Below are positions 1-35,908 of a stretch of 35,908 nucleotides of DNA, piece by piece. The position numbers and the translations under genes were made by a program. Positions within the stretch are counted from its first letter, which is position 1. Each line of letters begins with the position of its first letter. Source of the stretch: Flavobacteriaceae bacterium (GTDB lineage Bacteria > Bacteroidota > Bacteroidia > Flavobacteriales > Weeksellaceae). Location of the stretch: assembly GCA_031276535.1 (NCBI GenBank), contig JAISMV010000087.1:1-35908 (forward strand), given 5' to 3'. The notes below the pieces were generated by a model. It was not told the DNA's origin. It did not search any database and saw only the letters and a program-made list of their open reading frames with translations.

Positions 1-114
1 CGTCTTTTTCACTTTTTCTTCTTGATTTAGCCCGCTAAATCTTCAAATAAAAAGCAAAAAATCCATCTCTAAAATAGCATTAAAAAATAATCGCAATAAA
101 ATTTAAACAGGCTC
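1..114 (+). repeat. MITE-like 190-bp element, copy 1 (cut by window start)
   Basis: This is the right-hand 114 bases of a repeat found twice more, at 11450-11639 and, inverted, at 15182-15371. It ends in the shared terminal sequence AATAAAATTTAAACAGGCTC and contains the internal palindrome GATTTAGCCCGCTAAATC near 28-45. The base triplet after the end is TTA. No coding capacity is visible. The left end lies outside the window. Confidence 0.8.
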
Positions 115-179
115 TTAAAAATCGTGAAAAAAAGCACATAAAAATTTCTCCATGAACTGCCATTTTCTATTTTTAGTTT

Positions 180-187
180 TACATTTG
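180..187 (+). promoter_or_regulatory. Probable promoter of purD (TAnnTTTG -7 element)
   Basis: TACATTTG matches the Bacteroidota -7 consensus TAnnTTTG and lies 33 bases before the purD start codon. A clear -33 TTTG at the right spacing is not obvious, so the call rests on the -7 box and its position. Confidence 0.5.
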
Positions 188-219
188 TACAGTCTAAAAA
201 GTAAATTAAAACTATTTTT

Positions 220-1455
220 ATGAAAATATTAATTATCGGGAACGGAGGTAGAGAACACGCAATTGGTTGGAAAATAAAAAAAGATGATCCGAAAACCGAA
301 CTTTTCTTCAGCCATGGAAACGGAGGAACTGCACAAATAGGAACAAATGTAGCTTTCGATACCATTGAAGAATTAGTACATTTTGCAGAAAAAGAAGAAA
401 TAGACTTAACTGTTGTCGGCTCAGAAGCCCTTTTGGTAGAAGGAATTGTAGACGCTTTTCATGATAAGAACCTGAAGATCATAGGCCCGGATAAAAAAGC
501 GGCACAATTGGAAGGAAGCAAAGAATTTGCGAAAGATTTTATGCTGAAACACGGCGTGAAAACAGCTAAATATAAAGCATTTAACAACTTTACCGAAGCA
601 AACGAATACGCAAAAAAACAAACCTATCCTCTGGTTATAAAAGCAGACGGATTGGCGGCGGGAAAAGGAGTAATTATCTGCTCTGACGAATTCGAAGCGG
701 AAAAAGCCCTGGACGAAATACTAAATAAAAAAATATTCGGATCTGCAGGAAATCATGTCGTTATAGAAGAATATTTGGAAGGCTTTGAAGCTTCCATCCT
801 TTCTATCTTTAACGGGAATGAGATCATTCCGTTTATTTCCGCAAAAGATCATAAAAAAATAGGCGAAGGAGAAACCGGATTAAATACAGGCGGAATGGGA
901 GTAATAGCGCCAAATCCCTATTTTACAAAAGAACATTTTAAAACATTCGAAAAAGACATCTTACTTCCTACCTTAAACGGATTAAAAACGGAAAATCTGC
1001 TTTTCTCAGGTATTATTTTTTTCGGTCTGATGATTACAAAAAACGGTGTGTATTCACTGGAATACAACATGAGAATGGGAGATCCGGAAACACAGGCAGT
1101 CTTGCCTTTACTGGAAAACAACCTTCTGGAAGTATTCTTTGATGCTTTAAAAGGAAAACCGCTAAATCTAAAATGGAAAGATCAACATTCGGTATGTGTG
1201 GTTATGGCTTCCGGAGGGTACCCGTCAAATTATGAAACCGGTTTTAAAATTACAGGACTAGATACCCTCACCTGCCCTTATTTTGTTGCCGGAGCTTCTC
1301 TGAAAGAAGAAACACTTTATACCTCGGGAGGAAGAGTGCTGAATGTCGTAGGAGTGGGAAATACGTTGGAAGAAGCCAAAAACGCAGCTTATGACAATAG
1401 TAAAAAAATAAATTTCGATTATAAATACTATCGTCACGATATAGGCAAAGTATAA
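220..1455 (+). CDS. purD: Phosphoribosylamine--glycine ligase (GARS)
   Basis: This enzyme joins glycine to 5-phosphoribosylamine using ATP, the second step of de novo purine synthesis, in the cytoplasm. The 411-residue product has the family's N-terminal GNGGREHA motif (residues 7-14). It also has the ATP-grasp segment with KADGLAAGKGV (around 140-152), NTGGMG (around 224) and MRMGDPETQ (around 288), followed by the C-terminal GARS domain. Its length is normal for Bacteroidota and the frame is intact. It starts at an ATG 33 bases after a TAnnTTTG promoter and is followed after 24 bases by an unrelated exported-protein gene on the same strand. No other pur genes are next to it. Confidence 0.96.
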   Translation: MKILIIGNGGREHAIGWKIKKDDPKTELFFSHGNGGTAQIGTNVAFDTIEELVHFAEKEEIDLTVVGSEALLVEGIVDAFHDKNLKIIGPDKKAAQLEGSKEFAKDFMLKHGVKTAKYKAFNNFTEANEYAKKQTYPLVIKADGLAAGKGVIICSDEFEAEKALDEILNKKIFGSAGNHVVIEEYLEGFEASILSIFNGNEIIPFISAKDHKKIGEGETGLNTGGMGVIAPNPYFTKEHFKTFEKDILLPTLNGLKTENLLFSGIIFFGLMITKNGVYSLEYNMRMGDPETQAVLPLLENNLLEVFFDALKGKPLNLKWKDQHSVCVVMASGGYPSNYETGFKITGLDTLTCPYFVAGASLKEETLYTSGGRVLNVVGVGNTLEEAKNAAYDNSKKINFDYKYYRHDIGKV

Positions 1456-1479
1456 GGAAAAGGCATAAAATTAAATACT

Positions 1480-3090
1480 ATGAAAAAAAACAGCTCTTTT
1501 TTAGAAAGCAAGAAAGTGTTTCTTTGCTTTTGTTTATTTATTACGCATTGGCTTCCGGCTCAGATATCAGAATTATCAAAACTGGCAGAGGGTAAATTAA
1601 TTGAATATAAGGCTTTAATGGATTATCCAGATCTGTACGGGTATTTTTTTCTGTATGAAAAAGACAGAATTAGTAGAACAGAATATCTCTATGAATATGT
1701 CTTATTGGATAAAAATCTGAATAAGGTGTACTCCGGTGAATTTAAAGAGAAATTTTATAAATCATTTGCAGATAGATATTTTTTATTAGATTATTCTAAA
1801 GGAAAGTTACTCCTTCAGATAAAAGAATCTTACTCTAATGGATACGGAGATTTTTTATATTATAACAGATTCCGTATATTAGATGTAAAAAAAAACAAAA
1901 TATCTGATGCTTCTTATTTTAATTTTAAACCTAAAAAAGAAACTTATGCCGTCACAGATAATTGTTATTTAAACCTATTCTCGCATTATTTCCTTGATTT
2001 TTTCAATTATTCTTCAGATTCTGAAGGCTTTATTCTTAGGGGTTTTGGCTGGCCCCATCCTGTATGTTATTATACTTCTTTGGAAAAAAACAGTTCCCCT
2101 CTTTGGTGCTTTAAAAACAGCAAAAAAAATAAACAGAATCGAAATCAATATACTTATTTTTCCATTAACCCGATTTCCAATAGAAATGATATTGCTGTAT
2201 TGGAAGAAAAAGATATAAAAAATATAAAAAAAGGATGGGACTATATAGGTAAAACATCAGATATTCGATTTAAAATAATAGATCTAAAAACAGGGAAGCC
2301 TGTTTCTCCCATACTTCAAATTCCGGATCCTTCTGAAAAAGACTCTCTAATTAATGAAAAGATAAAACACTATTACCTGGGAACTCTCAATTATGAGGAA
2401 GGAAAATTAACTAGAAGTTTTTCAGACTATGAAAACGATCAATTTAAAAAATACACTAAAAAGTACTATTCCATAGAAACAGGTGAAAAAATAAAAGAAA
2501 TTTTTCTTACTATAGACGAAATTATTTCTTATGCAAAATTAAACAAAGAAGAAATTCGTTTTCATAGTAGGCTAGGTTTATCTAATGGGAATGATTTGTT
2601 TATTTTTGAAGAATTTAAAGTCTCTCAGGAGACTGAAAAATCTAAAACCTTGGAATTTGGCAACTTTATTTTTGTAGAAGCAACAGAGAGAGATTTAAAG
2701 AAAGATTTAACTATAGTAAAGACAACTAAAACAGATATAGCAAAAAGAATTTTTTTCGACAAGAAAGACCTTGAAGAACTAAAAAAAGAAAATCCCGAAA
2801 ATCTAACCCAATCCGAAGAACTGAAAGACGTTGAATTTACTAAAGTAACAAATGATGGCTCTGTAATAATTTTTTACAAGAAAGAAATTGAAGGAGAAGC
2901 AGTGACCCACCTATCTGTAATCTCGTATAAAGATGGAAAAGTGAAAACTTTGCCGGATTTTCCTATAAGAACTTCCAAAGGAGGAAAAATTAGTTTTTTA
3001 GCAGCTAAGAGCGGATATCTGTTACTCTTTGAAGAATTTGAAGATAAAGATAAATCTCCTGAATTACGATTGGAAAAAATAAACTATTAG
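1480..3090 (+). CDS. Exported protein of unknown family (536 aa)
   Basis: I do not recognise the family. The N-terminus has a basic start, a hydrophobic stretch (about residues 13-25) and a probable signal peptidase site after PAQ (about residue 28), so the protein should be exported, most likely to the periplasm or outer surface. The mature part is rich in Lys, Glu, Tyr and Phe, with many short strand-like segments and no cysteine-based metal site or known catalytic motif that I can see. No lipobox or C-terminal sorting domain is evident. It follows purD by 24 bases, so it may be co-transcribed, and ends just before a strong terminator. It is more AT-rich than its neighbours, which could mean recent gain or fast divergence. 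Confidence 0.75.
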   Translation: MKKNSSFLESKKVFLCFCLFITHWLPAQISELSKLAEGKLIEYKALMDYPDLYGYFFLYEKDRISRTEYLYEYVLLDKNLNKVYSGEFKEKFYKSFADRYFLLDYSKGKLLLQIKESYSNGYGDFLYYNRFRILDVKKNKISDASYFNFKPKKETYAVTDNCYLNLFSHYFLDFFNYSSDSEGFILRGFGWPHPVCYYTSLEKNSSPLWCFKNSKKNKQNRNQYTYFSINPISNRNDIAVLEEKDIKNIKKGWDYIGKTSDIRFKIIDLKTGKPVSPILQIPDPSEKDSLINEKIKHYYLGTLNYEEGKLTRSFSDYENDQFKKYTKKYYSIETGEKIKEIFLTIDEIISYAKLNKEEIRFHSRLGLSNGNDLFIFEEFKVSQETEKSKTLEFGNFIFVEATERDLKKDLTIVKTTKTDIAKRIFFDKKDLEELKKENPENLTQSEELKDVEFTKVTNDGSVIIFYKKEIEGEAVTHLSVISYKDGKVKTLPDFPIRTSKGGKISFLAAKSGYLLLFEEFEDKDKSPELRLEKINY

Positions 3091-3106
3091 AAAAACAACG
3101 GAAAGT

Positions 3107-3144
3107 AAAAAACCGGATAAAAAACTAATCTTATCCGGTTTTTT
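3107..3144. terminator. Intrinsic terminator after the 536-aa gene
   Basis: AACCGGATAA (arm 3107-3120 including flanking A residues) pairs perfectly with TTATCCGGTT (arm 3131-3144) across a 10-base loop. The A-rich and T-rich flanks let it work in both directions. Confidence 0.85.
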
Positions 3145-3610
3145 TAATAGACCTCCCTCCTACTTGAAAATTTGCATTAGCAGACAAATCTTGTGAGGTG
3201 TTTTCTCCTTTTACCGGATGTTTGCAGGTCAAATCATATCTTTTCCATTCCCTTTTTTTAAGCTCATCAAAAAAGCTTTGGGTTGTTCTTTTTTTCATAA
3301 TACTTTCAAACAAATAACAAATTCAACACCTCACCTCATTTATTAGGAATTAATTCTAAATTTTGACGTAAACTTAGTATCTGAAAAGGGAAATTAATTT
3401 CCGGAGAATTGAATACTTGAATTATTCCGGAATACAAAACCTAAAGGAAAAATACTAAAAACAAGCGTGTCAGGAAATAAAACTCTCTTATTTTTGTTCT
3501 TCATTTCGATCAATTATCACATAAATCACTTTATTTTTTCTCTCAGCTCTGTATATAAAACCCTATTCGAAACAAGGATGAAATGATTAATATCAGAATA
3601 TAAAATTACA
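3145..3610. other. Intergenic stretch upstream of glpA
   Basis: About 470 AT-rich bases between the terminator and the glpA control region. I see no convincing gene, RNA or repeat here. A 55-codon minus-strand frame is present but its last codons are the terminator hairpin (see rejected items). Confidence 0.5.
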
Positions 3611-3638
3611 TTTTATTTCGTTTTATTTCGTATTTTTG
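3611..3638 (+). promoter_or_regulatory. glpABC promoter with candidate GlpR operator
   Basis: TATTTTTG (3631-3638) fits the TAnnTTTG -7 box and lies 27 bases before the GTG of glpA. Directly before it are two tandem copies of TTTTATTTCG (3611-3620, 3621-3630). The 12-mer TTATTTCGTATT (3623-3634) recurs exactly at 8901-8912 in front of glpK. That makes it a good candidate binding site for the DeoR-type regulator encoded between the two units. The regulator link is inference. Confidence 0.6.
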
Positions 3639-3664
3639 TAAAGTAAAATAAAACCAAAACTATT

Positions 3665-5320
3665 GTGAAAACAGAATCTTCAAATTTCAGCAAAACAACT
3701 CCTTGGGATGTAATCATCATCGGAGGAGGCGCGACAGGGGCGGGAACAGCAAGAGATTGTGCCAGAAGAGGATTGCGGACACTTATGTTGGAACGGCACG
3801 ACATCGCTACCGGAGCTACGGGAAGAAATCACGGATTGTTGCATAGCGGAAGCCGGTATGCAGTGACGGATAAAGAATCTGCGGAAGAATGTATCAAAGA
3901 AAACATGATACTGAAACGCATCGCAAGTCATTGCGTGGAAAAAACAGACGGATTGTTTTTAACTCTTCCCGAAGATGATATTTCATACCAATCCTTATTT
4001 ATCGAATCCTGTCGTGCAGCAGGAATAAATGCCCGGGCAATAGACCCGAAAGAAGCCCTGCGGATGGAACCTTCCGCAAACCCTTCCATAACAGGAGCCG
4101 TCATTGTTCCGGACGGAACGGTGGATCCTTTTCGACTGACATTATCCAATATCTTAGACGCAAAAGAACATGGGGCTGAAATTCTGACCTATCATGAGGT
4201 ATTAGGCTTGATCAAAGAACAAAATCGCGTGATTGGAGTGAAAGTTTACGATCATAAATCAAAAGAAAAAAAAGAAATTTATGCCAATATCATAGTTAAC
4301 GCAGGAGGAATCTGGGGACAAAAAATAGCGGAATATGCCGACTTACGAATCAAAATGTTTCCGGCAAAAGGATCTCTGCTTATATTTGGACATAGGGTGA
4401 ACAAAATGGTATTAAACCGATGCCGTAAACCCGCCGATGCGGATATTTTAGTTCCGGGAGATACCATCTGCTTAATAGGTACTACTTCCACTCATGTTCC
4501 GTACGATGAAATAGATGACATGTATGTCACCCCCGAGGAAGTAGACATACTGATCAGAGAAGGAGAAAAACTGGCGCCTATACTCCTCCAAACCCGGATT
4601 CTACGGGGATATGCAGGAGTAAGACCTCTGGTCGCTTCTGACGATGACCCTTCAGGGCGAAATGTAAGCCGGGGTATTGTATTGCTGGATCATGCAGTAA
4701 GAGACGGATTAGAAGGCTTTATCACCATCACGGGAGGAAAATTGATGACCTATCGTCTGATGGCAGAATGGGCAACGGATCTGGTTTGTAAAAAACTGAA
4801 TAATACTCATCCCTGTACTACTGCTGAGGCAAATCTTCCGGGCTCAAGGCAAAGCACGGAAGAAATAAGTCAGAAAATGACCTCGGTGCCTTTGTCTATT
4901 AGGAAATCGGCTATCTACCGAATGGGAGACCGAGCGGAAAACCTGTCAGGGAATACCATTACCAAGAACAGCCTTGTTTGTGAATGTGAGGAAGTTTCAG
5001 CAGGAGAAGTGGAATATGCCATAAATGAATTACAGGTAAATAACCTGATAGACCTCCGAAGAAGAACCCGGGTGGGAATGGGTACCTGTCAGGGAGAGCT
5101 TTGTGCCTGCAGGGCTGCGGGACTGATGAACCATTACAAAGCGCTTACAACAGAAAAATCAAAAGAAGATTTATCAATATTTCTAAACGAGAGATGGAAA
5201 GGCATAAGACCTATTGCCTGGGGAGATACTTTGCGGGAAAGCGAATTTGCCAGCTGGGTATACGAAGGGGTATGTGGTCTAAGCCTGTCTCAGGAACAAA
5301 TTAAAAAGGCAAAACAATGA
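3665..5320 (+). CDS. glpA: Anaerobic glycerol-3-phosphate dehydrogenase, FAD subunit A
   Basis: Subunit A oxidises sn-glycerol-3-phosphate to dihydroxyacetone phosphate on FAD. With GlpB and GlpC it sends the electrons to menaquinone. The FAD-binding GGGATGAG motif is at residues 20-27. The C-terminal BFD-like iron-sulfur domain has cysteines C439-x-C441 and C475-x4-C480, which distinguishes GlpA from aerobic GlpD. Its 551 residues match the usual size of about 540. The start is GTG at 3665, 27 bases after a TAnnTTTG promoter; no other start lies close enough. Its stop overlaps the glpB start (ATGA), indicating translational coupling. Expression is probably controlled through the TTTTATTTCG repeats upstream. 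Confidence 0.95.
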   Translation: MKTESSNFSKTTPWDVIIIGGGATGAGTARDCARRGLRTLMLERHDIATGATGRNHGLLHSGSRYAVTDKESAEECIKENMILKRIASHCVEKTDGLFLTLPEDDISYQSLFIESCRAAGINARAIDPKEALRMEPSANPSITGAVIVPDGTVDPFRLTLSNILDAKEHGAEILTYHEVLGLIKEQNRVIGVKVYDHKSKEKKEIYANIIVNAGGIWGQKIAEYADLRIKMFPAKGSLLIFGHRVNKMVLNRCRKPADADILVPGDTICLIGTTSTHVPYDEIDDMYVTPEEVDILIREGEKLAPILLQTRILRGYAGVRPLVASDDDPSGRNVSRGIVLLDHAVRDGLEGFITITGGKLMTYRLMAEWATDLVCKKLNNTHPCTTAEANLPGSRQSTEEISQKMTSVPLSIRKSAIYRMGDRAENLSGNTITKNSLVCECEEVSAGEVEYAINELQVNNLIDLRRRTRVGMGTCQGELCACRAAGLMNHYKALTTEKSKEDLSIFLNERWKGIRPIAWGDTLRESEFASWVYEGVCGLSLSQEQIKKAKQ

Positions 5321-6600
5321 AGTTCGATACAGTTATAATAGGTGGAGGATTAACCGGATTGGTTAGCGGAATCCGCTTGGTTCAGCAAGGACAAAAATGC
5401 GTTATTGTTTCCTCCGGTCAAAGTGCCTTACATTTTTTTTCGGGTTCTTTCGACTTGTTAAATTCCTTACCTGACGGCAGTTCTGTGAAAAATCCGGAAG
5501 CAGCCATTGAAGATCTTGCTTCGCAGGCGCCCGAACATCCTTATGTAAAACTGGGAAAAGCCAAATTTACAGAATTGGCAAGGGAAGCAAAAAAATTTCT
5601 TTCCGAAATCGGAATAAAAACACACGGAACTTCCGATAAAAATCATTACAGGATAACCCCTGTAGGAATGTTGAAACCTGCTTGGTTAACCATGTCCGGC
5701 TTTGCTTTTAGTGAAGATCATGAGACATTCCCCTGGAAAAAAGCTACTTTACTTAACATAGAAGGTTTTTTGGATTTCCATCCGGAATTTATTTCCGAAG
5801 CATTTGAAAAAATGAATGTGGAAACGGAAATTAAACATTTCAATCTTCCCGAACTGAGTGCCGTAAGAAAAAATCCCAGCGAATTCAGATCCACCAACTT
5901 ATCCATAATCTTTGATAAAGAGGAAAATCTGGATACTTTGGCTCAAATTTTTTCTAAAAACAGCAAAGATAGTGACGTTATTATTTTTCCGGATTGTATA
6001 GGTCTTAAGGATACCGGGATTTTATCCAGATTAATTGAAAAAGTCGGAAAACCGGTCTTTTTGATTCCTACATTTCCACCGTCATTAGTAGGCATACGTA
6101 CCCAACAACACCTGAAAGAATACTTTATAAAATCGGGAGGAATATATATGCTGGGAGACAATGTTACCCATGCAGATGTTGAGGAACATCATGTTTCCAA
6201 GGTTTATACCCACAATCACGGAGATATTCCGCTTATGGCAGATAATGTGATTCTTGCTACGGGAAGTTTTTTCAGTCAGGGACTTATTGCAGATACCAAA
6301 AAAATATATGAACCTGTATTTGAGTTAGATACAGACTATCTTCCCAACAGAGCCGATTGGTATAATCCCAATTTTTTTGAAAAACAAAATTATCAGCAAT
6401 TCGGTGTAAAAACCAATTCGAATTTCAACGGAATAAAAGATAACAAACCTATTGACAATTTGTTTGTGTCGGGCGCTGTCCTTAACGGTTTCAATCCGTT
6501 AAAAGAAGGAAATGGAGCCGGGGTTTCCATACTCACCGCTTTGTATGTTGCCGAACAAATTTTAAACCAGAAAAAAACTCATGAATCCAATACTCAATAA
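5317..6600 (+). CDS. glpB: Anaerobic glycerol-3-phosphate dehydrogenase subunit B
   Basis: Subunit B of the anaerobic glycerol-3-phosphate dehydrogenase is a flavoprotein thought to relay electrons between GlpA and the membrane-associated GlpC. The 427-residue product opens with a Rossmann dinucleotide motif (IIGGGLTGLVSG, residues 6-17) and ends with a second nucleotide-binding segment (LFVSGAVLNGFNPLKEGNGAG). Both are typical of GlpB, and its length agrees with the family. Its ATG overlaps the glpA stop by 4 bases and its own end overlaps glpC by 20 bases. The three genes are therefore one tight operon. Confidence 0.93.
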   Translation: MKFDTVIIGGGLTGLVSGIRLVQQGQKCVIVSSGQSALHFFSGSFDLLNSLPDGSSVKNPEAAIEDLASQAPEHPYVKLGKAKFTELAREAKKFLSEIGIKTHGTSDKNHYRITPVGMLKPAWLTMSGFAFSEDHETFPWKKATLLNIEGFLDFHPEFISEAFEKMNVETEIKHFNLPELSAVRKNPSEFRSTNLSIIFDKEENLDTLAQIFSKNSKDSDVIIFPDCIGLKDTGILSRLIEKVGKPVFLIPTFPPSLVGIRTQQHLKEYFIKSGGIYMLGDNVTHADVEEHHVSKVYTHNHGDIPLMADNVILATGSFFSQGLIADTKKIYEPVFELDTDYLPNRADWYNPNFFEKQNYQQFGVKTNSNFNGIKDNKPIDNLFVSGAVLNGFNPLKEGNGAGVSILTALYVAEQILNQKKTHESNTQ

Positions 6601-7792
6601 AAGCGATAATAATTTTGAACAATGCATAAAATGTACTATTTGTACGGTGTATTGCCCTGTTTCAAAAGTAAATCCGGATTATCCGGGACCTAAGCATGCA
6701 GGACCCGACGGAGAACGATTACGATTAAAGGATCCTTATTTTTACGATGAATCTTTAAAATATTGTATTAATTGTAAACAATGCGAAATTGCCTGTCCTT
6801 CCAATGTGAAGATTGGAGACATCATTCAGTTGGCACGGATTAAATACAGTAAGAAAAAACCTACTCTCAGAGATAGGATTCTGGCTCATACTGATTTTAT
6901 GGGGTCTTTAGCTACCCCTTTTGCTCCGATTGTAAATACCATAACTTCCTCAAAACCGGTTAAAAACCTGTTAGATCCTCTTTTAAAAATTGACAAAAGA
7001 AGGAGTCTGCCTAAATATTCTTTCGGAACTTTTAAGAGTTGGTATAAGAAAGTGGCAGAAGAACAAAAGACATTCCCTACTCAGGTTTCGTATTTTCACG
7101 GATGTTATGTAAACTATAACAATCCTCAGTTGGGAAAGGATATGATCAAAGTGCTTAACTCTCTGAATATCGGAGTTCAGTTATTGGAAAAAGAAAGATG
7201 TTGCGGAATAGCATTAGTTTCTAACGGATTCATAGATGCGGCAAAAAGAAATGCGGAAATAGACGAAAGGGAAATACGAAAGTCCGTAATTGATAAAAAA
7301 ATTCCGGTTATTGCCACCTCTTCCTCCTGCACCTTTACCATACGGGACGAGCATCCTCATCTGTTGGGGGTTGACAATAGTCAGGTGAAGGAAAAGGTGG
7401 AGCTGGCTACACGATATGTTTACAGATTGTTAAATGCTACGGATGCCAAACTTAAATTCAAAGATACACCATTAAAAATTGCGTATCATACCCCTTGTCA
7501 TATGGCAAAATTGGGATGGACCTATTACTCTGTGGAATTACTTAAACTTATTCCTAATGCGGAAGTAACTGTGCTGGACTCTAATTGTTGCGGTATTGCA
7601 GGAACTTTCGGATTTAAAAAAGAAAATCATGAAATTTCTCAAAAAATAGGAGATCCATTATTTAAACAGATTGAAAAAGGAGGATTCGATATAGTAGCCA
7701 CCGACTGTGAAACTTGTAAATGGCAAATTGAAATGTTTACTTCCAAACCCTGTGAACATCCGCTTACCGTTATAGCCGGAGCTTTAAAATAA
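6581..7792 (+). CDS. glpC: Anaerobic glycerol-3-phosphate dehydrogenase subunit C (Fe-S)
   Basis: GlpC is the iron-sulfur subunit that anchors the GlpAB dimer at the inner membrane and hands electrons to menaquinone. Two 4Fe-4S motifs are visible, C15-x2-C18-x2-C21-x3-C25 and C62-x2-C65-x2-C68-x3-C72. Two CCG-type domains follow (HGCYVN with ERCCGIA, and HTPCHMA with NCCGIAGTFG), as in heterodisulfide-reductase-like quinone-linked proteins. Its 403 residues match GlpC. It overlaps glpB by 20 bases and is the last gene of the operon, followed by a strong terminator. Confidence 0.95.
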   Translation: MNPILNKSDNNFEQCIKCTICTVYCPVSKVNPDYPGPKHAGPDGERLRLKDPYFYDESLKYCINCKQCEIACPSNVKIGDIIQLARIKYSKKKPTLRDRILAHTDFMGSLATPFAPIVNTITSSKPVKNLLDPLLKIDKRRSLPKYSFGTFKSWYKKVAEEQKTFPTQVSYFHGCYVNYNNPQLGKDMIKVLNSLNIGVQLLEKERCCGIALVSNGFIDAAKRNAEIDEREIRKSVIDKKIPVIATSSSCTFTIRDEHPHLLGVDNSQVKEKVELATRYVYRLLNATDAKLKFKDTPLKIAYHTPCHMAKLGWTYYSVELLKLIPNAEVTVLDSNCCGIAGTFGFKKENHEISQKIGDPLFKQIEKGGFDIVATDCETCKWQIEMFTSKPCEHPLTVIAGALK

Positions 7793-7808
7793 CCCAAATT
7801 TTACAAAT

Positions 7809-7850
7809 CAAAAAGAGGAGACAGGCATAAAGCACAAATCTCCTCTTTTT
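7809..7850. terminator. Terminator between convergent glpC and the DeoR-type regulator
   Basis: AAAAGAGGAGA (7811-7821) pairs with TCTCCTCTTTT (7839-7849) across a 17-base loop, flanked by A and T runs. It can stop transcription from glpC and, on the other strand, from the regulator gene. Confidence 0.8.
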
Positions 7851-7926
7851 ATCTTTCTTTAGAATTATAAATTCACATTTAAAATACTTAATATTAAGTA
7901 GTTACTATTATATTTTGGACTATTTT

Positions 7927-8700
7927 TTATTTGGCAACTATTACCTTTATGCCGTAATCTTCAAAAGCATTCAGATCTTTCTCGGAAATTTCATTATCTG
8001 TAATTAAAACATCTACTTTGTCTAAATCGCATATTTTCCCGAAACCTCGTTTATTTATTTTAGTAGAATCTGCCAGAATGATAACCTTTTCCGAACATTC
8101 TATCATGACTTCATTCAGATGGGCTTCCGTAGAGTTGGAAGTAGAGAGTCCAAAATTGAGATCAATTCCGTCAATCCCTAAAAACAATTTATTGCAGGAA
8201 AATTTTTTCAATTCGGATTCTGCCAAAGACCCTATAACGGAAATCGAACTTTTTCGCAAGTTTCCTCCCAATTGTATGACGTCTATAAAAGGGTCTCTGC
8301 TCAATTCCATAGAAATCCGAAGTGCAGAGGTAACAACGGTTAACTTTTTATACCCTGAAATTATCTTTGCCAGATAATAAACGGAAGTTCCGGAAGCAAG
8401 AATAATAAAATCCTGATCATTTATAAATTGAAGTGCTGCTTTCGCTATCTTTTGTTTTTGAGTAACCTGAACAAATTCCTTTTCGTTGATATTTCTCTCA
8501 AAAGCATACAAAGATTGCTTACTGGCCCCTCCATGCGTTCTGTATAATAATCCTTTGTTTTCCAGATGCTGTAGATCTTTTCTGATGGTAACTGCCGAAA
8601 CATTTAATTTTTCACAAAGATCGTTTACCTTGATAAAATTTTGCTCATCAAGCTCGTCTATAATAAACTGCTGTCTTCTGTTTAACCTCACCATAATCAA
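7927..8700 (-). CDS. glpR: DeoR-family transcriptional regulator, probable GlpR
   Basis: This is a sugar/polyol-phosphate-responsive repressor of the DeoR family. The N-terminal winged helix-turn-helix (about residues 5-60) has the family signature NVSAVTIRKDLQHLENKGL followed by RTHGGA. The C-terminal DeoRC effector domain has LGIDGID and ADSTKINKRG segments. The product is 257 residues, the normal size. ATG at 8700 or 8694 could both serve as start. It lies between glpABC and glpKF, facing away from glpK, so glycerol-3-phosphate control of both units is the obvious role. The identical 12-mer TTATTTCGTATT before glpA and glpK is its likely target. The family is certain; the GlpR assignment comes from context. 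Confidence 0.85.
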   Translation of the reverse strand: MIMVRLNRRQQFIIDELDEQNFIKVNDLCEKLNVSAVTIRKDLQHLENKGLLYRTHGGASKQSLYAFERNINEKEFVQVTQKQKIAKAALQFINDQDFIILASGTSVYYLAKIISGYKKLTVVTSALRISMELSRDPFIDVIQLGGNLRKSSISVIGSLAESELKKFSCNKLFLGIDGIDLNFGLSTSNSTEAHLNEVMIECSEKVIILADSTKINKRGFGKICDLDKVDVLITDNEISEKDLNAFEDYGIKVIVAK

Positions 8701-8973
8701 ATTATTTAATTGTTTAAAATTAATAAAAATATCAAGAAGAAAATTTTTTTATCAAAAAATTTAATAAAAAAGGAATAAAAACATATCAAAAAATTCATGT
8801 ATCTTTTGTTTTTATCTGATTTACAGGCAGCTATATAACATATAATCAATGTATAACAATTAAAAAGATGAGTGATAAAATTTCATGGAAAAAAATCATA
8901 TTATTTCGTATTATTTTTTTTGTAATTTTACAATCAACGAAAAGAAATAAAAAACAATTATAGCAAAAGCTAA
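8701..8973. promoter_or_regulatory. Divergent control region between glpR and glpK
   Basis: This AT-rich stretch must hold the promoters of glpR (minus) and of the glpK unit (plus). TTATTTCGTATT at 8901-8912 exactly repeats the block before glpA. A T-rich TTTTG-containing segment follows (8913-8922), at the place where the -7 box would be expected. A related inverted block (CGAAAAGAAATAAA) lies at 8938-8951. The precise promoter cannot be fixed by eye. Confidence 0.5.
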
Positions 8974-9110
8974 ATGAAACTAACCGAACGGGTATCAAAA
9001 CCAAGTACAGCCCTTGAATGGGATGTGATCCTTACCAGAGGAAGAGTATCCGTTGATCTGGTGCGGCTATAGATGCCATAACCGGAAAATACTTATGGGT
9101 AAGCTATTAA
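8974..9110 (+). pseudogene. glpD: Decayed N-terminus of aerobic glpD
   Basis: From ATG 8974 the frame reads MKLTERVSKPSTALEWDVI, a typical GlpD start leading into the FAD-binding fold. It then loses the glycine-rich loop and stops at 9070-9072. In the next frame from 9057 the sequence reads SGAAIDAI, which continues the expected WDVIxxGGGxSGxGAAIDA pattern of flavobacterial GlpD. It then stops at 9108. A small deletion plus substitutions have thus destroyed the Rossmann motif, and the rest of the gene is gone. The remnant now forms the leader of glpK. This suggests an ancestral glpD-glpK-glpF unit. Confidence 0.6.
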
Positions 9111-9154
9111 TTAGACGATCAAAAAATAAAATAATTAACTAAAATCAAAAAAAA

Positions 9155-10660
9155 ATGGCAGAAAAATTCATCTTAGCCCTTGATCAGGGAACTACATCTT
9201 CCAGAGCCATCTTATTTAATCATAGAGGAGAAATTGTTTCGGTGGCACAAAAAGATTATACCCAACATTTTCCTAAACCCGGATGGGTGGAACATGATCC
9301 TGAGGAAATATGGTCTTCACAAATTTCCGTTGCAGCAGAAACAATCGCAAAAAAAGGAATAACAGGTTTAGACGTAGCGGCTATCGGAATCACCAATCAA
9401 CGGGAAACCACAATCGTATGGGATAGAGAAACCAGCGAACCTGTTTACAACGCCATCGTTTGGCAGGACAGACGAACAGCCAAATACTGCGACGAACTTA
9501 AAGCACAGGGATTAACCGATGAAATAAGACAGAAAACAGGTCTGATCTTAGACGCATACTTTTCAGGAACCAAGGTCAAATGGATTTTAGACAACGTTCC
9601 CGGAGCAAGGGAAAAAGCCGAACAGGGAAAACTTTGTTTCGGAACGGTCGATACCTGGCTGATATGGAAACTTACCAGAGGAAAGATGCATGTTACGGAT
9701 GTATCCAACGCTTCCCGTACTTTGTTATTCAATATTCACACCTTACAATGGGATGATGATCTGTTAAAACTGTTTAACATCCCTAAATCCATGCTTCCCG
9801 AAGTGAAACAAAGCAGCGAAGTATACGGAGAAACTTCCACAACTCTGTTTTCAACAAAAATTCCGATTTCCGGAATAGCAGGAGACCAGCAAGCCGCTTT
9901 ATTCGGACAATTATGTACCAACGCAGGTATGGCTAAGAATACGTATGGCACGGGATGTTTTCTGTTAATGAATACGGGAGAGAAACCGGTTCTATCGAAA
10001 AATAATCTTTTGACCACTATCGCATGGAAAATAAACGGAAAAACCTACTATGCTTTGGAAGGCAGCGTTTTCGTAGGTGGAGCAGCCGTTCAATGGATCA
10101 GGGATGGCGCTAAGTTGGTAAAAACCTCCCCGGACACTGAAAATCTGGCTAAAACAGTTCCTGATAACGGAGGAGTATATTTTGTCCCTGCTTTAACCGG
10201 ATTGGGCGCTCCTTATTGGGATCCTTATGCGAGAGGGGGTATTCTGGGTATCACAAGAGGTACTACCGACGGGCATATTGCAAGAGCAACACTGGAAGGT
10301 ATCGCATATCAGGTATACGATCTGATAAAAGCAATGGAAGCGGATTCCGGAGTGCAGGAACTTGAATTAAGAGTAGACGGAGGCGCCTGCGCCAACAACC
10401 TGATGATGCAATTTCAGGCAGATATTTTCGGATTTGAAGTGATAAGACCTAAAACATTGGAAACTACGGCGCTGGGAGCTGCCTATCTGGCAGGATTAGC
10501 GGTAGGTTTCTGGAGCAGCATTGACGAACTTCAGGAACAAAGGTCTATAGATCGTGTTTTCAAACCTGAAATGGATAAAGCGCAAGCCCAACATTATATC
10601 AAAGGATGGAAAAAAGCTGTCAGCCGGGTATTAAACTGGGTGGATGAAGAAGATAAATAA
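9155..10660 (+). CDS. glpK: Glycerol kinase
   Basis: Phosphorylates glycerol with ATP to sn-glycerol-3-phosphate, trapping it in the cytoplasm. This 501-residue FGGY-family kinase has the N-terminal phosphate-1 motif [11 protein letters not shown] (about residues 8-18), the substrate segment NQRETT with VWQDRRT (about 83-108), the [11 protein letters not shown] loop (about 245), and the C-terminal adenosine motif region with [10 protein letters not shown]. All family positions are intact and the length is standard. It starts at the ATG following an A-rich leader that contains the glpD remnant, and is followed after 37 bases by glpF. It is likely repressed by the neighbouring DeoR-type regulator. 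Confidence 0.97.
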
Positions 10661-10697
10661 TTACGAATAATAACCACACAAAAAATATATACTATTT

Positions 10698-11432
10698 ATG
10701 GACCTTTTATATGTTAAATGTTTAGCCGAATTAATCGGCACAATGATCTTAATCTTACTGGGAAACGGAGTTTGCGCCAATGTAGCATTGAAAAAAACGG
10801 GAGGTAACAATTCCGGGCTTATAGTTATTGCTTCAGGATGGGCTTTTGCCGTATATGTAGCTGCATCCATTACGAGTCCGATCAGCGGAGCTCATTTAAA
10901 CCCGGCATTAACTATAGGATTGGCTTTTGCAGGGAATTTTGAATGGTCAATGGTTGTTCCCTACATCATTTCTCAAATGATAGGCGCCTTTCTGGGAGCC
11001 GTGTTGATGTATGTCCACTATAAGGATCACTTTGACGCGACACCCGATGGTCCCACAAAAAGAGGAGTATTTTGTACCGCCCCTTCGATCAGAAATTACC
11101 CCAGAAATGTACTATCTGAAATAATAGGAACTTTCGTATTGGTATTTTTCCTTCTCTATTTTACATCAGGGGAAGGATTAGGCTCTGTAGGAACCGTTCC
11201 GGTGGCAATACTCATCTGGGCGATCGGGGTGTCTTTAGGAGGTACTACCGGATATGCCATTAATCCTGCCAGAGATCTTGGACCTCGTATAGCTCATGCA
11301 TTATTACCCATAAAAGATAAAGGAGACAGCGATTGGGGATATTCCTGGGTTCCTGTTATTGGACCTGTCATTGGAGGTATAATTGCCGGAGGATTGTATG
11401 TGATTTTGCAACCTTATTTCAGTGTAGTATAA
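10698..11432 (+). CDS. glpF: Glycerol uptake facilitator (aquaglyceroporin)
   Basis: A MIP-family channel in the inner membrane for facilitated entry of glycerol. The 244-residue product carries both pore NPA motifs, SGAHLNPA (NPA at 68-70) and YAINPARD (NPA at 189-191). The aspartate after the second NPA-Arg (D193) and the following LGPR mark the glycerol-conducting subgroup rather than water-only channels. Six hydrophobic helices can be traced. It lies 37 bases after glpK, so the two are co-transcribed. A MITE-like repeat begins 17 bases after its stop codon. Confidence 0.96.
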   Translation: MDLLYVKCLAELIGTMILILLGNGVCANVALKKTGGNNSGLIVIASGWAFAVYVAASITSPISGAHLNPALTIGLAFAGNFEWSMVVPYIISQMIGAFLGAVLMYVHYKDHFDATPDGPTKRGVFCTAPSIRNYPRNVLSEIIGTFVLVFFLLYFTSGEGLGSVGTVPVAILIWAIGVSLGGTTGYAINPARDLGPRIAHALLPIKDKGDSDWGYSWVPVIGPVIGGIIAGGLYVILQPYFSVV

Positions 11433-11449
11433 AAAACAAAAAAAACTAA

Positions 11450-11639
11450 GAGCCTGTTTAAATTTTATTCAACTATTTATTTTTAGGTTCTAATTATATT
11501 TTGCATTCTTTTTAAGCTATTTTGAGCGGCTTTTTCACTTTTTCTTCTTGATTTAGCCCGCTAAATCTTCAAATAAAAAGCAAAAAATCCATCTCAAAAT
11601 AGCAATAAAAAATAATCGCAATAAAATTTAAACAAGTTC
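11450..11639 (+). repeat. MITE-like 190-bp element, copy 2
   Basis: A complete element. The left end GAGCCTGTTTAAATTTTATT is mirrored by AATAAAATTTAAACAAGTTC on the right, with three mismatches in the outer right end. It contains the palindrome GATTTAGCCCGCTAAATC and has no reading frame. TAA on each side (11447-11449 and 11640-11642) is a likely 3-bp target duplication. It sits between glpF and the outer-membrane gene, starting 17 bases after one and ending 16 bases before the other. Confidence 0.85.
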
Positions 11640-11655
11640 TAAATTTAAGACAGAT

Positions 11656-12399
11656 ATGAAAAAAGTCATTATTTTGCTTGTAGCATCCTTATTCTCCGCT
11701 TCTCTATACAGCCAAAAAGCAGAAAGGCTGGATTTTAATTTAGATGTAAAATCAAATCACCTCTGGAGAGGTATCAAAGTAACTGATGCCGCTATAACAG
11801 CTGTAGATATTAACTATGCTTTAGATGATAAAAAATATCTCAAACTGGGAGTTTGGGGTGGTGCGGGACTATCCGACGCAGACGGAGTTCACTATCATGA
11901 AATCGACTATTACCTTAATTACAGCACCGGAAAATTCGGTATCGGTATTTGGGATGTATTTAACTCCACCGGCTTTACAGGAGAAAAAGCGGATATCTGG
12001 AATTACGATCAAGACACTACAGGTCACAGACTCGACTTGAGAGGATACGTCGTGTTTGCAGAAAATTTCCCTTTAAGATTAGAATATGGAACTTCTTTTT
12101 ATGGAAATGATTTAAATGGAAAAGGCGATCAGAGATTTTCTTCTTATGCGGAATTAAATTATCCTGCAATCAAAGGAAAGGCCGTAGACTTGAATATATT
12201 TTGCGGTGCCGGTTTCGGTCTTACAGGAGATTCTCACTTCTATGGAAACGAGAAAAATAATTTCGATATTGTAAATGTGGGAATTACTGCCTCCAAAAAT
12301 ATAAATGCCTTAGGGTATAAATTACCTGTTTCGGCAACTGTAGTGTGGAATCCTTCCGTTAAACAAGCGAGGATACAGATTGCAGCCTCTTTATTCTAA
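11656..12399 (+). CDS. Outer-membrane beta-barrel protein, possible glycerol-regulon porin
   Basis: The 247-residue product starts with a clear signal peptide (MKKVIILLVASLFSASLYSQ). It continues as alternating hydrophobic/polar strands (DFNLDVKSNHLWRGIKV, KYLKLGVWGGAG and others) and ends in a terminal Phe (AASLF), the usual outer-membrane barrel insertion signal. It resembles small TorF-type or nucleoside-channel-like barrels, but I cannot name the family. Its position after glpK-glpF, ahead of a shared-looking terminator, suggests a role in glycerol or small-solute passage across the outer membrane. That is inference from context. A MITE-like element now lies between it and glpF and may affect read-through. 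Confidence 0.8.
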   Translation: MKKVIILLVASLFSASLYSQKAERLDFNLDVKSNHLWRGIKVTDAAITAVDINYALDDKKYLKLGVWGGAGLSDADGVHYHEIDYYLNYSTGKFGIGIWDVFNSTGFTGEKADIWNYDQDTTGHRLDLRGYVVFAENFPLRLEYGTSFYGNDLNGKGDQRFSSYAELNYPAIKGKAVDLNIFCGAGFGLTGDSHFYGNEKNNFDIVNVGITASKNINALGYKLPVSATVVWNPSVKQARIQIAASLF

Positions 12400-12447
12400 C
12401 AATAAACACGAACAAACTTAACTAGAAAACACTAATAAACTTAATGG

Positions 12448-12480
12448 AAAAGGGTTGTTTTTCTTCGGACAACCCTTTTT
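12448..12480 (+). terminator. Intrinsic terminator at the end of the glpKF-barrel unit
   Basis: AAAAGGGTTGT (12448-12458) pairs with ACAACCCTTTT (12469-12479) across a 10-base loop and is followed by a T run. It marks the end of the glycerol unit. Confidence 0.88.
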
Positions 12481-12834
12481 CACCTTTTATGGTAATTCTC
12501 ATTTTTCCGCAAAAATTATCCCAAAATATCCGTTAAAACGTACCTAAATGAACATTTTAGGATCTTTTCAATTCCAACCCGGTTTGAAAAATAGAAAAAG
12601 AGAGAAAATATTTGGTGAAAAGGAGAATTTTTCGTATCTTTAGGGTATAGAGTGTTCCGTACCTCGTCCCAGAGGTGGTTTTTTGACCTGTCGTATTCTC
12701 CATTTTTTTCGGTTAGTATACCTGAGACTACCTGACTCAGGTTACTTATTTTATAGGTTAATGTTATTTTTCCATCATTTTGTGAAAATAAAAATCATGA
12801 CACTTTATGAGGATATTCAGAAGAAATATCCCGA
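12481..12834. other. Intergenic region with a promoter-like site and small hairpins
   Basis: TTTG at 12611-12614 and TATCTTTA at 12635-12642 are 20 bases apart, a near-consensus plus-strand promoter. Downstream lie a short hairpin ACCTC/GAGGT followed by six T (about 12660-12682). Next comes ACCTGAG/CTCAGGT with a nested palindrome ACCTGACTCAGGT (about 12720-12743). A 38-codon frame (12798-12913, MTLYEDIQKKYPDQKY...) runs antisense into the end of the repressor gene and is probably not a real gene. No recognisable product. Confidence 0.4.
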
Positions 12835-13185
12835 TCAGAAATATTTCTTCTTCAACATACTTATTATTTCTCTTTGTGTGGCAAATACTTCTTCAATTAA
12901 AGAGTCCTCCTGATTATTATCTTTAACGACATCAGAAGCGCCGGTTTTCGTTTTATCCTGTAACATATCGCCATTTCCGGTAAGTAACCAGGTAGGATTT
13001 AATTCGGGAAAAGCGACTAATATTTTTTCAATAGTATCCGTATGCAATCCTGTTTTATTTCTTCTGGCCCTTCCGATTAATCCTACGGACAACCCTGCCA
13101 GCTTAGTAATTTTATTATCATTGATATTCTTGTGTTGCATAAACTCAAGGAGCCTATCTATAGTTGTTTCACATTTGTTTTCCAT
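12835..13185 (-). CDS. Short XRE/cI-like helix-turn-helix repressor
   Basis: The 116-residue product has an N-terminal XRE-type helix-turn-helix (about residues 6-65). It is followed by FPELNPTWLLTGNGDML, a phrase typical of Bacteroidota phage- and island-type repressors. Those usually continue into an S24/LexA-like peptidase domain, but here the protein ends with a short acidic, helical tail, so self-cleavage is not expected. It is divergent from the coiled-coil gene at 13336 and the space between holds a perfect 7-3-7 palindrome, a likely operator for both. It is probably the regulator of this accessory pocket; what it controls is unknown. Confidence 0.8.
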   Translation of the reverse strand: MENKCETTIDRLLEFMQHKNINDNKITKLAGLSVGLIGRARRNKTGLHTDTIEKILVAFPELNPTWLLTGNGDMLQDKTKTGASDVVKDNNQEDSLIEEVFATQREIISMLKKKYF

Positions 13186-13228
13186 AACATAAAGAATTAT
13201 ACTGTTTGAATATAGAAAAAATAATATA

Positions 13229-13245
13229 TTTGTATAGAATACAAA
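13229..13245. promoter_or_regulatory. Palindromic operator between divergent genes
   Basis: TTTGTATAGAATACAAA is a perfect inverted repeat with 7-base arms and a 3-base centre. It lies 44 bases upstream of the repressor start and about 90 bases upstream of the divergent coiled-coil gene. Size and symmetry fit a dimeric XRE repressor site, probably for autoregulation. Confidence 0.65.
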
Positions 13246-13335
13246 GGTAAAAAAAAATAATAATATTGAAAATTGTCAAAACTAAATATTTATATTTACG
13301 CTGTGAATTTTTAACATTTATAACTCTCTTCGATC

Positions 13336-14013
13336 ATGATAAAAGGTGACTTTTTAGACAATATAATAGCTATTTTTCAGGAAAATGAAAGATTCGAGCA
13401 TGTTGACTTTAAAATAGACATTAATCACGGCACAGTGAGGATAGTATATCTTGTTGAGCCTGAATATCATATAACGTTTCAAGATAAGAATCATTTTAAA
13501 GAAAAAGATGAAAATGCCGAATATGATATTTCGGGAGAGGCTATTCCCGGTGAATTTTCATTGCACGAACATTTCACATTAACCCGCAAAACCGATGTAT
13601 ACGCCAAAGTAAAAAGCTGGCTGGATATTATATGGAAGGAAATATCATTGACCTCACCTCTGGGGCTGTTGGAGAAAGAACAGGAACAAATTGATCAGAT
13701 CTGTGAAAAATTCGATTCCTACGAAGACCATTTTACCACGGAAGAAATACTGAAAATAAAGGTGGAATTGAATGCTCTGGAAAAAATATTGGAACAGGAG
13801 ATACTGGACCTTGTAGGAGATACCGAAATTCAAAAGAAAGAATTAGAAAAATTACATAGTCATTTCAAAATGTTAGAACAAATTTTACCTTCTTTGAAAA
13901 AGAAAGGATGGATTAGATGTTTGACAGGAAGAGTCCTTCACAATGTAAAAAGAATTTTAAAGTTGAGACAAAAACTCATTTTAAACAATTCCAATCCTCA
14001 TAAAAATACATAA
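13336..14013 (+). CDS. Orphan protein with C-terminal coiled coil (225 aa)
   Basis: I do not recognise this family. Residues 1 to about 95 look like a compact alpha/beta domain (a helix, then FKIDINHGTVRIVYLV and further strands). Residues about 108 to 215 are strongly helical and charged, with heptad-like spacing of Leu/Ile (for example KVELNALEKILEQEILDLV), ending in a basic segment (VKRILKLRQK). No signal peptide, membrane helix or catalytic motif is seen. The ATG at 13336 is the first in frame. A TATATTTA box near 13288-13295 may be its promoter. It is divergent from the XRE repressor, and the repeat-RNA unit follows about 240 bases after its stop. That context suggests an accessory or island function, but no role can be claimed. 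Confidence 0.65.
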   Translation: MIKGDFLDNIIAIFQENERFEHVDFKIDINHGTVRIVYLVEPEYHITFQDKNHFKEKDENAEYDISGEAIPGEFSLHEHFTLTRKTDVYAKVKSWLDIIWKEISLTSPLGLLEKEQEQIDQICEKFDSYEDHFTTEEILKIKVELNALEKILEQEILDLVGDTEIQKKELEKLHSHFKMLEQILPSLKKKGWIRCLTGRVLHNVKRILKLRQKLILNNSNPHKNT

Positions 14014-14050
14014 AAAATTTGCGTTGAGCACAATAATATGCCTGCATAAA

Positions 14051-14245
14051 TATATATAGAAAAAAATCAATCTTTATAGTGAAAGACGAGTATAATTTTT
14101 TTTAATATTTGAAATGAATAATTTTCCTTGAAAAAAAACATTTTTTTTAATAATTTTTTAAACTTATAACTTATTGAAATTCAGCATTTAAATAAAATTT
14201 ATATTTTAAATGTCAATATTTTTTCATTATATATAGAAAAAAATC
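14051..14245. repeat. Pair of 18-bp direct repeats upstream of the repeat RNA
   Basis: TATATATAGAAAAAAATC occurs at 14051-14068 and again, identically, at 14228-14245. The second copy ends 10 bases before the -33 element of the repeat-RNA promoter. The DNA between is very AT-rich and holds no gene. It may be a protein-binding or duplication scar. Confidence 0.55.
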
Positions 14246-14254
14246 TTAAAAATA

Positions 14255-14286
14255 TTTGGTTTGTTAGAAAAAAGTCTATAACTTTG
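14255..14286 (+). promoter_or_regulatory. Strong Bacteroidota-type promoter of the repeat RNA
   Basis: TTTG at 14255-14258, a 20-base spacer and TAACTTTG at 14279-14286 match the TTTG/N19-21/TAnnTTTG consensus fully. Transcription would start near 14293, directly before the repeat array, with no start codon of any extended frame following. Confidence 0.75.
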
Positions 14287-14319
14287 CATTCAAATAACGA
14301 GAGTTATATTAAAAAGGGC

Positions 14320-14835
14320 TTAATTAACACTAAAAAACTTGAGAGGACAACTTCCTTATTAAAAACACTAAAAAACTTAAAAGAGCACTTTTTATTAAAA
14401 CACTAAAAAATGAATAAGGGCTAAATTAGTTAACACTAAAAAACGAAGAAAGAAACTTTTTATCAAGACACTTAAAAACTGAAAGAGAGATTAATTAGCT
14501 AACGCTGAAAGACCGAAGAGAACATCTTTTTATTAAGACACTAAAAACTGAAGAAGAATTAATTAGCTAATACCGGAAGACAGAAGAGAGCAACTTTTTT
14601 ATTAAGACATTAAAAAACTGAAGAAGAGTTAATTAACTAACACCGGAAGACCAAAGAGAGCAACTTTTTATTAAGACACTGAAAAACTGAAGAAGAATTA
14701 ATTAGCTAACACTGAAAGACCGAAGAGAGCAACTTATTATTAAGACACTTAAAAACTGAAGAAGAGTTAATTAGCAAACACTGGAAGACCAAAGAGAGCA
14801 TCTTATTTTAAACGTTAAAAAGTTTAGTTTTTTCA
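14320..14835 (+). repeat. Tandem array: ~69-bp units made of two ~34.5-bp half-units
   Basis: Units begin with TTAATTA(G/A)CTAA or a variant at 14320, 14422, 14491, 14559, 14629, 14698 and 14767, with spacings of 68-70 from the second on. Each unit splits into two related halves with the core ACACTnAAAnACnGAAGAnGAG. Cores or variants lie at 14327, 14365, 14400, 14433, 14468, 14502, 14538, 14570, 14607, 14640, 14676, 14709, 14745, 14778 and a degenerate one at 14812. From 14468 on they alternate between longer (mostly 36-37) and shorter (mostly 32-33) spacing. Differences are scattered point changes, and there are no unique spacers. The first units are the most diverged. Confidence 0.9.
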
Positions 14836-14871
14836 TTAAGCACGATTAATTAGTGTAGTATTTATTTATTG

Positions 14872-14902
14872 AAAAGTCACCTTATCTAAGGTGGCTTTTT
14901 TT
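14872..14902 (+). terminator. Intrinsic terminator of the repeat RNA
   Basis: AAAAGTCACCTT (14872-14883) pairs with AAGGTGGCTTTT (14888-14899), including one G-T pair, around a tight loop. A run of seven T follows. It lies about 40 bases after the last recognisable repeat half-unit. Confidence 0.85.
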
Positions 14903-14909
14903 GTTTACA

Positions 14910-14950
14910 GACACTATCTCATAAAGTGTGTAAGTTAAAAAAGTTAAGGT
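14910..14950 (-). mobile_element. Possible IS256-type terminal remnant
   Basis: Read on the minus strand the segment contains AACTTACACACTTTATGAG followed by ATAGTGTC. It resembles the terminal inverted repeats of IS256/Mutator-type elements as I remember them. No transposase and no second end are present nearby. Recognition is from memory of the family, so this is tentative. Confidence 0.3.
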
Positions 14951-15050
14951 ATGGATTATAATCTGAGCCCGTATCCTGTACAAAACTTGTGAGATAAGCA
15001 AATAATTTCGTTAGTCTGAACAAGAAGAAACAAATTAGCTTTCGGATTTA

Positions 15051-15092
15051 GTAGCGGGAACAGGACTCGAACCTGTGACCTTCGGGTTATGA
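15051..15092 (-). other. 3' half of initiator tRNA (possible att scar)
   Basis: On the minus strand the sequence starts at the CAT anticodon (TCATAACCCGAAGGTCACAG...) and continues through variable loop, T-arm (GGTTCGAGTCC) and acceptor 3' strand (CCCGCTA). This is the 3' half of an initiator tRNA-fMet. The 5' half is absent: sequence left of the anticodon does not form a D-arm or acceptor. Such 3' halves are classic att footprints of tRNA-targeting integrases. No integrase gene is in the window. Confidence 0.65.
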
Positions 15093-15181
15093 TTATCAAT
15101 AAGTTACACTTTAAATAAAATTATATATACCTAATTTAAAAGCCTTTTACTAAAACTACTGATATAATAGAAAAACTATTA

Positions 15182-15371
15182 GAGCCTGTTTAAATTTTAT
15201 TGCGATTATTTTTTATTGCTATTTTGAGATGGATTTTTTGCTTTTTATTTGAAGATTTAGCGGGCTAAATCAAGAAGAAAAAGTGAAAAAGACGCTCAAA
15301 AGAGCTTAAAAAGAATGCAAAATATAATTAGACCCTAAAAATAAATAGTTGAATAAAATTTAAACAGGCTC
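15182..15371 (-). repeat. MITE-like 190-bp element, copy 3 (inverted)
   Basis: A full-length copy with perfect 20-bp ends GAGCCTGTTTAAATTTTATT and AATAAAATTTAAACAGGCTC. The internal palindrome GATTTAGCGGGCTAAATC is at 15254-15271. Its orientation is opposite to copies 1 and 2. Flanking triplets are TTA on the left and TAA on the right, so a direct target duplication is not clear here. Together with copy 2 it brackets the accessory pocket in inverted orientation. Confidence 0.85.
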
Positions 15372-15504
15372 TAAAATCAATTCCCTGAAAATAGAACATT
15401 TAAACCGGTTTTCTTTTTACGGTATACCCCCTCTGAAAAAAGTTTTGGGAAAAGGTTATCTCACTTTCGGATAATCATTTTAAAAATAAAAATAAAAAAA
15501 AGAG

Positions 15505-15534
15505 TTTGATTTAGAGCGAAAAAAACTAATTTTG
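15505..15534 (+). promoter_or_regulatory. dnaN promoter
   Basis: TTTG (15505-15508), an 18-base spacer and TAATTTTG (15527-15534) form a good Bacteroidota promoter, 25 bases before the dnaN ATG. Confidence 0.7.
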
Positions 15535-15559
15535 TAATCATTAAGAAAAAAATTCATAT

Positions 15560-16675
15560 ATGAAATTTATAGTTTCAAGCGGAGAATTACTAAAAGCATT
15601 ACAGTTGATAAGTGGAATCACAGGAGGAAATTCTTCCCTTCCTGTTTTAGAAAATTTTTTATTTGATCTGGATTCCAACAAGCTGACAATTTATGGTTCT
15701 GATGGAGAAACCACCATGAAAACCAGTATTGAAGTACAAAGTAATGATAAAGGAAAGATTGCCGTTCCCTCCAAATTATTAACAGATACCGTAAAAACTT
15801 TTTCCGAACAACCCTTATCCTTTTCTCAGGAAGGAACCCAGTTGGAAATTGTGGACGAAAAGGACAATTATTTCATTGCTCTGGATGATGTAGAACAATA
15901 CCCTTCAATACCTGAATTGGATACAGATAAATCCATCACCATAAAGGCTTCCGTTTTAGCCGAGGCTATTGCCAATACTATTTTTTCCACCGGTAATGAC
16001 GCCATGCGCCCGGTAATGACCGGAGTATTGTTTCAATTTACAGATTCAGAATGTCGTTTCGTGGCTACCGATGCACACCGTTTGGTGAAATATTCCCGTA
16101 AAGATGTTTTATCAAATGAAAATGTAGAATTCATCATGCCTAAAAAACCTCTTACTTTGTTGAAAAATGCTCTAATTGCTTACGATGATGAGGTTACTAT
16201 TGATTTCAACGAAACCAATGCACGGTTCACTCATAATGAAACACAATGGGTATGTCGTTTAATAGATGGAAAATATCCTAACTATGACGCCGTTATTCCT
16301 AAAGAAAATCCGAATGTTCTAACTATAAACCGTCAACTTTTTTTAGGCTCTTTAAAAAGAGCATCTTTGTTTTCAAATAAATCTACCTCACAGGTTAGTT
16401 TAGCCCTGAACGGGAATTTACTGAAACTAAGCGCCGAAGATTTGGATTTTGCGAACAAGGCAGACATGAGCCTTCCTTGTGACTTTAACGGAGAAGAGTT
16501 GAAGATCGGTTTTAATTCCAAATTCCTGAATGAAATGCTAACTAACATTTCTTCTGAAGACATAACTCTGGAGATGTCAACCCCGAATCGGGCAGGGATT
16601 ATCAAACCTATAGACGGACTGGACGAAAATGAGGATATTCTGATGTTGGTGATGCCCGTAATGTTGACTAATTAA
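15560..16675 (+). CDS. dnaN: DNA polymerase III subunit beta (sliding clamp)
   Basis: This is the ring-shaped clamp that tethers DNA polymerase III to the template. The 371-residue product matches the three-domain clamp. The N-terminal segment is MKFIVSSGELLKALQLISG, followed by the conserved NPLPVLENFLF-like run, VATDAHRLVKYSR in the middle domain and IDGKYPNYDAVIP. The C-terminal tail MLVMPVML is the clamp signature. Length and frame are normal. It has its own promoter and is not next to dnaA. pheT follows after an 84-base gap. Confidence 0.97.
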   Translation: MKFIVSSGELLKALQLISGITGGNSSLPVLENFLFDLDSNKLTIYGSDGETTMKTSIEVQSNDKGKIAVPSKLLTDTVKTFSEQPLSFSQEGTQLEIVDEKDNYFIALDDVEQYPSIPELDTDKSITIKASVLAEAIANTIFSTGNDAMRPVMTGVLFQFTDSECRFVATDAHRLVKYSRKDVLSNENVEFIMPKKPLTLLKNALIAYDDEVTIDFNETNARFTHNETQWVCRLIDGKYPNYDAVIPKENPNVLTINRQLFLGSLKRASLFSNKSTSQVSLALNGNLLKLSAEDLDFANKADMSLPCDFNGEELKIGFNSKFLNEMLTNISSEDITLEMSTPNRAGIIKPIDGLDENEDILMLVMPVMLTN

Positions 16676-16759
16676 AAACCATTAAAACAAATACTTTATC
16701 ACTTTTATGTAGATATAAAATTTACATAAGAGTTCATATTTATTAAATAGATTTAAGCA

Positions 16760-19180
16760 ATGAAAATCTCTTATAACTGGCTTAGTAATTACATAAAAAC
16801 CGATCTATCTGTTGAAAAAATCGCTGCCACGCTCACCGACACAGGTTTGGAAGTAGAAGATATAAAAGAAATAGAATCTGTCAAAGGCAGCTTAAAAGGA
16901 GTAGTTGTTGGAGAGGTTTTAAAATGTGAAAAACATCCCGATGCAGATAAGTTACATTTGACCGAGGTAGATCTAGGCCACGGAGAAATCGTGCAGATCG
17001 TATGTGGAGCCCCTAATGTGAAAGCCGGACAAAAAGTTTCGGTTGCTACAATAGGAACCACCCTGTATCCAAAAAACGGAGAACCTTTTAAAATCAAAAA
17101 AAGTAAGATCCGGGGGAAAGAATCTTTCGGAATGATCTGTGCCGAAGATGAATTAGGATTAGGAGACAATCATGACGGGATCATTGTCTTAAATCAAAAA
17201 CTAAAAGCGGGGACTCCGTTAAGTGAAGTTTATTCTGTTTCCAAAGACTATTGTATCGAAATCGGACTTACCCCCAATCGTACCGATGCCATGTCTCACT
17301 ATGGAGTGGCGCGGGATTTATATGCAGCCCTCAGAAGCAGAAAAATTCCTGCTGAGCTTAAACCTTTTTCGGTAGAAAACTTTGATCCGGACGAAAAAAA
17401 GGGAAACCCTATTTCCGTAGAAATCAAAAATGCTCAATTATGCCCGAGATATTCAGGTGTTTATCTAAAAAATATTGAACTAAAACCTTCTCCCGACTGG
17501 TTGCAAAACTATTTAAAAACCATAGGATTATCGCCCATTAATAATGCCGTAGACATCACGAACTACATCCTTCACTCCTATGGGCAGCCTCTTCACGCTT
17601 TTGATGCCGATAAAATTAAAGGACAAAAAATAAAAGTGGGAACGGTTCCGGAAGGAACAAAATTCACAACTTTGGACGGAGTGGAAAGAACCCTCTCCGA
17701 CTTTGAACTTTTGATCAAAGACGGTGAAGATACTCCTATGTGTATTGCCGGTGTTTATGGAGGAAAAGAATCGGGAGTCAGTAGCAGCACCAAAAATATT
17801 TTCCTGGAAAGCGCTTATTTCAATCCGGTTTCTATCCGAAAAACATCAAAAAAAGAAGGCTTAAATACAGATTCTTCTTTCCGGTATGAAAGAGGAATTG
17901 ATCCTAATACTACCGTCCCTGCTCTCAAGAAAGCTTGTGAATTATTCAAAGAACTTGCGAACGCCACTGTTGTCGGGGAAATTATTGATGAATATCCCGA
18001 ACCTGTCAAAAATCAAAATGCAATTTTACGATACCATAAAATTGATCAGATACTGGGAAAAAGAATTCATCGGGATCAAATTAAAGGAATATTAAATTTA
18101 TTGGAGTTCACCATCATAAGCGACACCAATGATGTTCTGGATCTGATCGTTCCTGCCTATCGGGTTGACGTGACACGGGAAATAGACATAATCGAGGAAA
18201 TTGCCAGAATCTACGGCTATAATCATATTGATATTCCTGAAAAATTCACCTTTGCCTATGAAAATAAAAATCAATTTGATGAAGAGTTTCTGGAAAACAG
18301 CATCGCCAATCAATTAAAATACAATGGATTTCATGAGGTTATGAATAATTCCTTAACCTCGAAAAGAGAAGAAAAAAACAACTACGTAGAACTTTTAAAC
18401 CCTTTGAGTTCCGATTTGGCCGTGATGAGACAATCTCTGGTATATGGAATCTTACAAAACATAGCTTTCAATATAAACAGAAATCAAAAGGAACTCAAGT
18501 TTTTTGAATTTGGAAAAGTTTATTTTAAAACCCCTAACGGGAATTATTCCGAAAACAAAAAATTAGCTTTGGGATTATTTGGCAATTATCAGGAAAATAA
18601 CTGGATATTTCCAAATAACCAAAGTACCTTTTACCATCTCAAAGGAATCGTAAAACAATTACTGAAAGGATTTCGCCTGAACACAGATGAAAAGCCATTA
18701 AAATCAAATCTGTTCAGAGAGGGCATCGAACTGGTTACAGGAGACCACACCTTTGGAAAATTGGGAATTATCCAATCTCAACTATCAAGGGAATCAGGAA
18801 TTAAAGGAGATGTTTTTTATGCGGAATTAGAATGGGAAAAACTGGTGGAATTCGCTTCAAAAAAGAAAACATACAAACTGGCGGAAGTTCCTAAATTTCC
18901 GGGTTCCAACAGAGATCTGGCTTTGTTGGTAAACAAAGAAGTCAAATATCTCGACTTGTATAAGGTTGCTTTTGAAACAGAGAAAAAAGTATTAAAATCT
19001 GTAAATCTGTTTGATGTATACGAAGGAAAAAATCTTCCGGAAGGAAAAAAATCCTATGCCCTGAATTTCTTTTTGCAGGATGAAAACAAAACACTTACAG
19101 ATCGGGATATAGATAAGACCATGAATAAATTGCTGGAAAAATTCTCATCGCAATTCAATGCCGAATTAAGAAACAGCTAA
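16760..19180 (+). CDS. pheT: Phenylalanine--tRNA ligase beta subunit
   Basis: The beta subunit of the alpha2-beta2 enzyme that charges tRNA-Phe. The 806-residue protein has the N-terminal tRNA-binding OB domain (about residues 40-150, with KCEKHPDADKLHLTEVD and VCGAPNVKAGQ). B3/B4 editing and B5 regions follow (about 210-480), then a catalytic-like core and the C-terminal ferredoxin-like anticodon-binding domain (about 710-806, with KFPGSNRDLALLV and LTDRDIDKTMNKLLEKF). This is full bacterial length. pheS is not adjacent, as often in Bacteroidota. The next gene starts 12 bases later, so co-transcription is likely. Confidence 0.97.
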   Translation: MKISYNWLSNYIKTDLSVEKIAATLTDTGLEVEDIKEIESVKGSLKGVVVGEVLKCEKHPDADKLHLTEVDLGHGEIVQIVCGAPNVKAGQKVSVATIGTTLYPKNGEPFKIKKSKIRGKESFGMICAEDELGLGDNHDGIIVLNQKLKAGTPLSEVYSVSKDYCIEIGLTPNRTDAMSHYGVARDLYAALRSRKIPAELKPFSVENFDPDEKKGNPISVEIKNAQLCPRYSGVYLKNIELKPSPDWLQNYLKTIGLSPINNAVDITNYILHSYGQPLHAFDADKIKGQKIKVGTVPEGTKFTTLDGVERTLSDFELLIKDGEDTPMCIAGVYGGKESGVSSSTKNIFLESAYFNPVSIRKTSKKEGLNTDSSFRYERGIDPNTTVPALKKACELFKELANATVVGEIIDEYPEPVKNQNAILRYHKIDQILGKRIHRDQIKGILNLLEFTIISDTNDVLDLIVPAYRVDVTREIDIIEEIARIYGYNHIDIPEKFTFAYENKNQFDEEFLENSIANQLKYNGFHEVMNNSLTSKREEKNNYVELLNPLSSDLAVMRQSLVYGILQNIAFNINRNQKELKFFEFGKVYFKTPNGNYSENKKLALGLFGNYQENNWIFPNNQSTFYHLKGIVKQLLKGFRLNTDEKPLKSNLFREGIELVTGDHTFGKLGIIQSQLSRESGIKGDVFYAELEWEKLVEFASKKKTYKLAEVPKFPGSNRDLALLVNKEVKYLDLYKVAFETEKKVLKSVNLFDVYEGKNLPEGKKSYALNFFLQDENKTLTDRDIDKTMNKLLEKFSSQFNAELRNS

Positions 19181-19192
19181 TCCCCGCTCAAT

Positions 19193-19969
19193 ATGCCGAA
19201 AAAAGTTGTAATAATAGGAGCAGGAAATGTCGCTTTCCATTTAACAGAAGCCATGTTGCAAAACACGGTAAATGTAGTACAGATTTTTAACCGGACTTTA
19301 GATAACGCCCGGAAGCTGGCAGGGAAATATAACATAAGTTTCACCGATAAAATTTCCGAATTGGAAAGAGCGAATGTATACATTATCTGCACATCAGATA
19401 AGGCTATTTCCGAAATCTCCTGCCACATTCCTTTTGAAGACTGTTTGGTGGTGCACACTTCCGGTTCCATGCCCATTTCCGCCCTCAAAGGGAAATACAG
19501 AAAGGGCGGATTCTACCCTTTTCAAACCTTTTCCAAGAAAAGAGCGCTGAAATACGATAAAATTCCTTTTTTCATAGAAACGGAAAATCGGGAAGACGAA
19601 CTTACTCTTTTTACTTTGGCCAGACGAATTTCCGGGGAAGTTTATAAAACCGATTATGAAAAAAGATTACAAATTCATATGTCCGGAGTATGGGTAAATA
19701 ATTTCACCAATCACCTGTACCACATAGCTCATGAAATTTGTGAAAAACATAATATCTCTTTTGACAATTTAAAACCCTTAATTAAAGAAAGTGCGGATAA
19801 AATTATTGAGGGTATTTCTCCTTTTGAGGCTCAGACAGGTCCTGCAAAAAGAAACGACAAGCACGTTGTCGAAAAACATCTGTCTCTTCTCGAACCAGAC
19901 TCCCGATTATATCAAATATACTCACTGATCACCGATTCCATTACAAAAACGTACCATGATAAACTATAA
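19193..19969 (+). CDS. Rossmann-fold / DUF2520 oxidoreductase-like protein
   Basis: The 258-residue protein starts with an NAD(P)-type Rossmann motif (VVIIGAGNVAFHL, residues 5-17). It has a C-terminal all-helical part like that of DUF2520 proteins (MSGVWVNNFTNHLYHIAHEICEKH, then GPAKRNDKHVVEKHL). The family is related to F420-dependent NADP reductase and ProC-like enzymes, but its substrate is not established. It starts 12 bases after pheT and overlaps the KdsC-like gene by 14 bases. This DUF2520-phosphatase pairing is, as I recall, usual in flavobacteria and implies joint expression. Confidence 0.85.
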   Translation: MPKKVVIIGAGNVAFHLTEAMLQNTVNVVQIFNRTLDNARKLAGKYNISFTDKISELERANVYIICTSDKAISEISCHIPFEDCLVVHTSGSMPISALKGKYRKGGFYPFQTFSKKRALKYDKIPFFIETENREDELTLFTLARRISGEVYKTDYEKRLQIHMSGVWVNNFTNHLYHIAHEICEKHNISFDNLKPLIKESADKIIEGISPFEAQTGPAKRNDKHVVEKHLSLLEPDSRLYQIYSLITDSITKTYHDKL

Positions 19970-20486
19970 AGAAAAACTAAATTATATTAACGCCTTTGTT
20001 TTTGATGTTGACGGAGTTATGACCGACGGAAGCATACTCCTTATTGATAATCAAATGATCCGGAGCATGAATACCAAAGACGGATTCATACTGCAATTTG
20101 CCGTAAAAAAAGGATATAAAATAGCCGTTATCACAGGAGGAAAAGACCCTTCGGTAACCCACCGGTTAAATTATCTGGGAATTACGGATGTATATGTAAA
20201 TTCCAAAAACAAATGGGACGATTTGGAAGATTTTCTTTACAAGTACGACCTGAAACCACAGGAAATACTGTATATGGGAGACGACCTCCCGGATTATGAA
20301 GTAATGATAAAGTCCGGAATCGGAGCTGCACCCAAAGATGCCTGCCCGGAAATACTCTCCATAGCAGACTACATTTCTCCCATAGAAGGAGGGAAAGGCT
20401 GTGTCAGAGATGTCATCGAACAAGTGATGAAAGTACGGGGAGATTGGGATTATTTAAGTACAGCTCATCAGATTACCTCTACTTAG
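19956..20486 (+). CDS. kdsC: KDO-8-phosphate phosphatase-like HAD hydrolase
   Basis: KdsC removes phosphate from 3-deoxy-D-manno-octulosonate 8-phosphate in lipopolysaccharide core synthesis. The 176-residue protein is a cap-less HAD enzyme. The nucleophile motif FDVDGVMTDG holds D17 and D19, the second motif is ITGG, and MGDDLPDYEVM is motif IV. The GIGAAPKDACPEI segment is typical of KdsC. Size and motifs fit the tetrameric KdsC family. It overlaps the preceding DUF2520 gene by 14 bases. Related HAD phosphatases could share these motifs, so substrate specificity is a family-level call. Confidence 0.9.
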   Translation: MINYKEKLNYINAFVFDVDGVMTDGSILLIDNQMIRSMNTKDGFILQFAVKKGYKIAVITGGKDPSVTHRLNYLGITDVYVNSKNKWDDLEDFLYKYDLKPQEILYMGDDLPDYEVMIKSGIGAAPKDACPEILSIADYISPIEGGKGCVRDVIEQVMKVRGDWDYLSTAHQITST

Positions 20487-20603
20487 ACAGGTAATTGTAC
20501 TGCTGATTATTCATTCTAATTAAAAATATTTCAACGTTATTGATGTTATTTATCAAATAATAACAATAATTTATTATTTTTATGCTCTCAATTTCGTTGC
20601 CGG

Positions 20604-22094
20604 ATGATAAATTGGACAAAGTATTTCAACGTAGAGCTTTTTATAGTTATCGTAACCGTTTTTTATGTCATTGCTATTTTTTATGCAATTATTAAGATCA
20701 TCAAAAACACGGAAAACTCATCTAAAGCCTTAGGATATTTGCTGGTAGTAATCGTTCTTCCCGTTGTCGGTATAATTTTATATTTTTCCATCGGAGTTAA
20801 TTACAGACTCGAAAAATTATATAAACGAAAATACATCCGGGGCAAAGATTTTTATAAACTCATAAGACGTCAAATCAACATACTTTCCGAGAACAGGATC
20901 GTCGAATACAAAGAACTACTAAAAGGGAAAGTTCATCCTGTCAAAATGCTGTTAAAGGATACTTCCTCCGCGCTCTATACGGCGGAAAGAACCAAATTAC
21001 TGATCAATGGTGAAAATAAATTTAACGAGGTCATTTCCGAACTGGAAAAAGCAAAAAAACATATACACATAGAATATTACATATTTGCGGATGACAAAAT
21101 AGGAAACGAAATAAAAAATATTCTGATAAAAAAAGCTAAAGAAGGAATTACCGTACGGTTCATTTACGACGATTTCGGAAGCCATGCCCTTGATAAAAGG
21201 ATGATAAAAGAATTGAAGGAAGGAGGAGTGCAGGTTGCGGCTTTCTATAAAATAAAGTTATATGCCTTTGCCAACCGGATGAATTACCGGAATCACCGAA
21301 AAATCATTGTCATAGATTCAAAGATCGGTTTTGTAGGTGGGATTAATGTTGCCGACCGATATATAAATTCCTCCGAAAATGACCTGTTTTGGAGAGATAC
21401 TCACTTCATGGTAGAGGGAGAAGCGGTAAACGGATTGCAATACAACTTTATCACCGATTGGAATTTCTGTTCCAATCAAAATGTAGATCCTTTTGATAAA
21501 GAATATTTTTATACGCCTCCCATCAACCAGCTGAAACAGAAGTATACGGATCTGGTGCAAATCGCTGCCAGTGGTCCCGACAGCGACAGGGCAACCATTA
21601 TGTTAGTATACAACGGAATTATCATGTCCAGTCAAAAACGTCTGTACCTGACCACCCCCTATCTGATTCCTAACGAAACCATTGTAAACGCTTTAAAATA
21701 TACGGCATTAAGTGGAGTAGATGTGAGGATTTTGGTTCCCTTAAAATCAGACAGCCTCGTAGTGGGCGCCGCTTCGTGTGCCTATTACAAAGAACTATTA
21801 GCCGCAGGAGTACGCATTTACCGGTATGCCAAAGGCTTTATTCATGCTAAAACCATCATCTCAGACGATAATTTATCCGTAATAGGCTCTGCAAATTTAG
21901 ACATAAGAAGTTTTGATCTGAATTTCGAGATTAGTGCATTGGTTTACAGTAAATCTGTAAATCAGGAATTATATGATGTCTTTATAGATGATCTGGAGAA
22001 CAGCATAGAAATCACATATAAAGAATGGAGGAAAAGGAATAAGATCATCGAACTGGGAGACTCTATTGCCAGGCTGATCTCTCCCCTATTGTGA
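20604..22094 (+). CDS. cls: Cardiolipin synthase (phospholipase D family)
   Basis: Condenses phosphatidylglycerol molecules to cardiolipin in the inner membrane. Two N-terminal membrane helices (about residues 11-32 and 41-63) precede two PLD catalytic repeats. The first is H231-x-K233 followed by D238 (NHRKIIVID), the second is H414-x-K416 with D421 (IHAKTIISDD) and then SANLDIRSF. The 496 residues match ClsA-type enzymes. It is transcribed alone, 117 bases after kdsC, and ends 8 bases from the convergent prenyl synthase gene. Confidence 0.94.
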   Translation: MINWTKYFNVELFIVIVTVFYVIAIFYAIIKIIKNTENSSKALGYLLVVIVLPVVGIILYFSIGVNYRLEKLYKRKYIRGKDFYKLIRRQINILSENRIVEYKELLKGKVHPVKMLLKDTSSALYTAERTKLLINGENKFNEVISELEKAKKHIHIEYYIFADDKIGNEIKNILIKKAKEGITVRFIYDDFGSHALDKRMIKELKEGGVQVAAFYKIKLYAFANRMNYRNHRKIIVIDSKIGFVGGINVADRYINSSENDLFWRDTHFMVEGEAVNGLQYNFITDWNFCSNQNVDPFDKEYFYTPPINQLKQKYTDLVQIAASGPDSDRATIMLVYNGIIMSSQKRLYLTTPYLIPNETIVNALKYTALSGVDVRILVPLKSDSLVVGAASCAYYKELLAAGVRIYRYAKGFIHAKTIISDDNLSVIGSANLDIRSFDLNFEISALVYSKSVNQELYDVFIDDLENSIEITYKEWRKRNKIIELGDSIARLISPLL

Positions 22095-22102
22095 AAATTG
22101 AT

Positions 22103-23080
22103 TTAATTCTTTCTTTCAATGACATAGTTGAGCATCAACTCCAATGAATCCCGGTTTTCATCTTTAGGGAAAGAAAATAAAATATCCATTGCCTTTTGTT
22201 TGTATTCATTCATTTTTTCTACGGTATATTCCAACCCTCCGTTTTTCTTGACAAACTCAATGATCTCGGCAACTCTTTCTTTATTCTTGTTATGATTTTT
22301 GATAGAATTAATCAACCATTTCTTATGTTCCGGATCGGTAGTATTGAGAACATGAATTAACGGAAGAGTTATCTTTCTTTCCTGAATATCAATCCCGATA
22401 GGTTTTCCTATAAGGTTAGTATTGGTATAATCAAACAGGTCGTCTTTGATCTGAAAAGCAATGCCTGCATACTCCCCGAAAAGACGAAACCTCTGTGAAA
22501 TATTTTCAGACGCATAGGAAGAACAGGCGCCCGACTCGCAGCAAGCTGAAATAAGCACCGCTGTTTTCTGACGGATAATTTCGAAATAAACCCCTTCCGT
22601 AATATCCAGTTTTCTGCTCTTTTCCAATTGCAGCAACTCTCCCTCAGCCATTTCCCTCATTACTCTCGAAATAATCGCAAGCAGGTCAAAATCCTGATTA
22701 TCCGTTGCCAGCAGAAGGCTTTTAGACAATAAATAATCTCCCACCAAAATGGCTATCTTGTTTTTCCACAAGGCATTAATGGAGAAAAAGCCTCTTCTCA
22801 TATAGCTTTCGTCCACTACATCGTCATGTACCAACGTAGCCGTATGGATCAGTTCTATTAAGGAAGCCGCCCGATACGTTTTATCTGTGATCTTTCCCGA
22901 AAGTTTTGCTGTAAGAAAAACAAACATCGGACGCATTTGTTTTCCTTTTCTTCGAACAATAAACTGTGTTATCCTGTCTAACAAAGGGACTTTGCTTTTC
23001 ATAGATTCATAGAATCGCTTTTCGAAAAGTTTCATTTCATCCGCAATCGGGACTTTGATTTGTTCTGCAACTTTAGACAT
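22103..23080 (-). CDS. ispB: Long-chain polyprenyl diphosphate synthase
   Basis: Elongates isoprenyl diphosphates to the long chain used for the menaquinone tail. The 325-residue protein has the first aspartate-rich motif LVHDDVVDE (D86, D87, D90), the second motif IKDDLFD (D213, D214, D217), KGKQMRP near residues 46-51 and GDYLLSK near 114-120. All are trans-prenyltransferase hallmarks. The small residues before the first motif suggest a long product (octaprenyl or solanesyl range), but chain length cannot be read exactly. It is convergent with cls. The ispB name is by family and context with menD. Confidence 0.88.
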   Translation of the reverse strand: MSKVAEQIKVPIADEMKLFEKRFYESMKSKVPLLDRITQFIVRRKGKQMRPMFVFLTAKLSGKITDKTYRAASLIELIHTATLVHDDVVDESYMRRGFFSINALWKNKIAILVGDYLLSKSLLLATDNQDFDLLAIISRVMREMAEGELLQLEKSRKLDITEGVYFEIIRQKTAVLISACCESGACSSYASENISQRFRLFGEYAGIAFQIKDDLFDYTNTNLIGKPIGIDIQERKITLPLIHVLNTTDPEHKKWLINSIKNHNKNKERVAEIIEFVKKNGGLEYTVEKMNEYKQKAMDILFSFPKDENRDSLELMLNYVIERKN

Positions 23081-23244
23081 TACGCACCAAAAATAAGGAA
23101 TTTTTACAGATTACAATTTGAAAGTACGATTTTATTTTTATAGTCAGGGTGAAAATTAAAATGTGTGTATATCCATACGACCGAATATTTCATAAAAATT
23201 GCCATTAAATGTAAAATAAAAGGTTCATACCAAAAAAGAATTAT

Positions 23245-23252
23245 TATATTTG
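23245..23252 (+). promoter_or_regulatory. Probable promoter for the 23345-29064 gene run
   Basis: TATATTTG fits TAnnTTTG and lies 93 bases before the first gene of the run. No convincing -33 box was found. Confidence 0.4.
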
Positions 23253-23344
23253 TCGATTGAAAAACTATACAAAATACTTTATAGTGATGCAACAAAATTC
23301 AATATTTCACGTTAAAATAATTATTGTGAAATAATAAACTAAAT

Positions 23345-24211
23345 ATGAAAAATATTTTTTTATTGACTATTCTGTTTTTTATGAGTTGTCTTGCGCCTGT
23401 ATCAGCCCAACGGCATGAGTTAGGCATATCGTTAGGTAAAGCAAATATGATCGGTGATATAGGAAAAACCGAATACATAGAATTATTTCCTATGGATATG
23501 AACCGGCTTCCGATTTCCTTAGGAATTCTTTACCGATTAAACTTCAACAACAGGCAGAGTTTACGTTTCAACCTGATATACAATAAGATCTTCTTTGACG
23601 ATCTAAAAGCCAGTGAAGATTACAGATATAAAAGGTTACTTCACGACAGCAATACCATCATAGAAGCATCTGCCTTATTTGAGTATTATTTTTTCGATAT
23701 TAATGATATTAAACTTTCCGGGTCTTCGCCGTACATATTTGGAGGAGGAGCTGTTTATGCATATAAAAACCGGGAGTATTCCATAACTCACACACGGTTT
23801 AAGAATTCTGACGGGTCTTTCAGAGACCCTGTCCACTATTGGGACTTTGCTACAGAAAGCAGTTATGAAAAATCTACAAAGTTCGATTATAGCATTCCTT
23901 TCGGAGTGGGATATAAATTCAAGTTCAATTACAATTGGCTGCTGTCATTCGAGGTAGGGGCAAGATATACATTTCAGGACAATTTAGATTATAGCGCTAT
24001 CAAAACAGATAAGTTTACTATTAATCTGGACCCTAAATTAAGAGAATTAAGAGAACTAGACCCCCTGCTTGGCAATGAAATAAACAAAAGAAGTGCCCAG
24101 ATCATAGGGGAACATCAAACAGGAAATACCTTTAAAAGTAATGACTGGTACCTGATATGGGGGTTCAATCTTACCTATACTTTTGGCAGACCTCCATGTT
24201 ATTGTCAGTAA
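23345..24211 (+). CDS. Outer-membrane beta-barrel protein (DUF6089-like)
   Basis: The 288-residue exported protein has a signal peptide (MKNIFLLTILFFMSCLAPVSAQ) and then the segment HELGISLGKANMIGDIGKTEYI. This type of start is found in a Bacteroidota family encoded directly upstream of uppS and bamA. Alternating strands such as YIFGGGAVYAYKNREY and LLSFEVGARYTFQDNLDY indicate an eight- to ten-strand barrel. The end, GFNLTYTFGRPPCYC, is typical of the group. The cysteine in the signal region is not in a good lipobox. Its fixed position beside bamA suggests a role in envelope assembly or shape, which is unproven. Confidence 0.82.
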   Translation: MKNIFLLTILFFMSCLAPVSAQRHELGISLGKANMIGDIGKTEYIELFPMDMNRLPISLGILYRLNFNNRQSLRFNLIYNKIFFDDLKASEDYRYKRLLHDSNTIIEASALFEYYFFDINDIKLSGSSPYIFGGGAVYAYKNREYSITHTRFKNSDGSFRDPVHYWDFATESSYEKSTKFDYSIPFGVGYKFKFNYNWLLSFEVGARYTFQDNLDYSAIKTDKFTINLDPKLRELRELDPLLGNEINKRSAQIIGEHQTGNTFKSNDWYLIWGFNLTYTFGRPPCYCQ

Positions 24212-24223
24212 AAAATCAGATTA

Positions 24224-24970
24224 ATGCTTAAAAAGGATACAGCTATAGAAGAAAAAAACATACCTCAACATGTAGCCATTATTATGGACGGTAATGGAAG
24301 GTGGGCTAAAAAAAGAGGTATGATGCGTACTTTAGGTCATCAGAATGCAATCAAGGCAGTAAAAGAAGCCATAGAATTTTGCGATGAGATGGAAATTCCG
24401 TATCTTACCCTATACGCTTTCTCTTCAGAAAACTGGAACAGACCGGCATTAGAAGTCAACGCTTTGATGTCTATCCTGTCAGGAACCATAAAAAAAGAAT
24501 CTCAAAAATTAATAGAAAGAGGAATAAGGGTAAAAGTAATAGGAAATACCCACAAGCTTCCCAAAGATGTATATAAAGAACTAAAAAATCTAATAGACAA
24601 TACACAAAATAACAAAAAAGGAACTTTGATACTGGCATTAAGTTACGGCTCCAAAGAAGAAATTCTGGATGCAACGAAAAAAATAGCCGAAAAAGTTGCC
24701 GAAAACAAAATTTCTGTAGAGGACATAAACGAAGACATCTTTAATAACCATTTATATACTCAAGATATTCCGGATGTCGATCTTCTCATACGCACCAGCG
24801 GAGAACAAAGGATCAGTAATTTTTTACTTTGGCAGATCGCTTATGCGGAATTATATTTTACAGATGTATTATGGCCTGATTTTAATAAAAAAGAATTTTT
24901 AAAAGCAATTGAGTTTTATCAGACAAGAGAACGAAGATTCGGAAAAATAAGTGAACAGTTAAAAAGTTAA
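24224..24970 (+). CDS. uppS: Isoprenyl transferase (undecaprenyl diphosphate synthase)
   Basis: Makes the C55 lipid carrier for peptidoglycan and O-antigen by cis-prenyl transfer. The 248-residue protein has the catalytic motif IIMDGNGRWAKKRG (catalytic D22), the SSENWNRP segment, and the C-terminal LIRTSGEQRISNFLLWQ and WPDF motifs, all intact. It lies 12 bases after the barrel gene and its stop codon abuts the GTG of bamA. The three are therefore an operon for envelope biogenesis. Confidence 0.97.
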   Translation: MLKKDTAIEEKNIPQHVAIIMDGNGRWAKKRGMMRTLGHQNAIKAVKEAIEFCDEMEIPYLTLYAFSSENWNRPALEVNALMSILSGTIKKESQKLIERGIRVKVIGNTHKLPKDVYKELKNLIDNTQNNKKGTLILALSYGSKEEILDATKKIAEKVAENKISVEDINEDIFNNHLYTQDIPDVDLLIRTSGEQRISNFLLWQIAYAELYFTDVLWPDFNKKEFLKAIEFYQTRERRFGKISEQLKS

Positions 24971-27568
24971 GTGAAAAAGCAGAGAAAATCCATGAAGAAG
25001 TTATTAGCAGTCGTTTCAGTTTTAATACATATGTTTTTATCCGCTCAGGTTACAGACAGCGCTCGGGTAATAGTTTCCCCAAGCCCTAAGGACACCCTTG
25101 CGGAAGATAAAAAAGTAGTCGAAGAACCTGTCCGAAACAACACCACCTTTCGCATCAAGGAAATTAGAATTACAGGAACCCATAAGTATTCCAAAAACCA
25201 GATTATGCGCTACACGGGATTGTATGAAGGAGAATTCGTAGACATTCCGGGAATGCAGATTAACTCTGCCGTAAAAAAACTTTGGGATTCAAAACTATTT
25301 GCGGACGTAGAGATTTATCTCATCAGAATAGTAAACAAAGATGCCTACATCCGAATAAATCTGAAAGCGCTCCCTGATTTGGGAAAAGTGAAATTTGAAG
25401 GAATAAGCAAATCCAAAGGAGGAAAATTGATCAAAGAGAACGGTTTAAAAACCAAGACAAAAATAACCGATGATCTACGTACCAAATTGCAAAACACAAT
25501 ACGAAATCAATACACAAAAAAAGGATTTCCCGATGCCAAAGCAACCATAAAAGAACAAATCAGCCCATCGGATTCTTCTTTAGTCGATTGGGTTGTATCC
25601 GTAGACAAAGGAAACCGGGTAAAAGTAAGAACCATAAAAATAACGGGAACTAAAGTATTAAAGCCCTCAAAGGTCAGAGCGCGATCCTTCAAAAACACCA
25701 AACAGAAAAGATTCTACCGTTTCTGGAAAAGATCCAAATACATCCCTGAAAAATACGAAGAAGACCTGAACAAAGTAATAGAAACTTTCCAGTCTTACGG
25801 GTTCAGAGATGCAAAAATAATTTCCGACACCGTAATAAGAGCAAACAAGAAAAATTTCGATATAAAACTAAACGTATCCGAAGGAAAAAGATACTATTTG
25901 GGAGAGATCACCTTTTCCGGAAATTCCGCATACTCCAGTGAGATTTTGTCCAGAATTGTCGGATATAAAAAAGGCGAAGCCTATGATGCCGTAGGAATCA
26001 ACAAAAAAATATCCGGTTCGGAAAAAAATGACGACATAGCAACTTTATATTACAACAACGGATATGTTTTTGCCAGCGTGGTTCCCATAGAAAAAAACGT
26101 GAGAAACGATACCATAGACATTGAAGTAAAAATAAGAGAAGGCGAACAAGCCTATTGGGATAAAGTTACTTTCTCAGGAAATAACAGAACTCATGACCAC
26201 GTAATTCAAAGATCGCTAAGAACAATTCCGGGGAATTTATTCTCCAAGGAGAACATACAGAGAACCATGATGGAATTAGCTCAGATGGGATATTTTGAAG
26301 CTCAGACCTTACGACCGGATATTACCCCCAATGTAGAAACCCGAACCGTCGATGTAGACTACAAACTTGAAGAAAAAGGAACCAATAGCCAGATCGAATT
26401 ACAGGGAGGATACGGTGGAAACCGATTCATCGGAACTTTAGGATTGACCTTTGGTAATTTCTCGTTCAACGATTTCTTTAAGAAAAAAGCATGGAAACCG
26501 GTTCCTACAGGAGACGGACAAAGCATATCACTGCGAGCTCAGGCAGGAAGTAATTATCAAAATTACAGCACCTCGTTTACAGAACCCTGGATTACGGGAA
26601 AACGCCCTACCTCCCTGACCGTATCGCTTTACAGCACTATTCTGAATTACAGCGATTATTATGCAGAAGGAAGAAACATACTGAACATTTACGGAGCTCA
26701 GCTGGGACTGACAAGCCGGTTGAACTGGCCTGACGACTATTTCAGACTCTCTTACGGAATAAATTACCAATTGTATTCATTTAAAAACTATCCGTTTAAC
26801 ATTGCCGATGACAACTCCTTAGGATACACCACATGGAACAACGGAGACAGTAATAACTTTAGTGTTTATGCAAGCTTAGGAAGATTTTCGGCAGGTTTGG
26901 ATCCGGTTTTCCCAACCCGGGGATCAGAATTTGAAGTATCCCTTAAACTAACCCCTCCATACTCAATTTTCGGCAACGAAGATTACAGTAAAAAATCCAA
27001 TAACGAAAAGTATAAATGGCTGGAATATTATAAAATAAAGATGAGCGCCTACTGGTATCAGGAATTAATCGGGAAATTTGTACTGAAAGCAGGAGGAGAA
27101 TTCGGATTTTTAAACAACTATAATTCAAAAGTAGGAATTCCTCCATTTGAAAGATTCTATTTAGGAGGAACCGGATTATACGGAAATCGATTTGACGGTA
27201 GAGAAATCATTCCCCTACGGGGTTATAAAGATGCCACATCCTTTGGTGGGGTATCAGGAGAAGACATCACCCCGTTAGGAGGAGGTACTTCTTATGCACG
27301 ATTTATGATGGAATTGCGGTATCCCGTACTTTTAGGAGGAGCTACAAAAATCTATGCTCTGGCATTTCTGGAAGGAGGAAATACCTGGCGCAATAATATA
27401 TCTTTTAATCCGTTTGAATTAAAAAGATCTGCAGGATTAGGAATAAGAGTTCTCATACCGCAGATCGGAATGTTAGGATTTGACTTTGCAAAAGGATTTG
27501 ACAATACTATTAATTCAGCCAATCCGAACGGATGGGAAACCCATTTCATTCTTGGCCAGCAATTCTAA
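24971..27568 (+). CDS. bamA: Outer membrane protein assembly factor BamA
   Basis: BamA folds and inserts beta-barrel proteins into the outer membrane. The 865-residue product has a signal peptide, a series of POTRA-like repeats (about residues 60-460; for example FRIKEIRITGTHKYSK, KVRTIKITGTK, YLGEITFSGNSAYSS and YWDKVTFSGNNRTHD) and a C-terminal 16-strand barrel. The VRGY-like loop motif appears as IPLRGYKDA, and the protein ends with an aromatic (LGQQF). The GTG at 24971 directly follows the uppS stop. The ATG at 24992 (MKKLLAVVS) gives a cleaner signal peptide and may be the true start. A TAATTTTG box sits between it and the first ompH gene. Confidence 0.96.
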   Translation: MKKQRKSMKKLLAVVSVLIHMFLSAQVTDSARVIVSPSPKDTLAEDKKVVEEPVRNNTTFRIKEIRITGTHKYSKNQIMRYTGLYEGEFVDIPGMQINSAVKKLWDSKLFADVEIYLIRIVNKDAYIRINLKALPDLGKVKFEGISKSKGGKLIKENGLKTKTKITDDLRTKLQNTIRNQYTKKGFPDAKATIKEQISPSDSSLVDWVVSVDKGNRVKVRTIKITGTKVLKPSKVRARSFKNTKQKRFYRFWKRSKYIPEKYEEDLNKVIETFQSYGFRDAKIISDTVIRANKKNFDIKLNVSEGKRYYLGEITFSGNSAYSSEILSRIVGYKKGEAYDAVGINKKISGSEKNDDIATLYYNNGYVFASVVPIEKNVRNDTIDIEVKIREGEQAYWDKVTFSGNNRTHDHVIQRSLRTIPGNLFSKENIQRTMMELAQMGYFEAQTLRPDITPNVETRTVDVDYKLEEKGTNSQIELQGGYGGNRFIGTLGLTFGNFSFNDFFKKKAWKPVPTGDGQSISLRAQAGSNYQNYSTSFTEPWITGKRPTSLTVSLYSTILNYSDYYAEGRNILNIYGAQLGLTSRLNWPDDYFRLSYGINYQLYSFKNYPFNIADDNSLGYTTWNNGDSNNFSVYASLGRFSAGLDPVFPTRGSEFEVSLKLTPPYSIFGNEDYSKKSNNEKYKWLEYYKIKMSAYWYQELIGKFVLKAGGEFGFLNNYNSKVGIPPFERFYLGGTGLYGNRFDGREIIPLRGYKDATSFGGVSGEDITPLGGGTSYARFMMELRYPVLLGGATKIYALAFLEGGNTWRNNISFNPFELKRSAGLGIRVLIPQIGMLGFDFAKGFDNTINSANPNGWETHFILGQQF

Positions 27569-27622
27569 AAAAGCCGGTGAAATGCAAAAGAATTAATTAC
27601 GACGGATTTTAAAAACAAATTA

Positions 27623-27640
27623 TAATTTTGCATAATTTTG
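27623..27640 (+). promoter_or_regulatory. Tandem TAATTTTG boxes before the first ompH gene
   Basis: TAATTTTG occurs at 27623-27630 and again at 27633-27640. Both match the -7 consensus, 25-35 bases before the ompH start. They suggest separate expression of the chaperone pair from bamA. No clear -33 box. Confidence 0.45.
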
Positions 27641-27664
27641 GTATGATTTTAGAAAAGCCTTACA

Positions 27665-28471
27665 ATGTTTAAAATGAAAAAAATAATAACATACACGTTA
27701 CTGTTATCCTTTTGTTTCAGTTTTGCTCAGAAGATGGCTTATGTTGATACCCAGTATATTTTAAAACAAATGCCTCAATATCAACAGTCGGAACAAAGGC
27801 TGAATGACGAAGTGAAAAAGTGGCAGGACGAAATAGTAAGACAACAATCTGCTTTGGAAAAGTTGAAAATAGCATTTGAAAATGAAAAAGTTTTACTGAC
27901 CGATAACCAACAAAAAACAAAATTGTCGGTAATAGACAGTACCGAAAAAGTACTGAACGATTTCATTGAAAAAAAATTCGGAACCAACGGAGAATCCATC
28001 GGGTTGAGAGTTAATTTGGTAAAACCGTTGCAGGATCAAATTTGGAATGCCGTTAATGCAGTGGCGACAAAAGATAAATACAATATTATTTTCGATAAAT
28101 CTTCAGATCTGATAATGATATTTACCGATTCTCGATATGATATCACAGACAGAGTTCTGAATCAATTAGGGCTGGGAAAGGAAAAAGAAGAAAAAGATAC
28201 CAAAGCTGTCAAAGCAAAAACTCCTGCCCCCAAAAGAAACTCAACCTCTGCTAAAACAAATGCAAAAAGAGAAACAGAAATAGAAGCAGAAACAGAAACA
28301 AAGACTTTAAAGAAAGCCGATAAAAAATTAACAACCAAAGAAAAATCTAAAACAACCGATAAACCAAAATCAGGATACGGAAGCAGATATGTTCCTAAAA
28401 AACAGGAGGTAAAAACAGAAACTTCCGAAACCAATGAAATATCAACACCCGAAAAAGAACCCGAAAATTAA
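27665..28471 (+). CDS. OmpH/Skp-family chaperone with long charged C-terminal tail
   Basis: A periplasmic chaperone of the Skp/OmpH family that holds unfolded outer-membrane proteins for BamA. After the signal peptide (cleavage near SFAQ) comes the family start KMAYVDTQYILKQMPQYQQ. A coiled-coil tentacle region follows (about residues 40-95), then the closing strand segment YNIIFDKSSDLIMIF. The OmpH domain ends near residue 170. The remaining ~95 residues are an unusual low-complexity tail rich in Lys, Glu and Thr, probably disordered; ordinary Skp proteins lack it. ATG at 27674 is an alternative start. A second, shorter ompH gene follows after 65 bases. Confidence 0.9.
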   Translation: MFKMKKIITYTLLLSFCFSFAQKMAYVDTQYILKQMPQYQQSEQRLNDEVKKWQDEIVRQQSALEKLKIAFENEKVLLTDNQQKTKLSVIDSTEKVLNDFIEKKFGTNGESIGLRVNLVKPLQDQIWNAVNAVATKDKYNIIFDKSSDLIMIFTDSRYDITDRVLNQLGLGKEKEEKDTKAVKAKTPAPKRNSTSAKTNAKRETEIEAETETKTLKKADKKLTTKEKSKTTDKPKSGYGSRYVPKKQEVKTETSETNEISTPEKEPEN

Positions 28472-28536
28472 ACCTTTACATAAAACTAAAGTCAAAGAAT
28501 AAAACAACGAAATAAATAAAAAAAATCAGAATAAAA

Positions 28537-29064
28537 ATGAAGAAAATCACATTAGTATTCCTTTTATCAGCGTTTGTTGGAGTTTCCCAACTGGTAAAAG
28601 CTCAAAATAGGGTAGCTCACATCAATTCTTTGGAATTGTTGAGTCTGTTGCCGGAAAAACAATCCGCAGATGATCAACTGAAAACATTGAAGGATCAGAA
28701 AGTAGCAGAATTAAAAAAACAAGAAGAAACCTTCACTGCTAAATACGAAAACATTCAAAAAGATTTGCAGGGAAAATCACAGGAAGAATTGGCAAAAATG
28801 AAAGATCAAATTCAAAAATATGAAGAAGATTTTCAGAAAGATCAACAAAGTCTGGTTGCGCTAAGAGAAGAAGCAGGCAAAGCATTGGATGAAAAACAAC
28901 GGGATCTGTACGATCCTATTATGAAAAAAGCTCAGGATGCAATTAATGAAGTAGCTAAAGAAAAAGGATATTTATACATTTTAGATACTTCCCAACCTTC
29001 GCTTTTATACGCAGACGGTCCGAATATCTTAAATGACGTTAAAGCCAAACTAGGCGTAAAATAA
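28537..29064 (+). CDS. OmpH/Skp-family periplasmic chaperone
   Basis: The second Skp-like chaperone of the pair. At 175 residues it is the standard length. The signal peptide (cleavage near VKAQ, about residue 22) is followed by NRVAHINSLELLSLLPEKQ. A long charged helical hairpin follows (about residues 45-130), and the closing segment KGYLYILDTSQPSLLYADG is typical of the family. It has no C-terminal extension, unlike its neighbour. It probably works with BamA, encoded just upstream. A hairpin-rich, possibly structured RNA region and a terminator follow. Confidence 0.93.
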   Translation: MKKITLVFLLSAFVGVSQLVKAQNRVAHINSLELLSLLPEKQSADDQLKTLKDQKVAELKKQEETFTAKYENIQKDLQGKSQEELAKMKDQIQKYEEDFQKDQQSLVALREEAGKALDEKQRDLYDPIMKKAQDAINEVAKEKGYLYILDTSQPSLLYADGPNILNDVKAKLGVK

Positions 29065-29086
29065 AAGATACTAAACACCATTAATT

Positions 29087-29230
29087 CCACTTCGGAAGTT
29101 TTTAATTTTTCCTTAAACTATCCGGAAGTGTATTGTGGTCGGATAAATTTGGTAAAGAGGTACTGACTAAGAAATCTTAGCAATCCAATACCACAGTCTA
29201 ACCCGTTCAAAATGAACGGGTTTTTATTTT
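29087..29230 (+). ncRNA. Candidate structured RNA or long structured 3' UTR
   Basis: Downstream of ompH three nested or serial pairings can be drawn. CACTTCGGA (about 29088) pairs with TCCGGAAGTG (about 29121-29130). GTGGT near 29135 pairs with ACCAC near 29190, with partial pairing around it. CTAAGA/TCTTAG (29167-29180) forms an inner hairpin. A perfect terminator closes the segment. It could be a separate small RNA or an attenuated ompH 3' end. No promoter box was found, and I cannot match it to a named RNA family. Confidence 0.3.
29200..29227 (+). terminator. Intrinsic terminator after the ompH pair
   Basis: ACCCGTTCA (29201-29209) pairs perfectly with TGAACGGGT (29213-29221) across a 3-base loop, followed by TTTTATTTT. 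Confidence 0.9.
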
Positions 29231-29269
29231 ACTTTGAATTCAGATTAAGCACAAGCCAAAAGTAGTTGA

Positions 29270-29428
29270 CCGTTAGTAAATTTTTCAATATTTAAAGAAG
29301 GTGTTTATTTGGAAGGAAGCTTTAAAAAGTTTGAATCTTTAGACATTACAAAAAGACGCGGTAAGCAAACAAAGGAGCTCATACACTTTAAATCCTACAA
29401 AATCTCTTTCTCCTTTTCCCGAAAATAA
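29270..29428 (+). pseudogene. Short open remnant without a start
   Basis: An open frame of 52 codons (PLVNFSIFKEGVYLEG... then KRRGKQTKELIHFKSYK) ends in tandem stops but has no start codon or promoter. It has protein-like composition and may be the tail of a lost gene, possibly a transposase. I cannot assign the family. Confidence 0.25.
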
Positions 29429-29430
29429 TA

Positions 29431-29467
29431 AAGCCCTAAAACCTGTATTTAATACGTTTTAGGGCTT
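29431..29467 (-). terminator. Intrinsic terminator of tRNA-Arg
   Basis: AAGCCCTAAAAC (29431-29442) pairs perfectly with GTTTTAGGGCTT (29456-29467). On the minus strand it comes 3 bases after the tRNA 3' end and is followed by a T-rich run. Confidence 0.85.
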
Positions 29468-29469
29468 AG

Positions 29470-29543
29470 TGACCGCGGGAGGAGTCGAACCCCCAACCTT
29501 CAGAGCCGTAATCTGACGCTCTATCCAATTGAGCTACGCGGCC
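29470..29543 (-). tRNA. tRNA-Arg (anticodon ACG)
   Basis: The minus strand gives a complete cloverleaf of 74 bases: acceptor GGCCGCG with CGCGGTC, D-arm GCTCAATTGGATAGAGC, anticodon ACG in GATTACGGC, variable loop, and T-arm GGGGGTTCGACTCCTCC. The ACG anticodon would be deaminated to ICG and read CGU/CGC/CGA. CCA is not encoded. It is transcribed alone and followed by its own terminator. Confidence 0.95.
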
Positions 29544-29606
29544 ATTTCAATTGGATTGCAAAATTACTATTTTTTTACTTTCTTTAAAATCTTTTTTACT
29601 TTTTTT

Positions 29607-30234
29607 TCAGGGCAAACGCATCATAATTTCAGAAAAATAAAATGGGGAGAAATACACATACTATCTTGTAAAATAGTTGTGAGTCATAAATAATTTTTAT
29701 ATATCATATTAATCATTACTATTTTAAACAAGTTTAATCCGGTTTTTTGTTCATGGACGGCGTATTGATCATATATTTGATATTTAGTGACTTAAATATA
29801 AAAATCAGAGCATTTGATTTTTTTTACAACGTAGCAAAAATCCTGAAAGGATCTGATTTTTAATAACCTCAGGTCGGCGACCTGTGGGGGAAGGATGACG
29901 AAGGTGCCGCACTGCCTGAAAGGCAGGACTTAGTCTCTCAAAAAGTATCGCTCATCAATATCCATACCGTTCTCTGTTAAAAATTGACGGTATTCTTCTT
30001 CAAAACTTAAGGTATTCTTTTTCGTATGCTTTGAGGATTCTCGGATTGGATTGCTGTGTTTTATGCGGAGCAGAAGATGATAAAAAAGACATGTACAGCT
30101 CAGGGTTAGTCCTGCCTTTCAGGCAGGGAGAGTTATTGTATGTACTCTCCGCAGGTCACTGACCTTGCGGTTACGAAAATATTGCCTTTCAGGCAAAGAG
30201 TGCGCTTTACTATTTCATGATGCGTTTGCCCTGA
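29607..30234. mobile_element. Decayed 628-bp element with 18-bp terminal inverted repeats and REP-like hairpins
   Basis: TCAGGGCAAACGCATCAT (29607-29624) and its exact complement (30217-30234) bound the region. Inside are many small palindromes: ATCCTgaaAGGAT, AGGTCGgCGACCT, CTGCCTgaaAGGCAG, CTGCCTttcAGGCAG, AGGTCactGACCT and TTGCCTttcAGGCAA. A minus-strand coding remnant lies at 29930-30100. GC content is locally higher than in its surroundings. The whole resembles a REP/RAYT-type (IS200-like) mobile unit in decay. The family link is inference. Confidence 0.6.
29930..30100 (-). pseudogene. C-terminal remnant, probably of an IS200/RAYT-like transposase
   Basis: A minus-strand frame ends with a stop at 29930-29932 and reads, in part, NPIRESSKHTKKNTLSFEEE and then FLTENGMDIDERYFLRD at its C-terminus. 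Endings of the type I-x-x-DERY-L/F are, as I recall, common in Bacteroidota REP-associated transposases. The catalytic HUH and tyrosine part is missing, and no start codon in a sensible place exists. It lies among REP-like hairpins inside the 18-bp inverted repeats. Confidence 0.4.
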
Positions 30235-30398
30235 CTTTTTTTTCTCCTTAAATCCAAACGGGATTTTTATTCAATAACAGGTAATTTTTTTTAAAACAAA
30301 TAGTATTCGACGAGTAAAAACCTGTATTTTTATTTCTAAATGTACTGCGAATTATAATCAGTATTTGTTTATATAATCAATATGTTGCTGAAAATTCG
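30235..30398. other. AT-rich spacer before the thioredoxin-like gene
   Basis: Between the decayed element and the promoter of the next gene I see only AT-rich DNA with no gene, RNA or repeat. Confidence 0.5.
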
Positions 30399-30406
30399 TA
30401 CTTTTG
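30399..30406 (+). promoter_or_regulatory. Promoter -7 box of the thioredoxin-like lipoprotein gene
   Basis: TACTTTTG matches TAnnTTTG and lies 19 bases before the ATG at 30425. It overlaps a possible upstream TTG start (30404), which argues for the ATG at 30425 as the true start. Confidence 0.5.
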
Positions 30407-30424
30407 TTGTTAAAATGTAATCAA

Positions 30425-30976
30425 ATGAAAAAAACAATTAGTTTATTAATAGTTGGTTTAGGAGTTATCTTTTCCTGTAAAGAAAAAGCAAAAGAAGCTA
30501 AAACAGTATCAGATTCATTGTCTGTAGCAACAGAGATTAAAGAACCTGAAAAAGAAAATGCACAGATCATAAATTCAACTTTCGATAAAATTCAACAACT
30601 AACAGGGGCAAAAAACGATACCGTATATGTAACCAATTATTGGGCTACCTGGTGCGGACCTTGCGTAGATGAAATCCCGGATTTTGTGGCTCTTCAAAAT
30701 GAATATAAAGACAAAAAAGTGAAATTCATTTTCGTAAATGTTGACGCCCCGGAAGACCAACAGTCGGAAGTAATTCCTTTTGTACAAAAAAATAAAATGA
30801 AAAATGTATACCGGATTCCTGTAGAAGAATTAATCGCAAAAATAGGCTCCATTAATCCGGAATTAGCCGAAGGCATACCTGTGACCATCATTCAGAAAGG
30901 AGATAGAAAAGAAGGCTTTCTAGGCTCTCAGCCTAAAGTTACTGTTGATGCAAAAATAAAAGAATACCTGAAATAG
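30425..30976 (+). CDS. TlpA/ResA-like thioredoxin-fold lipoprotein
   Basis: A periplasmic membrane-anchored thiol-disulfide protein. The 183-residue product (from ATG 30425) has a lipoprotein signal (LIVGLGVIFSC, lipidated C18) and a charged linker. Its thioredoxin fold has the active site WATWCGPC (C77 and C80), FIFVNVDAPEDQ, and the cis-Pro segment GIPVT. This fits TlpA/ResA-type reductases used in cytochrome maturation or envelope redox control; the target is not known. glmM starts 8 bases after its stop, so the two are co-transcribed. Confidence 0.88.
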   Translation: MKKTISLLIVGLGVIFSCKEKAKEAKTVSDSLSVATEIKEPEKENAQIINSTFDKIQQLTGAKNDTVYVTNYWATWCGPCVDEIPDFVALQNEYKDKKVKFIFVNVDAPEDQQSEVIPFVQKNKMKNVYRIPVEELIAKIGSINPELAEGIPVTIIQKGDRKEGFLGSQPKVTVDAKIKEYLK

Positions 30977-30984
30977 ATAAGAAC

Positions 30985-32382
30985 ATGTCATTAATAAAAA
31001 GTATATCGGGAATCCGGGGAACTATAGGAGGAAAAGTGGGCGATAACCTGACTCCGATAGACACCGTGAAATTTACATCCGCATACGGTACTTGGTTAAA
31101 ACGAAGCAGCTCTAAAGAGTCCATAAAAGTAGTGATAGGAAGAGACGCCCGCATTTCAGGGCAGGTGGTATCCGATCTGGTAGCGGCTACCTTACAGGGA
31201 ACGGGAATTGATGTGATTGATCTGGGACTTTCCACAACCCCTACTGTAGAAGTATCAGTTCCGCGTTTCGAGGCAGACGGAGGAATTATTCTTACCGCCA
31301 GCCATAATCCTAAACAATGGAATGCTTTGAAACTATTAAATTCCAAAGGAGAATTCATTTCAGGAAAAGATGGAGAAGAATTGCTGGAAATAGCGGAAAA
31401 CGAAGATTTTGACTATGCGGATGTCGATCATTTAGGCTCCTACACTCAGGATGATTCCGCCATAGATTACCATATAGAAAAAATATTGGAACTGCCTTTA
31501 ATAGATGCAGAAGCTATTAAAAATGCTGGTTTTAAGATCGTATTGGATGCCGTAAATTCCACGGGAGGAATTTCGGTTGTTCCCTTATTGAAAAAGCTGG
31601 GAGTTGAAGTAGTGGAAATGTATTGCGAGCCCAATGGGCATTTTCCGCACAACCCGGAGCCGTTGGAAGTGAATTTGGGAGACATCATGAAAAAAGTTCC
31701 CGAAGTAAACGCCGATTTGGGAATTGTAGTAGATCCCGATGTAGACCGTCTGGCTTTAATTTCGGAAGACGGCTCCATGTTTGGTGAAGAATATACTCTG
31801 GTAGCCGTGGCTGACTATGTATTGTCCCAAACTCCTTCATCAACAGTATCCAATCTTTCCTCTTCACGTGCTTTGCGGGACATCGCCGAAAGATATAGTC
31901 AGAAATACGAAGCATCAGCAGTAGGAGAAGTGAACGTAGTAACTAAAATGAAAGAGACCCAAGCCAAAATAGGAGGAGAAGGAAACGGAGGAATTATTTA
32001 CCCGGAATTGCATTACGGAAGAGATTCTCTGGTAGGAATTGCCTTATTTTTAACACTTCTGGCTAAAAAGAAAGGAACGATTAAACAGCTAAGAGAAACC
32101 TATCCTTCCTACTTTATGGGAAAAAAGAAAATTGATTTGAAACCGGAAATCAATGTTGACGGAATTCTGGAAAAACTGACGGAAAAATATAAAGACGAAG
32201 ACATAACAACTATTGACGGACTGAAAATTGACTTTCCGACCTGTTGGGTACATTTACGAAAATCAAATACCGAGCCTATCATCCGTATTTATACCGAGGC
32301 TCCGGCTCAGGTAGAAGCAGAGTTGCTGGCAGATCGGTTTATTGAAGAAATTAAAGCCCTGATTAAACCGGAAAAAGTATAA
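30985..32382 (+). CDS. glmM: Phosphoglucosamine mutase
   Basis: Interconverts glucosamine-6-phosphate and glucosamine-1-phosphate on the way to UDP-GlcNAc for peptidoglycan and LPS. The 465-residue alpha-D-phosphohexomutase has the phosphoserine loop TASHNPKQWNALK (S106) and the metal loop DPDVDRLAL. The sugar loop is GGEGNGGIIYPELHYGRD, and the C-terminal phosphate-binding segment is RKSNTEPIIRIYTEAP. The motifs favour GlmM, but phosphomannomutase-type activity in this family cannot be excluded from sequence alone. It follows the thioredoxin-like gene by 8 bases. Confidence 0.9.
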   Translation: MSLIKSISGIRGTIGGKVGDNLTPIDTVKFTSAYGTWLKRSSSKESIKVVIGRDARISGQVVSDLVAATLQGTGIDVIDLGLSTTPTVEVSVPRFEADGGIILTASHNPKQWNALKLLNSKGEFISGKDGEELLEIAENEDFDYADVDHLGSYTQDDSAIDYHIEKILELPLIDAEAIKNAGFKIVLDAVNSTGGISVVPLLKKLGVEVVEMYCEPNGHFPHNPEPLEVNLGDIMKKVPEVNADLGIVVDPDVDRLALISEDGSMFGEEYTLVAVADYVLSQTPSSTVSNLSSSRALRDIAERYSQKYEASAVGEVNVVTKMKETQAKIGGEGNGGIIYPELHYGRDSLVGIALFLTLLAKKKGTIKQLRETYPSYFMGKKKIDLKPEINVDGILEKLTEKYKDEDITTIDGLKIDFPTCWVHLRKSNTEPIIRIYTEAPAQVEAELLADRFIEEIKALIKPEKV

Positions 32383-32540
32383 ATCAATCCTTGTTTTCAA
32401 TAAATCATAGAGCATCTCGTTAAATTATCGATTCAAAACCTTTACCGATACCAAATTACCGGAATTATTACCGTTTTTGATTTTTGAGAAATTACAATTT
32501 CTGATAAAAACAAATCCCCATCAGACCGGTTATTGTTATC

Positions 32541-32572
32541 TTGATTTTTTTTTAACAAAAGTCTTATCTTTG
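32541..32572 (+). promoter_or_regulatory. fabG promoter
   Basis: TTG at 32541-32543 and TATCTTTG at 32565-32572, 21 bases apart, form a good Bacteroidota promoter, 26 bases before the ATG. Confidence 0.65.
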
Positions 32573-32598
32573 ACACAAAATAAACAAACCATCATACT

Positions 32599-33345
32599 AT
32601 GAAATTGCTTGAAGGAAAAACTGCAATTATTACCGGAGCTACAAGAGGAATAGGAAAAGGAATTGCTCAGGTGTTTGCCCGACACGGAGCCAATATAGCT
32701 TTTACTTACGCCTCTTCCGCAGCCAAAGCAGAAGAATTGGAAAAAGAACTCACTCCTTTAGTTAAAATAAAAGGATACCTGTCCGATGCCTCAGATTACG
32801 AATCTGCCCAAAAACTGACCGATGAGGTCATAAAAGAATTCGGAAAAATAGATATTGTTGTAAATAATGCCGGAATTACCCGCGACAACCTGCTCCTTCG
32901 AATGAGCAAAGAAGACTGGGATGAAGTCATACGGATAAATCTGGATTCCGTTTTCAATCTTACCAAAGCAGTGACCAAACCCATGATGAAACAGAGAAAA
33001 GGATCCATTATCAACATGAGTTCCGTAGTAGGAGTTAAAGGCAATGCCGGACAGGCTAATTATGCTGCTTCCAAAGCCGGAATCATCGGGTTTTCCAAAT
33101 CCGTTGCTTTGGAATTAGGTTCCCGTAATATCCGATGCAATGTGATAGCCCCCGGATTCATCGAAACGGAAATGACGGAAGTGCTGGATCAGAAAACAGT
33201 TCAGGAATGGAGAGACAACATTCCCTTGAAAAGAGGAGGTACTCCCGAAGATATAGCCAATGCCTGCTTATATCTGGCAAGTGACCTGTCCGACTACGTA
33301 ACCGGTCATGTGCTGAATGTGAACGGAGGCATGTTAACTTACTAA
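32599..33345 (+). CDS. fabG: 3-oxoacyl-[acyl-carrier-protein] reductase
   Basis: NADPH-dependent reduction of 3-oxoacyl-ACP in type II fatty-acid synthesis. This 248-residue classical short-chain dehydrogenase has the cofactor motif TGATRGIG (residues 12-19), NNAG, and the catalytic serine in NMSSVVG. It also has Y155-x3-K159 (YAASKAG), and the IAPGFIETEM and VTGHVLNVNGGM segments typical of FabG. It has its own promoter and is followed by a terminator, so it is transcribed as a single gene. Confidence 0.95.
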   Translation: MKLLEGKTAIITGATRGIGKGIAQVFARHGANIAFTYASSAAKAEELEKELTPLVKIKGYLSDASDYESAQKLTDEVIKEFGKIDIVVNNAGITRDNLLLRMSKEDWDEVIRINLDSVFNLTKAVTKPMMKQRKGSIINMSSVVGVKGNAGQANYAASKAGIIGFSKSVALELGSRNIRCNVIAPGFIETEMTEVLDQKTVQEWRDNIPLKRGGTPEDIANACLYLASDLSDYVTGHVLNVNGGMLTY

Positions 33346-33367
33346 ATTAAAAAAATCATACCTTTAC

Positions 33368-33403
33368 AAAGAGATTAAAAAGCAACTTTAATCTCTTTTC
33401 TTT
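33368..33403 (+). terminator. Intrinsic terminator after fabG
   Basis: AAAGAGATTAAA (33368-33379) pairs perfectly with TTTAATCTCTTT (33387-33398) across a 7-base loop, followed by T-rich sequence. It lies just before menD. Confidence 0.85.
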
Positions 33404-33421
33404 TTGAATTCAAATAATACT

Positions 33422-35086
33422 ATGTACAGTAAAAAATTGTCTGTTCAACTGTTAGGCGAAATGCTTTACAGATATGGAGTTACAGATATGGTAATTTCTC
33501 CGGGGTCCAGGAATGCTCCTTTAATCATTCACTTTTGCGGACATAAGGAATATCAATGTTATAGTGTGGTAGATGAACGTTCTGCGGCTTTTTTTGCTCT
33601 GGGAATGGCACAATCAAAAAAAAAACCGGTAGCTGTCTCCTGTACCAGCGGAACAGCTTCCGCAAATTACTATCCGGCAATCATCGAAGCTTTTTATCAG
33701 AATGTTCCCTTGGTAGTGATCACCGCCGACAGACCGGAAAACTTTGTGGATATTTTTGACGGACAAACCATACGTCAGAAAAATATTTATCAAAATCATA
33801 TTTACGGCTCCTTTCAACTTTCCGAATCAGAAGATACACAAAACATTACGGATAATTTTCTAATTATCAAAAAAGCCGTTCAAACGGCAATTCTGAAATC
33901 AGGACCGGTACATATCAATATCCCTTTCTCGGAACCTTTATATGAACAAACCGATGCGGTTGAAATAAACATAGAAACAATAACCCAACCCGAAAGAAAA
34001 TTCGAATCTGAAAAATGGCATTCGTTACTTTCCCAATGGAACAGGTTCGAAAAGAAAATGATCCTGACAGGAATGCTTCCCCCCGACAAGGATTTGAACA
34101 ATTTGCTGGAACAACTGGCAGCAAGAGAAGACACGATAATTTTAACGGAAACTACTTCCAACCTAAATTCCACTAGTTTTTATCCCAATATTGACCGATA
34201 TATATTTCCGTTCGGAGATGAAAAAATGGAAGGTTACAAACCGGATCTACTCCTGACTATCGGACAAAACCTAATATCTAAAAAAGTAAAGATCTTTCTT
34301 AGAAATTCGAACCTGAAAGCACACTGGCATCTGGATAAATATTGGCACCCGGACACCTTTTTCTCCCTAACGGAAAAAATAGAAGATCATCCCGTTTCGT
34401 TCCTTCAGGAACTGGTGAAAGTTCCTCCTAAAGAATCCGCCTATTCATCAATCTGGAAACAAATGAAAAATGAACGTAAGATCAAACATGCGGAATTTTC
34501 AAAGAATATTCCTTTTTCCGATCTACAGGTAATTAAAATTTTAAACGAAAAAATTCCTGATTATTACAACCTGCAGATTTCCAATAGTGCAATGATCCGA
34601 TATATCCAACTATTTGATTTCAACTCTAAAAATAAAATATTTTGTAATCGGGGAGCCAGCGGAATTGACGGCTCCGGTTCCACAGCAGTCGGATTTGCCG
34701 TCGCTGATGCCAACCCTACCCTGTTAATTACCGGAGATCTCGGTTTTTTCTACGATTCAAATGCCTTATGGAATAAATATATCCCTTCCAACTTTCGTAT
34801 CATATTGGTAAACAATGGAGGAGGAAATATTTTTAAAATCATTCCCGGACCGGACACGTCCGAATCTCTGGACGAATTTTTTGTAACGCAACATAACCGG
34901 ACAGCCCGATTGTTAGCCGAGGAATACCATTTTGAATATCAGGAAGTTCATAATCAGGAAGAATTGGAAAAATGTCTAGAATACTTTTTTGAAGACTCAA
35001 AAAAGCCGAAATTGCTGGAAATAAACACAAAAAAGTGTGATAATGCTAAGATTTTACGGAATTATTTCAATTTTTTAAATCAATAA
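33422..35086 (+). CDS. menD: SEPHCHC synthase (2-succinyl-5-enolpyruvyl-6-hydroxy-3-cyclohexene-1-carboxylate synthase)
   Basis: A thiamine-diphosphate enzyme that joins 2-oxoglutarate-derived succinic semialdehyde to isochorismate, the first committed step of menaquinone synthesis. The N-terminal VISPGSRNAPLI motif (about residues 24-35) and VVDERSAAFFALG are MenD hallmarks. The C-terminal diphosphate/Mg segment is ITGDLGFFYDSNALWNK, followed by ILVNNGGGNIFKIIPG. ATG 33422 gives 554 residues. A TTG 18 bases upstream is possible but lies close to the terminator. The next gene starts 6 bases after its stop. Presence of MenD means the classical, not the futalosine, menaquinone route. Confidence 0.95.
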   Translation: MYSKKLSVQLLGEMLYRYGVTDMVISPGSRNAPLIIHFCGHKEYQCYSVVDERSAAFFALGMAQSKKKPVAVSCTSGTASANYYPAIIEAFYQNVPLVVITADRPENFVDIFDGQTIRQKNIYQNHIYGSFQLSESEDTQNITDNFLIIKKAVQTAILKSGPVHINIPFSEPLYEQTDAVEINIETITQPERKFESEKWHSLLSQWNRFEKKMILTGMLPPDKDLNNLLEQLAAREDTIILTETTSNLNSTSFYPNIDRYIFPFGDEKMEGYKPDLLLTIGQNLISKKVKIFLRNSNLKAHWHLDKYWHPDTFFSLTEKIEDHPVSFLQELVKVPPKESAYSSIWKQMKNERKIKHAEFSKNIPFSDLQVIKILNEKIPDYYNLQISNSAMIRYIQLFDFNSKNKIFCNRGASGIDGSGSTAVGFAVADANPTLLITGDLGFFYDSNALWNKYIPSNFRIILVNNGGGNIFKIIPGPDTSESLDEFFVTQHNRTARLLAEEYHFEYQEVHNQEELEKCLEYFFEDSKKPKLLEINTKKCDNAKILRNYFNFLNQ

Positions 35087-35092
35087 CAAAAG

Positions 35093-35647
35093 ATGAAAAT
35101 CAACATTTTAACGCCAATGGAAGTAGAACAGAAAAAAATTCTGGATGCTTTCCGGGAAATTCCCACCCTAAAACATTCTTATGAAGTTATTAAAACCGGT
35201 ATAGGCAGGGAAAACACAGCCAAAGGATTTTTAAAGAATACCGAATCTGATTTGTGTATATTGATCGGTTTCACTGCAATTGTCGGAAAAGAAAAAACCA
35301 TGCCCGCAGAATTAAAAAAAGGAGAATCCGTTGAAGTAGTTGCTTCTTCTCTGTTTGGATACGAAGGCGAAGTTTTCGAGAATGGAAAATTGCGGTTAAC
35401 TTCTTCTAAAACCCATCTTCCGTGTCTTACCTCACTGACCTCCGATAAATTTGTCAAAACCACAAATATTCCGGTAGGAACCTTGATAAATATGGAAGAT
35501 TACACTTTTATGTGCCTGAAAAGACCTCAGGATTTTATCATCCGTGTTATCTCCGATTTTCTACCCCACAAAGAAGAAATTGATTTTTTCAAAGTGATTG
35601 AAGATATTAAATTTAATAAAGTAGTTGAGGTTTTAGAAAATATTTAG
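35093..35647 (+). CDS. Nucleoside phosphorylase/nucleosidase superfamily protein
   Basis: The 184-residue product looks like a compact member of the PNP/MTAN superfamily. ILTPMEVEQKKILDAF resembles the MTAN start. TGIGRENTAKGF matches the G-x-G-K-x-N-A segment. ILIGFTAIVG...KKGESVEVV fits the central strand-turn. NMEDYTF and IRVISDF correspond to the ME-x-A and R-x-ISD active-site motifs (Glu and Asp retained). It is shorter than typical MTA/SAH nucleosidases (about 230) and the ME motif is atypical, so substrate is uncertain. It sits 6 bases after menD and is probably co-transcribed. With menD present, a futalosine hydrolase role is unlikely. Confidence 0.7.
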   Translation: MKINILTPMEVEQKKILDAFREIPTLKHSYEVIKTGIGRENTAKGFLKNTESDLCILIGFTAIVGKEKTMPAELKKGESVEVVASSLFGYEGEVFENGKLRLTSSKTHLPCLTSLTSDKFVKTTNIPVGTLINMEDYTFMCLKRPQDFIIRVISDFLPHKEEIDFFKVIEDIKFNKVVEVLENI

Positions 35648-35842
35648 AGTAACGAAATTTCCGATATTATCCTCTCTAAATTCTTTGTAAAAATCATCTG
35701 CTTTCACAAAAATTTCTGTAATATGGTCTTCTGAAGAATATTTTTATAATTATGGATTAAACACAAATACAGGTATATGAATGTATATAAAACCAATCGG
35801 ATTCCGCTCATTTCATAAAGAAAACAAGGCAACTATAAAAAC

Positions 35843-35908
35843 ATGAATTATTGGAACAGGATAAAACAAATCTATTCTTCGGAATTTTTTAAATATTCCG
35901 TGGCGTTA
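35843..35908 (+). CDS. Start of a gene cut by the window end
   Basis: ATG at 35843 opens a frame of 22 codons (MNYWNRIKQIYSSEFFKYSVAL) running off the window without a stop. The basic-aromatic start is protein-like, but no family can be named. The 195 bases before it contain no other gene. Confidence 0.4.
   Translation, partial: MNYWNRIKQIYSSEFFKYSVAL

Follow-up and report, generated by a model that had tools for sequence, protein, structure and literature searches.

A tandem repeat array in Apibacter predicted to encode a multi-site sponge for a conserved small RNA

What would a bacterium do with a tandem repeat that has a promoter and a terminator of its own? The question is raised by a locus at 14255-14903 of the window, which is the whole 35,908-nt stretch of DNA analysed here. 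A sequence-only reading had offered three roles for its RNA, namely a sponge for an RNA-binding protein or small RNA, a scaffold, or a guide-like precursor, and the small-RNA sponge is the one picked out by our analysis, given that a gene for the partner small RNA (sRNA) exists and that the repeats run antisense to the head of that RNA. We conclude that the locus probably makes a non-coding multi-site sponge (decoy) RNA for a conserved trans-acting sRNA, a reading drawn from what sequence comparison provides: an sRNA gene, its antisense relation to the array, two types of site, a conserved locus with its promoter core, and a motif enriched before start codons.

The array and its transcription unit

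The array is real and lies, in an Apibacter genome, within a predicted transcription unit of its own. The Bacteroidota-type promoter of the earlier reading (TTTG, 20 bases, TAACTTTG) was found as described on the plus strand at 14255-14286, with the TTTG box at 14255-14258, TAACTTTG at 14279-14286 and 20 bases between them, and its core is conserved in seven orthologous loci. The strong intrinsic terminator was also recovered (14871-14903, plus strand), as a hairpin of 13 pairs at 14871-14900 followed by a T run, which ranks first of the 10 terminator-like hairpins in 12500-16500, where shuffles average 1.7. With ends placed according to these two signals, the predicted RNA would be about 611 nt long (14293-14903, plus strand); its predicted fold has a z-score of -1.63, and 2 of 20 shuffles folded equally well.

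The repeats span 14313 to about 14811. Consistent with a tandem array, TRF reported a period of 69 nt at 14364-14811 (6.5 copies, 83% matches), besides a 38-nt period at 14326-14410, and 15 anchor positions were located between 14326 and 14777, spaced by 32-38 nt in 12 of the 14 intervals. Of the earlier statement that the array starts 65 bases after the start of the promoter, the promoter stands but the array start does not, as the array starts earlier, with its first antisense unit at 14313, which is 26 nt past the -7 box.

Two other explanations for the repeats were rejected. A protein-coding repeat is ruled out by ORF content, a single 40-aa frame at 14284-14406 being the one plus-strand ORF of at least 20 aa that overlaps 14250-14910, and a CRISPR array, which would have near-identical repeats with unrelated spacers, is ruled out by the fact that the entire 69-nt unit repeats, at 83% matches. 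In Rfam searches one tRNA was the only match above the gathering score in the whole window and the array region had none, while three sub-threshold matches around the terminator were found in 14200-15560, none of them above the gathering score.

The unit is flanked by the gene of a 225-aa protein (13336-14013, plus strand) and by dnaN (15560), about 660 bp off. Between array and dnaN there is a MITE-like element with 23-bp perfect inverted repeats 150 nt apart (15179-15374), and a minus-strand stretch at about 15049-15090 resembles by eye a lone tRNA 3' half, for which ARAGORN makes no call.

A small RNA gene antisense to the repeats

A DNA search of 60 related genomes showed that positions 14313-14340 (28 nt) have a perfect match elsewhere in the genome of the window (contig C109:6071-6158). 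The same 28 nt match exactly in genomes G002, G005 and G006, and G001 has a 36-nt match at 94% that contains them. All these matches are one locus, a small gene of about 77 nt that is antisense to the array repeats and in which a TAnnTTTG box is followed by a head of some 45 nt and then by a terminator of the form CCCTTTC...GAAAGGG. The predicted sRNA is present in eight of the nine Apibacter genomes (E<=3.5e-25) and is almost invariant, with a seed (UUUUUUAGUGUU) identical in all eight, and the ninth genome, G004, gave a weak match only (5.2e-4). At all eight loci it has the box and the terminator and sits between genes read as trxA and lipB. In the one case folded (G000, with a few promoter bases attached), most of the head is left single-stranded, and its 5' end forms a weak hairpin of 5 bp. 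Five of the loci were compared with Rfam and had no match above the gathering score.

An exact-pattern scan of 84,980 species, a collection possibly lacking the window's own genome, had five hits (Apibacter mensalis, A. adventoris, A. muscae, an uncultured Apibacter and a Flavobacteriaceae MAG), and the exact sRNA core had one chance-like match among viral contigs. A family-wide search gave matches at E<=0.001 in 61 of 296 genomes, nine in the genus and 52 outside. One locus was inspected in each of nine of these 52: four share the terminator hairpin only, four have the hairpin plus a stretch like the seed region, and in the ninth the match is short and lies where a gene ends. In four genomes of genus g20 (L026, L028, L035, L045), such a stretch and terminator (AAAGTTTTTTA...ATAATTAATCCCTTTCA) lie beside the end of a gene read as gcvP, and may represent a distant sRNA relative or chance. 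No match to Hfq was found in any of the nine Apibacter genomes, so that pairing would either rely on another chaperone or need none.

The position of the sRNA, 203-245 nt upstream of the start of the lipB-like gene and on the same strand at 8/8 loci, allows for a reading in which the effector would be the array RNA, with the sRNA as its antagonist, or in which the sRNA locus is merely a terminated lipB leader. We regard this as improbable, since the sRNA has a promoter box and terminator of its own at every locus, and since the motif found before start codons (see below) has the sense of the array, so that the sRNA, and not the array, can pair with it.

In the array, the earlier reading had seen some 15 copies of a purine-rich motif; the copies are there, but the description was too weak, as the unit is the reverse complement of a specific sRNA. 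On the plus strand, a long first antisense site (14312-14361, -51.2 kcal/mol) combines the 28-nt perfect match with a second helix and is followed by a second antisense site that pairs with sRNA nt 2-40 (14363-14397, -27.4 kcal/mol) and by a seed-only site (14398-14412, -13.1 kcal/mol), these first 100 nt being less regular than the later periods. The periods from 14415 onwards, 69 nt each, combine a near-full-length antisense site of about 50 nt, which has an internal loop and pairs with about sRNA nt 2-53, with a seed-only site of about 16 nt, which pairs with nt 25-40. The long sites lie at 14415-14464 (-37.2 kcal/mol), 14484-14535 (-30.5), 14552-14604 (-24.4), 14622-14673 (-29.5), 14691-14742 (-32.6) and, as the last of them, 14760-14808 (-25.0), and the seed-only sites at 14466-14481 (-13.1), 14536-14550 (-12.3), 14605-14620 (-14.7), 14674-14689 (-17.1) and 14743-14758 (-13.1), with a degenerate 3' site at 14810-14857 (-17.5). 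The seed is covered at 13-15 of the 15 sites.

Pairing of this extent was not reproduced by controls. Fifteen sites of the array pair with its own sRNA at -12 kcal/mol or lower, summing to -358.7, versus seven sites (-111.6) for the reversed sRNA and a mean of 5.6 (maximum 10) for 100 mononucleotide-shuffled sRNAs. The mean energy was -19.0 kcal/mol, compared with -10.0 for 300 dinucleotide-shuffled sRNA heads, none of which reached the real value. Among 40-nt windows, -18 kcal/mol or lower was reached by 14 of 27 in the array, by 3 of 1767 in the rest of the plus strand and by 1 of 1794 on the minus strand, and the 13 best-pairing windows of the 36-kb plus strand are all inside the array. In silico, the array RNA is predicted to pair with the seed region of the sRNA, as sponge RNAs do.

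Repeats in an untranslated RNA, with dnaN nearby, could also be sites for a protein, as in CsrB, or iteron-like DNA sites, the sRNA match being chance. We give this reading very little weight in view of the 28-nt perfect match and of pairing energies far beyond those of shuffles; moreover, there are only four GGA in the 611 nt, and six relatives have another gene, read as tig, in place of dnaN downstream of the unit.

A possible though less probable alternative, which overlaps the sponge reading, is that pairing mainly destroys the sRNA, or that the array is cut into free antisense units. Near-full-length duplexes could be substrates of RNase III, and sRNA nt 21-24 are left unpaired in nearly all sites (paired at 0-1 of 15). 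The seed-only sites, however, are ill-suited to the cleavage of long duplexes.

Conservation and site number in Apibacter

The unit was found at the same locus in seven of the nine genomes of the genus, namely that of the window, G001, G002, G003, G006, G007 and G008. A promoter core, TTAGAA.AA..TCTATA..TTTG, is invariant in the seven aligned loci, whose alignment has 30 invariant columns; the upstream TTTG box varies. In the six relatives the neighbour protein gene is followed by the promoter core and then by a unit of 168-350 nt that ends in a hairpin; these terminal hairpins were chosen by eye, and those of G003, G006, G007 and G008, which start, also by eye, with GAAAA(A)GTCA, are similar to that of the window, with different ones in G001 and G002. 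Whether relatives keep promoter and terminator had been proposed as a check on the locus, and all six retain the promoter core and a terminator-like hairpin, an outcome that favours the earlier reading.

The 225-aa neighbour (13336-14013), which serves as the syntenic anchor of the sponge locus, was detected by homologue search in seven of 100 genomes of the family, all in this genus, and also in G005. It has a conserved C-terminal TGRV.HN motif and belongs to no known family; the window protein had no Pfam match at E<=0.001, and its homologues gave weak, inconsistent matches only. The G005 locus is cut short where its contig ends, and no array unit was seen there, and in G004 the neighbour protein was not found, a lipB search of that genome, also without a match, being uninformative.

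At a cut-off of -10 kcal/mol, the window has 15 sites, G001 two, G002 three, G003 six, G006 two, G007 seven and G008 eight. When each unit was compared with dinucleotide shuffles of its own sRNA, none of 300 reached the real value in G002, G003, G006, G007 and G008, and 10 of 300 did in G001. With the reversed sRNA, at -12 kcal/mol, the contrast is clear for G002 (three sites to one) and G007 (six to two), and for G008 (six to four) it is clear in energy; it is small for G003 (five to four) and G006 (a tie, two to two), and absent for G001, with one site (-33.0) versus two (-33.7). In the G007 array just 2 of 16 40-nt windows reach -18 kcal/mol.

These differences in site number bear on whether the locus is a one-site anti-sRNA gene, with one or two functional sites, that expanded passively, the extra tandem copies being due to neutral slippage. 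G001, G002 and G006 have only one to three sites at -12 kcal/mol, and in the window the first unit is the strongest (-51.2 kcal/mol), the later long units being weaker (-24.4 to -37.2). The changes between units show no single pattern: by count, A to G leads (42 of 143) and preserves a G-U pair, but A is the most frequent base as well, and per base G positions change more often. Against passive expansion, the units are about 83% alike, too few matches for recent duplicates, and even so the pairing energies of the eight longer sites lie between -24 and -51 kcal/mol; in addition, G003, G007 and G008 have six to eight sites at -10 kcal/mol with differing spacers. We therefore consider neutral expansion unlikely. 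If the locus encodes a multi-site sponge, the capacity of the array would be set by the number of sites, 2 to 15 across species at the -10 kcal/mol cut. Because related species carry 2-3, 6-8 and 15 sites, the dependence of an sRNA-circuit threshold on site number would be open to a direct test at this locus.

In G002 (L067, about 1100-1300), a degenerate second short sponge unit can be seen by eye upstream of the intact one.

Candidate mRNA targets and known sponges

Outside sRNA genes and arrays, seven genomes have 94 distinct occurrences of the complement of the seed, AACACTAAAAA, and 33 of them lie 6-50 nt upstream of an ATG that opens a reading frame of 60 aa or more, versus 5-6% for control words. 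The 94 are distinct contexts, one duplicate repeat copy in G003 having been dropped (33/95 if kept), and sites in orthologous leaders are not independent. Strict control words of the same composition, in 400 kb of G007, gave 57/965, and those ending in AAAAA 3/132; a looser control, which allowed G or T as the eleventh base, gave 73/1528. In the same 400 kb, two shorter words were weakly enriched before ATG (CACTAAAA, 6/33; ACTAAAAA, 10/100), and several words of 8 to 11 letters were not (TAACACTA, 0/13; ACACTAAAA, 0/5; TTAACACTA, 0/5; AACACTAAAA, 0/4). In 200 kb from each of two genera that lack an sRNA match, the 8-mers gave 0/16 and 0/40 in G028 and 1/19 and 3/24 in G009, none significant at these small counts. 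The enrichment lends in silico support to a candidate target code of the sRNA, with the G004 count given below standing against it.

Two genomes stand outside the 94. In G005, three of 15 sites were inspected and one lies before an ATG. In G004, where the sRNA was not found, two of eight AACACTAAAAA sites are 21-23 nt before an ATG (L098, L200), a similar share; if the sRNA is truly absent there but the leader motif is kept, the target reading would be weakened. This is also what favours a variant of the protein or DNA-site reading, as improbable as the rest of it, in which AACACTAAAAA is an independent leader motif.

From translations read by eye, the 33 sites represent about 20 gene families, among which yegP/DUF1508 recurs in six genomes, DUF937-like and response-regulator-like genes in four each, and two more families in two each. 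Pfam confirmed catalase, DUF1508 and carbonic anhydrase, and the DUF937 match fell just below the cut-off (24.8 vs 25.4 bits). No more than 2 of 200 shuffles equalled the leader duplex in 6 of 8 cases for yegP1, 1 of 6 for yegP2, 3 of 6 for katA and 1 of 1 for carbonic anhydrase, in genes that were picked from sRNA matches and so do not make a blind test. For yegP, 14 of 20 matches were taken in, six weaker G007 paralogues being omitted; the carbonic anhydrase leader is that of G002, three further matches being omitted; and the katA copy of G004 was omitted, its genome having no detected sRNA. Both katA and yegP1 leaders lack pairing in G001 and G002. A role for katA as a general target was rejected, as clear pairing was seen in 3/6 leaders only, and no catalase match was found in the window's own genome.

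In the mechanism that we propose for the sponge, both RNAs would be made, and the sRNA would pair with mRNA leaders near the start codon and block translation, the putative repressed leaders being those of yegP, DUF937-like and response-regulator-like genes, and of catalase in some species. The approximately 15 tandem sites of the array would base-pair with the 5' head of the sRNA from the trxA-lipB interval, so that one array transcript could capture several sRNA molecules and the mRNAs would be freed.

In animal microRNA sponges such as ciRS-7, a long non-coding transcript repeats imperfect binding sites for a single small RNA many times over. The array resembles ciRS-7 in having repeated imperfect sites for one small RNA and differs in being linear and bacterial, with no Argonaute and no relation by descent. 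Multi-site sponges for one small RNA are, to our knowledge, an animal feature or a laboratory design, and we know of no evolved bacterial gene dedicated to this. We lean, by a modest degree, towards seeing here a bacterial counterpart of ciRS-7, that is, a dedicated natural tandem-array sponge with alternating near-full-length and seed-only sites and a dial-like site number, which would buffer a start-codon-proximal regulon in a genus with no Hfq detected.

Among bacterial systems, SroC, the chbBC spacer, AgvB and tRNA-derived sponges are RNAs that pair with an sRNA seed, and the array would be expected to free mRNA targets by seed pairing as they do (PMC8383071). In the part of that source available, known sponges derive from mRNA, tRNA-precursor or phage transcripts, with no dedicated tandem array among them, whereas the array has about 15 sites in a stand-alone unit. 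CsrB, with about 18 sites, titrates a post-transcriptional regulator through repeated motifs (PMC8383071). The array is like CsrB and RsmZ in carrying repeated motifs in one RNA, but its ligand would be an RNA; membership in that group was rejected, as the four GGA of the array RNA are not the many GGA in hairpin loops that characterise it. In the literature covered, which left subscription journals mostly outside its scope, no paper recognisable as dealing with sRNAs of Apibacter, or with a tandem-array sponge for an sRNA in any bacterium, was among the matches listed.

As for the partner sRNA, the accessible text on Rfp18 of Flavobacterium psychrophilum describes a trans-acting sRNA with a structured pairing loop and protease targets and mentions no sponge (PMC9723704); the Apibacter sRNA would likewise be flavobacterial and trans-acting. 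GibS of Bacteroides thetaiotaomicron combines a terminator with a 5' region that is conserved and single-stranded (PMC7366714). The partner sRNA has a similar plan; GibS is longer (about 145 nt) and has extra hairpins. The analysis also adds to Apibacter a predicted sRNA that is absent from Rfam and whose candidate target code can be read, no Hfq having been detected in this lineage.

A further arrangement was seen in G005 (C221, about 9030-9150, minus strand; L048/L072), where a leader with six ACACTAA and some degenerate copies directly precedes the start codon of a gene for a putative secreted protein; this leader may be a target of the sRNA, or it may be an mRNA-borne second sponge.
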